Source: Thiohalobacter thiocyanaticus (GTDB taxonomy: Bacteria > Pseudomonadota > Gammaproteobacteria > Thiohalobacterales > Thiohalobacteraceae). Taken from it: a stretch of 64,000 bases of DNA. Position 1 is the stretch's first letter. Each line of letters opens with the position of its first letter. The stretch covers positions 682,001 through 746,000 of the forward strand of contig NZ_AP018052.1 of the NCBI RefSeq assembly GCF_002356355.1. Direction: 5' to 3'. Made by a program: the position numbers and the translations under genes. This document shows, one piece after another, positions 1 to 64,000 of this stretch. The notes beneath the pieces are model-generated. The model did no database searches and had not been told where the DNA came from. It was given only the letters and a program-made list of their open reading frames with translations.

Positions 1-1498
1 AGCGGGCGTCACCGGACACGTCGACCGTGAAGCTCAGGAGGGCATCGCCGGGATTGCGGATGCGGATGCCCTTGCCGTAGCGATAGCCCTGCTCGACCGC
101 GCCGTAGTCGAGCCGGTTCAGCCCCGGGTCCATGACGAACTGCGGCGCCGGGATGTGGCCGCGTCCGGTCAGCGACACGGTCCGGGTCGGGCTGACCGGA
201 TCGTTGGTGGTGAAGGTGATGCTGTCATTGAACACCTGGGCCGCGCTGGGTGTGAAGCTGACGGTGAGCGTGGTGGACTGCCCGGCCGGGAGGGCGGCAA
301 TGGGGCCGGCCGGCGTCAGACTGAATTCCGCCAGCGTCGGCCCCGTCACCGGCTGGAAGGTCAGGTCGATCTCGCCCGTATTGCTCAGGGTCAGGTTGCG
401 GGTGGCCGCCACGCCGACATTGACCTGGCCGAAATCGAGGCCGCCGGCATTGAGTGTGAGCTGTGGCACGGGGTCGCGCGACTGCGCCTGACAGTTGATT
501 GCCGCCGGGCCGGCCGCGGGGTTGCGCGTGATTGCCATGTCTTCGTTGATGACGGCGACCTGCCCCGGCGGGTTCTGCGGATTGAGCTGAATGCTGACCG
601 GTGTCGAGTCGCCGGGCATGAGGGTAAGGGGGGTAAAGCCGACAGGCGTGCAATGCGTCGTGGTGGCAATGGCGCTGACCTCGATCGCATCGTCGGCAGG
701 GCCGCCCGGGTTGCTCAGGGTGACCTGCAGCTGCGGCGACTGGTTGTTCGCCACCTCGCCGAAGTCGATCGCCTGCGGCGTGGCCTCGAACAGGGCCTGC
801 GGCAGGGCGCAGTCCTGGGTCACGTCGGGGAAGTTCTGGCGGGTGCGGGTGATGCGCAGGCCGGTGGCGTTGCCGCCCGAGCCCAGCACCTCGGCCGTGG
901 TCTGATCGCCGGGGTCGCGGTTGAACGGGATCATGCCGCACAGGTGCCTGCCGGTGTCGCCGCGGTACAGGGCGATATCGAAGGTGTCGTTGATGGCCGC
1001 GTCGGCATGGGCGGTCAAGGTGAACAGCACCAGGCCATCGCTGCTGCGGCGGATCTGCACAGTGGGCTGATCGGTCAGGAAGGCCTGATGGTTGACCAGG
1101 GTCTGCACCGGATCGGCAGTGTCCAGTTGTTTGAAGACGAGCGTGGTCCGGTTCTCGATGTTGGTGGAGGAACTGCTGCGGATCAGCAGACCGTCGCTGC
1201 CGATGAAGGCGTGCGCGGCCTGTTCGGTGGAGGCGCCGAGCAGGCCGGGGGCGGTAAAGGTGAAGTCAGCCAGCCCGGGGCGGCTGACGGTGAAGCTCAT
1301 GCCGCTGCGGGTCAGGCTGTAGGGGCCGCTCGTGGCGGAGGTCGAGGCGTTGAACTGGATGCTGTCGTTGATCGGCCCGGGCGCGGGGTTGAACTGGGCC
1401 GAGGCGTTGAAGGGCAGTAGCCAGCACAGCAGTAATATAAATAATGAGTGAATGAGACGGGCATGCGCCATCCGGTGCCGAACAGTGTGATACATCAT
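1..1498 (-). CDS. Secreted choice-of-anchor-D (ASH-like) repeat protein, 3' end outside the window
   Basis: An open minus-strand frame of 499 codons runs off the left edge, so the C-terminus is missing. It starts at tandem ATG codons (1498 or 1495) a few bases after an AGGGAGG ribosome binding site. A signal peptide is clear: a basic N-region (HTVRHRMAHAR), a hydrophobic stretch (FILLLCWLLPF) and an ASA cleavage site followed by QFNPAPG. About the first 220 residues look like a beta-rich ligand or adhesion domain. After that come at least two Ig-like choice-of-anchor-D repeats, shown by recurring IDFGEVANNQ / LDFGQVNVGVAATRNL, NTGEIDLTFQPV and SITFTTNDPVSPTR patterns. Such modules occur in surface or extracellular proteins. 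The function is unknown. No neighbour on the same strand suggests an operon. Confidence 0.85.
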   Translation of the reverse strand, partial: MMYHTVRHRMAHARLIHSLFILLLCWLLPFNASAQFNPAPGPINDSIQFNASTSATSGPYSLTRSGMSFTVSRPGLADFTFTAPGLLGASTEQAAHAFIGSDGLLIRSSSSTNIENRTTLVFKQLDTADPVQTLVNHQAFLTDQPTVQIRRSSDGLVLFTLTAHADAAINDTFDIALYRGDTGRHLCGMIPFNRDPGDQTTAEVLGSGGNATGLRITRTRQNFPDVTQDCALPQALFEATPQAIDFGEVANNQSPQLQVTLSNPGGPADDAIEVSAIATTTHCTPVGFTPLTLMPGDSTPVSIQLNPQNPPGQVAVINEDMAITRNPAAGPAAINCQAQSRDPVPQLTLNAGGLDFGQVNVGVAATRNLTLSNTGEIDLTFQPVTGPTLAEFSLTPAGPIAALPAGQSTTLTVSFTPSAAQVFNDSITFTTNDPVSPTRTVSLTGRGHIPAPQFVMDPGLNRLDYGAVEQGYRYGKGIRIRNPGDALLSFTVDVSGDAR

Positions 1499-1787
1499 CG
1501 CCTCCCTGGATAATGTCAACCGCGCGCGTGGATATAGCTAAGTTAGACCAGTCCCGGGGGAATTCCAGCTGCAGGAGGAAATATTTTTCCTGCATGACGG
1601 TGTTGGATATTTGAATCGCGCAATAGGGGATGCCCTGAATTGCAGGTGATGGACGGCGTCCGGATGGTGCATGCCACGGGGCGCCATGTTTCTGGCTGTG
1701 GACGATACGGGCTGGTGCGGTGGGTGGTGAGTTGCGACAATAGCCGCCCGGTGCATACGGCATGACACATGATCCGGGAGGGGCCTG

Positions 1788-2183
1788 ATGGCGGGGAACC
1801 GTGAGACAGAGAAATTCGAGTCCGTCAATGTGATGGGCGAGCCGCTGGAGACCTGCAGCCAGGCGCCGATGACCGGCTTCTATCGTGACGGCGCCTGCGA
1901 CACCTGTGAACAGGATATCGGCTCGCACACTGTCTGTGTGGAGGTGACGGGCGAATTCCTCGAATACTCGCGCTTCAAGGGCAACGATCTGTCCACGCCG
2001 GTTCCGGAGTTCGGTTTTCCGGGGTTGCAGCCGGGTGACCGCTGGTGCCTGTGCGCCGCACGCTGGCTGCAGGCATACAAGGACGGCATGGCGCCGCGGG
2101 TGTTTCTCATGCGTACTCACCGGCGGGCCCTGGAGACGGTGCCCTATGCCCTGCTGAAGGAATATGCGGCGGATCTGAACTGA
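1788..2183 (+). CDS. DUF2237 family protein
   Basis: 131 residues, soluble and cytoplasmic. The sequence carries the hallmarks of DUF2237 (COG3651): NVMGEPLETCS near residue 14, TGFYRDGACDT, DIGSHTVCVEVTGEFLEYS, GNDLSTPVPEFGFPGLQPG and DRWCLCAARW. Length is typical for the family. The conserved cysteines suggest metal or redox chemistry, but the family has no assigned function that I can state. The ATG is preceded by GGGAGGGG at good spacing. It is monocistronic, between a divergent secreted-protein gene and a c-di-GMP gene. Confidence 0.88.
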   Translation: MAGNRETEKFESVNVMGEPLETCSQAPMTGFYRDGACDTCEQDIGSHTVCVEVTGEFLEYSRFKGNDLSTPVPEFGFPGLQPGDRWCLCAARWLQAYKDGMAPRVFLMRTHRRALETVPYALLKEYAADLN

Positions 2184-2405
2184 GACCCCGGCTCAGATGC
2201 CGGTCCCTGCCCTGGAGCCCTTTCGTCCGGTCTGTTGTGCTGCGGCGAAAAAGGATGTATATATTTCCTGTATTGCCTTCATCCCGGATGGGGATGTGTC
2301 ACCGGTGCGGGTGACAATAATAACAATAAACGATTACAGCGGATGTGAATCATCGTTCTGATCCTGCCTCGCCGAGCCGACTTTAATCTGCAAATGTTGT
2401 GATGC

Positions 2406-4832
2406 ATGACCACGAGACTGTCCGCCTCGCCCGTCAGAGTACCCTTTTATTCCCAGCTGATGATCTACCCTGGGCTGGTGCTTGCCGTTTCACTGTTTCT
2501 TCCTGAGGACTTCTCGTACATACACCTTCCGCTGCATGCGGTGATTGAGGCCTACGGGGCGCTGGTCGCCCTGTTCGTGACCAGCCTGATACTGCTGTTC
2601 CATCGCGACCAGCGCATCGCCGAGATGCCGCTGGCGGTCCCGCTGGGTTTGACCACGATGGGGCTGCTTGACATGTTTCATGCCGCCGTGGAGCCGGGTG
2701 AGGCCTTTGTGTGGCTGCACAGTCTGGCGACCTTTGTCGGCGGCCTGATGTTCGCCACGGTATGCACCTCGTTCGGCCGCAGGCCCGCCTCGGAGAACCT
2801 GGTTTCCCTTGCTGTCAGTGCGTTGGCCGTCATCGCTGCGGCGGTGCTGTCGCTGGGGCAGGCGCAATGGATTCCCGCGATGCTGGCGGACGGGGAATTC
2901 ACGCTGTGGGCACGCATACTCAACCTGGTGGGCGGCGGGTTGTTTCTGTTTGCCGCCTACCAGCTCAACCGGCTGTATGACCGTCAGGGCGAGAAGAATC
3001 ACCGTCTGTTCGCCCTGCACTGTGCCCTGTTCGGGACGGCGGGACTGCTCTTCGAGTTGTCGACGATATGGGATGCCGCCTGGTGGTGGTGGCATGTCAT
3101 GCGCCTGCTGGCCTACAGCGTTGCGCTCGTGATCATGGTGCAGCGTATTCTGGGGACGCTGTCCGAGCACGAGAAGCAGCAGCGCATGCTGGACGGGATC
3201 TTCAACAACACGTCCTCGCTGATGTATGTCAAGGATACACAGGGGCATCACCTGCACGTCAACCGGCGCTATCTGGATCTGTTCGGCTTCACGCCGCCGC
3301 AGGTGCTCGGGAAGAAGGATGAGGAGCTGTTTCCGCTGGAGGTGGCCGAGGTGTTCACATGCAATGACCGCGAGGTGCTGGAGAGCGGTCATCTGCTTCA
3401 ATTCGAGGAGCGGGCGCCGCATGCTGACGGCCTGCATACCTATCTGTCGCTGAAGTTCCCGCTCAGAGACGGGCACGACCAGACCTATGCCATTGCGGGG
3501 ATCTCCACCGATATCACCGAACACAAGCGGGCCGAGCAGCGCCTGATCGAGATGGCGCACTACGATGAGCTCACCGGGCTGCCGAACCGCAACTATTTCA
3601 TGCAGCACCTGGCGCAGCATATCGAAATCGCGCGGCGCCACGGCAGCCTGCTGGCGGTGCTGTTCCTGGATCTCGACCGCTTCAAGAACGTCAACGATAC
3701 GCTCGGTCATCCCTGCGGTGACAGTCTGCTCAAACAGGTCGCGCTGCGGCTGAGCGACCTGATGCGGCGGGAGGATCTCGTCGCCCGTCTCGGCGGCGAT
3801 GAATTTGTCTGTCTGCTGCCGAGCGTTGAGCATCGGGAGCAGGTTGCGCAGGTGGCAAAGAAGATCATCGATGCGCTGTCCCGGTCGTTCGATGTGGATG
3901 GGCATGAACTCAGCGCCTGCTCCAGTATCGGTATAAGCCTGTATCCCGACGACGGCAGCGATGTCGATACATTGATAAAACACGCGGATTCGGCCATGTA
4001 CCGGGCCAAGGATCAGGGGCGCAACCGCTACGAATACTACACGCACGAACTCACCCGTCAGGTGTCGGAGCGTTTCCGGCTGGAACGCGATCTGCGCCGT
4101 GCCATTGAACGCGACGAACTGTACCTTGTGTGGCAGCCCCAGTTCTGTCTGGCCACGGAGGCGTTGATCGGCGCGGAGTGCCTCATCCGCTGGCAGCATC
4201 CCGAGCACGGACTGGTATCGCCGGCCCAGTTCATTCCGCTGGCCGAGGAGAGCGATCTTATTCTCTCGATCGGGGACTGGGTATTGTGCTCGGCGATCAA
4301 GACCATGTCGCCCTGGCGGGCGCGTGCACCGAACCTGAAGGTGTCGATAAACCTTTCGCCCAGGCAATTGTCCGCTGCCGGTCTGTCGCAGCGTATCCGC
4401 TCGCTGACCGAGCAGTACGGTGTGAGTCCGGGGCTGATCCAGCTCGAACTCACGGAAAGCGGGCTCATGGAAAGCCAGGATGTGAATGCCTGGCTTCAGC
4501 AGGAAGCGGCCGCGCTGGGGCTGCTGCTGTCGATCGACGATTTCGGTACCGGCTACTCGTCCCTGTCGCGGCTCAAGGCGCTGCCCATCAATCAGCTCAA
4601 GATTGACCGTTCCTTTGTCATGGATATCCCTGAAGACAAGAACGACATGGCCATTACCCGTTCCATCATCGGGCTGGCGCGCGGACTCGAACTGGAAGTG
4701 GTGGCCGAGGGCGTGGAAACGGCATACCAGGCGCAGTTTCTGCGCGAGGCCGGCTGCGATATTGCCCAGGGCTACTACTACAGCCGGCCCATCAGTGCCG
4801 CCGAATTCGCGGCGCGCTACCTGGGCAGATGA
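2406..4832 (+). CDS. Membrane PAS-GGDEF-EAL c-di-GMP signalling protein
   Basis: 808 residues. The N-terminal ~250 residues hold about seven membrane helices, a MASE-like sensor that I cannot assign to a named class. A PAS domain follows (~255-378, ending GISTDITEHKRAEQR), then GGDEF (~385-545) and EAL (~555-805). The cyclase signature GGDEF is intact at about 464-468, with the inhibitory RxxD site (RRED) five residues upstream, so product-inhibited synthesis is possible. In the EAL domain the motif reads ECL, keeping the catalytic Glu. ELTES, DDFGTGYSSL, KIDRSF and AEGVE are all present, so phosphodiesterase activity is also plausible. A bifunctional enzyme is inferred; the net activity cannot be read from sequence. 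Confidence 0.93.
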   Translation: MTTRLSASPVRVPFYSQLMIYPGLVLAVSLFLPEDFSYIHLPLHAVIEAYGALVALFVTSLILLFHRDQRIAEMPLAVPLGLTTMGLLDMFHAAVEPGEAFVWLHSLATFVGGLMFATVCTSFGRRPASENLVSLAVSALAVIAAAVLSLGQAQWIPAMLADGEFTLWARILNLVGGGLFLFAAYQLNRLYDRQGEKNHRLFALHCALFGTAGLLFELSTIWDAAWWWWHVMRLLAYSVALVIMVQRILGTLSEHEKQQRMLDGIFNNTSSLMYVKDTQGHHLHVNRRYLDLFGFTPPQVLGKKDEELFPLEVAEVFTCNDREVLESGHLLQFEERAPHADGLHTYLSLKFPLRDGHDQTYAIAGISTDITEHKRAEQRLIEMAHYDELTGLPNRNYFMQHLAQHIEIARRHGSLLAVLFLDLDRFKNVNDTLGHPCGDSLLKQVALRLSDLMRREDLVARLGGDEFVCLLPSVEHREQVAQVAKKIIDALSRSFDVDGHELSACSSIGISLYPDDGSDVDTLIKHADSAMYRAKDQGRNRYEYYTHELTRQVSERFRLERDLRRAIERDELYLVWQPQFCLATEALIGAECLIRWQHPEHGLVSPAQFIPLAEESDLILSIGDWVLCSAIKTMSPWRARAPNLKVSINLSPRQLSAAGLSQRIRSLTEQYGVSPGLIQLELTESGLMESQDVNAWLQQEAAALGLLLSIDDFGTGYSSLSRLKALPINQLKIDRSFVMDIPEDKNDMAITRSIIGLARGLELEVVAEGVETAYQAQFLREAGCDIAQGYYYSRPISAAEFAARYLGR

Positions 4833-4882
4833 AGCCGTATGCGTGAAGTGAATCATCAACTGTGAACTCAGGGATTGTGATT

Positions 4883-5197
4883 ATGTTTATTGTCGCCAAT
4901 CGAGTGCCGGTCGCGGCCGGCTGGGAAGAGACCTTCGAGGAGCGCTTTCGCAACCGCGCCGGTCAGATCGATAAGCAGCCCGGCTTCGTGCGCATGCAGA
5001 TACTCCGGCCGCAGACGGAGGGTACCCCCTATGTGGTCCTGACCACCTGGAAGGACAGGGCCGCCTTCGAGGCCTGGGTGGGCAGCGAGGATTTCAAGCT
5101 GGCCCACCGCAATCCCATGCCGAAGGAGGCCTTCAACGGCGCGGGCGGGATGGAGATGCACGAGATCATCCTGGAGAGCGAGGCCGCTGCGGACTGA
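4883..5197 (+). CDS. Antibiotic biosynthesis monooxygenase (ABM) family protein, HmoA/IsdG-like
   Basis: A 104-residue single-domain protein of the dimeric alpha/beta-barrel fold. It opens MFIVANRVPVAAGWEETFEE, and its FVRMQILRP, YVVLTTWKD and FEAWVGSEDFKLAH segments match the usual ABM/heme-degrading monooxygenase pattern. I prefer the ATG at 4883, which has CAGGGA nine bases upstream, over an in-frame GTG at 4862. The family includes heme-degrading enzymes and small quinol monooxygenases; the substrate here is unknown. It lies 50 bp after the GGDEF-EAL gene and may be co-transcribed. Confidence 0.85.
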   Translation: MFIVANRVPVAAGWEETFEERFRNRAGQIDKQPGFVRMQILRPQTEGTPYVVLTTWKDRAAFEAWVGSEDFKLAHRNPMPKEAFNGAGGMEMHEIILESEAAAD

Positions 5198-5219
5198 TGG
5201 CGACCGGTCCGCAAGCCGG

Positions 5220-6356
5220 CTAGCGGCGTTTGATGCGGACGATGTAGGGCGTGGCGTCGTCGTTGTCGAAGTCGTGCTGATAATCGCCGCTGTCGCCCAT
5301 GATCAGGATCTGTTCTGTGGCCGGGTGATACACCAGATGCCTGCCGTCGGCGGCGCCGATATCGATCGGCTGCCAGGCCTCATGCTCCAGCCAGTAGAGC
5401 CAGGCGGACTTGCTGCAGCCCCAGTCATAGACAAGCAGCGCCTCGAGATGCGCGAGATGGAGCGTGTAGATCCATTCCCGCGCCTGGGGATGGGGACAGG
5501 CCGGCGCATCCCAGGGCAGGGCGGCCACATCCCGGATGCGCTGCCGGTCGATATCGAAGGCGATCAGGCTGTTGTTGCGGAAATCGACGCTGTAGATGCT
5601 GCGCCCGGCAAGCGCGGCATAGACCGCATGCCGGCGACTGCGCATGCTGCCGCGCAGTTGCGCCCATTCATGGGTCTGCGGATCCCAGACCAGGACATTG
5701 CCGCCGCGCGGTCCCAGGAGATAGACCTTGTCGGTGCCGGCGTCATAGACGGCGAACTCCACGGTCCGCGGCGGCGGATCCTGATCCTTGCGCAGGTGCC
5801 ACTTCCCCGTCTGCGGGTCGAAGCCCATGACCTGCTTGTCCAGGCCGTCGCAGTCGGTGCCGAAGTAGCGCTGCTGTCCGGGCAGCGCCCAGAAGTGTCC
5901 GCGCCGGGAATCCCAGACCCAGCCATGCTGATCGGGGTGGCCGAAGGTGAAGTTGTCGGGCGTGCAATAGGGCATGACCAGCCGCCACTCACCGGTGCGG
6001 ATGTCATAGCTGAAGATCTCCTGGCGGGCGGAGTGGAGAAAATGCGGATACTCGCTGCCGGCTGGGCCCGCGTAGCCGAAGTCGCCGCCGTGCCAGTAGA
6101 TCAGGCCATCCTGCGGATTCACCGTCAGCCGGCCGTGCTTCATGGCATTGCAGGGACCCTCGTGGCAGGTCGGGGGGCGGCGCGCCTCGACCTGGATGTC
6201 CAGCGGGATCTGTGCAAATCCGTTGTTGTAGCGCTCGGCGCTGACCGGGGGCGCGATGCCGAGGGCGCTCAGGGCGAGGCATGCCCCTGCCAGCAGGGGC
6301 CCGCTGCCGGCGTGCAGCCGGGACCGGTGCGCACGGATAGTCGCTGATGCCCGCAT
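5220..6356 (-). CDS. Secreted kelch-like beta-propeller protein, unknown function
   Basis: 378 residues with a signal peptide (hydrophobic LLAGACLALSALGIAPP, cleavage near VSA-ERYNNG). The mature part has repeated propeller-like blades with recurrent GxxxxWDxxxxxWxxL patterns: YDIRTGEWRLVMP, FDPQTGKWHLR, WDPQTHEWAQLRG, FDIDRQRIRDVAALP. It also has a conserved Cys-rich segment (PPTCHEGPCNAMKHGRL) soon after the signal. Kelch-like six-blade folding is inferred. I do not recognise an enzymatic motif. It is convergent with the ABM gene. Confidence 0.75.
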   Translation of the reverse strand: MRASATIRAHRSRLHAGSGPLLAGACLALSALGIAPPVSAERYNNGFAQIPLDIQVEARRPPTCHEGPCNAMKHGRLTVNPQDGLIYWHGGDFGYAGPAGSEYPHFLHSARQEIFSYDIRTGEWRLVMPYCTPDNFTFGHPDQHGWVWDSRRGHFWALPGQQRYFGTDCDGLDKQVMGFDPQTGKWHLRKDQDPPPRTVEFAVYDAGTDKVYLLGPRGGNVLVWDPQTHEWAQLRGSMRSRRHAVYAALAGRSIYSVDFRNNSLIAFDIDRQRIRDVAALPWDAPACPHPQAREWIYTLHLAHLEALLVYDWGCSKSAWLYWLEHEAWQPIDIGAADGRHLVYHPATEQILIMGDSGDYQHDFDNDDATPYIVRIKRR

Positions 6357-6417
6357 GCGATTCAGGATAGATGCGATCGGGAGAAATTACAGGGGCTGCC
6401 CCGGCTGCTGTCCGCCC

Positions 6418-6927
6418 TCAGTCGACGATCGCCCGGGTAGGGGAGGGCGTTTTGGGCCTGGGGACGGGCGCGCGGCGCACGGGCGGCTGATCGGGATGGG
6501 GGGGCGGACGCACGTGCGGGCCGGGGTGCGGCCGGAGGGGGTGCGGGAAGACGAGCCAGGGCGCTGAGTAACGGGGCGCGTCGTCGTCTTCGTCTTCGTG
6601 CGCCGTCGCCTGGCGTGTCTGCAGCGCCTCCACTGCCGCCTGCTCACGCTCCAGGCGCAGGCGCTCCCGTTCCAGGCGGGAAGCCTGCAGACGCTCGGCA
6701 ACATCGAGGACCGCGCGATAATCGCCTGCGGCGGCTGGCTGTGGCGGCGGGGGCGGCGGGAGCTCAACTGTTTGATAATCCAACTGCGCGGGCGGCGGCG
6801 TATCGCTGTAGTGCATCCCGCCGTCGGCGTCCCGCCAGGTGTAGACGGACTCGGCCATGGCTCCAGCAGCGCCCCAGCTGCAGATGACAGCCATGACTTT
6901 CAATAGCTTGTGGCTTGTGCTGGGCAT
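6418..6927 (-). CDS. DUF4124 domain periplasmic protein with Pro-rich tail
   Basis: 169 residues from the ATG at 6927, chosen because it begins a good signal peptide (MPSTSHKLLKVMAVICSW...AMAES) and has GAGGCA upstream; an earlier in-frame ATG at 7002 adds a non-signal extension. Directly after cleavage is a DUF4124 module (VYTWRDADGGMHYSDTPPP), seen in many gammaproteobacterial envelope proteins. Next come a polyproline stretch, a charged coiled-coil segment (~95-130) and a His/Pro-rich low-complexity tail. The function is unknown; an envelope role is inferred. Confidence 0.8.
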   Translation of the reverse strand: MPSTSHKLLKVMAVICSWGAAGAMAESVYTWRDADGGMHYSDTPPPAQLDYQTVELPPPPPPQPAAAGDYRAVLDVAERLQASRLERERLRLEREQAAVEALQTRQATAHEDEDDDAPRYSAPWLVFPHPLRPHPGPHVRPPPHPDQPPVRRAPVPRPKTPSPTRAIVD

Positions 6928-7060
6928 CGGTGCCTCGGCTGCGTCCCGCCTGCTGCAGCAGGCAGCTATGTGATTAGACCCTTTCGATTCCGGACGGTTC
7001 ATGCATCCGTCGATGTTCTATAGTTCATTCCATATGGGGCTGAGTGAGCGGGTATTGCCC

Positions 7061-7576
7061 ATGAAGCCGGCGGCAGTCATTGTGCTCTCCCTGGTCTTTG
7101 CCGGTTGTGCCGGAGATGCAACCCTGCAGCCCGGAAGCGGATCTTCGAAAGCCGTGCTGATTTCCTTCGCGGCGCCCATGCTGCGAACCCGGCAGTACCA
7201 AGGCATGCGCAGCGGTTTCGATTTCATTGCCTATCAACTGCGTGCGATCGCCCTGCACGGCGGCGAGCGGCGGCATGAACTCCATGTCCAGCTCACCTAT
7301 TCGGGGCTGCGGCGGCACTACCGGCATGCCAGACTCGATGCTGTCGGGATCGAGGCGTTCGGGATGCAGGTCGAGGAGGCGGTCAGCTGCCCCGAGCACA
7401 GGATCGGGCCGCCCTGCGATACCCGCGTGCGGCTCACGCTTCCATTGAATGAGGCGTTGCTGCGCTCCCGCGCCGACGCCGGCCTGCAGATCGTGCTGGT
7501 CGCGGAGGATGGGCGGGAAACCGCACTCTTGCTCGACCCGGCCTATATCACCGCCTACCTCGCTGATGCCGGCTGA
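7061..7576 (+). CDS. Hypothetical lipoprotein
   Basis: 171 residues from the ATG at 7061, which gives a clean lipoprotein signal (MKPAAVIVLSLVFAGC). The residue after Cys is Ala, consistent with outer-membrane sorting. The mature domain has alternating strands (HELHVQLTYSGLRRHYRHARLD, CDTRVRLTLPLNEALLRS, LQIVLVAEDGRETALLLDP) and a Cys pair (SCPEHRIGPPCD). I do not recognise the family. It is divergent from the DUF4124 gene. Confidence 0.72.
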   Translation: MKPAAVIVLSLVFAGCAGDATLQPGSGSSKAVLISFAAPMLRTRQYQGMRSGFDFIAYQLRAIALHGGERRHELHVQLTYSGLRRHYRHARLDAVGIEAFGMQVEEAVSCPEHRIGPPCDTRVRLTLPLNEALLRSRADAGLQIVLVAEDGRETALLLDPAYITAYLADAG

Positions 7577-7683
7577 ATGTGTCCATATATTTAACAGTCA
7601 GTGCTTTCCGCCGTCGGGGGCGGCTGCGCCATAGCTGAGCAACGCCATGATTAGATAAGGTTATTGTCCAGGATTGCCATTGG

Positions 7684-7699
7684 TGGCACTGAAGTTGCT
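7684..7699 (+). promoter_or_regulatory. Sigma-54 (RpoN) promoter upstream of a PEP-CTERM gene
   Basis: TGGCAC-N5-TTGCT matches the RpoN -24/-12 consensus (TGGCACG-N4-TTGCW), with GG and GC exactly 12 bases apart. Predicted transcription starts near 7710, leaving a leader of about 70 nt before the PEP-CTERM gene at 7780. A second PEP-CTERM gene in this window (19668) has a site of the same spacing. Control by RpoN with a PrsR-type activator is known for exosortase/PEP-CTERM systems; its action here is inferred. Confidence 0.85.
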
Positions 7700-7779
7700 A
7701 TCTTCTTGTTGAAACGCGAAACCAGAAGCGCCCGACCCGGGCAGGCCTACTCAAATAAATACTCGCCAAGGAGTGCAGC

Positions 7780-8718
7780 ATGAAAACCAGATTCCTAGCG
7801 CTTTCCCTCTGCGGTACCTGTCTGCTGGGGACGTCCCTGACGGCCCAGGCGGTGGCCTACGATGTCCTGTGGTGGGATTCGACGCCGACATACGCCGGAC
7901 AGGCCCCGGACAGCAACCGCCAGGCGATGTCCGACTACCTGACCAGCTTCGGCGGCGGCGGCCAGTTCAACAGCAACTATGTCAGCAGCGAGACCCCCGG
8001 CACCCTGGCGGCCCATCTCGGCGCCAACAGCTATGATGTCATCGTCTTCGATGCCACCAGTGCGTCGGCCAAATTCAATGCCGCCGACATCACGGCCATT
8101 CAGAATCACTACAGCAGCAAATCGAACCTGCTGCTGGACGGCAGCCTGTATGTCCGCAGCATCAATTACAATGCCACGACCACCTTTCCGGGGCCCAACG
8201 GCGCCACCGGCGGGCTGACGGCGAATGAGGTCTATCAGCTGGGCCTGCGCGGCGGCGGCATCATGATCGGTACCGACCATTCGGGATTCCAGACCGATGC
8301 CAACCAGGTGCTCGGCGGCCTGGTGCCGGGCGCGGCCTTCTCGGGCATCACCTACCCCTCCACCGACGGCGTCTTCTACGGCCAGGACCTGCTCAACAGC
8401 CTGACGGCGATCGCTGCAGTGGATGTGTTCAACCATTGGGATTCCATCGATACCCAGGCCATTGCGGCGACAGGTGCCTTCACGGACTTCCTCGGCAACA
8501 GCATCACCCTGTACAGCCAGGTTGATGTCGCCGACGAGCCGGGCGGCGGTACCAAGTTCTCCTACATCTCCACCAGCTGGCAGCCGGGTTCGGGCACCAC
8601 GGATGTCACCGACCCCAACCCCGGCGGTGGCGGCAACGGCACCGTGCCCGAGCCGGGCACCCTGCTGCTTCTCGGGGCGGGACTGCTGGCCATGCGCAGG
8701 GCCGCCCGCACGGCCTGA
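7780..8718 (+). CDS. PEP-CTERM sorting domain protein with amidotransferase-like fold
   Basis: 312 residues. It has a signal peptide (MKTRFLALSLCGTCLLGTSLTAQA) and a C-terminal PEP-CTERM sorting signal (VPEPGTLLLLGAGLLAMRR, then basic residues), so it should be processed by an exosortase, which is not in this window. The body has Rossmann-like features (YDVLWWDSTP, YDVIVFDATSA, LLLDGSLYVRS, GGGIMIGTDHSGF) reminiscent of ThuA/class-I amidotransferase-like folds. I see no convincing catalytic triad. A Gly/Pro-rich linker (~286-296) precedes the sorting signal. AAGGAG lies 7 bases before the ATG. A perfect sigma-54 promoter lies upstream and an intrinsic terminator downstream, so this is a stand-alone unit. 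Confidence 0.9.
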   Translation: MKTRFLALSLCGTCLLGTSLTAQAVAYDVLWWDSTPTYAGQAPDSNRQAMSDYLTSFGGGGQFNSNYVSSETPGTLAAHLGANSYDVIVFDATSASAKFNAADITAIQNHYSSKSNLLLDGSLYVRSINYNATTTFPGPNGATGGLTANEVYQLGLRGGGIMIGTDHSGFQTDANQVLGGLVPGAAFSGITYPSTDGVFYGQDLLNSLTAIAAVDVFNHWDSIDTQAIAATGAFTDFLGNSITLYSQVDVADEPGGGTKFSYISTSWQPGSGTTDVTDPNPGGGGNGTVPEPGTLLLLGAGLLAMRRAARTA

Positions 8719-8756
8719 ACTGCAGGGCCGGAACTGTCCGGCATGTGCAGCCAGCG

Positions 8757-8790
8757 AAGATCACCGCCCAGGCGGTGATCTTTTTTTTTT
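8757..8790 (+). terminator. Rho-independent terminator
   Basis: A 12-bp perfect stem (AAGATCACCGCC / GGCGGTGATCTT) with a CA loop runs directly into a tract of ten T residues. It lies about 40 bp after the PEP-CTERM stop codon. Confidence 0.95.
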
Positions 8791-8820
8791 GAGGCGATCG
8801 GGTTCTGTTCCCGGCGGCCT

Positions 8821-9498
8821 TTACTGCTTGAGTTTCACCAGCAGGTGGCCTTCCTCGACATGGATGTCCTCCACGCCATCGGCGAAGCGCTTCCAGAACC
8901 CCTGGTCGCCGCCGTATTCCCCGACAAGATCGACATTCTTCAGGTTGCCCAGCCAGGCATTGGGGATCGGTACGCCCATCAGGCTGACTCCCTTGAGCAC
9001 CACCACCGGGCGGCCTTCCCGGTAGGCGAATTCCATGCCGGCGTGCACGCGCAGCGTCTTGCCGCCCAGCACCGGGAAATCCGGTTCCAGTGGCACCAGC
9101 AGTTTGGCGCTGATCAGGTCATCGGACAGGTCGATGGCGAGTTTCTGCGCCAGGTCGGTATTCCTGGCCAGCATGGCGTTGAGTTCCCGCTCGCTGAAGG
9201 CAACCTCGCGGCGGGCGCCTGCCTCGCTGTAGGGTTCGGGCTCCAGCGGCGGGCCGCTGCCGGCATCGGGGCTCGCCTGGGTCTGAACGCCGATGGCGCG
9301 CAGCTTGCGGTCGAGTACCTGTGCCTCGTGGGGTTTGAGTTCCACCGGCCTGAACTCGCTGAGGAACAGGTAGTGGTTGAGCAGCCAGTAGGTCAGGCCG
9401 GCGGTCACGGCGATGGTGACGAGCACGATGAGGGTGACCTGGGGCCAGCGCAGACCGCCCTGCTTCGGGCTGTCGTCGGGGGAGCCGGTATTTTCCAT
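8821..9498 (-). CDS. Single-pass membrane protein, conserved hypothetical
   Basis: 225 residues. A short cytoplasmic N-terminus precedes one membrane helix (~20-43, VTLIVLVTIAVTAGLTYWLL). The periplasmic domain contains SERELNAMLARN, IDLSDDLISAKLLVPLEPD and GVPIPNAWLGNLKNVDLV. The pattern (one helix, then a Ser-Glu-x-Glu-Leu-Asn segment and beta-strands) resembles YpmS/DUF2140-like envelope proteins, but the assignment is weak. AGAGG lies upstream of the ATG. No operon partner. Confidence 0.72.
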   Translation of the reverse strand: MENTGSPDDSPKQGGLRWPQVTLIVLVTIAVTAGLTYWLLNHYLFLSEFRPVELKPHEAQVLDRKLRAIGVQTQASPDAGSGPPLEPEPYSEAGARREVAFSERELNAMLARNTDLAQKLAIDLSDDLISAKLLVPLEPDFPVLGGKTLRVHAGMEFAYREGRPVVVLKGVSLMGVPIPNAWLGNLKNVDLVGEYGGDQGFWKRFADGVEDIHVEEGHLLVKLKQ

Positions 9499-9690
9499 GT
9501 TCGTGCCTCTGTTCTCGGCGGTGGCCAGGATGTCGTGTCTGTCGCCTGCACACCGCTGCCGGTGGTCGCGGGCATGGGCTGAGAGCGGCGCCGGGCTGAT
9601 GCGCTGTGTGAGAGCTGCACAGGTCCCGACTACAGTAGACGAATTCAGGGCGCAGCACCATCGATCGCCTGTGCGTGACGTACCCCTGCG

Positions 9691-10983
9691 TCAGGCCAGA
9701 TACGGCGGATGCCGCTGTGAGTCCAATTGCAGAATTTCCAGGCTCTGCTGCGTTGTCCGGGCTGTACAGATGTCCGCGGCAAGCGCCTCGCAGTCGCTCA
9801 GACTGATGCCGGCGATCGTGTCGGCCAGATGGGGGATGAAGGGCGCATCCACGGAAAAGTTGCGATAGCCCAGCCCCAGGAGCACGGGCAGCACGCCCTG
9901 GATCTGCGCCAGCACACCGCACAGCTGGATCCGCTCCAGCCGCTCGCCGGCGCTGGCGGCGATCTGCCTGAACAGACGGAACAGGACAGGTGCATAGGGA
10001 TCCAGGTAGTGTCGCAGCACGGGCTCATCGCGGTCTGCGGAAAACACGGCCTGCATCAGGTCATTGCAGCCGATGGCGACGAAGTCGGCACTGTCGAGCA
10101 GGTGCGGGATATCCAGTACGGCCGCCAGTGTCTCGGCCATCGCGCCGATGCGGACGCTGTCAGGCAGGCGCCGGCGCGCCATTGTCTGCCAGCATTGCAA
10201 TTCCTCGAGCCTGACAATGAAGGGCAGCAGCAGACGGATGCTGTGTGTGTCCGCCAGTTCGGCCAGCGCGGTGAGCTGATCCCGGATCACCTGCTGGATC
10301 GGGCGGGTATGATAGAGCCGTACGCCCTGCAGTCCCAGCGGCTCGCCCAGCCTTGGGGTCGGCGGCAGCCAGGCCGGCAGCTTGTCTGCGGCCAGGTCCA
10401 GCAGGCGCACCGTGACCGGCAGCGGCGCGGCTGCATCGAGCAGATCGCGAAAGCTGCGGCGGTAGAAGTCCGCGTCCGGGATGGTCCCGTCCTGCGGCGA
10501 CAGGAACTCCGACCGGACCAGCCCGATCCCGCTGGCGCCAGCCGCGGCCGCCTGCCTGGCGGCAGCAGCCGACCGGACGCTGGCCAGCAGCCTGACCCTT
10601 GTGCCATCCACTGTGTTCAGCCGGGCTCCCGGCCGCCGCTGCCGCGGTGAAGGTGCATGCCGGGCGGGGATCCCGGCATTGATGCCGATCTCCCCGGTCA
10701 TGCCATCGATCCCGACCGGCATTCCGGTCTGCAGCGCCTGCGCCTGACCTGCCTCGATCAGGACGGTGGGGATGCCCAGTCCCAGCAGGGTGATCATGGC
10801 GTGCGAGAACGGGGTGGGTTCAACAATCAGAAAGCCGGCCGGCAGGCCGGTGATATGCCGGATATCGCCGGGGGTGATCAGTGCAATGTGCTGCCCGGTG
10901 AGGCTGTCCGGCCTGGTGTGCAGCCGGCCTGCCGCCCTGCCGGGAAAATAGGGCATGCCATGGATGATCGGTTCGGACGGCAT
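9691..10983 (-). CDS. PEP-utilizing enzyme, PTS Enzyme I-like without the HPr-binding domain
   Basis: 430 residues against ~575 for Enzyme I. The swivelling domain (~1-100) carries the phospho-histidine motif TPFSHAMITL (His61) but lacks the inserted helical HPr-binding subdomain. The TIM-barrel PEP-binding domain is well kept: GLVRSEFL (Arg157), VRLLDLAADK, MAETLAA (metal Glu), IGCNDLMQAVFSADRDE (metal Asn-Asp) and a Cys in QLCGVLAQ matching the Enzyme I proton donor. PEP hydrolysis or autophosphorylation therefore looks intact, while the acceptor is unknown. No HPr, PtsN or pyruvate/phosphate dikinase gene is nearby. The start lacks a strong ribosome binding site. Confidence 0.82.
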   Translation of the reverse strand: MPSEPIIHGMPYFPGRAAGRLHTRPDSLTGQHIALITPGDIRHITGLPAGFLIVEPTPFSHAMITLLGLGIPTVLIEAGQAQALQTGMPVGIDGMTGEIGINAGIPARHAPSPRQRRPGARLNTVDGTRVRLLASVRSAAAARQAAAAGASGIGLVRSEFLSPQDGTIPDADFYRRSFRDLLDAAAPLPVTVRLLDLAADKLPAWLPPTPRLGEPLGLQGVRLYHTRPIQQVIRDQLTALAELADTHSIRLLLPFIVRLEELQCWQTMARRRLPDSVRIGAMAETLAAVLDIPHLLDSADFVAIGCNDLMQAVFSADRDEPVLRHYLDPYAPVLFRLFRQIAASAGERLERIQLCGVLAQIQGVLPVLLGLGYRNFSVDAPFIPHLADTIAGISLSDCEALAADICTARTTQQSLEILQLDSQRHPPYLA

Positions 10984-11109
10984 TGGTCAGCATCCGGGGC
11001 TGGTGCAACACCCTGAAGGTTAGCACCGATCCCTGACCGGGCCAGCGCGGCAATCACGCTCGGATGCGTCTGTGGCGGGGGATCGCCGCGCTGCGTGTAT
11101 GCCGGAGGT

Positions 11110-11694
11110 TCAGCCCTGGAAGTTGCCGGCGACGAAATCCCAGTTCACGACATTCCAGAACGCCTCGATGTATTTCGGGCGGGCGTTGCGGTAATCGATG
11201 TAGTAGGCGTGCTCCCAGACATCCAGGGTCAGCAGCGGTGTCACCCCTTCCGTCAGCGGGCAGCCGGCGTTGCTGGTGTTCATGATGTCGACGGAGCCGT
11301 CGGACTTCTGCACCAGCCAGGTCCAGCCGGAACCGAAATTGGTGGCGCCGGAAGTGGAGAATTTCTCCTTGAAGTCAGCGAAGGAGCCGAACGCCGCCTT
11401 GATCGCATCGGCCAGCGCCCCGGCGGGCTCGCCGCCGCCGTTGGGGCTCATGCAGTTCCAGTAGAAGGTGTGATTCCACACCTGCGCGGCATTGTTGAAC
11501 AGGCCGCCGGCCGGTGCGGATCTGATGATGTCCTCGAGGGCCTTGTCCGCGTACTCGGTGCCTTCGATCAGCTTGTTGAGATTGGCGACGTAGGTGGCGT
11601 GGTGCTTGCCGTGATGGTACTCCAGCGTTTCGGCGGAGATGTGCGGTTCCAGTGCGTTTCCGGGATAGGGCAGATCCGGCAGGGTGTGAGTCAT
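11110..11694 (-). CDS. sodB: Superoxide dismutase [Fe]
   Basis: 194 residues from the ATG at 11694 with AGGAG upstream. This is a cytoplasmic enzyme that converts superoxide to hydrogen peroxide and oxygen. Metal ligands match FeSOD: His27 (EYHHGKHH), His75 (AAQVWNHTFYWN), Asp158 and His162 (DVWEHAYYIDY). The Gln in AAQVWNH is the iron-type position. Length and order are typical of SodB. It lies 73 bp after the DUF2959 lipoprotein gene on the same strand and may share its transcript. Confidence 0.96.
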   Translation of the reverse strand: MTHTLPDLPYPGNALEPHISAETLEYHHGKHHATYVANLNKLIEGTEYADKALEDIIRSAPAGGLFNNAAQVWNHTFYWNCMSPNGGGEPAGALADAIKAAFGSFADFKEKFSTSGATNFGSGWTWLVQKSDGSVDIMNTSNAGCPLTEGVTPLLTLDVWEHAYYIDYRNARPKYIEAFWNVVNWDFVAGNFQG

Positions 11695-11767
11695 GTGAAT
11701 CTCCTGTTGGTGTGTATGCGGTGATCGTGTCGGTATAAAGCGATGGCAGGCGGACCGGATGGAAGGA

Positions 11768-12433
11768 TCAGTCCGCGGACATCCGCTGGATGAATGCATC
11801 CGCCTCGGCAATGGAGGCGTTCATCTCGGCCACCAGCGCCGCGATGTCGGACTCGACCTCGGCCCGGTCCGCGCGCAGGGCGCTGATCGCCTGGGCGTTG
11901 AGATTGTGCTTGAGGAACAGGACGCGGTCGCGGAAGGCGTTCAGTACCGGCTCGATCCGGCGTTCGGCCCGGCGCATCCTGTCGATCAGCAGGTCATAGC
12001 GGCGGCGGGTGTCGGCCAGCTGCCGCTCGCTGGCGCGGCGCAGGTCCCGGCTGGTGTACTGTTCCAGTTCATGTTCCCATTCCGCGAACAGATCCCGGGC
12101 CACGCGCTCGACATCGCGGATCCGGTCGCTTACCTTTTCGGCCTGCGACTCGCTGGCGTCATACTCTGATTTCAGTCTGCGGTACCGGTCCTCGAGTTCG
12201 CCGCCCCGGAAATCGGTCACGGCGATGAACTGCTCGAGGGCGTTCTCGAACTGCTGCTTCGCCTCCTGCTGCGCCCCGCGGGCGTCCTCCACGCGGTCGA
12301 CCAGGAGGTCGCGCTTCTCGAACCCGAGTTTCTCCATCGCGCCGTAGTAGGCCGTCTGGCAGCCGGCCAGTGTCAGGGCCGCCAGCATTGCCAGCGCGGC
12401 CGGGGCGGTGCCTGTCGGGGCGGATTTCATCAT
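11768..12433 (-). CDS. DUF2959 family lipoprotein
   Basis: 221 residues from tandem ATG codons at 12433/12430. It has a lipoprotein signal (ALAMLAALTLAGC). The mature protein is almost entirely helical and charged, with long coiled coils (residues ~45-215). The opening YYGAMEKLGFEKRDLLVDRVEDAR is the DUF2959 (PF11172) signature. An envelope location is inferred; the family has no firm function. Neighbouring SodB follows on the same strand. Confidence 0.88.
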   Translation of the reverse strand: MMKSAPTGTAPAALAMLAALTLAGCQTAYYGAMEKLGFEKRDLLVDRVEDARGAQQEAKQQFENALEQFIAVTDFRGGELEDRYRRLKSEYDASESQAEKVSDRIRDVERVARDLFAEWEHELEQYTSRDLRRASERQLADTRRRYDLLIDRMRRAERRIEPVLNAFRDRVLFLKHNLNAQAISALRADRAEVESDIAALVAEMNASIAEADAFIQRMSAD

Positions 12434-12532
12434 CTCGTTCGTCCCTGGACTGAAGCGGAAACAGCCGTGTTCAACGGAGTGCTGCACAGATCATATCAAT
12501 CAGAACGTAAGCTGTACCAGCGGCGGCCGGTC

Positions 12533-13228
12533 TCAGGCGCTTTCCGTCTCGTCCTGCCGGTAGCGGGTCAACACCTGGCCGACCAGTTTGCGGCCGCGGG
12601 TAAAGAACAGTAGCAGCACCACTGCAGTATAGATCAGTGCCCAGAGCCACTGGCTGAACAGATCGGCCGGCTGCCACCAGGCCGCCAGCAGCGCCAGCGC
12701 GCCGAAGGCCAGCAGGAAGGACAGATGCGACAGCTGACCCTGGATTCTCGAGCCCGCCACCAGGTGCCAGATGAAGGTGGTGCCGTGCCAGGCCGCGGCC
12801 AGCAGTGCCAGCAGCACGAAATGCACGGTCTGGAAGCTGAAGGGCTGCAGGGTTTCGGCTTCCCCGAGATCGGAAATGTCGGTCACCAGCAGCACGCCAT
12901 ACATCCAGCCCTGCTCCCCCAGCATGGTCAGGTCGATCAGGAACAGGATGATGATGCGGCTGGGCGAGTGGCAGCTGGCCGCCCAGCCGGTATCCGTGCC
13001 GGCCTCCATGTCCGCCACATAGCCCAGCAGGGAATAGCAGGTGAAGCTGACGGTGGACAGCAGCAGCACCAGGCGCAGCCAGAAGGCCCCCGAGTACAGC
13101 AGGGAGTTGTCGGTGATGACCGCATTGACGTAGCCCAGCGATACGCTGATCAGGCCCAGCGATACCACCACCTGGGTCAGGTCGCTGATGATGGGTGCCA
13201 GCCGCGCTTCATAGAATCCTGTTTTCAT
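12533..13228 (-). CDS. Polytopic inner-membrane protein, unknown
   Basis: 231 residues with about six hydrophobic segments (for example VVVSLGLISVSLGYV, LRLVLLLSTVSFTCYSLL, IIILFLIDLTML, VHFVLLALLAAAW, FLLAFGALALLAAWW, ALIYTAVVLLLFF) and a short charged C-terminus. No catalytic motif is recognised. Its ATG overlaps the stop of the upstream MFS gene by 4 bases (ATGA), so the two are translationally coupled and probably work together. Confidence 0.82.
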   Translation of the reverse strand: MKTGFYEARLAPIISDLTQVVVSLGLISVSLGYVNAVITDNSLLYSGAFWLRLVLLLSTVSFTCYSLLGYVADMEAGTDTGWAASCHSPSRIIILFLIDLTMLGEQGWMYGVLLVTDISDLGEAETLQPFSFQTVHFVLLALLAAAWHGTTFIWHLVAGSRIQGQLSHLSFLLAFGALALLAAWWQPADLFSQWLWALIYTAVVLLLFFTRGRKLVGQVLTRYRQDETESA

Positions 13229-14406
13229 GAGTCCTGCTCCCGTAATCCCCACAGACTGCACAGCAGCGCCAGTGCCGCACTGACGCTGCTCACCAGTGCG
13301 ATGATGGTGTAGTCGTCCGCGCTCGCCATCCAGCCCACCAGCATCGGGCCTGCCGCCAGGCCGGCCCCCTGGCTGGCCGGCACCAGCGCCAGCTGTCCCG
13401 CGACCGGGCCGCGCCGTCCCAGCGCGGCGATCTGATAGGGCACGACCAGGTTCCAGCCGATCATGAGCAGCATGCCGCCGGCGAACAGCCACAGCAGGCC
13501 GTCCACCAGCCCCGCCAGCGTGCCGCCCGCCGCCAGCCCGATGGTGCCGAGCCAGAACGGCAGCCGGTAACCCAGCGTCTGCCCGCCCAATACGGCGATT
13601 CCGGTGCCCAGCATGCCGCTGGCCATGATGGCGCTCATCACCCAGCCACCGCTGCTGAAGTCCAGCCCCAGCTGGCCGCCGCGCTGCTGCAGAAAGGCCC
13701 AGGCGCCGCCCACGCCCATGTGAAACAGGCCCATGGCCGCCAGCAGCAGCACCGCACTCAGCCCCAGTCGGCCGTGAACGCCGGTGCCGGATGCTTCATC
13801 CCCGGCCTGATAGCCGCTATGCAGGACGAAGGGTAGTGCCAGCAGGGTCAGCAGGCCCAGCCCGACGAAACTGGTCATCACCCCGAGCAGGCCGATCTGG
13901 CTGGCCAGCTGTCCCTGGAGGGTCAGCAGCAGCGCTCCCAGCAGCATCTGGGCCGCCATGTAGAAGGCATAGACCCGGCTGGCCTGGGCCGCGCCCCCCA
14001 GCAGCGCCGTGGCCACGATGAGCAGCGCCCCCTCACCGAGCAGCGCCGTGAGAAAGCGTACGGGGAACAGCCAGCCGACCGGCACAAAGGGGGTGAGTGC
14101 ATTGCCGGCGATGAAGGCCAGGATGCCGACCAGGGCCAGCTGGGCCGGTCGGGTATGGCGCAGCCACCAGATGGAACTGGCCGAGGCCAGGGTGACCCCC
14201 AGCACTTCCGCCATCGCGAACAGGCCCAGCTGGCGGTTGCTCAGGCCGAAGTCCCCGGCCGCGCTGCTGAGCACCATGGGCAGGGTCAACTCCACCGAGC
14301 GCCCGGTCAGTCCCAGGGCGATGGCGGCGAGCAGCAGGGGCGTCAGAAACCTCAGCCGGACTGAAATGGCGTGCCTCCGGTATCGGGCGTGCAGGAAGCG
14401 CGGCAT
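13225..14406 (-). CDS. MFS transporter
   Basis: 393 residues from the ATG at 14406; an earlier ATG at 14499 would add a basic, non-membrane extension. Twelve hydrophobic segments are readable. An MFS-like loop sits between helices 2 and 3 (WWLRHTRPAQLALVG), and LGTIGLAAGGTLAGLVDGLLWLFAGG occurs in the second half. The substrate is unknown. It forms a two-gene operon with the downstream membrane protein through an ATGA overlap. Confidence 0.85.
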   Translation of the reverse strand: MPRFLHARYRRHAISVRLRFLTPLLLAAIALGLTGRSVELTLPMVLSSAAGDFGLSNRQLGLFAMAEVLGVTLASASSIWWLRHTRPAQLALVGILAFIAGNALTPFVPVGWLFPVRFLTALLGEGALLIVATALLGGAAQASRVYAFYMAAQMLLGALLLTLQGQLASQIGLLGVMTSFVGLGLLTLLALPFVLHSGYQAGDEASGTGVHGRLGLSAVLLLAAMGLFHMGVGGAWAFLQQRGGQLGLDFSSGGWVMSAIMASGMLGTGIAVLGGQTLGYRLPFWLGTIGLAAGGTLAGLVDGLLWLFAGGMLLMIGWNLVVPYQIAALGRRGPVAGQLALVPASQGAGLAAGPMLVGWMASADDYTIIALVSSVSAALALLCSLWGLREQDS

Positions 14407-14547
14407 TATAGCCGCTGGCCGCAGATGAGGCGATCCATCCGACAGCCGCGCATACCGCCTGGCAGCGAAGGCGCGAGACAATGAATGAGAGGGCGACAAC
14501 AGGCACGGGTATCCGCGCCTGTTGTCGCTGTCCCCTTTGTGGAAGGT

Positions 14548-15156
14548 CTAGCGGCTTTCCTCCACCATGTACTGCACGGCTGCTTTCACTTCCTCGTCGC
14601 TGAGGCTGGTGAAGCCGCCCTTGGGTGGCATGTAGCCGCTTTCGCCCTGGTAGCCCTCGATGGCGTGGGTATAGAGGACGTCCATGCCCTGTTCGATCCG
14701 CGGCGCCCAGTTCGCGCTATCCCCGAGCTTGGGCGCACCGGCCACGCCGGCGCCGTGGCAGGCGAAACAGTTGGCCTTGTAGACGGACTCGCCGGCGGCG
14801 GGATCGCTGTCCTGGCCGGCCGCTGCGGCGGCGGTCTCGCTGGCCGTCTCGCCGGCTTCGGCGAGCTTATCCCCGGCGTCCTCGAGCGCCTCGGCACCGG
14901 TGTCCATGGCGGCCTGCCCCGTTTCCTGCGCGGATTCAATCATGTCGCTGCCCGTCTCGGCCGCGCTGTCGGCGGCTTCGTCCACGGCTCTGGCAGTCGA
15001 TTCCGCCATCTCCTGCGCCGATTGCGCGCCTTCATCGGCCAGGGTGGCGGCCCTGTCCGTCAGGGTTTCGCCTGCTTCCTGCGCGCTCTCGTCCTGCTTG
15101 CCGCACGCCGTCAGGGTAATGGCGAGTATTGCCACAGCCAGGGGTTTCAGGTCCAT
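14548..15156 (-). CDS. Cytochrome c5-like lipoprotein with long helical spacer
   Basis: 202 residues. It has a lipobox (LAITLTAC, Cys18), then about 90 residues of Ala/Glu/Asp/Gly-rich repeats ([23 protein letters not shown]) that should form an extended helix or coiled coil. A class-I cytochrome c domain follows, with CFACH (Cys130, Cys133, His134) and axial Met176 in GYMPPKGG. The layout suggests an electron carrier tethered to the outer membrane on a stalk. The cytochrome family (COG3245-type) shuttles electrons in respiration; the partner is unknown. GAGGAG precedes the ATG. It is divergent from the HerA-like ATPase gene. Confidence 0.92.
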
Positions 15157-15324
15157 GTCGTTGTCTCCTCTTGTTGTATGGGTTCGCTGAATATGGCACA
15201 GGATCCCGGCTTCCGCGAGGCGGGTGCCGCCGTCGGTGACGGCCCGGTGCGATGTCCTGACACCGGATGCGCATCGGTGTCGCAGTCGGTGCTAACATCC
15301 CATATGACAGCAGGGGAGGGTGGC

Positions 15325-16782
15325 ATGGAGCAGGATCGTATCTTCATCGGCGGCGGCGAGCGCGACGTGCATCTGCTGCTGAAAATGGCCAACCGACACG
15401 GCCTCGTTGCCGGGGCCACGGGCACGGGCAAGACCGTGACCCTGCGCATCCTGGCCGAGGGTTTCTCGGCCTGCGGGGTGCCGGTGTTCCTGGCCGACGT
15501 CAAGGGCGATCTGGCGGGCATCAGCCAGCCGGGCGAGATCATTCCCCCCTTTGCCAGCCGGGCCGCCGCCATCGGCCTGCAGGACTATGCGCCGGCGGCC
15601 TTCCCGGTGCAGTTCTGGGACCTGTACGGCCGCCAGGGCCATCCGCTGCGCACCACCGTCTCCGAGATGGGGCCGCTGCTGCTGTCACGCCTGCTGGAGC
15701 TCAACGATACCCAGGAGGGCGTGCTCAACATCGCCTTCCGGGTCGCCGACGAACAGGGGCTGCTGCTGCTGGACCTGAAGGACCTGCGCGCCCTGCTGAA
15801 CTTCGTCGGCGAGCAGGCGAAGGAACTCACCCTCGAGTACGGTCATGTCAGCCCCAACTCCGTGGGCGCGATCCAGCGTCGGCTGCTGGTGCTGGAGCAG
15901 CAGGGTGTCGAGCAGTTCTTCGGTGAGCCGGCGCTGGAGTTGGCGGATCTGATGACCCGCGACGACCGGGGGCGCGGCATGATCAACATCCTGGCCGCCG
16001 ACCGGTTGATGGCCAATCCCCGCCTGTATTCCACCCTGCTGCTGTGGCTGCTGGCGGAACTGTTCGAGGAGCTGCCCGAGGTGGGGGATCCCGACCGGCC
16101 CCGGCTGGTGTTTTTCTTCGACGAGGCGCATCTGCTGTTCGACACCGCACCGAAGGCGCTGTTGGACAAGATCGAACAGGTGGTGCGCCTGATCCGCTCC
16201 AAGGGTGTGGGGATCTACTTCGTGACCCAGAGCCCGGGCGATATCCCCGACGATGTGCTGGGCCAGCTGGGCAACCGCATCCAGCACGCCCTGCGTGCCT
16301 TCACGCCGCGCGACCGCAAGCGGGTGACGACCGCGGCGGAGACCTTCCGCCCCAATCCGGCCTTCGATGCCGCGGCCGTCATCACCGAACTGGGCGTCGG
16401 CGAGGCGCTGGTCTCCACCCTCGATCGCAAGGGCATCCCGGAGCCGGTGGAACGCACCCTGATCCGCCCGCCGGCCTCGCGTCTCGGTACCCTGGATGAG
16501 GCCCTGCGTCGGGGTGTGGTCGCGTCAAGCTCCCTGCGCGGCAAGTATGATCAGATGGTGGATCGTGACTCCGCCTACGAGCATCTGCGCCGACAGGCGG
16601 CGCGCGCCGCGGCCGCGCAGGCGGAACAGCACGGCCAGGCCCCGGCGGCCGCGCGCGGGCGGCGCAGCAGTTCACGTCAGTCAGTGGGCGAGGCGCTGAC
16701 CAAAAGCGTCGCCCGCAGCATGGGCAGTCAGCTTGGGCGCAGTCTGATGCGCGGCCTGCTCGGGGCCCTGTTCCGGCGCTGA
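15325..16782 (+). CDS. HerA-like P-loop ATPase, DUF853 (YjgR) family
   Basis: 485 residues from the ATG at 15325 (GGGGAGGG upstream; ATG 15304 is an alternative). Walker A is [11 protein letters not shown] and Walker [13 protein letters not shown], with [22 protein letters not shown] and [10 protein letters not shown] as in the DUF853/YjgR family of HerA-FtsK ATPases. The C-terminus is Ala/Arg-rich and ends with a hydrophobic-basic helix ([13 protein letters not shown]). A DNA-translocase-like role is inferred from fold; the physiological role of the family is not settled. It is monocistronic. Confidence 0.93.
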
Positions 16783-16791
16783 GTCCAGGCC

Positions 16792-16821
16792 GGGGGATCG
16801 GTGATCGCCCACCGACCCCCC
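16792..16821. terminator. Convergent-gene hairpin, possible bidirectional terminator
   Basis: The inverted repeat GGGGGATCGGTG / CACCGACCCCC (one bulged base) sits between the ends of the convergent DUF853 and VPLPA-CTERM genes. It has no T tract, so intrinsic termination is uncertain. Confidence 0.45.
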
Positions 16822-16832
16822 TCCGGGCCGGA

Positions 16833-17474
16833 TCAGTTGCCGCGTGTGCGTCTGCGCCCGATGCCCGTCAGCAGCACGCATCCCGTGGCCAGCAGCCAGA
16901 CGGCGGGCGGCAGCGGGACGGGACTGAAGGCGAGCGTGTCGAGGTTCGCCAGCAGTTCGTTCTGCCCCGAGGCGGCGTTGCGGATCACGAACAGCGGGTT
17001 CATCGTCTGCAGCACCGACACGTCCGGGATGCCCTCACCCGAGAATGAGGCGGTCGAGCCGCTCCAATCGATGCGCGATTCATAGTCGCCGTCGGTGCCG
17101 GCGAGCTGGAAGGTATCGAAGCCGGGCAGCACGGCGCCGTTATCGCCGGTCTGCGTCAGGAGGCTGGTGCCATCGAGCGTGCCGAAGCCATCGATCAGGA
17201 CGGAGAAGCCGTACGGGGCCCCGGAGAAGCTGTACAACCCGATGGACGGATTGGCGCTGAGATCGGTGCCGGGAACGGAATCGTAGGTGAAGGTGCCCGT
17301 AACATTGCCGGTGACCGCGGTGAAGTCACCGCTGGCACTGGACACCGTTCCGGTGAAGTTCACGGTTACGGAAGCGGCGCCGGCTGCCGGGACCTGGCCA
17401 AGAAGGCCCAGGGCGAGCGCTGCAGCGGCGAAGACGGAAGAACGACGAACATGGGGGATGTGGTTCAGGTTCAT
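16833..17474 (-). CDS. VPLPA/PEP-CTERM-type sorted exported protein
   Basis: 213 residues with a signal peptide (SVFAAAALALGLLGQVPAAGAA) and a C-terminal tripartite sorting signal: VPLPPAVWLLATG, a hydrophobic helix, then GRRRTRGN. This is the VPLPA-type relative of PEP-CTERM and a predicted exosortase substrate. The body is Ser/Thr/Gly-rich beta structure (NFTGTVSSASGDF, GTFTYDSVPGTDL) without a catalytic motif. AAGGAG lies 6 bases before the ATG. About 40 bases upstream a perfect -24 element (TGGCACG, 17523 to 17517) is followed by a poor -12 element (CTACC), so sigma-54 control is only suggested. Confidence 0.87.
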   Translation of the reverse strand: MNLNHIPHVRRSSVFAAAALALGLLGQVPAAGAASVTVNFTGTVSSASGDFTAVTGNVTGTFTYDSVPGTDLSANPSIGLYSFSGAPYGFSVLIDGFGTLDGTSLLTQTGDNGAVLPGFDTFQLAGTDGDYESRIDWSGSTASFSGEGIPDVSVLQTMNPLFVIRNAASGQNELLANLDTLAFSPVPLPPAVWLLATGCVLLTGIGRRRTRGN

Positions 17475-17707
17475 GGCGATCTCCTTGAACTGATGGGCGC
17501 GCGGCGAGGTAGCGGCCGTGCCAGGCGTTATGTCGGGAGGGGGAGTGGCCCGTACCGTGTGCGGCAGGGGTCGGCTTGAAGTATAGGCAGGGGTGAGGGG
17601 GCTGCCATGTCGTGCCGGCATCGACTGCGGCAGCGGTGTGCAAGGCGTTTGTATACGGAGGGTTGTTGCTCTGGCCGGCGGCGGGCGTCGCGGCCTTGTC
17701 GGAGTGG

Positions 17708-17726
17708 CTCTCCCCGCGGGGGAGAG
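17708..17726. terminator. GC-rich hairpin after a small membrane-protein gene
   Basis: Perfect 8-bp inverted repeat CTCTCCCC / GGGGAGAG with a 3-base loop, about 33 bp past the stop of the 36-residue minus-strand gene. It has no T tract. It could also belong to the CTCTCCC-type dispersed hairpins (compare 41332-41357). Confidence 0.35.
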
Positions 17727-17758
17727 TGATGGAAACGGACGCTGTTGCGCGCCCCGGC

Positions 17759-17869
17759 TCAGGCCGTGATCATCCGCGCCAGCAGGATCAGGCCGACGAA
17801 CAGCCCGAACAGGCCTCCGAAAATCATCCACATGGCGCGCATGCACTTGGCGTCTTCCGGATCTCTCAT
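17759..17869 (-). CDS. 36-residue single-pass membrane protein
   Basis: A short frame: MRDPEDAKCMRAMW, then a continuous hydrophobic helix rich in Gly and Leu, ending ARMITA. The ATG is preceded by GAGGT at 7-9 bases. A charged N-terminus followed by one helix is typical of small inner-membrane proteins. Function unknown. It lies alone between the VPLPA gene and the WD40 lipoprotein gene. Confidence 0.6.
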   Translation of the reverse strand: MRDPEDAKCMRAMWMIFGGLFGLFVGLILLARMITA

Positions 17870-18013
17870 GGTATAACCTCGCTATTAATAAGTTTATTTA
17901 TCAGCTTCCTGGTGGTATCGAAAATAGCTTACTGTTCCACTGAGGTATTTGGCATTAGAGATATCTGATCACTGCATAAGCGGATTCTTGCGTGCCCCGG
18001 GCGGTGTGCGGAT

Positions 18014-19024
18014 ATGCGTATAACTTCAAACTGGCGAGCCCTGCTGATACCGGTTCTGAGCCTGGCGCTGGCGGGGTGCATGGCGGGTGTGTTCTCTTCC
18101 AACGCGGGTATTCCCGCCACCGTGATTCACGCCGGCGTGCACAGCGGCGGCAGTGCCCTGGCCTTCAACCCGGACGAGACCCTGCTTGCCTCCGGCGGCT
18201 GGGCGGGGCGGCTGCACCTCTGGTCGCTGCCCCGCGGCACACGCCGGGCAAGCTGGCAGGCCCATGCCGGCAGCATCAACGGTCTGGCCTTTCTGCGGGA
18301 CGGGGCCATGCTGGTCTCGGCCGGTTACGATGGCCGCATCCTGGTCTGGGATCTGCAGGCCGGAAGCCACAGGGCCTGGCATACCGAATCGCCAGTGACC
18401 AGCCTGGCCGTGGATGCCGCACGGGGTCTGCTGGCGAGCGGACACGACGATGGGCGGGTAACGTTGTGGCGAATCCGGGATGGCCGGAGTCTGGAGCGTG
18501 AAGGCCAGAGGCGGCTGCACAGCCGGCGGGTGCGCGGTCTGGCCTGGCATCCAGTGCGGCTCGAACTGGCCACGAGCGGCAGTGATGGTCGGGTGATGCT
18601 CTGGCGCCTGCCCGGGGATGTGGTTGAGTTGCCGCCACCCTCGACCTATTCCCGCTCCCTGGCCTATAGCCGCGATGGCCGCGCCCTGTTCGGCAGCGGC
18701 TGGTTCCGCCTGTTTCGCTGGGAGTTGGAGGGACGCACGCTGCGCGAGCTCCCCACCGCGCACAGAGGCATCATCAATTCCATCGGTTTCGGCGGCGAGG
18801 ATCGCTATCTGGCCAGTATCAGCCGGCAGACGGACAGCGCGGTCTATTTCCTGGATCCGGAGACCGGTGCGGTCATCAAGCGCTTTCAGCGCCATGAATT
18901 GTGCGGGGGATTCGTGGCGGTTTCGCCTTATGGCCGTTACCTGGCCACTACGAGCGATGATGCCAGTGTGAGGATCTGGGATCTGCGGCAGGCGCCGCAG
19001 TCCGCCGGGGGCAGGGGGGACTGA
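18014..19024 (+). CDS. WD40-repeat lipoprotein
   Basis: 336 residues with a lipobox (LIPVLSLALAGC) and about seven WD40 blades. Each has the GH/SxD-x-WD rhythm: LLASGGWAGRLHLWSLP, LVSAGYDGRILVWDLQ, LLASGHDDGRVTLWRI, LATSGSDGRVMLWRLP, LATTSDDASVRIWDLR. It is predicted to be an envelope-anchored scaffold for protein contacts; no enzymatic residues are apparent. Bacterial WD40 lipoproteins are known but have no uniform role. Alternative GTG starts exist slightly upstream, but ATG 18014 gives a proper signal. Confidence 0.88.
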   Translation: MRITSNWRALLIPVLSLALAGCMAGVFSSNAGIPATVIHAGVHSGGSALAFNPDETLLASGGWAGRLHLWSLPRGTRRASWQAHAGSINGLAFLRDGAMLVSAGYDGRILVWDLQAGSHRAWHTESPVTSLAVDAARGLLASGHDDGRVTLWRIRDGRSLEREGQRRLHSRRVRGLAWHPVRLELATSGSDGRVMLWRLPGDVVELPPPSTYSRSLAYSRDGRALFGSGWFRLFRWELEGRTLRELPTAHRGIINSIGFGGEDRYLASISRQTDSAVYFLDPETGAVIKRFQRHELCGGFVAVSPYGRYLATTSDDASVRIWDLRQAPQSAGGRGD

Positions 19025-19061
19025 CGGGCCCGTATGTGACGGTCGACAGCGGCGGCACCCG

Positions 19062-19256
19062 CTAGCGCGGCGTCACGAAGATCTTCATGATCCGGGCCGC
19101 GAGTTCCCCGTCGGCGGTGATGGCGGCGGTCCATTTGGGCAGCGCCTGGGCGAACCAGATCAGGAACACGACCAGGATGATCTTCCTGCCCCTGGGCAGC
19201 CGCGCGAACCAGGTGCGCAAGGCCGGGCTGTATCTGTGCGGTTCCTGTTCCTGCAT
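19062..19256 (-). CDS. Small single-pass membrane protein
   Basis: 64 residues from the ATG at 19256 (an upstream ATG at 19337 gives 91 residues but overlaps sequence that looks non-coding). Basic N-terminus (HRYSPALRTWFARLPRGRK), one helix (IILVVFLIWFAQALP), and an amphipathic tail. No strong ribosome binding site. Family not recognised; could be a spurious frame. Confidence 0.45.
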   Translation of the reverse strand: MQEQEPHRYSPALRTWFARLPRGRKIILVVFLIWFAQALPKWTAAITADGELAARIMKIFVTPR

Positions 19257-19339
19257 GCGGGCGAGCCGGAATGTGAGGAATAACCAGGCATCGATTGCTG
19301 GTCTTTGTATAGTAGGAAAACTCTGATTATTCCTCATCC

Positions 19340-19385
19340 CGTCATTCCCGCGAAAGCGGGAACCAGGGATTTCAGGGGTATGACG
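19340..19385. repeat. Dispersed palindromic repeat, CGTCATTCCCGCG family (short copy)
   Basis: CGTCATTCCCGCGAAAGCGGG begins an imperfect palindrome closing with ATGACG. Related full-length copies are at 47755-47825 and 61417-61487. The gene-free stretch 19257-19667 holds this repeat and the sigma-54 site at 19609; I see nothing else in it. Confidence 0.8.
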
Positions 19386-19608
19386 AATTAATCAGGGGGT
19401 TCCTCAGGGGGCTCCTGCCGGATCGTCATTGCGGGGAGAGAAGTCATACTGTGGCCTCCGACCGCAGATTCTGTACTACGAGGTTGTTGCCTTGCTCAGG
19501 CCTGCCCGGGAATCTCCGCCGGGTAGAAGTCAGGATATTTTACAGGCGCTTTCCATGTCGGCCCGTCCGGCTGCGCAATATCTTGTTTTTCTGACGAGTC
19601 GTTCGGCA

Positions 19609-19624
19609 TGGCATAAAACCTGCT
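19609..19624 (+). promoter_or_regulatory. Sigma-54 (RpoN) promoter upstream of second PEP-CTERM gene
   Basis: TGGCAT-N5-CTGCT has the -24 GG and -12 GC exactly 12 bases apart, as at 7684-7699. It is slightly less perfect in both boxes. Predicted start near 19635, leader about 33 nt before the ATG at 19668. Confidence 0.7.
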
Positions 19625-19667
19625 AACACATACTTGAGATGATTGGAAAGAGACTGAGGCCACGATC

Positions 19668-20417
19668 ATGAATCCATGTGAATCGGTGAGACCCCGAACC
19701 GGCGCCACGGCTGCCGGCAGATGTCTGCTGTGTGCGGCCGTGCTGGCGGGCCTGGCGTCCTACAGTACCCTGTCGCAGGCGGCGTTCATCCTCGAAATCG
19801 ACACCGACGGTCTGGATGACGGGGCGGTGAACTACAACTCCGGGTTCAGCTACGGGGGCGATACGACGACCGCGTCATCGAGTGTCTCTTCGGCGGCCTA
19901 CGGCGCCAGTGGTGGCGACAGCATCTTCGGCGGTGACGGCGTGTTCGATCCGGACACCTATCTTTACAGCTACACCCCCGGCACCACGCCTGACAACCTC
20001 GTGATCCCGGCCGGAACCGATCTGGGCGGAGGATATCTTGCCAGCGGCCTGGTCGGCGGCGGTGCCGGGACCTACCGCGTCTATGCCACCTGGCCATTCA
20101 CCACCAATGTCAGCGGCGGCGATACCCGTTACACCATCTCCACCAGCGGTGCACCTGACCTGGTGGTCGAACTGGATCAGAACAACCTGGGCGATGAATG
20201 GATATTCCTGGGGGATATCAGCTACACCGATCTGCTGGCCCCGATCACCGTAACCCAGCAGAGTCAGTCGAACACCTTCGTTTCCATGCGTGCGTACGGC
20301 CTGCTGTTCGAGCAGATCACGCCGCGGTCGACGATCCCCGAGCCCACAACATTCGCCCTGTTCGGGTTGGGGCTGCTCGCGCTCGCCTTCCGGCAGCGGG
20401 GGCGGCTCAGGGGGTAG
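19668..20417 (+). CDS. PEP-CTERM sorting domain protein
   Basis: 249 residues. It has a long signal peptide (CLLCAAVLAGLASYSTLSQA) and an ideal C-terminal signal (IPEPTTFALFGLGLLALAF, then RQRGRLRG), so it is predicted to be cut by an exosortase and delivered to the surface or EPS. The body is a Gly/Ser/Thr/Asp-rich beta domain resembling a carbohydrate-binding or CBM-like fold (TYRVYATWPFTTNVSGGDTRYTI, GDEWIFLGDISY). No catalytic residues are evident. GAGG lies 8 bases before the ATG. A sigma-54 promoter lies immediately upstream. Confidence 0.9.
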   Translation: MNPCESVRPRTGATAAGRCLLCAAVLAGLASYSTLSQAAFILEIDTDGLDDGAVNYNSGFSYGGDTTTASSSVSSAAYGASGGDSIFGGDGVFDPDTYLYSYTPGTTPDNLVIPAGTDLGGGYLASGLVGGGAGTYRVYATWPFTTNVSGGDTRYTISTSGAPDLVVELDQNNLGDEWIFLGDISYTDLLAPITVTQQSQSNTFVSMRAYGLLFEQITPRSTIPEPTTFALFGLGLLALAFRQRGRLRG

Positions 20418-20638
20418 CGGCTTCGGGCCTGGATGAAGCTCCGCCACGTTCCCGGCGGCGCGGGATTGTCGTGGGCTTGTCATGCGGCGGCCAGTGCTTC
20501 CGGGTGCATGAGAAGCTCAGGTGATCGTGTCCATCACCAGAATTCGCTTTCCCGTCTCGACGTTCCGGATTAAATACTCCTCACCCTGTTCTGCAGGGGC
20601 GTTCGTTCCCAACCACCGAGCCAATGAGGGGAAATACC

Positions 20639-20887
20639 ATGTTGCGTCACACCATCACTGCCATTGGGCTGGCAGCATCGTGCGGCAGCGCTGCCGCCAG
20701 CGTCGAGTATCCGGCCTGGCCCGCGGATGCCAAGGATGACAAGGACAGCCGGGTGGTCGCCTTCTACCAGGCCCGCTGTACCGACTGGGCCAACGACAAC
20801 GGCCATCAGGGCGAGGCCCGGCAGCAGTATATGGCCTTCTGCATGCAGCAGATGCCGGTACTGCGGCCGGTCGGGCTCGAGGACTGA
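20639..20887 (+). CDS. Small secreted protein with a Cys pair
   Basis: 82 residues from the ATG at 20639 (GAGGGGA about 7 bases upstream; ATG 20624 overlaps the ribosome binding site). Signal peptide MLRHTITAIGLAASCGSAAA, then a charged ~60-residue domain with two cysteines (ARCTDWANDNG and MAFCMQQM) that could form a disulfide. Family not recognised. Confidence 0.65.
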   Translation: MLRHTITAIGLAASCGSAAASVEYPAWPADAKDDKDSRVVAFYQARCTDWANDNGHQGEARQQYMAFCMQQMPVLRPVGLED

Positions 20888-20933
20888 GCAGCAGATCCGG
20901 GCGCCAGGGACGGCGCTGTCTGAGCCGGTGAGA

Positions 20934-21308
20934 CTATGGGTTGGCTTCCGGCGCCCCGGCCGCCGGTTCCGGGCGATCGGCCTTCTCCCTGACCCATTCC
21001 GAGGCGGCGGTCGCCCCGTCGCGGGTCGCGTCCCAGGCCTGGCGGGATTTCTCGCGGGTCCAGTCAGCGGTTGCGCCGGCGACTTCCCTGGTTTTTTCCC
21101 AGCCCTGCCCGGCCTTCTCGCGGGTGACTTCGACGGCGTGACCGATACCGTCGCGCGTCGCATCCCAGCCGCGGCTGACCGACTTGCTCACGGACGTCAC
21201 GACCCCGTTGCGGTTATCCGATTCGGCGGACGGGGACGGCTGGGCCGCAGCAGCCACGCTGAGGCCGAGGAGCAGGGTGACGAGCAGAGGGCGAATCCTT
21301 CGGGGCAT
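20934..21308 (-). CDS. Secreted LEA-like/11-mer repeat protein
   Basis: 124 residues with a signal peptide (RIRPLLVTLLLGLSVAAAAQ) and a perfect AGGAG ribosome binding site. The mature part is a chain of degenerate 11-residue units, each centred on Trp and charged residues: GWDATRDGIGHAVEV, TREKAGQGWEKTREVAG, ATADWTREKSRQ, AWDATRDGATAASEWVREKA. Such repeats favour amphipathic helices as in LEA-type stress proteins or apolipoprotein-like sequences. A desiccation or envelope-stress role is inferred only. Confidence 0.72.
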   Translation of the reverse strand: MPRRIRPLLVTLLLGLSVAAAAQPSPSAESDNRNGVVTSVSKSVSRGWDATRDGIGHAVEVTREKAGQGWEKTREVAGATADWTREKSRQAWDATRDGATAASEWVREKADRPEPAAGAPEANP

Positions 21309-21584
21309 GATATTCTCCTGATCGGCGTTGCCAGCGCGAAGCTTAGGCCAGTGCGCCCGATGCCGCTGCGATACAGGTCCCATTTCCGGCATTCCGGCGC
21401 GGCAGGGGCGATGTGTATTGATCATGGGATATGAGTCCCGGTTCTCTCATAACAATTATATATGACTTCTTGTATGGGCGTGCCTGCCGCATCGGCTCGT
21501 ATTGAGATGATTCCGGGATGCAATTGCTATCCGTCCTGTTTGTAAGCTACCTTCAGGGTGAGGGCGTACTTAATCGGGGCAGGA

Positions 21585-22490
21585 ATGAGACTGAGAATAC
21601 ACCACGCATCAGTGTTTGCAATGTGCATGCTGCTTGGTGCCTGTGACCGACCCGGCCAACCCGGCTACGAGCCCGACTACGGATCCGAGCCTGAAGCCGT
21701 ACGCCCGGAGTACCTCTTCGGCGTTCATCCTCAACGCAATCCCGCCAAGCTGCACGCAGTCTTCGGCCCGTTGGTGGAATATCTCAATGCCCGGATTCCC
21801 GAGGTGCGTTTCGTCTTCGAGGCCTCCCGCCATTACGACAGCTTCGATGAAAAGATCGCCGCCCGCCATTTCGCCTTTCTGTTGCCCAACCCCTACGAAA
21901 CCCTGCTGGCGATCGATCAGGGCTACCGGGTGTTCGCCAAGATGGGCCGGGACACGGACCTGCGCGGCCTGATCCTGGTGCGGCGCGACAGCGACATCCG
22001 CGAGGTCGCCGATCTCCGGGGCAGGACGGTCAGCTTCCCCGCTCCGACCGCGCTGGCGGCCACCATGCTGCCTCAATATTTTCTCTATAACCGCGGGCTG
22101 GACCCGCACCGTGACATAGAGGTGCGCTATGTCGGCTCGATGGAGTCCTCGCTGCTGAATATCCAGCGCGGCAATGTGGCCGCCGGCACCGTCTATCCGC
22201 CGGCCTGGCGGATGTTTCTCAAGGAGCGCCCGGACCTGGCCGACGATCTGATGATATTGTGGGAGACGGAATTCCTGCCGGACAATTCGGTCATGGCACG
22301 GGACGATGTGCCGCCGGAGCTGGTGGCACGGGTGGCGCAGGCACTGCTCGCAATGCAGGAAGAGCCCGCCGGGCGGGAGGTCCTGGCGAGCATGGATACC
22401 CCTCGTTTCGAGGCCGCGGACAACGCAACATACGATCCTGTGAGAGACTTCATGCAACGCTATCGCGAGGCCTTCGGGTCACAGGAATAA
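21585..22490 (+). CDS. PhnD-like phosphate/phosphonate-type substrate-binding lipoprotein
   Basis: 301 residues from the ATG at 21585 (GGGGCAGGA upstream). Lipobox FAMCMLLGAC. The mature domain has the periplasmic-binding-protein type 2 PhnD/TauA pattern: FGVHPQRNPAKLHAVFGPLVEYLNAR, AFLLPNPYETLLA, VADLRGRTVSFPAPTALAATMLPQYFL and a C-terminal substrate lobe. No ABC ATPase or permease follows. Instead, 16 bp downstream is a HAMP-GGDEF-EAL gene, so it probably acts as a ligand sensor feeding c-di-GMP signalling. The ligand is unknown. Confidence 0.88.
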   Translation: MRLRIHHASVFAMCMLLGACDRPGQPGYEPDYGSEPEAVRPEYLFGVHPQRNPAKLHAVFGPLVEYLNARIPEVRFVFEASRHYDSFDEKIAARHFAFLLPNPYETLLAIDQGYRVFAKMGRDTDLRGLILVRRDSDIREVADLRGRTVSFPAPTALAATMLPQYFLYNRGLDPHRDIEVRYVGSMESSLLNIQRGNVAAGTVYPPAWRMFLKERPDLADDLMILWETEFLPDNSVMARDDVPPELVARVAQALLAMQEEPAGREVLASMDTPRFEAADNATYDPVRDFMQRYREAFGSQE

Positions 22491-22506
22491 CAACACAAGG
22501 GACTTT

Positions 22507-24585
22507 ATGCCGAGCAGATTAGCAAACCGGATGCGGCGCTTCTGGAGCCGCTCGATCCGCCGGCAGCTGATGCTCGGGATCGCCCTGGTGCATGCGGTGC
22601 TGATGAGCATTTTCGTGCTGGATCTGGTCGAGCGGCAGCGCCAGTTCCTGGCGGAGCAGAGCATTGCCCAGGCCAGCGGCCTGGCCAAGACACTGGCCGC
22701 CAACAGCGCCTCCTGGGTGTTGTCCAGCGACCTGGAGGGCCTCAATGAGGTACTGCAGTCCCAGGCCAGTTATCCGGGCCTGCGCTACGCCATGGTGGTC
22801 AGGCCGCACGGCCGGGTCGTGGCGCACACCGACCGCAGCAAGGCGGGGCTGTATCTGCAGGATCGATTGAGCCGGTCGCTGTTCGACGACCGGCCCGAAC
22901 CGCGGCTGCTGCTGGCCAACCGTGAACTGGTGGACACCGCGTATCCCATCGTTGCCAACGGCGAACTGGTGGGCTGGGCCCGGGTCGGCATCAGCCAGAG
23001 TGCCATTACGGCCGGACTGTGGGGGATCACCCGCGACGGTATCCTGTATACGCTGGTGGCGATTCTGGTCGGCTCGGTGTTCGCGTTTCTGATGGCGCGC
23101 GGCCTGACCCAGGGCCTGCAGCGGCTGGTCGTGGTGGCCGACGGTATCCGCGAGGGTCGCCGCGATATGCGCGCCGAGAGCGCCCGCCAGGACGAGATCG
23201 GCCAGCTGGCGAAGAACCTCAATCAGATGCTGGATGCGCTGGCTCAGCGGGAGCGGGATCTGAGCGCGGCCCAGGCCGATGTACAGCATCTCGCCACCCG
23301 CGACACCCTGACCCAGCTGCCCAATCGCCTGCTGCTGATGGATCGGCTGGGACAGGCGATCCTGACCGCGCAGCGCGAGCACCATACGCTGGCATTGCTG
23401 GTGATCGATCTGGACCGGTTCAAGACCATCAATGACTCGCTTGGACACCACATCGGTGATCAGCTGATCCAGCAGGTCGCCGGGCGACTGTCGAACTGCA
23501 TCGGTGCGGGCGATACCCTGGCGCGGCTGGGCGGTGACGAGTTCGTCGTTGTGCGCAGCGAAATCGCGCAGCCGGGCGAGGCCGGACACCTGGCCCAGCG
23601 GATCAACGAGGAACTGCGCCAGCCCTACTGGATCGAAGGCCACGAACTGAACAGTTCCTGCAGTATCGGCATCAGCATCTATCCCGACGACGGCAACGAT
23701 GCCCAGACCCTGCTGCGCAACGCCGACACCGCCATGTATCACGCCAAGGAAGGCGGCCGCGGTGATTTCGAGTTCTTCTCCAGCGACATGAACCGGCGTG
23801 CGGTGCAGCGCCTGAAGCTGGAAAACGAGTTGCGCAATGCCCTGCTGCGCGATGAATTCCGGCTGCTCTACCAGCCGCAGGTGGACATGCGCAGCGGCCA
23901 GGTGGTGGGTGCGGAATCCCTCATCCGCTGGCATCACCCGGAAATGGGCATCGTCGCGCCGACGGACTTCATACCCGTCGCCGAGGACACCGGGCTGATC
24001 CGGGACATCGGCGCCTGGGTGCTGCGCGAGGCCTGCCGGCAGCAGTTGCGCTGGTGCGCCGCCGGACTGCCGCCGCTGCGCATTGCGGTGAACCTGTCCG
24101 TGCGCCAGGTCGAGCCGGGGCTGGTCGATCTGGTGTCCCGGGTGCTGTCCGATACCGGGCTGGATGCGCGTTACCTCGACCTGGAGATCACCGAAAGCCT
24201 GTTGATGCACAATCTCAACGCAAATATCGCCGTTCTGCGCCAGGTCAGTGCCTGCGGCGCGCAGATCTCCATGGACGATTTCGGTACCGGCTATTCCTCG
24301 CTGAGCTCGCTCAAGCTGTTCCCGGTGCAGACGCTGAAGATCGACCGCAGCTTCGTACGTGATCTGGTGGATGATCAGGATGATGCCAATATTGTGCGCA
24401 GTATCGTCGCCATGGCCCACAGCCTGGGTCTGCGCATCATTGCCGAGGGGGTGGAGAACGAAGACCAGCTGGGCTACCTGCGCGAACTCGGCTGTGACGA
24501 ATACCAGGGCTACCTGTTCAGTCGTCCGGTGACGGCGGCGGAGTTCCAGACGCTGTTCGCTGGCAGGGCGGAAGGTTCGGCATGA
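22507..24585 (+). CDS. Periplasmic-sensor HAMP-GGDEF-EAL c-di-GMP protein
   Basis: 692 residues. TM helix (~23-43), a ~120-residue periplasmic sensor (residues ~45-168, with RPHGRVVAHTD and ANGELVGWARVGIS), TM (~178-200), HAMP (~200-252), GGDEF (~265-425) and EAL (~435-690). The cyclase motif GGDEF (342-346) is intact. The RxxD inhibitory site is absent (GAGD), so product inhibition is unlikely. EAL reads ESL with MDDFGTGYSSL, KIDRSF and AEGVEN kept. It lies 16 bp after the PhnD-like lipoprotein gene and probably receives its signal. Confidence 0.94.
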   Translation: MPSRLANRMRRFWSRSIRRQLMLGIALVHAVLMSIFVLDLVERQRQFLAEQSIAQASGLAKTLAANSASWVLSSDLEGLNEVLQSQASYPGLRYAMVVRPHGRVVAHTDRSKAGLYLQDRLSRSLFDDRPEPRLLLANRELVDTAYPIVANGELVGWARVGISQSAITAGLWGITRDGILYTLVAILVGSVFAFLMARGLTQGLQRLVVVADGIREGRRDMRAESARQDEIGQLAKNLNQMLDALAQRERDLSAAQADVQHLATRDTLTQLPNRLLLMDRLGQAILTAQREHHTLALLVIDLDRFKTINDSLGHHIGDQLIQQVAGRLSNCIGAGDTLARLGGDEFVVVRSEIAQPGEAGHLAQRINEELRQPYWIEGHELNSSCSIGISIYPDDGNDAQTLLRNADTAMYHAKEGGRGDFEFFSSDMNRRAVQRLKLENELRNALLRDEFRLLYQPQVDMRSGQVVGAESLIRWHHPEMGIVAPTDFIPVAEDTGLIRDIGAWVLREACRQQLRWCAAGLPPLRIAVNLSVRQVEPGLVDLVSRVLSDTGLDARYLDLEITESLLMHNLNANIAVLRQVSACGAQISMDDFGTGYSSLSSLKLFPVQTLKIDRSFVRDLVDDQDDANIVRSIVAMAHSLGLRIIAEGVENEDQLGYLRELGCDEYQGYLFSRPVTAAEFQTLFAGRAEGSA

Positions 24586-24734
24586 AGGCAGGGGGCGGGT
24601 ACGGGCGACTGATACGCTGACGGACAGATTTTACATTTCAGAACAAAAATACTGTTGCCCGGCGCCGGGATTACGTGTAATGGAAGCAACATCAGCTGTT
24701 TTCTGGCGATTCATGCCATAGTTGAACGGATAAA

Positions 24735-27700
24735 GTGGCGCATCAAATCGGGGAGGGCATATTGAGCGTGGCCGAGGCCGTCCGGGGCAGCCGGCGGGTG
24801 AACAACGCCGGCACGGTGCTGGTGACCGGCGTACTACTGGTCCTGTTTGCCGCCGGCAATTACCTGTTGCCGCTGAGCCAGGCACAAGTCCACTGGTGGG
24901 CCAACGCATTCTGGACCCTGGGTTCGCTGCTGACGGGGCTGAAATGCCTCGCGGCGGCGCGCGGCGGCGCCGGCCCCATGCGCCGGGCCTGGCTGTTCTT
25001 CGCCCTGGCCTGTCTGTCCTGGTTCGCGGGGATGCTGGTCTGGGATTACCAGGAACTGCTGCTGGGGCGCTATACCCCCTTCCCCTACTGGTCGGACATC
25101 GGTTTTCTCGGCTTCGGCGTACTGATGGCCATCGGGCTGCTGTTCTACAATGCAGCCAGTTCGCGGATGCCGGTCGGGCTGCTGGAGTTGAGTCAGCTCG
25201 GCATCTTCGTCTCCAGCATCCTCATCATCCACCTGGCGGTGTTCGCTGAACCGATCCGCAGGCTTTCCGATCAGCCCGTTGTTCTGTCAGTCGCGCTGGC
25301 CTATCCGGTCATCTACATGGCGCTGTTCGTCTATGCGCTGGCCGTGCTGTGGGGCCGCATGGAAGGCAGGGTGCGTCGCAATATGGGGTACGTCATCGCC
25401 GCGATCGCAACGCACGCGACCGTCAATACCCTGTATGCCTACAGCCTGCTCGATGCCGCCTATGCCGCGGGGCATATCCTGGATATATTCTGGCTGCTGG
25501 GCTTCGGCCTGCTCTATATTGCGGCAGTGGACTTCGGAAGCAACCGGGAGGGGGCGGTCCCTCCCATGTCGCTGCGCCGACAGGTCACGCGTCAGGATCG
25601 GATGGTGCCGGTGCTCGCGCTGGTACTGACCTTCCTTGCCCTGCTGCTGTCCTATCCCGAACTCGATGCCAGGAATTTCCAGCAGCTGCTGATTATGGTG
25701 CTGATCCTGCTCGTGTTCGTGGCCCTGCGCGAGTGGGCCAGCAACGCGCTCGTGCTCAGGCATATCCAGGAGGTCGAGACTTCAGAGGCGAACCTGAGGC
25801 GCTTTTTCGCCATCTCACCGGCGATGGTGTCGATAACACGTGCCGTGGACGGCGCCTTTTACGATGTCAACGAGGCCTTCTGCGTTGCCTGCGGCTATGC
25901 CCGCGAGGAACTGCTCGGAAAAAGCGTGGCTGAACTCGGGCTCTGGCCGGATGCCGATCGGCGCGACAGCATCGTCAATGAGGTCATGGCGAAGGACAGG
26001 GTGGAGGGGCTGGATGTAAGGATGCGCACGCGCGCCGGCGAGGACCGCGAACTGCTGGTTTCCATCGTGCGCATCAGCCTGAATGACGATGCCTATCTGC
26101 TCTCCACTGCGGTCGATGTGACTGACCGCCGGCGGGCCGAGGCCGAGATGAGCAAGCTCTCCAGCGCGCTGGAGCAGACCGCCGATATGGTCATGATCAC
26201 CGACCGCAGCGGGGTGGCCGAGTACGTCAATCCGGCCTTCGAGCAGGTCACCGGCTATACCCGCGACACGATCCTCGGCAGCACGCCGCGGCTGCTCAAG
26301 TCCGGCAAGCAGGGGGGAAGCTTCTACCAGGCGCTGTGGGGGCAGATACTCGCGGGGGAAGTGTTCAATGATGTCCTGGTCAACAAGCGCAACGACGGTT
26401 CCCTGTTCTATGAACAGAAATCCATCGCCCCGCTGCGTGACAACGACGGGCGCATCACTCATTTCATCTCCACCGGCCGTGATATCAGCGAGCGCATGCA
26501 GGTCGAGGAGCGGCTGCGCTTCCTTGCTCATCACGACACCCTGACCGAGTTGCCCAATCGTACCCTGCTGCTGGAGCGGCTCGGCCGCAGCCTGGCGGCG
26601 GCGCGTGCTGCCGGGCGGCTGCTGTGCGTGCTGTTCCTGGATCTGGACCGTTTCAAATTCGTCAATGACACCCTGGGCCACGAGGCCGGCGATACGCTGC
26701 TGCGACAGCTGGGCGGCCGGCTGATGCGGGCCCTGCGGGCCCATGACAGCATCGCCCGCTTCGGTGGTGATGAATTCGTCATCGTGGCCGAGAACATCGA
26801 CAATGTCGGCGAGGCCAGGCAGCTGGCCGAGCGCCTGCTGGCCGTGTTCAGGCAGCCCTTCATGATCGACGACAACTCCCTCAACGTGGCGGCGAGTGTG
26901 GGGATCGGGCTGTTTCCCTACGATGGCGAAGATGCCGGCACCCTGCTCCGCCACGCCGATGCCGCCATGTACCGGGCCAAGGAGAGGGGCGGCAACACCT
27001 ATGAGTTCTATGCCGAAGAAATCGGCGCGCACGCCGAGAAACGGCTGCTGCTGGAGAACGAGCTCAGGCGGGCGCTGAACCGGGATGAGTTCGTGCTGCA
27101 CTACCAGCCGCAGGTGGATAGCGCCACCGGCCGCCCCTGCGGCTTCGAGGCCCTGATCCGCTGGCAGCATCCGGAGCGGGGACTGGTGCCTCCGGGGGAT
27201 TTCATTCCCATCCTGGAGGAGACGGGGATGATCGTCGAGGTCGGGGACTGGGTCCTGCAGACCGCGCTTCGCCAGCTGGCCGACTGGCACCGCCGGGGCT
27301 GGGACGGACTGACCATGGCGGTGAACCTGTCCAGCCGGCAGTTCGAGCGCAGCGGCCTGCCGGAGACGCTGGAGCGTGCGCTGAATGAACACGGACTGGA
27401 CCCGGGCGTGCTGGAACTGGAGATCACGGAAGGGACGCTGATGCAGGACGTGGCCTCCACCACCTTCACCCTGCAGCAGCTCAGCCGCAGCGGCTTCGGC
27501 ATCGCGCTGGATGATTTCGGCACCGGCTATTCATCGCTCAGCTATCTGAGTAAGTTTCCCTTTACCACCCTGAAGATCGACCGTGCCTTCGTGCGCGACA
27601 TCCCGGGTGATCCCGATCACACGGCCATCACCCGTGCCATCGTGGCGATGGGGCAGGGCCTGCGATTGCGGCTGGTCGCTGAGGGTGTGGAGACGGAGGA

Positions 27701-27809
27701 GCAGCGTGCCTTCCTGAACGGGCTGGGCTGCAGCCTGATGCAGGGCTATCTGTACAGCCGGCCGCTGTCAGCGGCTGCGGCAACGGCCTGGCTGGCCGAC
27801 TCGGTCTGA
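24735..27809 (+). CDS. Multi-helix PAS-PAS-GGDEF-EAL c-di-GMP protein
   Basis: About 1,024 residues from GTG 24735. A TTG at 24762 or GTG at 24768 fits better with GGGAGGG (24751-24757), so the true start may be 9-11 codons later. About ten hydrophobic segments precede two PAS domains (~340-450, ending ADVTDRRRAEAE-like; ~470-585, ending GRDISERMQVEER). GGDEF (677-681) has an RxxD site (RAHD) five residues upstream. The EAL domain is fully conserved (FEALIRW, LEITEGTL, LDDFGTGYSSLSYL, KIDRAF, AEGVET). Both activities look possible. It follows the previous GGDEF-EAL gene by 149 bp. Confidence 0.93.
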   Translation: MAHQIGEGILSVAEAVRGSRRVNNAGTVLVTGVLLVLFAAGNYLLPLSQAQVHWWANAFWTLGSLLTGLKCLAAARGGAGPMRRAWLFFALACLSWFAGMLVWDYQELLLGRYTPFPYWSDIGFLGFGVLMAIGLLFYNAASSRMPVGLLELSQLGIFVSSILIIHLAVFAEPIRRLSDQPVVLSVALAYPVIYMALFVYALAVLWGRMEGRVRRNMGYVIAAIATHATVNTLYAYSLLDAAYAAGHILDIFWLLGFGLLYIAAVDFGSNREGAVPPMSLRRQVTRQDRMVPVLALVLTFLALLLSYPELDARNFQQLLIMVLILLVFVALREWASNALVLRHIQEVETSEANLRRFFAISPAMVSITRAVDGAFYDVNEAFCVACGYAREELLGKSVAELGLWPDADRRDSIVNEVMAKDRVEGLDVRMRTRAGEDRELLVSIVRISLNDDAYLLSTAVDVTDRRRAEAEMSKLSSALEQTADMVMITDRSGVAEYVNPAFEQVTGYTRDTILGSTPRLLKSGKQGGSFYQALWGQILAGEVFNDVLVNKRNDGSLFYEQKSIAPLRDNDGRITHFISTGRDISERMQVEERLRFLAHHDTLTELPNRTLLLERLGRSLAAARAAGRLLCVLFLDLDRFKFVNDTLGHEAGDTLLRQLGGRLMRALRAHDSIARFGGDEFVIVAENIDNVGEARQLAERLLAVFRQPFMIDDNSLNVAASVGIGLFPYDGEDAGTLLRHADAAMYRAKERGGNTYEFYAEEIGAHAEKRLLLENELRRALNRDEFVLHYQPQVDSATGRPCGFEALIRWQHPERGLVPPGDFIPILEETGMIVEVGDWVLQTALRQLADWHRRGWDGLTMAVNLSSRQFERSGLPETLERALNEHGLDPGVLELEITEGTLMQDVASTTFTLQQLSRSGFGIALDDFGTGYSSLSYLSKFPFTTLKIDRAFVRDIPGDPDHTAITRAIVAMGQGLRLRLVAEGVETEEQRAFLNGLGCSLMQGYLYSRPLSAAAATAWLADSV

Positions 27810-27889
27810 ATTGTGTCGGCACGGAGCCCCGGCGCCGGCATCCGGACAGCCCGTGGCTGTATCTGGCCTGTAACCCGGACAAGACTCGC

Positions 27890-29305
27890 ATGAATCAAAC
27901 CAGGCATTCCGATTCCCCCGCACCGGCGCTGACCCGGTTCGTTACGGGCTACGCGCGCCTGCTTGCAGGGATACTTGCGCTGGCGCCGTTGCTGGCGGTT
28001 GCCTACATACACTACCAGCAGGACCCGGTCAGGGTGTTCGAGCACCACAGCTTCCATGTCGGCGCCATCGGCATTGCCATCCTTCTGGGGGCCTTCATCA
28101 GTTATGTGACCTGGCGCTGCTATATGGCCAGCGGCGAGCGACTGCTGCGCTGGCTGGCGCTGGGCCTGCTCGGATTCACGCTGGTGTATGCGCCGCACGG
28201 GTTTCTGACCCACTTCGCCGCCGACAACCCCTGGCTGTTTCTGCTCTATGGCCCGGTCTCCAGGCTGATAATGGCGGCCTGCTTCCTGATCGCGTTGCTG
28301 CACTACGGGGACGCAGCGGATGCCCCCGAGCGGCGCGCGCGGGGCTGGGGTGCCGCGTTGGCCGGATTTCTCGTCCTCGACGCGCTGGTTGCGCTGGTGG
28401 CGGTCTCGCCCTGGCGCGCAGCGCCCGCGCTGCGTCTGACGCTGGAATACCTGGCCATCGCCATGTATGTCGCGGGCGTTGGCTGGATGCTGCTGCGCCG
28501 CGTGCGCGGCTCGCTCATGGGGCTGTATGCCATCGCCATGCTCTGGTTTGCGCAGTCATCCTGGGCCTTCACCCTGGGCCTGCCCTGGAATCACCAGTGG
28601 TGGCTGGCGCATCTCGTCTTCGCTGCGGGCTTTCTTCTGCTCAGCTACGGCGTGGTCCAGGCCTACCTCACCACCGGCTCCTTTACCCGTATCTACTCCC
28701 AGGCCGAGTTGATGGCGCAGATCCTGGCCCAGAAACGGCGCGCGGAGCGGGCCATGGTCGAGTTGCAGCAGGCCAACTCGGATCTGACCCGACTGGCCGC
28801 CACGGATGCGCTGACCGGCGCGGCCAATCGCCGTGAATTCATGTCCCGGCTTGAACAGGAGGCGGCCCGTGCCCGCAGAGGGGAGCAGACCCTGTCGCTG
28901 CTCATGTTCGATCTGGATCACTTCAAGGTGGTCAATGACGAGCACGGGCATCAGGCCGGTGACGAGGTGCTGAAGGTCGTCGCCGACCTGGCCCGGGAGG
29001 TGCTGCGCCCGAGCGACGTGCTGGGCCGGCTGGGAGGCGAGGAATTCGCCGTGCTGCTGCCCGCCGCGGAACTGGATCTGGCCTGCCAGGTCGCGGAGCG
29101 GCTGCGTCAACGGCTGGAGCGTGAGGTCATCCGGGTCGGGGATGCGCAGGTGCGCATCACCCTGAGTGTCGGCGTGGATCAGTTATGCCCGGACGCAGAC
29201 AGCGTCCGGGATCTGATTCAGCGTACCGATACCCGGCTGTACCGGGCCAAGGAGGCCGGACGCAACCGCGTTGAACCGGAGCCGGGCGGGGGACGGGGCG
29301 ACTAG
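27890..29305 (+). CDS. Membrane diguanylate cyclase (GGEEF)
   Basis: 471 residues. About eight hydrophobic segments (residues ~20-265) carry few extracytoplasmic charges; His/Trp-containing loops (FEHHSFHVGAI, LPWNHQWWLAH) could bind heme or metal. A coiled coil (~275-305) links to a GGDEF domain with GGEEF (382-386) and an RxxD site (RPSD). No EAL, so this is a dedicated cyclase. Third in a run of c-di-GMP genes after the PhnD-like lipoprotein. The tail is Gly/Arg-rich. Confidence 0.92.
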   Translation: MNQTRHSDSPAPALTRFVTGYARLLAGILALAPLLAVAYIHYQQDPVRVFEHHSFHVGAIGIAILLGAFISYVTWRCYMASGERLLRWLALGLLGFTLVYAPHGFLTHFAADNPWLFLLYGPVSRLIMAACFLIALLHYGDAADAPERRARGWGAALAGFLVLDALVALVAVSPWRAAPALRLTLEYLAIAMYVAGVGWMLLRRVRGSLMGLYAIAMLWFAQSSWAFTLGLPWNHQWWLAHLVFAAGFLLLSYGVVQAYLTTGSFTRIYSQAELMAQILAQKRRAERAMVELQQANSDLTRLAATDALTGAANRREFMSRLEQEAARARRGEQTLSLLMFDLDHFKVVNDEHGHQAGDEVLKVVADLAREVLRPSDVLGRLGGEEFAVLLPAAELDLACQVAERLRQRLEREVIRVGDAQVRITLSVGVDQLCPDADSVRDLIQRTDTRLYRAKEAGRNRVEPEPGGGRGD

Positions 29306-29505
29306 CGCTGTTCCGGCGGCAGGGCCATCTTGCCCAGCCGGGACATGGCTTCACGGCGTTCCCGGGCCAGCCGGCGGGTCTGGCCCACGCCGGGCTTGAG
29401 TTCCTGCGCCGCGGCGATGGCCTCGTAGAAGCTGGCCGCCTTGCGCGCCTGCTCGGGTGCCGAGGCGAACTGCGGACGGTGGGGTTCGAGGATTTCATCC
29501 TTCAT
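29302..29505 (-). CDS. Small basic hypothetical protein
   Basis: 67 residues from the ATG at 29505 (GGAGGG 8 bases upstream), soluble and rich in Arg/Ala/Glu (ARKAASFYEAIAAAQELK, RRLARERREAMSRLGKM). Its last four bases overlap the end of the convergent diguanylate cyclase gene. No recognised domain; a cytoplasmic helical protein is likely. Confidence 0.6.
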   Translation of the reverse strand: MKDEILEPHRPQFASAPEQARKAASFYEAIAAAQELKPGVGQTRRLARERREAMSRLGKMALPPEQR

Positions 29506-29586
29506 GGGCATGCCCTCCAGGAGCAAAGCGGGTATGCGGGAAGGGTAACGGGCGTGGCGGCCGCGGGTAAGCGATAATTTCCGATA

Positions 29587-29913
29587 TCAGCTATCGGTCT
29601 CGCCCGCGGTGTCGCCCGGATGGATCCAGTACACCAGGCGTGCCTGCGGCCGCAGCTTCTCCGCGCAGAGCCGGATGGCGTGTTCCGGGTTGGCGGCGTG
29701 GCAGTCCAGGATCCGGTCCATGACCCGGTCGGCGCCCTGGCGGGTGTACTGCGTGCGTCCCCAGGTGCGCCACAGCGAACGGGGCAGGGTGTCGGGGGCG
29801 CGGTGCTCGATGCGCACGATCCAGTCGCCCTGCAGGTGGTCGCGCAGGAGGGTGCTGACCTCCTCGAGGTGCGGCAGGTGAATGGCGGGACTGATGGTTG
29901 GCGCTGGCTGCAT
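29587..29913 (-). CDS. RuBisCO small-subunit-like protein, orphan (tentative)
   Basis: 108 residues, preceded by GAGGA. The pattern of core residues matches the RbcS fold: an N-terminal helix (LEEVSTLLRDHLQ), strand with WIVRIEH (compare WxPxIEH in CbbS), LWRTWGRTQY in place of the small-subunit YWxMWKLPxF, then DRVMDRILDCHAANPEHAIRL (compare DNVLAEIEACRSAYPxxxVKL) and a terminal strand ARLVYWIHPG. Identity by eye is low, and no large subunit, carboxysome or RuBisCO activase is in the window. It could be a stand-alone SSLD-type protein. A fold similarity is claimed, not carboxylase function. Confidence 0.5.
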   Translation of the reverse strand: MQPAPTISPAIHLPHLEEVSTLLRDHLQGDWIVRIEHRAPDTLPRSLWRTWGRTQYTRQGADRVMDRILDCHAANPEHAIRLCAEKLRPQARLVYWIHPGDTAGETDS

Positions 29914-30121
29914 GGGTCAATCCTCGTGTTTGGTGCGGCTCGAAGAATAATCACACTTTATGTCTGAGTATTTCACTAAGGTATTGACCCGGATTATGCC
30001 GCCAGCCGCCGGAGAGACCCATCGAAGCTTTCGATGCGCCGGATCGGAAAGCAAACAAATGCTGAAGACCGGGGGAGAGTGGATAAACACTATTAATGGT
30101 TATGCAGGAATGGCATAGAGC

Positions 30122-30490
30122 ATGATCTATCACTGGCTGGCGGATCTGGTCCTGTTCGCGCACCTGCTCTTCATCCTGTTCGTGCTGCTGGGCGGGGGGC
30201 TGGCGCTGCGCTGGCCCGGTATCGTCTGGCTGCATCTGCCCGCCGCGGTCTGGGGGGCGCTGGTCGAGATCTTCGCCTGGCCCTGCCCGCTGACCCCGCT
30301 GGAGAATGCGCTGCGCGCCCGGGCGGGTGAGACGGGCTATGCCGGCGGTTTCATCGAGCATTACCTGCAGCCCCTCATCTATCCCGGCTGGCTGACGGCG
30401 GATATCGGCCTGGTGCTCGGCGCTGGAGTGATCGTGGTCAACCTGTTCATCTACGCAGTGGTGATCGCAGCGTCGCGTCGCCGGGCCTAG
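30122..30490 (+). CDS. DUF2784 family membrane protein
   Basis: 122 residues with about four helices. The DUF2784 hallmarks are present: LFAHLLFILFVLLGGGLALRWP, WLHLPAAVWGALVEIFAWPCPLTPLENALR and GGFIEHYLQPLIYP. Length is normal. Inner membrane, function unknown. Monocistronic. Confidence 0.9.
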   Translation: MIYHWLADLVLFAHLLFILFVLLGGGLALRWPGIVWLHLPAAVWGALVEIFAWPCPLTPLENALRARAGETGYAGGFIEHYLQPLIYPGWLTADIGLVLGAGVIVVNLFIYAVVIAASRRRA

Positions 30491-30620
30491 ACCGGTCGCG
30501 CCCGGCACTGCAGCCGCTTTCTGTTCGGCTGCGGTCAATCACCCCGCCGAATGTGGTTGACCCCCGACCGCGTCATGTTATGTTCGTTCTTACCCAATCG
30601 TTTTCGAGGAGACGCACGAC

Positions 30621-30998
30621 ATGTTTGATGCCATCAAGATCCCGGGCGGTCATGTGATGCTGTACAACGTGGTCAAGCTCAAGCCCGAATATACCGTGGA
30701 GGACGTCGAACTGGCGCTCGGGGAGATGTGCGAGGTGGTCAAGGAGACCTATCCCGAGTTCTATGGCGGCATCGTCTACCAGTCCGCCGGCTTCGTCTCC
30801 GAGGAAGGCAGCGTGGATCCGGAGTCGCAGCCCGACCAGGAAGCGCACATCGCGATCCTGACCTTCTGGGAATCGTTCGAGGCCCATGAGCGTTCGCACG
30901 CCGATGCAGCCTTCAAGGAGAAGTTCACCGGCCTGCTGGAATACTGCAGCGATGCCTACGAGATCGGCTACAACCTGCTCTGGCAGGGACAGAAATAA
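30621..30998 (+). CDS. Conserved hypothetical protein, dimeric alpha/beta-barrel-like
   Basis: 125 acidic residues, cytoplasmic, with a strong GAGGAG ribosome binding site. Alternating strands and helices (VMLYNVVKLKPEYT, VEDVELALGEMCEVVKETYP, YGGIVYQSAGF, AHIAILTFWESFEAHERSH, FKEKFTGLLEYCS) suggest a ferredoxin-like/ABM-type barrel. I cannot name a family. A single stop leads into the convergent transglutaminase gene. Confidence 0.72.
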   Translation: MFDAIKIPGGHVMLYNVVKLKPEYTVEDVELALGEMCEVVKETYPEFYGGIVYQSAGFVSEEGSVDPESQPDQEAHIAILTFWESFEAHERSHADAAFKEKFTGLLEYCSDAYEIGYNLLWQGQK

Positions 30999-31025
30999 AA
31001 ATCCGCCGGGAGACGTGCCGGGTGC

Positions 31026-31826
31026 TCAGTCCGGCGCGTTCTCCAGTTGTTGCACCGTGACTTCCATGTCACTGAACCTGGCCGGCGGGCCGAACTGGGT
31101 GTAGATGGCCACGTCGGCGGCATCGCGGCCATAGGCCACGGCCAGGCGCGCGCCATCATGCAGGCTGCTGCAGCTGGGGTCGAAGGTATGCCAGCGGTTA
31201 CCGATATAGGCCTCGAACCAGCTGTGCATATCCATGGGGTCGAGCTCATGCAGATAGCCGACCACCATGCGTGCCGGAATACTCAGTGCCCGGCACAGGG
31301 CGATGCCCAGGTGTGACAGGTCACGGCACACTCCCTGCCCCTGCAGATTCACCTCCACTGCAGAGATCGGAAACGCGCTCGTGCCGGGTGCGTAGCGGAT
31401 ACTGCTGCGGATCCAGTCGCTGATGCCGGCCACCTGAGGATAGCCGAGCGGCAGGCCCGCCACGATTTCCCGCGCCATGTTGCCGAAGCGGTCGGATTCG
31501 CAGTAGCGGCTCGGCAGCAGATACATCATGGCCGTATCCGGCAGGTCCGGGATGTCGACGAAGCCGCCGACCGGCGCCTGGTCTGGACTGACATTCAGGA
31601 TCGCGACAGCCGAGGTGCGGACCTGAAATTCTCCCGCCGGTGCGATCAGGCGCTGGCACAGGTTGCCGAAGATGTCCGTATATTCCTGCACCGGCACATT
31701 GGGTATCAGACTGTAACTCTCCCGCGCAATCCACTGCCGCGCGCTGCTGCGCGCCCGGAGCATGAGTATCAGGGGGGTGGGAACCTCGAGCCTGAACTCG
31801 AGATTGCATGTGGTGCGTATCCACAT
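31026..31826 (-). CDS. Transglutaminase-like cysteine protease family protein
   Basis: 266 residues, cytoplasmic. The Cys-His-Asp triad is visible: Cys167 (QGQGVCRDLSHL), His201 (MDMHSWFEAY) and Asp216 (WHTFDPS). An N-terminal Ig-like domain (~1-120) precedes the papain-fold core, as in bacterial proteins of the COG1305 family. Protease or isopeptide-forming activity is known for the family; the substrate is unknown. The next gene downstream in transcription order is not co-oriented. Confidence 0.9.
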   Translation of the reverse strand: MWIRTTCNLEFRLEVPTPLILMLRARSSARQWIARESYSLIPNVPVQEYTDIFGNLCQRLIAPAGEFQVRTSAVAILNVSPDQAPVGGFVDIPDLPDTAMMYLLPSRYCESDRFGNMAREIVAGLPLGYPQVAGISDWIRSSIRYAPGTSAFPISAVEVNLQGQGVCRDLSHLGIALCRALSIPARMVVGYLHELDPMDMHSWFEAYIGNRWHTFDPSCSSLHDGARLAVAYGRDAADVAIYTQFGPPARFSDMEVTVQQLENAPD

Positions 31827-31865
31827 TTAACCGGTGCTGTCCTTTCTCCGAGGTTCGTTTGTCGC

Positions 31866-32189
31866 CTACTCGGCCGACATGTAAGCCTTGGCCTCCTCGC
31901 CGGGATCGGGCAGGCCGGCGATACGCCATGCGTTCAGGCAGTTGTGGAACAGGTCGTGGCAGCACCACTCATCCAGTTCCAGATCGTGGCAGATCAGTCC
32001 CGCCGGCGGCGGTACCCGGTATTTTCCGTAGTAGTTGCGCAGGGAATCGATGAAGGCCCAGTGCAGGTCGGTCAGGTGTGGAATGGCCTCCTGACGCGCG
32101 AGCTCGCTGGCCAACTCGGGGGACCAGTCCTCGGGATGGCGCAACAGGCCGTATTCATCGAAGCGGGTTTCTTGCAGGCTCTGTTCCAT
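31866..32189 (-). CDS. DsrC/TusE-like protein lacking the C-terminal redox cysteines
   Basis: 107 residues, GGAGG-containing ribosome binding site. The opening (FDEYGLLRHPEDWSPELAS, LTDLHWAFIDSLRNYYGKY) and the end (IAGLPDP) align with DsrC. In DsrC the conserved C-terminal cysteines lie just before IAGLP and five residues after it. Here those positions are Trp88 and Glu99. Four other cysteines (67, 76, 77, 84) cluster in ICHDLELDEWCCHDLFHNC, a repeated CHDL pattern that could bind metal or a sulfane sulfur. Sulfur-carrier function in the canonical way is therefore unlikely. The transglutaminase gene follows on the same strand 39 bp away. Confidence 0.75.
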   Translation of the reverse strand: MEQSLQETRFDEYGLLRHPEDWSPELASELARQEAIPHLTDLHWAFIDSLRNYYGKYRVPPPAGLICHDLELDEWCCHDLFHNCLNAWRIAGLPDPGEEAKAYMSAE

Positions 32190-32377
32190 GGCGTGGCCCT
32201 CCTCCGGAGTTTGCCTGTATCCCGGAGTATAGCCAGTGCGCGTGCCGTGTCAGTGGCCCATTCGCTGCAATGCGCGAATACATGCAGACAACAGGGTTTT
32301 AAGTTGGCTTCGACAGGCAGCCTGCCTCGGGCAATGGCCCCGCCGGCCGCGCCCGGCGGGGCGGGTGGGCAGAGCCC

Positions 32378-33001
32378 TCAGCTGCCCTGGCGGGGACGGT
32401 TGCCGCAGTGTTCCAGGGGTGATCCCACGATGGCGTCCACCTCGTCCTGGGGCAGGAACTGGGCCGCGTACTGCACGCCCAGTCGTTCGATGGCGTCCAC
32501 GAAGGCGCGCAGGTGATTGCGCGAGCCGCACAACAGGCTGGCATAGGCCTGCTCGATATCGGCGTGGTCCGTGCGCTCGATGGCCGCCTGTATGTCCTGC
32601 ATGTCGACTTCCTCGATAAGACCGCCCACATGCAGGGCCTCGAGTTCCGAAGCCATGCCGCGCGTGACCAGTTGATCGTACAGGCCCTGCAGGTCGGTAT
32701 TGGTGAAATAGCCGACGGCGTCGAGCGCCGGATCCACCAGGCCGTACTTGTCCAGCAGCATCTGGATGGTCTCGGTATGGGTCTGCTCGGATTCGGCGAT
32801 GTTGACGAACACGCGCTGGTTCCAGTACTGGTCCATGGTCAGGTAGACGTCGCGGGCGAGTTTCTCCTCCTCGCGCATGTAGGTCAGGTCTTCGGCTTCG
32901 GCTACGCTCAGGCCGGTGAGGGGTTCATCGGAAAATGCCGGCTGTGCGGCGGCCAGCGACAGGGCAACAACAAATCCTGCGGTGATGCGGGAACTTTTCA
33001 T
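32378..33001 (-). CDS. DUF2202 ferritin-like secreted protein
   Basis: 207 residues, signal peptide (SSRITAGFVVALSLAAAQPAFS) and AGAGGA upstream. The four-helix ferritin-like domain is recognisable by YMREEEKLARDVYLTM, NIAESEQTHTETIQMLL, DIQAAIERTDHADIEQAYASLLCGSRNHLRAF. Glu/His residues in these motifs are the expected di-metal ligands. The family function is unknown. The inverted repeat near 32336-32368 (GCCCCGCCGGG-type) just downstream could act as a weak terminator. Confidence 0.9.
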   Translation of the reverse strand: MKSSRITAGFVVALSLAAAQPAFSDEPLTGLSVAEAEDLTYMREEEKLARDVYLTMDQYWNQRVFVNIAESEQTHTETIQMLLDKYGLVDPALDAVGYFTNTDLQGLYDQLVTRGMASELEALHVGGLIEEVDMQDIQAAIERTDHADIEQAYASLLCGSRNHLRAFVDAIERLGVQYAAQFLPQDEVDAIVGSPLEHCGNRPRQGS

Positions 33002-33278
33002 ACTTCAGTCCTCTGTTTTACTCGGCCCTCAGGGGCCTCTCGTGACAAGGGGTGAATGAATACTAACCTCATGTAGGCGGAGCATAAACCGAGCGGGAGG
33101 GTGTGTAATGCGGTCTGCGCGACTGACAGATCCTGTCATCGGCGGGCGGGTGTGTCAGGTATTCAGCGGCTTAGCATCGGCCTGCGATGCCGTGGCGATC
33201 GGTGAGCGGGATGCCGTTTCTGTGACCGGGCGCACGTTTGCGGGCGTGTGTGACCGGCAGGGCTGGTATCCTTGGATC

Positions 33279-34094
33279 ATGCCTTCGCACCTGTTGCTGC
33301 TCGCTGTGCTGTTGATCCCGCCCCTGTCGCTGGCCGGGCCGCTGTTCGATGCGCATCTGCACTACGATGCGGAACATCTCGGTGCGATGCCGCCGGAAGC
33401 GGCGCTTGCGCGCCTGGACGGCAGCGATGTCCGCCACGCCCTGGTGACCGGGATGCCGCCGCGTACCGTCCTGGAACTGCATCGGCTCGCGCCGCAGCGC
33501 ATCATCCCCCTGCTCGGGGTATACCGCAGGCCCGGGGACAAACGCGACTGGCATGCCGATGCCGGTCTGCCCGAGTGGGTCGAGCGGACGCTCGAGACCG
33601 GTCCCTGGCGCGGTATCGGTGAATTGCACATACTGGCGCCCCACCGGCACAGTCCGGTGCTGCGGCGGCTGGCGGAACTGGCGGTCGCGCACGATCTTCC
33701 GCTGCTGCTGCACGCCGACCCGGCCGTGGTCGACACCCTCTATGAGACCGTTCCCGGCCTAACCCTGATCTGGGCCCATGCCGGAACCTATCCGTATCCG
33801 CGGCTGATTGCCGACTACCTCGCACGTTATCCGCGGCTGCATGTGGACCTGTCGGTGCGCGACGCGCGCATTGCGCCCGGCGGCGAACTGGATGATGCCT
33901 GGTACCGGCTGCTGGTCGAGCATTCCGAGCGCTTCCTGGTGGGGGTGGATACCTTCAGCCTTGCCCGCTGGCAGGCGTATGACCGGGTGGTCGCCGGCAT
34001 CCGACACTGGCTGGCGCAGCTGCCGCCGGAGACGGCCGAACGCCTGGCCCGGGGCAATGCCGAACGGCTGTTGGGGGTGAGGGGCGAGGAGTGA
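33279..34094 (+). CDS. Amidohydrolase-2 family TIM-barrel hydrolase, exported
   Basis: 271 residues from the ATG at 33279, which gives a signal (MPSHLLLLAVLLIPPLSLAG); an upstream ATG at 33108 would add a non-signal extension. The fold is suggested by DAHLHYD, a first strand with two metal-binding His, and LPLLLHADPAV, LIWAHAGTYPYPRLIADYLARYPRLHVDLS and a closing GVDTF. The substrate is unknown; family members hydrolyse or decarboxylate small molecules. The upstream gap of 277 bp holds nothing else visible. Confidence 0.78.
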   Translation: MPSHLLLLAVLLIPPLSLAGPLFDAHLHYDAEHLGAMPPEAALARLDGSDVRHALVTGMPPRTVLELHRLAPQRIIPLLGVYRRPGDKRDWHADAGLPEWVERTLETGPWRGIGELHILAPHRHSPVLRRLAELAVAHDLPLLLHADPAVVDTLYETVPGLTLIWAHAGTYPYPRLIADYLARYPRLHVDLSVRDARIAPGGELDDAWYRLLVEHSERFLVGVDTFSLARWQAYDRVVAGIRHWLAQLPPETAERLARGNAERLLGVRGEE

Positions 34095-34190
34095 GGCGGT
34101 GTCCTGTGCGGGGCTCCGTGCTATCCTGCGTCCGGCCCGGGCAGCCGCCCGCCCGGCTATCCCAGTCAGGACTGTTTCGGTTGCAGATTT

Positions 34191-35042
34191 ATGGTTGAAG
34201 TCATCCTCCGTGACCTGGATCCGGCCTCGCTGCGTGCGCGGGCCGGCCGCTGGATCGAGTCGCCGCGTGTGCAGCACGCGATCGTCTTCCTGATCGTGAT
34301 CAATGCCATCATCCTGGGCCTGGAGACCTCGCCGGCGGTGATGGAGCGCGTCGGTCCGGCGCTGAGACTGGCCGACAGCCTGATCCTGGGCGTGTTCGTG
34401 GTCGAGATCGCGATCAAGCTGTTTGCCTACCGGCTGCGTTTCTTCACCATCGCCTGGAATGTGTTCGACTTCATCGTGGTGGGCATTGCGCTGATTCCCG
34501 CCAGCGGGCCGCTGGCCGTCCTGCGCGCCCTGCGCGTGCTGCGTGTGCTGCGCCTGATCTCGATGGTGCCCAAGCTGCGCTTCATCGTGGAGGCGCTGCT
34601 GCATGCGGTGCCGGGCATCGCCTCCATCGCCGGGCTGATGCTGCTGCTGTTCTATGTGTTCGCGGTGATGGCCACCGGCCTGTTCGGGCAGCAGTTCCCG
34701 GACTGGTTCGGCTCCATCGGCGCTTCCATGTACACCCTGTTCCAGATCATGACCCTGGAGAGCTGGTCCATGGGGATCGTGCGGCCGGTGATGGAGCTCT
34801 ATCCGCATGCCTGGCTGTTCTTCGTGCCCTTCATCCTGATCGCCACCTTCACCATGCTGAACCTGTTCATCGGCATCATCGTCGATACCATGCAGACCAT
34901 GCACGAGGCCGAGCACAGCCGCGACCGCAGCCTGATCGAACAGCGTATCGAGGCCGAGGGCGGGGCCATCGAGGACGAGATCCGCGGCCTGCGGGCGGAG
35001 ATCCGGGAACTGAAGGCGGCCCTCGACCGCGGCCGGCCCTGA
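34191..35042 (+). CDS. Voltage-gated sodium channel, NavMs/NaChBac type
   Basis: 283 residues. One six-helix subunit: S4 is RALRVLRVLRLISMVPKLR (Arg every third residue); the S5-P-S6 pore has selectivity filter TLESWSM at residues 188-194, identical in core to NavMs/NaChBac. S6 reads FTMLNLFIGIIVDTMQTM. After S6 a charged coiled coil (~245-280) can assemble the tetramer, as in NavMs. Bacterial Nav channels pass Na+ on depolarisation. Neighbours give no signalling partner. A role in salt or motility physiology is inferred. Confidence 0.95.
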   Translation: MVEVILRDLDPASLRARAGRWIESPRVQHAIVFLIVINAIILGLETSPAVMERVGPALRLADSLILGVFVVEIAIKLFAYRLRFFTIAWNVFDFIVVGIALIPASGPLAVLRALRVLRVLRLISMVPKLRFIVEALLHAVPGIASIAGLMLLLFYVFAVMATGLFGQQFPDWFGSIGASMYTLFQIMTLESWSMGIVRPVMELYPHAWLFFVPFILIATFTMLNLFIGIIVDTMQTMHEAEHSRDRSLIEQRIEAEGGAIEDEIRGLRAEIRELKAALDRGRP

Positions 35043-35123
35043 CCGGCCCGCGTCGTGTCATTGCGATGCCCGGACCCGAAGGGTAGGGTGGCCATGATTA
35101 ACCCCCGGAGGATGAGGCTGACA

Positions 35124-35687
35124 ATGACACGGTATCTGTCCGCATTCTGCTTGTTGCTGCCGGCGACACTGATGGGCGCCCAGGTCGAGCGCGAGTACAA
35201 CCCCGATTCCGGCATCGAAACCGTGCAGGTGGAGCATCCGGGCATGTCGCTGCAGCTGCTGCCGCTGAACCGGGATTACGTGGCGGCGGTCTTCTCCGCC
35301 CGCGGACTGCCGCCGGACATCGTCGCCAGCACCCGGCAGTACTGCACCTTCGGCACCATCCTGCGCAATATCGGTGACGAGGTGCTGGAGTACGATCTCA
35401 CCCGCTGGCGCTATGTGACACCCGACGGCCGGACCCACCGGGTCAAGACCAAGACCGAGTGGCTGGAGGAATGGCGCGGCCGCAATCTCGCCTTCCGCTG
35501 GGTGCTGCTGCATGAGGCGCAGACCTATCAGCCCGGCGACTGGGGGCAGGGTTTCACCACCGTGGAGTTGCCGCCCGGCACCCGCTTCGATCTTCATTAT
35601 GTCTGGACCCAGGGAGGTGAACTGCATGAAGCCAAGCTCGAAGACGTCAGATGCGCCCCGGAAGGGGTGCCGCAATCCGCTCCCTGA
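35124..35687 (+). CDS. Secreted conserved hypothetical protein
   Basis: 187 residues from the ATG at 35124 (GAGG 6 bases upstream; ATG 35112 is immediately after GGAGG). Signal peptide RYLSAFCLLLPATLMGA. The mature domain is beta-rich with VEREYNPDSGIETVQVEHPG, QYCTFGTILRNIGDEVLEYDLTRWRYVTPDGRTHRVK and FDLHYVWTQGGELHEAKLEDVRC, a possible Cys pair. Family not recognised. Its end overlaps the start of the next gene, so they may be a pair. Confidence 0.72.
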   Translation: MTRYLSAFCLLLPATLMGAQVEREYNPDSGIETVQVEHPGMSLQLLPLNRDYVAAVFSARGLPPDIVASTRQYCTFGTILRNIGDEVLEYDLTRWRYVTPDGRTHRVKTKTEWLEEWRGRNLAFRWVLLHEAQTYQPGDWGQGFTTVELPPGTRFDLHYVWTQGGELHEAKLEDVRCAPEGVPQSAP

Positions 35688-36213
35688 GATGCTGGCGCGC
35701 CTGCTGCTGAGCATCGCCTTGCTGGCCTTTGCGCCGGCGGCGCCGGCCGATCTGGGGCATGACCTGACCCGATTGCCGGAACCGGTCCCGGCGCCGGATT
35801 TCGCGCTGGAGGATATGGACGGCGAGATTCACCGGCTGTCGGACCTGCGCGGCCGGGTGGTGATGGTCAACTTCTGGGCCACCTGGTGTCCGCCCTGCCG
35901 CGAGGAGATGCCCTCGATGGAGGCGGTCTACCAGGGGCTGAAGGACGAAGGCTTCCAGGTGCTGGCGGTGAACCAGTGGGAGTCGCCCGATCAGGTCTTC
36001 CCCTACATGGGCCAACTCGACGTCTATCCCAGCTTCCCCGTCCTGTTCGACCGTGACAGCAGCGTGGCCGAGGCCTACGGGGTGAAGGGACTGCCCACCA
36101 CCGTGCTGATCGATCCGCAGGGGCGGGTGGTCTATCGCGCCGTCGGCGGCCGCAATTTCAATCACGCCGAGGTGCGGGCGCTGATCCGGGGGTTGATGGA
36201 GCATGAGGAGTGA
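35626..36213 (+). CDS. TlpA/ResA-like periplasmic thioredoxin
   Basis: 195 residues. The ATG at 35626 has AGGGAGGTG at about 7 bases and lies 62 bases inside the previous gene; ATG 35689 is the alternative. A basic N-region then LARLLLSIALLAFAPAAPA forms the signal or anchor. The AhpC/TSA-thioredoxin domain carries FWATWCPPC with CPPC active site, PSFPVLFDRD, KGLPTTVLIDPQG. Role: thiol-disulfide reduction in the periplasm, often for cytochrome c maturation or a specific substrate. Confidence 0.92.
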   Translation: MKPSSKTSDAPRKGCRNPLPEMLARLLLSIALLAFAPAAPADLGHDLTRLPEPVPAPDFALEDMDGEIHRLSDLRGRVVMVNFWATWCPPCREEMPSMEAVYQGLKDEGFQVLAVNQWESPDQVFPYMGQLDVYPSFPVLFDRDSSVAEAYGVKGLPTTVLIDPQGRVVYRAVGGRNFNHAEVRALIRGLMEHEE

Positions 36214-36219
36214 GGCGGG

Positions 36220-36714
36220 ATGAAGGCGGTCCTGCTGATTCTCGCCGCGCTGATCCTGCTCGCCATGATCACCCTGGCGGTGCTTGCCCTGCACAGCCGC
36301 TCGCAGGCGCCGCCCGGGCGCGTTGACGGCCGGCTGCCGCCCTGTCCCGACAGTCCCAACTGCGTCTGCAGTGAATATCCCGCCGACAGCGCGCATTATG
36401 TCGAACCGCTGAGGCTGCCGGGGGATCTGTCGCCGGCCTCGGTGCTGGACCGGCTCGGAGAGCAGGTGCGGTCACTGGGCGGTACGGTAACGACCGTGCA
36501 GCCGGACTATCTGGTCGCCGGCTTCCGCTCTCGTGTGTTCGGTTTCGTGGATGACCTGCAGCTGCGGCCGGATGCGCAGGCGGGCGTGGTGCATGTGCGT
36601 TCCGCCTCGCGCGTCGGGCACAGTGATCTCGGCGTCAACCGTCAGCGGGTGGAGGCATTGCGCCAGCGCTGGCGGCAGGCAGGCGGGGTCGGCCGAACTG
36701 TTGCAGAAAAATAA
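36220..36714 (+). CDS. DUF1499 family protein
   Basis: 164 residues, one N-terminal helix (LLILAALILLAMITLAVLAL) then a periplasmic DUF1499 domain with CPDSPNCVCSE, YVEPL, VTTVQPDYLVAGFRSRVFGFVDDLQL and VHVRSASRVGHSDLGVNRQRVEALRQRW. Six bases after the TlpA-like stop, so probably the same transcript. Family function unknown. Confidence 0.9.
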   Translation: MKAVLLILAALILLAMITLAVLALHSRSQAPPGRVDGRLPPCPDSPNCVCSEYPADSAHYVEPLRLPGDLSPASVLDRLGEQVRSLGGTVTTVQPDYLVAGFRSRVFGFVDDLQLRPDAQAGVVHVRSASRVGHSDLGVNRQRVEALRQRWRQAGGVGRTVAEK

Positions 36715-36911
36715 CTCCGTTTGCCATGGGCTTGCCGCTGCCGTCGTTTGACTTTCATGGTCACAGCGTCTAGGTTTTTGACTGGGGAAGAAAATTCACG
36801 ATGGCTGTGCCCCCAGCCTGATCCTGCTAACCGGTAATCGAACAGCACAGGGTGGCTGTCCGGCCCTGCCTGTGCATGGATCAGCGGCGCGGCCCGCCCG
36901 GAGTCATTCTG

Positions 36912-38129
36912 ATGCCAGTCAACGGGAACGGCGAGGGAAAAGACAAACTCGTCGTCGAGAACCTCTACAAGATCTTCGGCCCTGATCCCGACGAGGCCAT
37001 GCGCCTGCTGGAACAGGGGCTGTCCAAGGACGAGATCTTCGAACGCACCCGCACCACCGTCGGCGTCCAGAACGCCAACTTCGCCATCCGCGACGGCGAG
37101 GTGTTCGTCGTCATGGGCCTGTCCGGGTCGGGCAAGTCCACCCTGGTGCGGATGCTCAATCGTCTGATCGAACCCACCCACGGCCGCATTCTGCTCGATG
37201 GCCGGGATGTGACCGCCATGGGCAGAAAGGAACTCATCCGCATGCGCCGCGAGCACATGAGCATGGTGTTCCAGTCCTTTGCCCTGCTGCCGCACAAGAC
37301 GGTTGCCGAGAACGCCGCCTTCGGGCTCGACGTGGCCGATGTGTCGAAGGAAGAGCAGCGCGAGCGTGCCATGAAGGCGCTGGAGACGGTCGGCCTGGGC
37401 CAGTACGGCGACAGCTATCCGGACGAACTCTCCGGCGGCATGAAGCAGCGCGTGGGGCTTGCCCGCGCCCTGGCCACCGATGCCTCGATCCTGCTCATGG
37501 ACGAGGCCTTCTCCGCCCTGGATCCGCTGATCCGCACCGAGATGCAGGATGAACTGGTGCGGCTGCAGCAGCGCGAGGCGCATACCATTGTGTTCATCTC
37601 CCATGATCTGGACGAGGCCATCCGCATCGGTGACCGCATCGCCATCATGGAAGGCGGCGCCATCGTGCAGATCGGCACCCCGGAGGAGATCGTCACCAGT
37701 CCCGCCAATGAGTATGTAAGATCCTTCTTCTACGGCGTGGACGTGAGCAAGGTGTTCACCGCCTCCGAGATCGCCGAGCAGGACGGTCTGATGGTGTTCG
37801 AGCGGCCCGGCACCAATGTGCGCGCCGCCCTGGCGCAGCTGCGCGACCGCAGGCGCAACACCGCCGTGGTGGTCGATGCCAGCGGCAAATACCGCGGCAT
37901 GGTCAGCCAGCACAGCCTGGCCAGGGCCCTGGACAGTCCCGGCGAGACCCGCTGGGAGGAAGCCTTTCTCAAGGGCATCGAGGCCGCGCCCGAGGACATG
38001 GAACTCAGCGACGTGCTCAGCCTGGTGGCCGCGAGCGAACACCCGGTGCCGGTGGTGGCGAAGGGCGGGCGCTATCTGGGCACCGTCAGCAAGACGGTAC
38101 TGCTGCAGACACTGGACAAGGCGGGCTAG
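36912..38129 (+). CDS. proV: Glycine betaine/proline betaine ABC transporter ATP-binding protein
   Basis: 405 residues from the ATG at 36912 (a GTG at 36852 is less supported). The N-terminal extension (LYKIFGPDPDEAMRLLEQGLSKDE) is typical of ProV. Walker A GLSGSGKST, Q-loop FQSFALLPHKTVAENAAFG, signature LSGGMKQRVGLARAL, Walker B LLMDEAFSALDPL, H-loop ISHDLDEA. Two CBS domains form the C-terminus (~280-400), which sense ionic strength in this family. First gene of proVWX. A promoter is not certain; TTGACT (36748) with a weak -10 is the best candidate. Confidence 0.95.
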   Translation: MPVNGNGEGKDKLVVENLYKIFGPDPDEAMRLLEQGLSKDEIFERTRTTVGVQNANFAIRDGEVFVVMGLSGSGKSTLVRMLNRLIEPTHGRILLDGRDVTAMGRKELIRMRREHMSMVFQSFALLPHKTVAENAAFGLDVADVSKEEQRERAMKALETVGLGQYGDSYPDELSGGMKQRVGLARALATDASILLMDEAFSALDPLIRTEMQDELVRLQQREAHTIVFISHDLDEAIRIGDRIAIMEGGAIVQIGTPEEIVTSPANEYVRSFFYGVDVSKVFTASEIAEQDGLMVFERPGTNVRAALAQLRDRRRNTAVVVDASGKYRGMVSQHSLARALDSPGETRWEEAFLKGIEAAPEDMELSDVLSLVAASEHPVPVVAKGGRYLGTVSKTVLLQTLDKAG

Positions 38130-38144
38130 CAGGACACCAAAGGT

Positions 38145-38999
38145 ATGGCTGACGGCAATTTCATCACCAATATCGATATCCCCATCGGCGAGTGGGTCAG
38201 CGGCGCGGTCGACTGGATCCAGGTCAATTTCACCGGTGTGCTGGACGGCATCTCCGAGGCCATCGAGTTCGTCATCGACAACTTCGAGGAGGGGCTGCTT
38301 GCCATCCCGCCGCTGCTGCTGGCGCTGCTGATCGTGGCCCTGGCCGCTTGGCGCGTGAGTTGGAAGTTCGGCATCTTCGCGCTGGTATCCATGCTGCTGC
38401 TCTTCGGCATGGATATCTGGGAGGAGACGGTTTCGACCCTGGCGCTGGTCATCGGCTCCAGCGCGCTGGCGCTGCTGATCGGTATTCCCATCGGCATCTC
38501 CATGGCGCGCAGTGACCTGGTCGAGGCCATTGTGCGCCCGGTGCTGGACTTCATGCAGACCATGCCGCCCTTCGTCTATCTCATCCCCGCCGCCATCTTC
38601 TTCGGCCTGGGTAAGGTGCCCGGCGCGATCGCCACCCTGGTGTTCGCCATGCCGCCGGCGGTGCGCCTGACCAATCTCGGCATCCGCCAGGTCAGCCCCG
38701 AGCACATCGAGGCGGGCCTGGCCTTCGGCTGCACCGCGCGCCAGCTGCTGTTCAAGGTGCAGCTGCCGCTGGCCATGCCCTCGATCATGGCCGGGGTGAA
38801 CCAGACCATCATGCTGGCCCTGTCCATGGTGGTGATCGCCTCCATGATCGGCGCCGGCGGACTGGGCAACACGGTGCTGACCGGCATTCAGCGCCTGAAC
38901 GTGGGCCTGGGATTCGAGGGCGGCCTCGGTGTGGTGCTGCTGGCCATTCTGCTGGATCGCATCACCCAGAGCTTCGGAGCCAGACGCAAAGCTGCATAA
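38145..38999 (+). CDS. proW: Glycine betaine/proline betaine ABC transporter permease
   Basis: 284 residues. A hydrophilic N-terminus (~1-45) precedes about six helices. The permease EAA loop reads EHIEAGLAFGCTARQLLFKVQLPLAMPSIMAG, and the family motif MARSDLVEAIVRPVLDFMQTMPPFVYLIPA is present. It lies 15 bp after proV and 24 bp before proX, so one operon. Confidence 0.95.
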   Translation: MADGNFITNIDIPIGEWVSGAVDWIQVNFTGVLDGISEAIEFVIDNFEEGLLAIPPLLLALLIVALAAWRVSWKFGIFALVSMLLLFGMDIWEETVSTLALVIGSSALALLIGIPIGISMARSDLVEAIVRPVLDFMQTMPPFVYLIPAAIFFGLGKVPGAIATLVFAMPPAVRLTNLGIRQVSPEHIEAGLAFGCTARQLLFKVQLPLAMPSIMAGVNQTIMLALSMVVIASMIGAGGLGNTVLTGIQRLNVGLGFEGGLGVVLLAILLDRITQSFGARRKAA

Positions 39000-39023
39000 A
39001 CCAAAGCAAACAAGGAGGACGTC

Positions 39024-39890
39024 ATGCGATTCCTGAAATCACTGCAATATCTGCTGGCCGTCACGCTGATGCTGGGCCTGGCCGGCACGGCCCAGGCCGA
39101 AAAGGAGATCCGCATCGGCTGGACCGCCTGGTCGGATGCCGAGTTCGTCACCAAGCTTGCCGCGCGCATCCTGGAAGACGAGATGGGCTATGAGGTGGAA
39201 CTGATCCAGACCGACATCGCCCCCCAGTACCAGGGCCTTGCCACCGGCAGCATCGACATCATGCTGATGTCCTGGCAGCCCGGCACCCACGCCGACTACA
39301 TCGAAAAGCTGGGCAGCAAGATGGTGAATCTGGGGCTGCTCTACACCCATGCCCGGCTGGGTTGGGTGGTGCCGAGCTATATCCCGGAGGACCGGGTCAG
39401 CTCGATCGCCGATCTCAAGGATCCCGGTGTGATGGACAAGCTGGATGACACCATCACCGGTATCGACCCCGGCGCCGGCCTGACCCGCCTGTCCAAGCAG
39501 GCCATCGAGGACTACGGCCTGGACTACGAACTGCAGATCTCCAGCGGTGCCGGCATGACCGCCGCGCTCGACCGCGCCATCCGCCGCAACGAATGGATCG
39601 TGGTCACCGGCTGGAGTCCGCACTGGATGTTCGGCAAGTACGACCTGCGCTACCTGGACGACCCCAAGGGGACGCTGGGCAGCTACGAGCGGGTGCATGC
39701 CGTGGCACGCAAGGGCTTCTATCAGGACGACATCGAGGCGGCCGGCTTCTTCTCCCGCATGCAGCTGCCCATCGACGATCTGCAGGCCGCCATGTACGAC
39801 GCCCAGGAAAGCTCCTACGAGGAGGCCGTGACCCGCTACATCGAGAACCACCCGGAACGTATCCGGTACTGGATCACGGGCGAGCTCTGA
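39024..39890 (+). CDS. proX: Glycine betaine/proline betaine-binding periplasmic protein
   Basis: 288 residues, signal peptide ending GTAQA-E. It shows the OpuAC/ProX features: IRIGWTAWSDAEFVTKLAARILE, YQGLATGSIDIMLMSWQPGTHADY, GLTRLSKQAIEDYGLDY, ITGIDPGAGL and VVTGWSPHWMFGKYDLRYLDDP. The Trp residues in WTAW, SWQP and GWSPHW are placed to box a quaternary amine. AGGAGG lies before the ATG. It binds betaine for the ProVW importer. Confidence 0.95.
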   Translation: MRFLKSLQYLLAVTLMLGLAGTAQAEKEIRIGWTAWSDAEFVTKLAARILEDEMGYEVELIQTDIAPQYQGLATGSIDIMLMSWQPGTHADYIEKLGSKMVNLGLLYTHARLGWVVPSYIPEDRVSSIADLKDPGVMDKLDDTITGIDPGAGLTRLSKQAIEDYGLDYELQISSGAGMTAALDRAIRRNEWIVVTGWSPHWMFGKYDLRYLDDPKGTLGSYERVHAVARKGFYQDDIEAAGFFSRMQLPIDDLQAAMYDAQESSYEEAVTRYIENHPERIRYWITGEL

Positions 39891-39978
39891 GCGCCGCCGT
39901 CCCGGGAGCGGGATGCCGGGACGGATACCATTCCGCCGGTGGCGAGGGGCCGCCGGGGACCGCAGGGAGGAAAGGGCA

Positions 39979-41316
39979 ATGACAGGAAACGCTGTGGGCA
40001 AGGCACCGCTTGCCGGTGTGCTGGTGGTTGTACTGGGATTGCTCTCCGCGGCCGTGAGTGCGGACGAGACCGAGGTGCTGGAGCAGCGGGTGCAGGAGCT
40101 GCAGCGCGAACTGGAACAGGCCGAGCGGGCGCTGGCCGAGGCGAAGGCCGCCCGGAACGAGGCCGAGGCCCGGGCCGAGCGGGCGGAGGCCGAGATGTCC
40201 GAAATCACCCCGGCACCGGCCAAGATCAAGGTCGGCGACCTCACCATCGGCGGCGCCATCCGGGCCAACTATGCCGTGGGCGATTATCCCGAGGGCAACG
40301 GCGCCACCCGGGCCACCGAGGACAAGGGGGATTTCGCCCTCGACACCTTCCGCATCAACCTCGACTACCTCAGCGGCCCCTGGCAGGCCAAGGCGGAATA
40401 CCGCTGGTATCCCGGCTACAACATGCTGCACACCGGCTGGGTGGGCTACAACTTCGAGGACAGCAGCCAGGTCCAGGTGGGCGTCAACCGGGTGCCCTTC
40501 GGTCCCGGGCCCTACGGCATTTCCCAGAGCTGGTTCTTCGACCAGCACTACTATGTCGGCCTGTCGGACGACATGGACCTGGGCGTGAAGTACTCCCGGC
40601 CCATGGGCGACTGGAAGTGGGACCTTGCCTATTACTATTCGGACGAGGGCGATTACCGGGGCGCCTCGCACAAGAGCGCGCGCTACTCCTACGACGTGGT
40701 CAACGAAAGCGGCAACGGCTACAAGGAGCGCAACCAGTTCAACCTGCGCGGCATCTACAGCGTGCCGGACGTGGCCATCGCCACCGATCTCGGTTTCTCG
40801 CTGCAGTTCGGCGAACTGGAAAGCGCCGGGCCGCAGGACGACGGCGACCGCATGGCCGCCTCGGTGCACATGGTCAACAAGTGGGACAACTTCACCCTGG
40901 CCAGTCAGCTGACCTGGTACGAGTTCGACGTCGACAGCGCCCAGCCGCTGGGCACCGACGATCGGGTCCAGTTCGGCGCCTACGACTTCCCCAGCACAGC
41001 GGCGGCCAAGGCCTGGATCCCGGGCATCTCGCTCAGCTACTACCAGGCCACGCCCGGCATCGACTGGCTGGATTATGTCATCCCCTATGCCGAGTACAGC
41101 GTCATCGTCAAGGACCAGAGCGGCTTCAACGACAGCGAACTGTTCATCCTCGGCGCGGCCTGGGGCCGGGGCGGCTGGTATGTCTACACCGATCTGGCCA
41201 TGTCCAACGGCAACGAGTTCATCGGCGGCGACGCCGCCTTCGGCGACCGCCTCGGGGCCAATGCCGATGACCAGTGGCAGACCCGCTTCAATATCAATTT
41301 CGGCTACTATTTCTGA
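39979..41316 (+). CDS. Outer-membrane porin with N-terminal coiled coil, linked to proVWX
   Basis: 445 residues from the ATG at 39979 (GGAGGAAAGGG upstream). Signal peptide (LAGVLVVVLGLLSAAVSA), then a coiled coil (TEVLEQRVQELQRELEQAER...), then a beta-barrel of alternating strands ending NFGYYF, the classic outer-membrane C-terminus. The coiled coil may trimerise or contact peptidoglycan, as in OprO/P- and SLH-like porins. It is 88 bp after proX on the same strand, so uptake of compatible solutes across the outer membrane is inferred. Confidence 0.85.
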   Translation: MTGNAVGKAPLAGVLVVVLGLLSAAVSADETEVLEQRVQELQRELEQAERALAEAKAARNEAEARAERAEAEMSEITPAPAKIKVGDLTIGGAIRANYAVGDYPEGNGATRATEDKGDFALDTFRINLDYLSGPWQAKAEYRWYPGYNMLHTGWVGYNFEDSSQVQVGVNRVPFGPGPYGISQSWFFDQHYYVGLSDDMDLGVKYSRPMGDWKWDLAYYYSDEGDYRGASHKSARYSYDVVNESGNGYKERNQFNLRGIYSVPDVAIATDLGFSLQFGELESAGPQDDGDRMAASVHMVNKWDNFTLASQLTWYEFDVDSAQPLGTDDRVQFGAYDFPSTAAAKAWIPGISLSYYQATPGIDWLDYVIPYAEYSVIVKDQSGFNDSELFILGAAWGRGGWYVYTDLAMSNGNEFIGGDAAFGDRLGANADDQWQTRFNINFGYYF

Positions 41317-41331
41317 TTTCCCGCCTTAGTA

Positions 41332-41357
41332 CCCCTCTCCCGCGAGCGGGAGAGGGG
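41332..41357. repeat. Dispersed hairpin CCCCTCTCCCGC / GCGGGAGAGGGG
   Basis: A perfect 12-bp inverted repeat with a 2-base loop, followed by GGGGTGAGGG, begins 16 bases after the porin stop. The same CTCTCCC-type motif is common in proteobacterial intergenic DNA. It could double as a terminator, but lacks a T run. Confidence 0.7.
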
Positions 41358-41590
41358 CAGGGGTGAGGGCGGGGTCTCGACCCGCAAGCCCGTTTCCGGT
41401 GACTGTCGTGACCGGTCCCGATGCCCGTAATGCCGCCCTTATCCCGGTCTATACTGCCTGTAGCGCTGATTTCATAGACGAATATCTATGGATTCCGAAT
41501 GACTTATGTATTTCCGCTGCCCTGTCGGCTACCGGTAGAATCCACTGGCCTGTCCCCAGCGGGCAATCGTTCAGGCCGCCTGGCAGTTTG

Positions 41591-42205
41591 ATGATCAAGC
41601 TCAGAACCTATGTCTATATCGACTCGCTGCAGCCGCAGCTGGCCGAGTACATCGCCACGGCCTCCCAGGGTTTTCTGCCGGTGCCCGGGGAGGCCCTGCT
41701 GTGGGTGGAGGTTTCGCCGGGCATGGCCGTGCATCGGCTCACCGACATGGCGCTCAAGGCCACCCAGGTGCGCCTGGCCCAGCAGGTGGTCGAACGCCAG
41801 TACGGCTCCATGGTGATTCACCACCGCGACCAGAGCGACGTGATCGAGAGCGGCCGGGTGATTCTGAATCATCTGGGCGCGCGCCAGCAGGACCGTACCC
41901 GCTGCGAGGTGGCCTGGCAGGAGATCATCCGCGGCATGACGCCGGACCATACGGTGCTGATCAACCGCCAGGACCGGCGCGGCTCCATGATCCTGCCCGA
42001 CCAGAGCATGTTCATTCTGGAGACCGAGCCGGCGGGGTATATCGTCTATGCGGCCAATCAGGCCGAGAAGGCGGCGAACATCACCCTGATCGATGTGCGC
42101 GCCGTGGGCGCCTTCGGCCGCCTGATCCTGTCGGGGCGCGAGGCCGACGTGGACGAGGCCGCGGCGGCCGCACTGGCCGCGGTCGAGAATCCATCCTGGA
42201 CCTGA
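41591..42205 (+). CDS. Bacterial microcompartment shell-like protein with tandem BMC domains (BMC-T-like)
   Basis: 204 residues. The C-terminal BMC domain (~138-199) is unmistakable: [59 protein letters not shown]. The N-terminal half (~33-95) has a second, more diverged copy: [51 protein letters not shown]. Tandem copies define BMC-T shell proteins, which form pseudo-hexamers. No other carboxysome or metabolosome gene is in the window, and the Nudix gene follows 13 bp downstream. No strong ribosome binding site at ATG 41591; upstream region 41317-41590 holds only the hairpin repeat. Confidence 0.85.
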
Positions 42206-42218
42206 TCTGGGAGGCGCT

Positions 42219-42782
42219 ATGCATCGACAACAGCTGCTCGACCTGCTGACCCGCTACCGCACCGACTTCATGGAGGAGGCGGCCTATGTGCGCCGCGCCG
42301 TGGATTTCGTCGCCGCCCATCCGGACTGCTTCGAACGCTCGCTGCTGCCGGCGCACGTGACCGGCTCGGCCTGGGTGGTCAGCCCCGACCGCGAGCGGGT
42401 GCTGCTGCTGCATCATCGCAAGCACGATCAGTGGTTCCAGCCCGGCGGCCATGCCGACGGTGACGCCGATATCCTGCGCGTGGCCCTGCGCGAGACCCAC
42501 GAGGAGACCGGGCTGGAGGCGCACCACATCCGCCTGGTCAGCGAGGCCCTGTTCGATGTGGACATCCATGTCATCGACAATGTCGACTATGCCCCGCGCC
42601 ATGAGCACATCGATGTCCGCTTCCTGGTGGAGATCGATGACCGCCTGCCGGTGCCGGGCAACGACGAGTCCCACGACATCCTCTGGGCGGATCTCATCGC
42701 AGTGACCCGCTTCAACAACAACCGTTCGACCTGGCGCATGCTGGAGAAGACCCGGCGCATGCGCAATGCCCTGGCAGGGTGA
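42219..42782 (+). CDS. Nudix hydrolase
   Basis: 187 residues. The Nudix box reads GHADGDADILRVALRETHEETGL: the RExxEE and Gly core are kept, but the first Glu of Gx5E is Ala, as in a recognised GGHADGD subfamily. An N-terminal helix (~1-40) precedes it. Pyrophosphohydrolase on a nucleoside-diphosphate-type substrate is expected; the substrate is unknown. It follows the BMC-like gene by 13 bp and may be linked to it. Confidence 0.9.
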   Translation: MHRQQLLDLLTRYRTDFMEEAAYVRRAVDFVAAHPDCFERSLLPAHVTGSAWVVSPDRERVLLLHHRKHDQWFQPGGHADGDADILRVALRETHEETGLEAHHIRLVSEALFDVDIHVIDNVDYAPRHEHIDVRFLVEIDDRLPVPGNDESHDILWADLIAVTRFNNNRSTWRMLEKTRRMRNALAG

Positions 42783-42806
42783 TCGAACCGTGCTCGTCGC
42801 GAAATT

Positions 42807-42886
42807 GTAGGATGGGTGGAGGCGCCAGCGCCGTAACCCATCGATGCGGACCAACAATGGGTTGCGCTTCGCTCCACCCATCCTAC
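42807..42886. repeat. Inverted repeat GTAGGATGGGTGGA / TCCACCCATCCTAC that supplies a stop codon
   Basis: 80 bp with near-perfect 14-bp ends (GTAGGATGGGTGGA and TCCACCCATCCTAC) and internal GGCGCCAGCGCCGTAACCCA. The minus-strand TAG at 42885-42883 is the stop of the Old Yellow Enzyme gene. A second copy is at 59634-59714. Confidence 0.85.
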
Positions 42887-43968
42887 AGCGGTGTCTGCTC
42901 CTCCAGCGTCGGGTAATCCGTATAGCCCCGCGCATCCCCACCATAGAAGGTATCCGCATCGGGCGCGTTGAGCGGCGCCCCCTGCCGGAAACGCTCCACC
43001 AGATCCGGGTTGGCGAGGTAGAGCTTGCCGAAGGCGATGAGATCGGCCCGGTCCTGCTCCAGCCACTGGTCGGCGCGCGCGAAGTCGAAGCCGTTGTTGG
43101 CCATGTAGGGCCCAGCGAATCGCAGGCGGAAGGCGCCGTAGTCCAGTTCCCTCGCCCCGCTCATCATGTCGCCCTCGATCACATGCAGATAGGCCAGGCC
43201 GTGCGGCGCCAGCTGCTCGACCACATGGTTGAAGGTGGTCTGCGCATCGCTGTCACGGATGTCGTTGAAGCTGTTCTCGGGCGACAGCCGCACCCCCACC
43301 CGGCCGGCGGGCCAGCTTTCCAGTACCGCCGCCAGCACCTCGCCCAGCAGCCGGTAGCGGTTGGCCACCGGGCCGCCGTAGGCATCCGAGCGTTGATTGC
43401 TGCCGTCGCGCAGGAACTGGTCCAGCAGGTAGCCGTTGGCGGCATGGATCTCCACCCCGTCGAAGCCGGCCGTGCGGGCCAGGCGGGCGGCGCTGCGGTA
43501 CTGCGCCACGATGCCCGGCAGCTCGTCGGTGTCCAGGGCGCGCGGCGTCTCGAAGGGTTGCATGCCGTTGTAGGTGACGGCCTCGCCTGCGGGGCGGATG
43601 GCCGAGGGCGCGACCGGCGCGGCCCCGTCGGGCTGCAGGCTGGGGTGGGAGATGCGGCCCACATGCCACAGCTGGATGAACATGCGCCCCCCGGCGCTGT
43701 GCACCGCCTCGAGTACCGCCTTCCAGCCCGCCACCTGCGCCTCATTGTGGATGCCCGGCGTGGCCGGATAGCCCACGCCCTGGGGCGAGACCTGCGCGGC
43801 TTCGCTGATGATCAGGCCGGCGCCGGCGCGCTGACGGTAGTACTCGGTGTTGAGCGCGGTCGGGACATTGCCCTCGCCGGCCCGGTTGCGGGTCAACGGC
43901 GCCATGACGATGCGGTTGGGCAGTTCCAGATCACCCAGGCGAATGGGGGAGAACAGCTTGCTCTGCAT
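42883..43968 (-). CDS. nemA: Old Yellow Enzyme/N-ethylmaleimide reductase-like flavoprotein
   Basis: 361 residues. An FMN-dependent ene-reductase barrel: LFSPIRLGDLELPNRIVMAPLTRNRA, GLIISEAAQVSPQGVGYP, QLWHVGRISHP, FDGVEIHAANGYLLDQFLRD (HxxN substrate ligands), RVGVRLSPENSFND. It reduces activated alkenes or nitro compounds with NAD(P)H. Full family length. Its TAG stop lies in an intergenic repeat, so the C-terminus may have been truncated or altered by that repeat. Confidence 0.93.
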   Translation of the reverse strand: MQSKLFSPIRLGDLELPNRIVMAPLTRNRAGEGNVPTALNTEYYRQRAGAGLIISEAAQVSPQGVGYPATPGIHNEAQVAGWKAVLEAVHSAGGRMFIQLWHVGRISHPSLQPDGAAPVAPSAIRPAGEAVTYNGMQPFETPRALDTDELPGIVAQYRSAARLARTAGFDGVEIHAANGYLLDQFLRDGSNQRSDAYGGPVANRYRLLGEVLAAVLESWPAGRVGVRLSPENSFNDIRDSDAQTTFNHVVEQLAPHGLAYLHVIEGDMMSGARELDYGAFRLRFAGPYMANNGFDFARADQWLEQDRADLIAFGKLYLANPDLVERFRQGAPLNAPDADTFYGGDARGYTDYPTLEEQTPL

Positions 43969-44035
43969 GAAGGACTCCTGTCTGCGGTTGTGTCAGGATG
44001 ACAGGGGATTGTGACAGGATCCGGGAGGGAAAGTT

Positions 44036-44917
44036 TTGCCGACGGCGTTTCCGCGCAACGAGCGGGTGCTGGAGATCCAGGGCGTGCCGCTGGGCTATGC
44101 CGTCTACGGCCGGCCCGGCGGTATCCCGGCCTTCTACTTCCACGGCCTGCCCGGATCACGCCGCGAGGGCGCGTTGCTGCATGCGGCCTGCTGCGACGCG
44201 GGCGTGCGGGTGATCGCGCCGGAGCGGCCCGGCTACGGGCTGTCCGCCCCGGCGCCGGGCGCGCGGCTGGACGCCTGGCCGGAACGCATCGCGGCCCTGG
44301 CCGACGCGCTGGGGATCGGGCGTTTTCATCTGATTGCCGTCTCCGGCGGCGCACCCTACGCCCTGGCCTGTGCCAGCCGGTTGAGCGACCGGGTCATCGG
44401 TACGGCGATCTGCTGCGGTCTGGGGGATCTCACCCGACCCGGACTGGCCGCGGCGATGCAGTTCAACGCCCGTCTGGCCCTGTGGCTGGTGCGCCGCGGG
44501 CCGGCCTGGCTGCACTGGAGCTATGGCCCGCTGGTCACGCAGGTGGTGCGCCGGACGCCGCGTCTGGCGGTGGCGATCCAGGGCTGGATCGACGGCCCGG
44601 CCGACCGGGCGGTGCTGCGCCGGCCGGCGGTCCGTGAGTTGTTCGCCGACAGTCTGGGCGAGGCCTTCCGTCAGGGGCCGGAGGGCGCGGTGGCGGATCT
44701 GGCAACGGCCATCCGGCCCTGGCCGTTCACGCTGGATGGGATCCGCAACCTGCAGCTCTGGCACGGTCTGGCCGACCGGGTGGTGCCGCCGCTGCACAGT
44801 GACTGGCTGGCGCAGGCCGCGCCGGCTGCGCGGCTGACCCGGGTGCCGGGCGAGGGCCACTTCTCCCTGCCGATCCGGCATGTGCATGAGGTGGTCAGGG
44901 CGCTGCTGCAGGCGTAG
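44036..44917 (+). CDS. Alpha/beta hydrolase
   Basis: 293 residues from a TTG start preceded by GGGAGGGA. Oxyanion FYFHGLPGSRRE, nucleophile elbow GVSGGAPYAL (Ser in VSGG), acid GLADRVVP and base GEGHFSLP form the triad. A lid region (~125-210) is hydrophobic. Substrate unknown; COG0596-type esterase or lactonase. Divergent from the nemA gene. Confidence 0.88.
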   Translation: MPTAFPRNERVLEIQGVPLGYAVYGRPGGIPAFYFHGLPGSRREGALLHAACCDAGVRVIAPERPGYGLSAPAPGARLDAWPERIAALADALGIGRFHLIAVSGGAPYALACASRLSDRVIGTAICCGLGDLTRPGLAAAMQFNARLALWLVRRGPAWLHWSYGPLVTQVVRRTPRLAVAIQGWIDGPADRAVLRRPAVRELFADSLGEAFRQGPEGAVADLATAIRPWPFTLDGIRNLQLWHGLADRVVPPLHSDWLAQAAPAARLTRVPGEGHFSLPIRHVHEVVRALLQA

Positions 44918-44926
44918 GCGCCTGAC

Positions 44927-45898
44927 TCAGCCGGCGTCGTCCAGTTCCGCATCTCCGGTGCCGAGCCAGAAGTCCAGTTTCTTCTCCAGCAGTTCCTGCC
45001 AGGGCATATAGTGCGAGCCGTCGCAGGAGAAGTTCAGTCCCACGATGCCATTGAAGATGTTCAGCGAGCCGGCGCGCAGGTAGAGGGTTTCGTCCATGAA
45101 GCGCAGGGCGCGCAGGGTATGGAAGACCTCGGTCACACGGTCCGGCGGGATCACCGCGTCCTGTGGATAGGGGTGAGTGGGATAGGTGAGCACGATGCCC
45201 GGATCGGTCAGGTCCTCGATGTCCAGGATGCGATAACGATAGGGATCCTCCATGAACCAGAGGGTGGCGCGTGAGCTGGAGAAGTGCAGCTTGCCGTGGA
45301 ACACCCCGTGGGCGACGATCAGTTCGGTGACCAGGTCCAGTACCGCGTCGATGTGCTGATCCATCGGGCTGTCGACGCGATGCTGGCTGAACAGACCGCT
45401 GCGAATGGCCGGATCGCCCTTCATCTGCAGCCACTGGCCGGGCTGCTCGTAGATCTCCCGGGTCAGCGGCAGTTCGCGCAGGTCGAAGTCCGCGCCGAGA
45501 AAACCCAGCTGAGTGCCGGCGGCCGATTCGATGCGCTGGACCGCGGTCAGCGAGGGCCGGCGGGCATTGCGGCTGATGTAGGCATCGGACAGCGAAAAGG
45601 CCTCGCCCGCAAGTGCCGCTTTCAGATACGGGCGCTGGCTGCGGTCGCGCCCGGCATGTTCCGGCAACAGCCCCCGGGCCGAGACATTGGCCGTGATCTG
45701 CTGTCCCTGCATATCCAGCGCATAGAGGTATTTGCAGGAGGGCAGGTGGTCCAGCCATTCAGTGAGCAGTGTTTCCAATGGCTGGCGCTGCGGCCAGACG
45801 GCGGCGCATTCGCGGGCCAGTCGGGCCATCGGCGCATCCAGTAGTCGGCGCAGCAACATGCGCTGACGTGCCACTGCTGCTCTCAGTGCCTCTCCCAT
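44927..45898 (-). CDS. PDC/Cache-type sensor-domain protein, soluble
   Basis: 323 residues without a signal or membrane helix. A PDC-like ligand domain spans ~40-160: DHLPSCKYLYALDMQGQQITANVSARGL, GRDRSQRPYLKAAL, GEAFSLSDAYISRNARRPSLTAVQRI, LGFLGADFDLRELPL. A second half (~180-320) is uncharacterised. Cache domains are normally extracytoplasmic, so a cytoplasmic placement is odd. GGAGCGGAG precedes the ATG. It is divergent from the acetolactate synthase-like gene. Confidence 0.72.
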   Translation of the reverse strand: MGEALRAAVARQRMLLRRLLDAPMARLARECAAVWPQRQPLETLLTEWLDHLPSCKYLYALDMQGQQITANVSARGLLPEHAGRDRSQRPYLKAALAGEAFSLSDAYISRNARRPSLTAVQRIESAAGTQLGFLGADFDLRELPLTREIYEQPGQWLQMKGDPAIRSGLFSQHRVDSPMDQHIDAVLDLVTELIVAHGVFHGKLHFSSSRATLWFMEDPYRYRILDIEDLTDPGIVLTYPTHPYPQDAVIPPDRVTEVFHTLRALRFMDETLYLRAGSLNIFNGIVGLNFSCDGSHYMPWQELLEKKLDFWLGTGDAELDDAG

Positions 45899-46020
45899 GC
45901 GCTCCGCTCCCGGTTTCTGGTAGGGTCGGGATCAGCATGCCACTCTGGCAGGAATCTGGCCAGGGCAGGCATCACCGGATATCCGGCTGCACGATTTGAG
46001 CAGCACCTGAAGGAGCATAC

Positions 46021-47718
<1,698 letters not shown>

Positions 47719-47754
47719 TGGCCACGGAAAACACGGACAATTGCATGACTTTCA

Positions 47755-47825
47755 CGTCATTCCCGCGAAGGCGGGAATCTATGTGCCTCGGCGGTTTCTG
47801 GATTCCCGCCTTCGCGGGAATGACG
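47755..47825. repeat. Dispersed palindromic repeat, CGTCATTCCCGCG family (full copy)
   Basis: Two arms, CGTCATTCCCGCGAAGGCGGG and its complement TTCCCGCCTTCGCGGGAATG, flank a 17-base centre and end ATGACG. It lies in the gap between the convergent alsS-like and AAE transporter genes. Copies: 19340 and 61417. Confidence 0.9.
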
Positions 47826-47892
47826 GTCAAGTGATGCAGGTTGGGCTGAATGCAATGAAGCCCAACAACAAACCACGACGATTCATGTTGGG

Positions 47893-49515
47893 TTACTCGA
47901 CTGCGCCGAGGGTGACCAGCGCCAGGTACATGCCCTGCACCAGGGCGATGACCAGGATCACCGCCACCGGATAGACTGAGGAATAGGCCACCACCGGGCG
48001 GTCGGAGCTGTCGGCCTGACGGATGATGTCAAGGCCCGGGGTGAAGGTCATGCCGCCGCAGATCACACCGAAGCACTCGCTGACCGGGATCTTCATCACA
48101 TAGTGGCCGAACAGGAAGCTGGCCGCCATCGGCACCACGGCGAACAGCACGGCATAGAAGGCGTAGTAGATGGCCTGGTAGTCGAGCGATTCGACGAAGC
48201 TCTGGCCGGTGTCGAAGCCCACCTGCACGAAGAACAGCGCCAGCCCCAGTTCGCGCAGCACGGCGGTGGCGTTGCGCGGGAAGCGGCCGATGAAGTTGCC
48301 GATGCGCCCGAAGTGTCCGAACAGCAGGCCCGCCACCAGCGCCCCGCCGGCCAGCCCCAGCGAGAATGGGCCCAGCCCGGGCAGGGGGATGATGATGCCG
48401 CCGATGAAGAAGGCCAGGAACAGGGTGGCGGCCAGCGAGCCGATGTCCACGCGGCGCTGCACCGTGTGGTGCTCATGGCCCAGGAACAGTTCCAGCTGAT
48501 CGAGCTGATAGGGTGTGCCCACGGCCACCACCACGTCGCCGTATTCCAGCGCCAGGTCCTGGCGCGGCACGAATTCCACCCCCGCGCGCATGATGCGGGT
48601 CAGGGAGACGTTGTAGCGCAGCCGGATGTCCAGGTCGCCCAGGCTGCGGTTGACCACCGAGGTGTTCTCCACCACGATGGAACGGGTGTCCAACTCGGCG
48701 TTCTCGTCGAACTTCTCCTGCACCTCCACGCCCAGGGTCTGTCCGACCTTGTCCACGTCCTCCGGCAGGCCCTCGAGGCGCAGCACATCACCCGCCAGCA
48801 GCACGGTGCTGCCGCTGGCGGTGCGCATGTTCAGATCGCGCAGAATGCCCGAGACCACCACGTTGTGGTCCTGGAAGAAATCGATGTCGCGGATCAGCCT
48901 GCCGGCGAACTCCTCGTTCTGCAGCTTGAACACACCGGTATGCAGCTGGGTGCGGGCGCGCACCTCGGCTTCCATCTTCGGGCGCATGAGTCTGACCGCG
49001 ATGGTGATGAACAGGATCACCCCGAGCAGGCCGAAGGGATAGGCCACGCCATAGCCGAAGATGACCTCCTCCTTGGGGCTGAACTGCAACGCGCTCACCA
49101 GTGCCGGGCTGGAGGTGAAGGCGCCGCCGAACAGGCCCAGGCCGATGCCGATGGGCACCCCGGCCAGGGCGATGATGGCCACGGTGTTCACGCCGGAGAC
49201 GGCCAGCAGGACGACGACATTGGTGATGAAGCGCCGGCCGTGCTGCTTGAAGGCGCGGAAGAAACTGGGCCCGGCCTCCAGGCCGACGCTGAGCAGGAAC
49301 AGCACGATGCCCAGGTCCTGCAGGATGGTGATGGGCTCGAACTGATAGAAGTAGCCGGCGATCATGGCCACGATCAGCACCCCGCTGGAGCCGAAGCCCA
49401 CGCCCTTGATGCGCAGGTTGCCGAAGCCGATGCCGAGCATGATGATCAGGAAGGTGACCACCAGCTCCGACTTCTGGAACAGGATCTCGATCGGAATGAC
49501 GGCGTCGTTTTCCAT
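47893..49515 (-). CDS. AAE family (aspartate:alanine exchanger-like) transporter
   Basis: 540 residues. Two blocks of about five helices flank two RCK_C/TrkA-C domains (residues ~190-275 and ~285-355: NMRTASGSTVLLAGDVLRLEG, RSIVVENTSVVNRSLGDLDIR). The family repeat FGGAFTSSPALVSALQF and GGMTFTPGLDII is present in both halves. Members exchange aspartate/alanine or succinate; the substrate here is unknown. Monocistronic. Confidence 0.9.
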   Translation of the reverse strand: MENDAVIPIEILFQKSELVVTFLIIMLGIGFGNLRIKGVGFGSSGVLIVAMIAGYFYQFEPITILQDLGIVLFLLSVGLEAGPSFFRAFKQHGRRFITNVVVLLAVSGVNTVAIIALAGVPIGIGLGLFGGAFTSSPALVSALQFSPKEEVIFGYGVAYPFGLLGVILFITIAVRLMRPKMEAEVRARTQLHTGVFKLQNEEFAGRLIRDIDFFQDHNVVVSGILRDLNMRTASGSTVLLAGDVLRLEGLPEDVDKVGQTLGVEVQEKFDENAELDTRSIVVENTSVVNRSLGDLDIRLRYNVSLTRIMRAGVEFVPRQDLALEYGDVVVAVGTPYQLDQLELFLGHEHHTVQRRVDIGSLAATLFLAFFIGGIIIPLPGLGPFSLGLAGGALVAGLLFGHFGRIGNFIGRFPRNATAVLRELGLALFFVQVGFDTGQSFVESLDYQAIYYAFYAVLFAVVPMAASFLFGHYVMKIPVSECFGVICGGMTFTPGLDIIRQADSSDRPVVAYSSVYPVAVILVIALVQGMYLALVTLGAVE

Positions 49516-49569
49516 GAAACTCAGTGGATCCTTCTTGTTCGGTGTGCCCGCTGCCCGGCAGCGCGCCGT

Positions 49570-49998
49570 TCAGCCGCGACCGCGCTGACGGCGCCGGATG
49601 CGGCAGGCCTGAATGGCGGGCAGTACGGTCGGTGCCGGGATCTGCGTCACGTCGCCGTACTCGCCGGCTGCGGCCTCGACCACCGGCCAGATGTCCGCGG
49701 TCCCGGGGTCGCTGTCGGCGGGGTCGCGGGCCTGGCGCAGCCCCTGCAGCCCGCCGAGCAGAATGCGCTCGTAAACGCTCTTGGGTGTCTGGGTGAGGTC
49801 GTCCTCATAGCCCAGTTCGGGCAGGGCCAGGGCATTGAGGTGTTCGACCAGGGCCGCGCACACGGCATGGGCCGCAGCCTCGGTGCAGTCGTATTCCGAG
49901 CCGCCGCGCCGCACCACTTCCTCGGCGTGCCGGCAGCCGCAGGCCCCGGAGGCCTGGATGATGCTGAAGGGACACTTGTTACCGCTCATACCATTCAT
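49570..49998 (-). CDS. Cys-rich conserved hypothetical protein
   Basis: 142 residues. The N-terminal segment carries Cys9, Cys20, Cys22, Cys38 and Cys47 (NKCPFSIIQASGACGCRH, YDCTEAAAHAVCAALVEHLN), a spacing suited to a metal or Fe-S site. The rest is acidic, helical (DLTQTPKSVYERILLGGLQGLR) and ends with a basic tail. GGGA precedes ATG 49998. The AAE gene follows it in transcription order. I do not recognise the family. Confidence 0.7.
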   Translation of the reverse strand: MNGMSGNKCPFSIIQASGACGCRHAEEVVRRGGSEYDCTEAAAHAVCAALVEHLNALALPELGYEDDLTQTPKSVYERILLGGLQGLRQARDPADSDPGTADIWPVVEAAAGEYGDVTQIPAPTVLPAIQACRIRRRQRGRG

Positions 49999-50149
49999 CT
50001 TAGCGTCCCTGAACCGGACAAGGCCAGCGCCGCCGCGGGCCGGAAGGTCACAGGGATGTTACCTGCGGCGGCTTGTCGGACTGAGGCGGCCTCCCGTATG
50101 CTGCCGACAGGCGAGATGCCCCGCTTCCCGGGGCTGACAGGTATCCTGC

Positions 50150-51244
50150 ATGTATCCGACTTCACTGCTCTGCGCAGGGCGGTTGCACACACTGCTGGGG
50201 CTGCTGTTGCTGCCTGTTCTGGCTACGGCCCAGGAGCGGCTGGCCCGGGTCGGCACCGGCGCGGTCGAACGCGCGCCCATCATCGAGGAAGTGCCGCTGA
50301 CCGGCACCCTGACCTCGCCCCGGGTGGCGCAGGTCTCGACCTCGGTCGCGGGTCTGGTGGAGGCGATCAACGTCGATGTCGGCGACCGGGTCGAGGCCGG
50401 TGACCCCCTGGTGCGGCTGGACCGCGAACTCGAACAATTGGCGCTGGCCTCGGCCCGCGCCGCCACCCGCCGGGCACGGGCCGAGCTGGCCGATACCCGT
50501 CGTCGGCTGGAGGAGGCGCGTCAGCTGCGCGCCCGCCAGTCCTTCCCCGAGACCGAGGTGCGCACGCTCGAGGCGCAGGTCGGGATGCAGGAGGCCGAGG
50601 TTGAGCGCCTGGCCGCCGAGGCGCAGCGCCGGGAGGCCCGGCTGCGCCGGCATGTGCTCAATGCCCCCTTCGCCGGGGTGATCAACCGCAAACTGACCGA
50701 GGCCGGGGAGTGGGTCGAGCCGGGCACGGCCGTGGTCGAATTGATCGCGGTCGACAACCTGCGGCTGGATCTGCGCGTGCCCCAGCGCTACTTCCCGCGC
50801 ATCGACGCCGACACCCGGCTGCAGGTGAGGCTGGATGCCGCGCCGGAGCGCGAACTCGCGGCCCGCATCGGCACCGTTGTGCCGGTCAATGACCCCAGTG
50901 CCCGCACCTTCCTGCTGCGGGCCTGGCTCGACGCTCCAGACATCCCGCTCACCCCCGGCATGTCCGCCCGCGCCGTGCTGCAACTCGACACCGGTCAGCG
51001 TGGCCTGGTGGTGCCGCGCGATGCATTGCTGCGCTACCCGGACGGGCGAGTCAGCGTGTGGGTGGTCGAGGACGCAGGTGAGGACGGCACCGCGAGCGTG
51101 ACCGAACACAATGTAGAGACCGGCCTGGCCTTCGACGGCCGCATCGAGATCCGCTCGGGGCTGGAGCCCGGCCTGCGCGTGGTGACCACCGGCAACGAAT
51201 CCCTGCAGCCGGACCAGCGCGTACGCCCGGTCGGCGCCGACTGA
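50150..51244 (+). CDS. RND efflux periplasmic adaptor (MFP)
   Basis: 364 residues, signal peptide LLGLLLLPVLATA. Lipoyl/barrel-sandwich halves (STSVAGLVEAINVDVGDRVEAGDPLVRLDRE and the return LNAPFAGVINRKLTEAGEWVEPGTAV) flank an alpha-hairpin (~95-155, coiled coil), then beta-barrel and MP domains. Links the inner-membrane RND pump, whose gene starts 4 bp downstream, to an outer-membrane channel not seen here. Confidence 0.92.
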   Translation: MYPTSLLCAGRLHTLLGLLLLPVLATAQERLARVGTGAVERAPIIEEVPLTGTLTSPRVAQVSTSVAGLVEAINVDVGDRVEAGDPLVRLDRELEQLALASARAATRRARAELADTRRRLEEARQLRARQSFPETEVRTLEAQVGMQEAEVERLAAEAQRREARLRRHVLNAPFAGVINRKLTEAGEWVEPGTAVVELIAVDNLRLDLRVPQRYFPRIDADTRLQVRLDAAPERELAARIGTVVPVNDPSARTFLLRAWLDAPDIPLTPGMSARAVLQLDTGQRGLVVPRDALLRYPDGRVSVWVVEDAGEDGTASVTEHNVETGLAFDGRIEIRSGLEPGLRVVTTGNESLQPDQRVRPVGAD

Positions 51245-51248
51245 CACC

Positions 51249-54200
51249 ATGTTCGAGGGCATCGTCCGGCACGGGACCCTGATGACAGTGATAGTGCTGA
51301 TCATCTCCGTACTGGGGGTGGTTGCCGCGCTGCGCATTCCGGTGCAGATGATTCCCGACCTGGAGGTACGCACCGTCACCGTGGTCACCACCTGGCCGGG
51401 GGCGACGCCGCAGGACGTGGAGAAGGAGATCCTGATCGAGCAGGAGGAGTACCTGCGCACCATTCCCTCTCTGCACGAGATCACCGCCGAGGCCTCCTTC
51501 GGCCGCGCCCGCGTCGAGCTGGAGTTTCCCTTCGGGGTGGATCTCAACGAGACCCTCATCCGGGTCAACAACGCGCTCAGCCAGGTGCCGGAGTATCCGC
51601 TCAACGTGGACGAGCCGCGCATCTACGCCACCTCCTTCTCGTCCAATTCCTTCATGTATTTCCGCGTCGCGCCGCTGGCGGGCAACCCGCGCGGTCTGGA
51701 CATGGACCTGATGCAGGACTTCCTCGAGGACCATGTGCGCACCCGCATGGAGAGTGTGCCCGGGGTGTCCGAGGTGCGGGTGGGCGGCGGCGCCGAGCGC
51801 CAGGTGCAGATCCTGCTCGACCCCGCGCGGCTGGCGCAGCACCGGCTCACCCTGGGGGATGTGCGCGTGGCGGTGCAGGCGCGCAACCGCGATGTCTCCG
51901 GCGGCGAGGTCGAATCCGGCAAGCGACGCTATCTGCTGCGTACCATCGGCCGTTTCGACGACCTGGACGATCTGCGCGCCCTGGTGCTGGAACGGCGCGG
52001 CGATTCCATCATCCGCCTGGGCGATGTGGCCGAGCTGAAGCTGGATCACTCTGAACTGAGCGAGCTGTCCTTCACCGACGGCAAGCCGGTGATCGGGTTG
52101 TCGGTACGGCGTCAGACCGGCTCCAATGTCATCGACATCAAGCGCGCCATGCTGGTCGAGATGGAGGAAATCAACAGCCAGGTGCTGAATCCGCGCGGCA
52201 TGTTCATGCGCCTGATCGCCGACGACGTCGGCTATGTCCAGGCCTCGGTGTTCAATGTCTGGAAGAACCTGGCCCTGGGTGCGGTACTGGCCAGCCTGAT
52301 CATGTTCCTGTTCCTGCGCTCGGGCCGGGCCACCCTGGTCGGGGTGATGGGCATTCCCATCTGCACCATCGCCGCCTTCATCGGGCTGCTCATTACCGGC
52401 CGCACCGTGAATGTCATATCGCTCGCGGGCGTGGCCTTCGCCATCGGCATGACCCTGGACAACACCATCGTGGTGCTGGAATCCATCGAGCTGGCGCGCC
52501 GGCGCGGCCTGGACCGCTTCCGCGCCGCGGTGGAGGGGGTGCAGCAGGTGTGGCCGGCGGTGCTGGCCTCGACCCTGACCACGGTGCTGGTGTTCGTGCC
52601 CATCGTGTTCATCCGGGAGGAGGCCGGGCAGTTGTATTCGGACATCGCCATCGCGGTGTCGGCCTCGATCCTGGTGTCCATGCTGGTGGCCATCACCGTG
52701 GTGCCCACCGCCTCGGCGCGGCTGCGGTTCCGCTCGGATGCCCTCGGCGGCGAGGCGGCCGGGGGCGGGCTGCGCACACGGGTGCTGGCCGGCATCAACG
52801 CCCTGATCGACACCGGCCCCCGCCGCGCCGGAGTGATCGCCGGCGTGGCCGCGGCCAGTGTCGCGGCCATCGTCTGGCTCACGCCGCCGGCCGAGTACCT
52901 GCCCGAGGGCGAGGAGCCCAAGGTGTTCGCCTCCATGCACGCCCCGCCGGGCTACAACCTGCAGACCATGGCGGCCATCGGCCGCGAGCTGCACGATTAT
53001 CTGCTGCCCTATCTGGAGCACGACCCGGCGCAGTTCGAGGCCGGCGAGACCGAAGTGCCGGCTTTTGCCTACATGAACCTCGGCATCGAGCCGCAGCGCA
53101 TCCGCATCATCGCCCAGCCCAAGGACCCGGCCCACATCGAGCCGCTGATGGATGCCATTGTGCGCAAGTACGAGGAATACCCGGGCATGCGCGCCTTCGC
53201 CACCCGCGGCTCCATCATCACCAGCAACGACGGCGGCACCCGCAGTGTGAACCTGGACATCTCCGGCGCCGACCTGGCCGCCATCTACGATGTCGCCACG
53301 GCGGCCTATCGCCGCGCTCAGGACGTGTTCGACCGGCCGCGCATCCAGGCCAATCCGCCCACCCTGTCACTGTCGCAGCCGCTGGTGGAGATCCGCCCCG
53401 ACTGGGACCGGGTCGCCGAGGTGGGACTGGACGCCGGCGAGATGGGCTTCACCGTCGCCGCTCTGACCGACGGCGCCTTCGTCGACGAGTTCTTCATGGA
53501 CGACGACAAGATCGACATCTATCTCTACAGCCAGCAGGGCACCGGCGCCGACCTGGATCAACTCTCAAGGCTGCCGATCCATACCCCCAGCGGCGCGCAG
53601 GTGCCGCTGGATTCGCTGGCGCGGATCGAGGAGACGGTGGACACCAGCACCATCCGCCGCCTGGACGGCCGGCGCACCGTCACGCTCAATATCATCCCGC
53701 CGTCCGACGTGGCGCTGGAGACCGGGGTGGGCATCGTGCGCGACGAGGTGGTCGGGCATCTGCGCGAGACCGGCGCCATTCCGGCCAGCGTCGGTGTGGA
53801 CATCTCCGGCGCCAGCGACCAGCTGCAGGCCACGCGCGAGGCCCTGTTCGGCAACTATATCGTGGCGCTGGCCATCATCTATCTGCTGCTGGTGGCCATC
53901 TTCACCCACTGGGGCTATCCGCTGCTGATCATGCTCACCATCCCGCTGGGCGTGGCCGGCGGCATCGTCGGGCTGTGGCTGTTCAATGCCGCGGGGGCGG
54001 GGGTGGAATGGGCCGGGCTGGGCGGATTCCATCAACCCTTCGACATGATCACCATGCTCGGTTTCCTGATCCTGATGGGCACGGTGGTCAACAATCCCAT
54101 CCTGATCGTGCACCGGGCCATGACCAATGTGCGCGAGGCGGGCATGGATGCGCAGGCGGCGGTGCGCGATGCGGTGGAAACCCGGCTGCGGCCCATCGCC

Positions 54201-54392
54201 ATGTCGACGCTGACCACCCTGGGCGGTCTGGCGCCGCTGGTGCTGCTGCCGGGCGAGGGCACCGAGTTGTATCGGGGCGTGGGCGTGATTGTGCTGTTCG
54301 GGCTGCTGGGCACGGCCCTGGTGACCCTGACCTTCCTGCCGGCGTTGACGGTGACGGTGCTGGGGCGGCAGACCCCGTCCGCAGAGGCGTAG
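51249..54392 (+). CDS. RND efflux permease
   Basis: 1,047 residues, twelve helices with two large periplasmic loops. N-terminal IPVQMIPDLEVRTVTVVTTWPGATPQDVEKEI is the HAE-type signature. TM4 reads GVAFAIGMTLDNTIVVLESI: the second of the two TM4 aspartates of classical MexB/AcrB pumps is Asn. The TAG stop (54390-54392) lies within an inverted repeat. Adaptor gene is directly upstream. Efflux of hydrophobic or cationic compounds is inferred. Confidence 0.94.
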   Translation: MFEGIVRHGTLMTVIVLIISVLGVVAALRIPVQMIPDLEVRTVTVVTTWPGATPQDVEKEILIEQEEYLRTIPSLHEITAEASFGRARVELEFPFGVDLNETLIRVNNALSQVPEYPLNVDEPRIYATSFSSNSFMYFRVAPLAGNPRGLDMDLMQDFLEDHVRTRMESVPGVSEVRVGGGAERQVQILLDPARLAQHRLTLGDVRVAVQARNRDVSGGEVESGKRRYLLRTIGRFDDLDDLRALVLERRGDSIIRLGDVAELKLDHSELSELSFTDGKPVIGLSVRRQTGSNVIDIKRAMLVEMEEINSQVLNPRGMFMRLIADDVGYVQASVFNVWKNLALGAVLASLIMFLFLRSGRATLVGVMGIPICTIAAFIGLLITGRTVNVISLAGVAFAIGMTLDNTIVVLESIELARRRGLDRFRAAVEGVQQVWPAVLASTLTTVLVFVPIVFIREEAGQLYSDIAIAVSASILVSMLVAITVVPTASARLRFRSDALGGEAAGGGLRTRVLAGINALIDTGPRRAGVIAGVAAASVAAIVWLTPPAEYLPEGEEPKVFASMHAPPGYNLQTMAAIGRELHDYLLPYLEHDPAQFEAGETEVPAFAYMNLGIEPQRIRIIAQPKDPAHIEPLMDAIVRKYEEYPGMRAFATRGSIITSNDGGTRSVNLDISGADLAAIYDVATAAYRRAQDVFDRPRIQANPPTLSLSQPLVEIRPDWDRVAEVGLDAGEMGFTVAALTDGAFVDEFFMDDDKIDIYLYSQQGTGADLDQLSRLPIHTPSGAQVPLDSLARIEETVDTSTIRRLDGRRTVTLNIIPPSDVALETGVGIVRDEVVGHLRETGAIPASVGVDISGASDQLQATREALFGNYIVALAIIYLLLVAIFTHWGYPLLIMLTIPLGVAGGIVGLWLFNAAGAGVEWAGLGGFHQPFDMITMLGFLILMGTVVNNPILIVHRAMTNVREAGMDAQAAVRDAVETRLRPIAMSTLTTLGGLAPLVLLPGEGTELYRGVGVIVLFGLLGTALVTLTFLPALTVTVLGRQTPSAEA

Positions 54393-54469
54393 GTCGGGTT
54401 AGCGCAGCGTAACCCGACACAGCGGCGGCCCGCGTCGGGTTACGCCCTGCGGGCTAACCCGACCTACGC
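54388..54469. repeat. Inverted repeat GCGTAGGTCGGGTTAGCG / CGGGCTAACCCGACCTACGC
   Basis: 82 bp with long arms: CGTAGGTCGGGTTAGCG on the left and GGGCTAACCCGACCTACG on the right. The left arm contains the TAG stop codon of the RND permease. Internal direct and inverted copies of CGGGTTA recur in it. Confidence 0.85.
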
Positions 54470-54612
54470 AGCTGTACCCTTGTCCTGGCCGTGCAGGGCC
54501 GGCGCACGGTTCGGTTTCAGTTCCTTGTCGGAACCGACCCTGTCCGCGACGGACCAGCGTCAACCTTGATGCCGCGCAATTCCCCGCCGCAAGGCCACGT
54601 GGCATCATCCCG

Positions 54613-55338
54613 ATGATGAATCCCCCCACCGATGCCCAGCCCGTATTCACCGCCGAGGGCCTGACCAAGACCTATCACATGGGCGAGGTCGAGGTGCAGG
54701 CGCTGCGCGGGATTGACCTGGAACTGCATGCCGGCGAACTGATCGTACTGCTGGGGCCGTCGGGCAGCGGCAAGTCCACCCTGCTCAATATCCTCGGCGG
54801 CCTGGACGTGCCCACCGGCGGTCGGGTCTGGTATCTGGATCACGAACTGAGCGGGGCGGACGAGAGCGAGCTCACCCGCTTCCGCCGTGAGCATGTCGGT
54901 TTCGTGTTTCAGTTCTACAACCTGATTCCCAGTCTGACCGCGCGCGAGAATGTCGCCGCAGTCACCGAGATCGCCGCCGCGCCCATGACCCCGGAGGCGG
55001 CGCTGGAACTGGTGGGGCTGGGCAACCGGCTGGATCATTTTCCGGCCCAGCTTTCCGGCGGCGAGCAGCAGCGGGTGGCCATCGCCCGCGCCGTGGCCAA
55101 GAACCCGGCGGTGCTGTTGTGCGACGAGCCGACCGGGGCGCTGGACTCGACCACCGGGGTACGGGTGCTGGAGGTACTGGAACAGGTCAACCGGGAACTG
55201 GGCACCCTGACCGTGCTGATCACCCATAACGCCGGCATCGCCGCCATGGCCGATCGCGTGATCCGGCTCTCCGACGGCACCATTGCCGAGATCCGGGCCA
55301 ACGCCACCAAGACCCCCGCCCGGGAACTGTCCTGGTGA
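54613..55338 (+). CDS. ABC transporter ATP-binding protein, LolD/MacB/DevA-like
   Basis: 241 residues: Walker [21 protein letters not shown]-loop [20 protein letters not shown], signature [14 protein letters not shown], Walker [14 protein letters not shown]-loop [14 protein letters not shown]. It energises the FtsX-type permease whose GTG start overlaps its TGA by 4 bases. Confidence 0.95.
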
Positions 55339-57704
55339 AGGCCCTCAATCTCAAGCTGTTGCGCGACCTGTGGCACCTGCGCGGCCAGGTGCTGGCCATC
55401 GTGGCGGTGATCATGGGCGGCGTGGCCACCCTGGTGATGTCATTGTCGACCTATGATTCCCTGGTCGAGACCCGTGAACGCTTCTATGCCGAGTACCGGT
55501 TTGCCGAGGTGTTCGCCTACCTCGAGCGTGCCCCCGAGCCGGTGGCCGAGCGGCTGCGGGCCATCCCCGGGGTGGAGCGGCTGGAGACGCGGGTGGTGGC
55601 CGGCGCCCGGCTGGAGGTGGCCGGTTTCGACGATCCCATCACCGGCCGTATCCTGTCGCTGCCGGATGTGGGCGAGGCCGGGCTCAACCGGCTGCACATG
55701 AAGCGCGGCCGCCGGGTCGCACCCTACAGCAGCGACGAGGTGGTGCTGTCGGACACCTTCGCCGAGGCCCATGGGCTGTCCCCCGGCGACCGGGTCGCGG
55801 CCATCATCAACGGCAAGCGCCGCAGCCTGCAGGTGGTGGGGGTGGCGGTCTCGCCCGAGTACATCTATCAGATCGCGCCCGGCGCCATGTTCCCCGACTT
55901 CAAACGCTACGGTGTGCTGTGGATGGGGCGCACCGCCCTGGCCGCGGCCCACGACATGGACGGGGCCTTCAACAACCTCTCCCTGAGCCTGGCGCGCGGC
56001 GCGCGCGAACAGGCCGTGATCGACCGCCTGGATCAGCAACTCGCGCGCTACGGCGGCACCGGCGCCTATGGCCGCGCCGACCAGTTCTCCAACCGCTTCC
56101 TGTCCGAGGAGCTCAAGCAGCTGCAGACCACGGCGACCATCTTCCCCGCCATCTTCCTGGGTGTCGCCGCCTTCATGCTCAATGTCGTGATCAGCCGGCT
56201 GATCGCCCTGCAGCGCGAGCAGGTCGCCATCCTCAAGGCCTTCGGCTACTCGCACCTGGCCATTGCCTGGCACTTCGTCAAGCTGGTGCTGGTGGTGGTC
56301 GTCCTCGGCGTGGCCGCCGGTTCGGCGCTGGGGGCCTGGTTCGGCCAGGGGCTGGCCGGGGTGTATCAGGAGACCACCTTCCGCTTCCCCTATCTGCATT
56401 ACCGGCTGGAGCCGCCGGTGGTGCTGATCGCATTGGGGGTGAGCGCTCTGGCCGCAGTGAGCGGCAGCCTGGTCTCGGTGGCCCGCGCCGCGCGCCTGGC
56501 GCCGGCCACCGGCATGCAGGCGGAGATGCCCGCGGTCTACCGCGCCACCCTGTTGGAACGCCTGGGGCTGCAGCGCTGGTTCGGCGCGCCCACGCGCATG
56601 ATCCTGCGCCACATCGAGCGCCGGCCGTTGAAGTCGCTGCTGACCGTATTCGGCATTGCCTGTGCCGGCGGCCTGATGATGGTGGGCAACTATCAGAAGG
56701 ACGCCATCGACTTCATGGTGGACGTGCAGTTCCGCCAGGCCGCGCGCGAGGATCTGGCGGTGACCTTCATCGATCCCACCTCCGGGCGCGCCCTGCACGA
56801 ACTGCGGGCCCTGCCCGGGGTGGAATACGTCGAAGGCTTCCGCGATGTGCCGGTGGTGCTGCGCCATCGCAATTACGAATACCGCGCGAGCGTCTACGGC
56901 ATCGAGCCTGCGGGGCGGCTGCATCGCTCGCTGGACCGCAGCCTGGTGCCGGTGCGGGTGCCGCCGGAGGGGGTCGTGCTGACCGATCATCTGGCCAGCA
57001 ACATTCTGCATATCCAGCCGGGCGAACTGTTGACCCTCGAGGTGCTGGAGGGCCGGCGCCAGGTGCTGCAGGTGCCGGTGCTGGGCATCACCCGTCAGTT
57101 CCTGGGGGTGTCGGCCTACATGCAGCGCGAGGCCCTGAACCGACTGCTGCACGAAGGCAATGTGGTTTCCGGCGCCTACCTGGCCATCGAACCGGGGCGG
57201 GAGGCGGCGGTCCATGTCGCCCTGCACGAGCGTCCGCGCGTGCTCAGCATGGTGGCCAATGTGTCCGCCATCCAGAGTTTCTACGCCACCATCGGCGAGT
57301 TCGTCCTGTTCTACAACCTGGTGGCGACCCTGCTGGCGGGCTCGATCGGCTTCGGTGTGGTCTACAACAGCGCCCGCATCGCCCTGTCCGAGCGCGGGCG
57401 CGAACTGGCCAGCCTGCGGGTGCTGGGGTTCACGCGGGGCGAGATCGCCTACATCCTGCTCGGGGAACTGGCGCTGCTGGCGCTGGCGGCCATCCCGGTC
57501 GGCATGCTGGTCGGGATCGGGCTGATCGGTATCCTGGTGCAGGCGTTCGAGAATGACCTCTATCGATTGCCGCTGATTCTGACCTCGGCCAATTATGCCT
57601 TGGGCGCGACCCTGATTGTTGCCTCCACCCTGATCTCGGCCCTGTTCATCTGGCGGCGCCTGGGACGGCTGGATCTGGTCGCCGTCCTGAAGACCCGCGA
57701 ATAG
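55335..57704 (+). CDS. ABC transporter permease with two FtsX domains (DevC-like)
   Basis: 789 residues from a GTG that overlaps the ATPase stop. An N-terminal helix (~15-35), a periplasmic MacB-like domain, three helices (~270-395) with FtsX motif [20 protein letters not shown], a second periplasmic domain (~430-650) and three C-terminal helices with a second FtsX motif ([24 protein letters not shown]). It belongs to the type-VII (mechanotransmission) exporters. Confidence 0.92.
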
Positions 57705-57717
57705 TTCCGCGTGTAGA

Positions 57718-58911
57718 ATGCACAGCATCATGAAGTGGCGTGCACGTATCGGAATCCTGCTGACCGGCCTGGTGCTGGTCGCCGTCCTGGTGTGGGGTTT
57801 CCTGCCGCGGCCGGTGGCGGTGGAGCCGGCCGGCGTCAGCCGCGGGCCCCTGACGGTGACGGTGGAGGAGGAGGGGCGTACCCGGGTAAAGGAGCGCTAT
57901 CTGATCAGTGCCCCGGTCAGCGGCTACCTGCGCCGGATCGAGCTGGAGGCCGGCGATACGGTCAGCGCCGGCCAGCCGCTGGCGGAGATCGAGCCGCGCC
58001 GTTCCGATGCCCTGGACCCGCGCAGCCGGGCGCAGGCGCAGGCGCAGGTGCACGGCGCCGAGGCCGCCCTGGCCGCCGCGCGCGAGGAACTGCGCAGCGC
58101 CGCGGCCCAGGCCGCCCTGGCCGACAAGGCCCTGGCCCGGGCAGAGTCCCTGCATGAGGCCGGTGACATTTCCGACGACGCCCTGGACCGGGCCGAGGCC
58201 GAGGCGACTCGCAGCCGGGCCCTGCGCGAGGCCGCCGAGCATGCCGTCGAAGTGGCCCGCTTCGAACTGGAAACCGCGCGCGCCGTGCTCGCCTCGCATG
58301 GGACGACGGCGGACGGCGAACTGTTCAGCCTGCAGGCCCCGGCCGACGGCCGGGTGCTGAAGCTGCTGCGCGAAAGCGCCGGCCCGGTCCAGGCCGGCGC
58401 GCCGCTGCTCGAACTCGGCGACCCGGAGCAGCTGGAGGTGGTGGTGGAACTGCTCTCGACCCAGGCCGTCCAGGTCGCCCCCGGCACCCGGGTCAGGCTG
58501 GAGCGCTGGGGCGGGGACGCCGATCTGGAAGGTGTGGTCCGGGTGGTGGAGCCGGCCGGCTTCACCAAGATCTCGGCCCTGGGCGTGGAGGAGCAGCGGG
58601 TACTGGTGATCATCGATTTCAGCTCCCCCCCCGAGCAGTGGCGGCGGCTGGGCGATGCCTACCGGGTGGAGGCGCGCTTCCATGTCTGGGAGGGCGAGGA
58701 TGTGCTGCAGATCCCGGCCAGCGCCCTGTTCCGCCATGACGGCGGCTGGGGCGTGTTCCGTATCGTCGGCGGCCGGGCGCAACTCACCCCGGTCGAGGTC
58801 GGGCGCCGGGCCGGTCTGACCGCGCAGATCCTCTCCGGGCTGGCGCCCGGCGATCAGGTGGTCAGCCATCCCGACGATCAGATCAGTGACGGGGTGCGGG
58901 TGGAGTATTGA
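57718..58911 (+). CDS. HlyD/DevB-like periplasmic adaptor
   Basis: 397 residues; one helix (~8-27) anchors it, then barrel-sandwich (RTRVKERYLISAPVSGYLRRIEL, PADGRVLKLLRESAGPVQAGAPLLEL) and a long Ala/Arg/Glu coiled-coil hairpin (~95-195). Third gene of the ABC-permease-adaptor trio, 13 bp after the permease. The last part (GLAPGDQVVSHPDDQI) is duplicated in a pseudogene at 59519. Confidence 0.92.
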   Translation: MHSIMKWRARIGILLTGLVLVAVLVWGFLPRPVAVEPAGVSRGPLTVTVEEEGRTRVKERYLISAPVSGYLRRIELEAGDTVSAGQPLAEIEPRRSDALDPRSRAQAQAQVHGAEAALAAAREELRSAAAQAALADKALARAESLHEAGDISDDALDRAEAEATRSRALREAAEHAVEVARFELETARAVLASHGTTADGELFSLQAPADGRVLKLLRESAGPVQAGAPLLELGDPEQLEVVVELLSTQAVQVAPGTRVRLERWGGDADLEGVVRVVEPAGFTKISALGVEEQRVLVIIDFSSPPEQWRRLGDAYRVEARFHVWEGEDVLQIPASALFRHDGGWGVFRIVGGRAQLTPVEVGRRAGLTAQILSGLAPGDQVVSHPDDQISDGVRVEY

Positions 58912-58931
58912 GGCGCTGCGCTGCGCCCTTG

Positions 58932-59438
58932 TCACTCACCCGGCGGGGGTGACGGGAAGCGCGCGTAGGCCGTGGCCGGTTCCTGGTCCGGGGGGACGTA
59001 GGCCGGTGCCGGCTCGCCCGGCTCGCCCAGAGAGCGGATGTAGTGATACAGCGCCCGCAGGTCATCCTCTTCCATGATGTTGAGATTGAACCAGGGCATG
59101 GGCGGGCGCCGGCGCAGGGTCCGGGCATCCCGGATCCATTCCTCCTCGCTCAGGTTCTGCAGGTACAGGCGCAGATTGGAGCCGTAGGTGGTGCCCCAGG
59201 GGCCGCGCCAGCCGAAGTTGTCGCCGGTCAGCCACAGCGTTTCCGGCACCTGCCCGCCCGACATGAAGTAGCCGGGCGTGTGGCAGTCGTTGCAGCTGGC
59301 AACCTGGGCCAGATAGCGCCCGCGCTGGATGAGATCGTCGGGATCGCGTTCCTGGGCCCGGCCGGCAAGCGGAAGGGCCAGGCCGGCGGCCAGGGTGAAC
59401 AGGCCTGCAGCCGTGCAGGCACGCTTCAGGGTTTTCAT
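58932..59438 (-). CDS. Cytochrome c family protein
   Basis: 168 residues, signal peptide (ACTAAGLFTLAAGLALPLAGRAQ). One heme site: CNDCH (Cys49, Cys52, His53), axial Met114 in RRPPMPWFN. SGGQVPETLWLTGDN and WGTTYGSNLRLYL resemble cytochromes associated with alcohol/aldehyde dehydrogenase complexes or gene pairs. No dehydrogenase is adjacent. It lies between the HlyD-adaptor gene and a fragment of a related adaptor. Confidence 0.9.
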   Translation of the reverse strand: MKTLKRACTAAGLFTLAAGLALPLAGRAQERDPDDLIQRGRYLAQVASCNDCHTPGYFMSGGQVPETLWLTGDNFGWRGPWGTTYGSNLRLYLQNLSEEEWIRDARTLRRRPPMPWFNLNIMEEDDLRALYHYIRSLGEPGEPAPAYVPPDQEPATAYARFPSPPPGE

Positions 59439-59518
59439 TGGTATACCTCGCTACAGGAAGGATCGGGCCGGGCGCCGCAGGTTGGCGGGCGGGCCGAAGC
59501 GAAGTATAGACCAGCCGG

Positions 59519-59630
59519 GGGCGGCCGGCGGGCAGGCCTGAGCGGGCAGAGCCTGTCCGGGCTCGAGCCGGGCGGGCAGGTGATCAGCCATCCCGACGAC
59601 CGGACCCGCGACGGGGTGCGGGTGGAATAC
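59519..59630 (+). pseudogene. Remnant 3' end of an HlyD-type adaptor gene
   Basis: In one plus-strand frame the fragment reads LSGQSLSGLEPGGQVISHPD-DRTRDGVRVEY, paralleling the last residues of the adaptor at 57718 (LTAQILSGLAPGDQVVSHPD-DQISDGVRVEY). Nucleotide identity is high but clearly not total. No start or upstream domains are present, and the normal stop is replaced by repeat sequence. It is the tail of a lost paralogue or a partial duplication. Confidence 0.75.
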
Positions 59631-59633
59631 AGG

Positions 59634-59714
59634 CAGGATGGGTGGAGGCCGATGCGCCGTAACCCATCTTGTACCACCGCAACGATGGGTTGCGCTGCGC
59701 TTCACCCATCCTAC
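59634..59714. repeat. Inverted repeat AGGATGGGTGGA / TCACCCATCCTAC family, second copy
   Basis: Same family as 42807-42886: AGGATGGGTGGAGGCC, CCGTAACCCATC, CAACGATGGGTTGCGC, then CACCCATCCTAC. It abuts the end of the adaptor pseudogene, close to where its stop codon should be. Confidence 0.85.
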
Positions 59715-59752
59715 CGGCTCTGCAGACCGGATTCGCTATTCCGTCCGTCACC

Positions 59753-59761
59753 TGTTATAGT
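59753..59761 (+). promoter_or_regulatory. Predicted extended -10 promoter for rhlE
   Basis: TGTTATAGT is an extended -10 element (TGn-TATAGT). A weak -35 (TTCGCT) lies about 18 bp upstream. Transcription is predicted to start near 59768, giving a leader of about 216 nt. Confidence 0.45.
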
Positions 59762-59767
59762 GCGCGC

Positions 59768-59983
59768 ACCTTGCAGGAAAACCGCAAGGTCGAGTTCGTT
59801 TCCAACCTTCCTCCGTGCTTGTCACTGGTTTCCGGGTTTGCAACGAATCCTCCGCGTCCGGGCCCCGAGGGCCGCGGCGCGACCGGAACCAGTCGATTAT
59901 CCGTCATGTAATCCTGCGCATCCGCGCGGTTCTGTTATGAAAATCGTCAATCTGCCAGTGACGGGCGGATGAGGTGTCGTATT
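59768..59983 (+). other. Structured 5' leader of rhlE, with possible leader peptide
   Basis: ACTGGTTTCCGG (59826) and CCGGAACCAGT (59883) can pair, enclosing a GGCCC/GGGCC hairpin. A mini-ORF, MKIVNLPVTGG (59937-59972), ends with TGA overlapping the upstream ATG at 59969. This suggests post-transcriptional control of the helicase, but is inferred from structure only. Confidence 0.4.
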
Positions 59984-61282
59984 GTGTCGTTTGACTCCCT
60001 GAACCTGAATTCCGAACTGCTGCGTGCCATCGAGGCCTGCGGCTTCACCGAACCTTCCGAGATCCAGCGCCAGGCCATCCCCGTGGCCCTGGCCGGCCGC
60101 GACCTGATGGCCTCGGCCCAGACCGGCACCGGCAAGACGGCCGCCTTCGTGCTGCCGGTGCTGCAGCGCCTGGCCACGCCGGCCCGGAGCCGCGGCCACG
60201 GCCCGCGCGTGCTGGTGCTGACCCCGACCCGCGAACTGGCCGGCCAGGTGGAGGCCAACATCCGTGAGCTTGGCCGTTTCAGCCGCATCGTCTCCGGCAG
60301 CGTGGTCGGCGGTGTGCCCTATCCGCCGCAGATGCGCCTGCTGGGCAAACCGCTGGATCTGCTGGTCGCCACGCCGGGCCGGCTGATGGACCACATGGAG
60401 CGCGGCCGGGTGGATTTCTCCCGCCTGGAGGTGCTGATCCTGGACGAGGCCGACCGCATGCTGGACATGGGCTTTGTGGATGCGGTCAACCAGATCGCCG
60501 CGGCCACCCCGGCCAGCCGCCAGACCCTGCTGTTCTCCGCCACCCTGGAAGGCCGCATCCTGGAGATTGCCCGGCGGCTTCTCAAGGACCCGGCGCGCAT
60601 CGCCCTGGCGGCCAACACCGAGCGTCACGCCTCGATCGAGCAGCAGGCGCACCAGGCCGATGACATCGGCCACAAGCACAAGCTGCTCACTCACCTGCTC
60701 AGTGACCAGTCGCTGTCGCAGGCGGTGATCTTCACCGCCACCAAGCGCGGTGCGGACAAGCTGGCGACCAAACTCCAGGACCAGGGTCATCAGAGCGCGG
60801 CCCTGCACGGCGACATGAACCAGGGCAAGCGCAAGCGCACCGTGGAGCAGATGCGCCGCGGCAAGGTGCGGGTACTGGTGGCCACCGACGTGGCCGCCCG
60901 CGGCCTGGACATCCGGGGTATCAGCCACGTGATCAACTTCGACCTGCCCATGGTGGCCGAGGACTATATCCACCGCATCGGCCGCACCGGCCGCGGCGGG
61001 GCCACCGGCACGGCCATTTCGCTGATCGGTCCCGACGACCGGCGCAACCTGGCCGGCATCGAGCGTCTGCTGGGCGAGCGGCTGCCGCGCATCGTGGTGC
61101 CCGGCCTGGAACCGCAGAAACCGGCGCCGCGTGGCGATGATCGCCGCCCGGCCGGCAAGCGCAAGTTCAAGGGCGGCGGCCGCGATCACCGGGCCGGCAA
61201 ACCCGGTGCCGGGCGCAGCGGGAATGGCGGGCGGCCGAGCATCCGCCACAAGGGCCGTGCCAGCACTGCCAGTCCGCGTTGA
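59984..61282 (+). CDS. rhlE: DEAD-box ATP-dependent RNA helicase RhlE-like
   Basis: 432 residues from GTG 59984 (MSFDSLNLNSELL, GAGGTG upstream), as in the family; an in-frame ATG at 59969 would give 437. Q motif EIQRQAIPVA, motif I AQTGTGKT, Ia PTRELA, II DEAD (ILDEADRMLDMGF), III SAT (LLFSATLEG), VI HRIGRTGRGG. A basic Gly/Arg-rich tail (~380-432) binds RNA. It remodels RNA in ribosome assembly and at low temperature. Confidence 0.95.
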   Translation: MSFDSLNLNSELLRAIEACGFTEPSEIQRQAIPVALAGRDLMASAQTGTGKTAAFVLPVLQRLATPARSRGHGPRVLVLTPTRELAGQVEANIRELGRFSRIVSGSVVGGVPYPPQMRLLGKPLDLLVATPGRLMDHMERGRVDFSRLEVLILDEADRMLDMGFVDAVNQIAAATPASRQTLLFSATLEGRILEIARRLLKDPARIALAANTERHASIEQQAHQADDIGHKHKLLTHLLSDQSLSQAVIFTATKRGADKLATKLQDQGHQSAALHGDMNQGKRKRTVEQMRRGKVRVLVATDVAARGLDIRGISHVINFDLPMVAEDYIHRIGRTGRGGATGTAISLIGPDDRRNLAGIERLLGERLPRIVVPGLEPQKPAPRGDDRRPAGKRKFKGGGRDHRAGKPGAGRSGNGGRPSIRHKGRASTASPR

Positions 61283-61308
61283 TCTGAACCTGCGGTCTGA
61301 CGTATAAG

Positions 61309-61346
61309 CGGCCGGTAACGCCTGAGCGTTACCGGCCGTTTTTTTT
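61309..61346 (+). terminator. Rho-independent terminator of rhlE
   Basis: 12-bp perfect stem CGGCCGGTAACG / CGTTACCGGCCG with loop CCTGAG, followed by eight T, about 27 bp after the stop. Confidence 0.95.
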
Positions 61347-61416
61347 AGGTTCTTCGCAGATTTGCAGGGTTGCTCAAGAGTCGCAGCAGCCCCCACAGGC
61401 AAACCAAGCCAGCATC

Positions 61417-61487
61417 CGTCATTGCGGCGCAGGCCGCAATCCAGAGGCCGCCGAGGTATCTGGATCCCGGCCTTCGCCGGGATGACG
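61417..61487. repeat. Dispersed palindromic repeat, CGTCATT family (diverged copy)
   Basis: Begins CGTCATTGCGGCGCAGG and ends CTTCGCCGGGATGACG, with GAGGCCGCCGAGGTATCTGG between. The two arms have diverged from the 47755 copy. The gene-free stretch 61283-61592 holds the terminator, this repeat and an inverted GCGCCAT/ATGGCGC; nothing else is seen. Confidence 0.8.
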
Positions 61488-61592
61488 GCTCTGGGTTACC
61501 GGTCTGCCGGCTGGGCTGGTTCGCTTGCCTTTCCCCGGAAATGCGCCATGAACCTTTTTTATGGCGCGGGACAAGGTCCCGGCCGGTCGGGA

Positions 61593-63527
61593 TCAGTAGA
61601 CCTCGTGCGCCGTGTTGTGGACGTTGAACTTCCCGGTCGGCGTGGTCAGGCCCTCAATGCGGTCGATCTCGGTCAGGGTCTGGCTGTCCAGGATGACGGT
61701 GGCGCCATCCTGTGCCCAGTCAGAGACCCATACCTCGGAACCGTCCTGATTGAACTCGAAGTGCACCGCCCGGCCCTGCGTGGCGACATCGAAGCAGCGG
61801 TCGATCACGGCGTCGGCCTTGGAGTAGGCGCAGACCTGGCGATGCGAACTGCCGTCCGAGCTCAGGGTCATGTCGATCAGCACCCAGGGCGTGTTCGGGT
61901 GGGTCTTGACGAACAACGAGCCGGCCGAGGGCAGTTCGATCTTGCGCACCACCTGCCAGGCGTATTCCGGGTGTGCCTGGGGATCGGCGCCGTAGATCGC
62001 CAGGGTGTTCTCGCCGATGTGCGGTGTGGCATTGACCCAGCCGTACACCGGATCCTCCCAGTTGGCGCCGCGGCCCGGATGCGGCGTAGCACCGGTGGTG
62101 AAGCTGGCGGCCAGGGCGCGCTCACTGACGTCCACGACCACCATTTTGTCACTGGCATTGGCGGCGACCATGAAATAGCGTCCGCTATGATCCCAGCCCC
62201 CGTCATGCAGGAAGCGCTCAGTGGCGATCGAGGCTACCAGCGGGAAGTCCGGCTGCGAGTAGTCCACAATGCCGACGTAGCCGCTTTCCTTCAGCGAGAT
62301 CACCCAGGTGGGCTCGAAGGGCGAGGCGACGATGGAGGCCACGCGGTTCTCCGGCAGGGTGTCGCCGTCGATGCTGGTCATCGGCAGGTCCACCCGCGCC
62401 AGCGGTTCCAGGGTCAGGCCGTCGAAGGTGACGTACTGGGGCGGCCAGTAGCAGCCCTCGATCAGGTACTGTTCCTCGTAGCCGGTGAACTTGCTGCCGT
62501 CCACGCTGCGGGCGTCGTGGCAACCCTTCACCGTGGCGACCACGGCCGGCTCGCTGCTCCACAGGTCGATCAGCGAAACCAGGCCGTCGCGGCCGATCGC
62601 GTAGTAGTAACGTCCGGAGGACGAGGAACGCAGGATGTGCACGGCGAAGCCGACGTCCAGACGCGCCACCTCCTCGTGGCTGTCGCCGTCGAAGATCGCA
62701 ATCTGTCCCGCATCCCGCAGTACCACGCCGAAGAAGTTTTCCCAGTTGCGTTCATGCTCCGGTTCGGTGGGCCGGTCGGCGACCGGTACGCTGAGATTCC
62801 AGCTGGCCTGAATGTCTTCCATCGGCAGGGCCGGCGGCTCGGGCGGGGGTTGCTGCAGGTAGGCGGCGAGCAGGGTGATGTCCTCTTCGGTGAGCAGGCC
62901 GCTGTCACCGAAATCGGGCATGCCGCCCGCGCTGCCGTAGCGCATCAGCGCGCCGAGCCCGTCCGTGCCGATCCACTCGGAGCGCGTCACGCCGATATCC
63001 GGTCCGGTGGCGCCGGTGCGATACAGGCCGTGGCAGCCGGCGCAGCGATCGAAGTAGGTATTCATGGCGTGGCTGAACTCGCCCTCGCTCAGTTCCGCCG
63101 GCGCGGTATGTTCCAGCGGGCCGAGTACGTCCTGGGCGGTGAAGAATGCCAGCAGGTCGTCTATCTGCGATTGCGTCAGTTCGAAATCCGGCATCACGTA
63201 ACCCCACTCCTGCAACAATCGACGGCCATAGCCGGTATAGGTCGTGGCCCATTCGGGGTCGGTGAGAAACCGGCTGGTCCAGCCGTCGTTCAGTTTGCGC
63301 TCGGCAAGATCGGGGCCGAAATGATCGCCATGACCAAAAGTGTGACAGCCGCTGCAGCTGTGGCGGAACAGCGCCTCGCCCGCCGTCGGGTCGCCCCTGT
63401 CGTCGCCGGCGCCGCCGGGTCCGGGGCCGGGGCCGCGGCCGGCTTCGGCGATGCCCAGCGACAATGACAGGCCGAGCAGTAAGGGGATGCTTGCTGTGCG
63501 GGGTGTTAGTTGTCTGTGCTTCATCAT
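61593..63527 (-). CDS. nirS: Cytochrome cd1 nitrite reductase-like protein with an extra N-terminal c domain
   Basis: 644 residues from tandem ATG 63527/63524 with signal peptide (PLLLGLSLSLGIAEA). Two c-type domains precede the d1 propeller: CSGCH (58-62; Met112) and CAGCH (162-166; Met203). The d1 domain keeps the proximal-type His297 (GFAVHILR) and both distal pocket histidines of NirS, His441 (FLHDGGWD) and His483 (TPHPGRGANW), spaced 42 residues as in Pseudomonas NirS. The end (PTGKFNVHNTAHEVY) is NirS-like. It should reduce nitrite to NO in the periplasm using heme d1. Canonical NirS has one c domain. No d1-biosynthesis genes (nirF, D/L/G/H, J) are in the window. Confidence 0.88.
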   Translation of the reverse strand: MMKHRQLTPRTASIPLLLGLSLSLGIAEAGRGPGPGPGGAGDDRGDPTAGEALFRHSCSGCHTFGHGDHFGPDLAERKLNDGWTSRFLTDPEWATTYTGYGRRLLQEWGYVMPDFELTQSQIDDLLAFFTAQDVLGPLEHTAPAELSEGEFSHAMNTYFDRCAGCHGLYRTGATGPDIGVTRSEWIGTDGLGALMRYGSAGGMPDFGDSGLLTEEDITLLAAYLQQPPPEPPALPMEDIQASWNLSVPVADRPTEPEHERNWENFFGVVLRDAGQIAIFDGDSHEEVARLDVGFAVHILRSSSSGRYYYAIGRDGLVSLIDLWSSEPAVVATVKGCHDARSVDGSKFTGYEEQYLIEGCYWPPQYVTFDGLTLEPLARVDLPMTSIDGDTLPENRVASIVASPFEPTWVISLKESGYVGIVDYSQPDFPLVASIATERFLHDGGWDHSGRYFMVAANASDKMVVVDVSERALAASFTTGATPHPGRGANWEDPVYGWVNATPHIGENTLAIYGADPQAHPEYAWQVVRKIELPSAGSLFVKTHPNTPWVLIDMTLSSDGSSHRQVCAYSKADAVIDRCFDVATQGRAVHFEFNQDGSEVWVSDWAQDGATVILDSQTLTEIDRIEGLTTPTGKFNVHNTAHEVY

Positions 63528-63705
63528 CCTTCCAACCTCCTGGGGTGTGTACAACAAGGCGCGGGAGGAAGGCGTCAGGGCCTGTTGCTGTCCTGCATTG
63601 ATGCATGTGCGCTGCCCGGGTCCGTGCGCCTGTACGAAAGCGATGGCTGCGAGTGCATCGACGTCTTCCCTGCCGGCCATTAGGAGACGATGGAATGAGG
63701 CTCAC

Positions 63706-63721
63706 TTTGACCAAGGTCAAA
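63706..63721 (-). promoter_or_regulatory. FNR/DNR-type box for the cd1 gene
   Basis: TTTGACC-AA-GGTCAAA has perfect 7-bp arms (core TTGAC-N4-GTCAA). If a -10 CCTAAT at 63684-63679 is used, the transcription start is near 63672 and the box centre is at -41.5, the class-II activator position. Anaerobic or NO-dependent activation of the nitrite reductase is inferred. The leader would be about 144 nt. Confidence 0.65.
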
Positions 63722-64000
63722 ACGGGGGCGGGCCAATTGACGAAGGGAATGTGTTATATGCCGCAGCTTATAACATTTAATTATAAATATTAGTCGATTG
63801 GGAGTGGGGGGCTGTGCGGTCTGTCCCGCTGCGGCGGGCAGACCGGTTTTGCGATTGTGTGAATGGGTCGACAGACCCGGGGGGGCACTTCGGCCGGCCC
63901 CTACTGTACTGAGGAGCACCGGGGAGGGGTGAGTGGCAACAGCTTGTTCCGGAGGCGGACCGGCCACCTAGAATTTATGCGCTCGGACTGCCTCCAGTCA
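63722..64000. other. Gene-poor right edge
   Basis: Apart from an AT-rich patch (63765-63795, TTATAACATTTAATTATAAATATTAG) upstream of the FNR-like box, nothing coding is supported. An open frame at 63680-63967 on the minus strand is considered spurious. The AT-rich patch could be an IHF-type or upstream activating sequence. Confidence 0.4.

Follow-up and report, generated by a model that had tools for sequence, protein, structure and literature searches.

The 64,000-nucleotide stretch of the Thiohalobacter thiocyanaticus genome analysed here (the window) encodes, at positions 61593..63527 of the minus strand (stop codon included; 644 aa), a genuine cd1-type nitrite reductase with an additional class-I cytochrome c domain ahead of the c and d1 domains of NirS. 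We consider it likely that this second NirS of the genome is a periplasmic, NO-forming heme-d1 enzyme in which the extra N-terminal c domain acts as an electron relay. The gene was delineated from its ORF, Pfam matches, alignment to PDB entries and an AlphaFold2 model; it starts with an ATG at 63527, eight bases after a Shine-Dalgarno sequence (AGGAGG, 63541-63536). Residues 1-29 (MMKHRQ...LGIAEA; 63441..63527, minus strand) form a predicted signal peptide followed by a Gly/Pro-rich linker, and the protein, as judged by eye from this segment, would be secreted to the periplasm. The extra domain spans residues ∼44-135 (63123..63398, minus strand; Pfam Cytochrom_C 49-128, E 7e-12), with the heme motif CSGCH at residues 58-62 and with His62 and Met112 as presumed heme ligands. 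It is followed by the ordinary NirS cytochrome c domain at residues ∼145-228 (62844..63095, minus strand; Pfam Cytochrome_CBB3 156-224, E 3e-19; alignment to 1bl9), with CAGCH at 162-166 and Met203, and by the eight-bladed heme d1 propeller at residues 261-644 (61596..62747, minus strand; Pfam Cytochrom_D1 261-639, E 3e-101; 1bl9 alignment; fold match 1dy7). The Pfam matches thus bear out the sequence-only reading, which had placed a full class-I domain with CSGCH and Met112 before the NirS c-d1 unit.

Alignment to Pseudomonas aeruginosa NirS (1bl9) pairs His166, Met203, His297, His441 and His483 with His51, Met88, His182, His327 and His369 of that enzyme. His297 is the proximal d1 ligand and His441 and His483 are the distal histidines, separated by exactly the 42 residues that had been remarked on from the sequence; their columns are the positions mutated to alanine in 1hzu and 1hzv. 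The AlphaFold2 model has a mean pLDDT of 89 and a pTM of 0.85, with residues 1-42 below pLDDT 50. Its d1 domain superimposes on 1dy7 at 1.2 Å over 413 residues; because this comparison covered little beyond residues 142-644, the extra domain was classed by sequence profile.

In an alignment of 41 multi-c relatives, every sequence has the extra-domain CxxCH and Met (41/41), indicating that the domain is not there by chance, and the catalytic d1 histidines are retained in 40. The domain could instead be structural or targeting, serving as a membrane anchor or for docking (e.g., to NO reductase) with its heme off the electron path. Many relatives do look like lipoproteins or bear Ig/cadherin-like extensions, and P. 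aeruginosa NirS has been solved in complex with NO reductase (5guw), but invariant heme ligands are more than a plain anchor would require, and we regard a role of this kind as quite unlikely. In the one sequence that departs from the catalytic pattern, Asp, Phe and Tyr replace the three d1 histidines; this row is probably L095:1554-3659, a long-branch myxobacterial paralog that is perhaps a non-catalytic relative. Four cysteines of the d1 domain (C336, C359, C566 and C578; window positions 61794-62522) are likewise invariant in all 41 multi-c NirS sequences. P. aeruginosa NirS differs in having no Cys at these positions, and the four additional residues may form disulfides between propeller strands.

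The genome (3.23 Mb, one contig) contains four D1-domain genes. Three of them, encoding a canonical NirS (596 aa), NirF and NirN, belong to a main cluster outside the window, in which nirS-E-C-F-D-L-G-H-J-N is complete and is followed by norCB (genes named from similarity and their order); the gene at 61593-63527 is the fourth. The look beyond the window that the sequence-only reading had called for therefore recovered both nirC and the d1-biosynthesis genes (nirE, F, D, L, G, H, J and N). The second NirS is 47% identical to the canonical NirS of its own genome and 31% identical to its own NirN, which has Asp at the position of His441. A tree of 112 sequences built on the shared c-d1 core places it deep inside NirS, with a very long branch leading to NirN. 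NirN, the dihydro-heme d1 dehydrogenase (6rtd), has the same c domain and d1 propeller fold, but is only 27-31% identical, lacks an equivalent of His441 and is encoded by a separate gene in this genome. Identity as NirN or NirF was ruled out by the tree and by His441, and with the identities and the full set of catalytic hallmarks the protein is assigned to NirS. Canonical NirS enzymes (P. aeruginosa 1nir/1bl9, Paracoccus 1aof) share with it the c domain, the d1 propeller and the catalytic residues at 44-45% identity over 500 residues, and differ in having an N-terminal arm where it has an extra heme-c domain. The catalytic residues placed on solved structures, the tree position, neighboring d1 genes in relatives and an upstream FNR/DNR box (see below) all point to a nitrite reductase; by homology and gene context, nitrite reduction by the second NirS is well supported, and T. 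thiocyanaticus is likely to be an autotrophic denitrifier.

It had been proposed from the sequence that the protein might be a NirC-NirS fusion that feeds electrons internally and makes a soluble donor unnecessary; on such a reading, a captured NirC at the N terminus would do the job of NirC. NirC and the extra domain are alike in being small class-I c domains, and the main cluster has nirC close to nirS, but an intact, separate nirC (104 aa, CGSCH) is present beside the canonical nirS, and of the c domains compared the extra domain ranks with those least like NirC. Its profile scores are 58 against C2 of its own clade, 56 against cA, 52 against canonical C2 and 50 against Chloroflexi C1; NirC (33) and the NirN c domain (30) give the lowest, and every other c domain in the comparison falls between 49 and 58. 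The NirC profile itself is closest to the c domains of canonical NirS and NirN, against which it scores 79-86. A NirC origin was therefore rejected on the profile scores and the separate nirC, and we hold a NirC fusion to be very improbable. The best solved match in profile searches is the SCO1-fused cytochrome 2l4d (E 2.7e-24), and other best solved relatives are the cytochrome c 3cp5 from Rhodothermus marinus and 6btm, subunit A of alternative complex III. By this profile similarity, the nearest solved relatives of the extra domain are electron-transfer domains. An external reductant is still needed despite the extra heme, which may only alter which donor serves.

The distribution of the architecture was examined in two scans. 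Among 369 genomes of the class, 73 had a match, yielding 78 NirS-type frames. Most NirS conform to the single c domain that had been taken as canonical, but nine of the 78 frames carry an extra c domain of some kind. Only four of the 78, including the gene at 61593-63527, belong to the clade of the second NirS; its three companions there, L009-L011, each contain three CxxCH motifs. In a wider scan limited to one genome per species (80 loci), the second NirS fell inside a clade of 56 sequences (SH-aLRT 100, c-d1 core tree); two or three c hemes are present in 49 of these. Whether the extra domain is common in the NirS family, the condition under which the sequence-only reading would fall, thus has a mixed answer: most canonical NirS lack it, but 49 of the 56 members of one deep multi-phylum clade have it. 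Clade members come from Pseudomonadota, Myxococcota, Acidobacteriota, Gemmatimonadota, Acidimicrobiia and MAGs labelled Sulfurovum; many of the records are MAGs, for which single taxon labels may be wrong, and the spread over several phyla is robust in that it extends across many independent assemblies. Seven clade entries have a single c heme: L055, L062 and L085 look like fragments, L080 appears to have one, and the Acidobacteriota L082-L084 truly have one, which means that these proteins can do without the extra heme.

Three c hemes before d1 (cA-cB-c-d1) were seen in L009-L011, L042-L044, L048-L052, L054, L056, L057 and L106. L048 has N-terminal Ig/cadherin-like domains and several other three-heme members have long N-terminal extensions, which are unusual for a denitrification enzyme.

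Extra c domains have joined NirS at least three times independently. A C1-C2-NirS layout was reported in 2022 and described by its authors as exclusive to Chloroflexi (PMC8756737). The domain order c-c-d1 is thus already known, and the claim that it is confined to Chloroflexi is contradicted by the present clade. The Chloroflexi protein (PMC8756737; clade 1g of PMC10999283) has the same order of extra c, NirS c and d1, but it belongs to another NirS branch, outside the 56-member clade and among single-c relatives, and its extra domain shows just a distant similarity (score 50). Forcing the two fusions into a common clade costs 131 units of log likelihood (AU p 1.3e-15), and common ancestry was rejected on the c-d1 core. 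A third type, with an N-terminal cytochrome on canonical NirS, is present in four gammaproteobacterial genomes (L025, L028, L147 and L162 in G167, G342, G332 and G326, respectively). The extra domain of L028 finds its best match in the cytochrome tethered to three-domain copper nitrite reductase (E ∼2e-31), and those of L025, L147 and L162 align with it; yet another c domain is found on the NirS of L168. One type of donor domain is therefore joined to two unrelated nitrite reductases, N-terminally on NirS and C-terminally on three-domain NirK. The Ralstonia pickettii three-domain NirK (3ziy; PMC13324648) resembles the second NirS as a works-like analogy, in that a nitrite reductase carries a donor cytochrome as a fused domain, and differs in its unrelated core enzyme, its C-terminal fusion and its cytochrome, which is of the type found on the L025 and L028 NirS. 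Addition of an N-terminal cytochrome to NirS is thus a repeated event that is established across many phyla and has a counterpart in the tethered domains found on copper nitrite reductases.

A NirS phylogeny with 15 clades has been described (PMC10999283); its clade 1f includes Myxococcota and may correspond to the 56-member clade. In the open-access literature searched, no description of the extra heme of this clade outside Chloroflexi and no biochemistry for any clade member were found. Against that literature, the broad separate clade, its members with three hemes, the separate origins of the fusions and the donor domain common to NirS and NirK appear to be new.

Gene neighborhoods bear on whether the second NirS might have drifted to a different function (chemistry on NO or O2, or a part in NO signalling) that the extra heme serves. 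In the Gammaproteobacteria checked, the multi-heme nirS is an orphan gene, a second copy beside another NirS; an Rrf2/NsrR-like regulator gene lies nearby in Acidimicrobiia and Gemmatimonadota; and one relative, as noted above, has none of the three d1 histidines. These features would suit a drifted function, but the catalytic residues are all conserved in 40/41 sequences, and in Acidobacteriota and Myxococcota the gene sits within a nir locus with the d1-biosynthesis genes nirF, nirJ and nirD/L/G/H-like genes, as in L065, where a NirJ-like radical SAM gene directly follows the multi-heme nirS and precedes NirF. In several phyla, moreover, the multi-heme NirS is the only NirS found, and in five Acidimicrobiia genomes it is the sole D1-domain gene. 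A drifted function is on this evidence unlikely. Two further genes, one of heme-copper oxidase type and one for a cytochrome b, are found near the multi-heme nirS in L065, L069 and L086, lending support to nitrite reduction with an electron relay as the best explanation.

The conservation of the extra-domain ligands (41/41) and of the catalytic histidines (40/41), together with at least three independent additions, one of them of the type tethered to NirK, suggests that the extra heme-c domain is probably a built-in electron relay. Electrons from an external donor would enter at the extra-domain heme c (His62/Met112) and be handed on first to the heme c of the usual NirS domain (His166/Met203) and then to heme d1 (His297); there, nitrite would bind near His441 and His483 and be reduced to NO. 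In taking the place of the short N-terminal arm of canonical NirS, the extra domain would shift the donor docking site, probably as an adaptation to a partner not of the NirM/NirC type, either a cytochrome or a membrane complex, and the relay heme would fix where electrons enter. Counting against a relay are the Acidobacteriota members L082-L084, with their one c heme, and the orphan status of the second copy in the Gammaproteobacteria checked may point to a specialised function. In tethered NirK, the roles of the fused cytochrome are complex and the enzyme turns over more slowly than unfused ones (PMC13324648), so a fused cytochrome need not simply speed electron delivery. More tentatively, and with somewhat less than even confidence, we suggest that the multi-heme proteins make up an unnamed multi-phylum class (two or three hemes c plus d1) of wired nitrite reductases drawing on an electron source unlike that of canonical NirS, e.g., a membrane cytochrome b complex, and acting as an isoenzyme beside canonical NirS in Gammaproteobacteria. 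For annotation, genomes with a multi-heme nirS may encode two NirS isoenzymes that draw on different electron donors; NirS proteins with one, two and three hemes c are natural test systems for the electron path to heme d1.

In T. thiocyanaticus, the second isoenzyme would obtain heme d1 by way of the main nir cluster and may be switched on by an FNR/DNR-type regulator. A palindrome of this type, TTGACCTTGGTCAA (63707..63720, minus strand), lies 193 nt upstream of the ATG, between nirS and cbbL. Similar boxes precede the nirS and norC of the main cluster, with a chance density of ∼0.01 per 300 bp, and one is present 194 nt upstream of the 93% identical ortholog L038. Among all fetched loci, a conserved upstream FNR/DNR box was found, besides that of the second nirS, only in L038 and L053, with a weaker AT-rich match in L099.

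A RuBisCO/carboxysome operon (cbbL, cbbS, csoS2) is divergent from the second nirS, with the cbbL start at 64193 (L005:6194), just beyond the window; the divergent nirS/cbbLS arrangement is also present in L038. A secreted monoheme cytochrome c (168 residues, CNDCH; 58932-59438, minus strand) is encoded 2.2 kb downstream of the second nirS and is a possible candidate donor. A second type of single-c NirS, recognized by the motifs HDGF/HDGY and HPGPGAN, was seen in L163, L165, L167, L170-L172 and L175-L192, from G336, G098, G099 and other genomes; it co-occurs with the multi-heme NirS in those three, and both distal histidines are kept in the members aligned.
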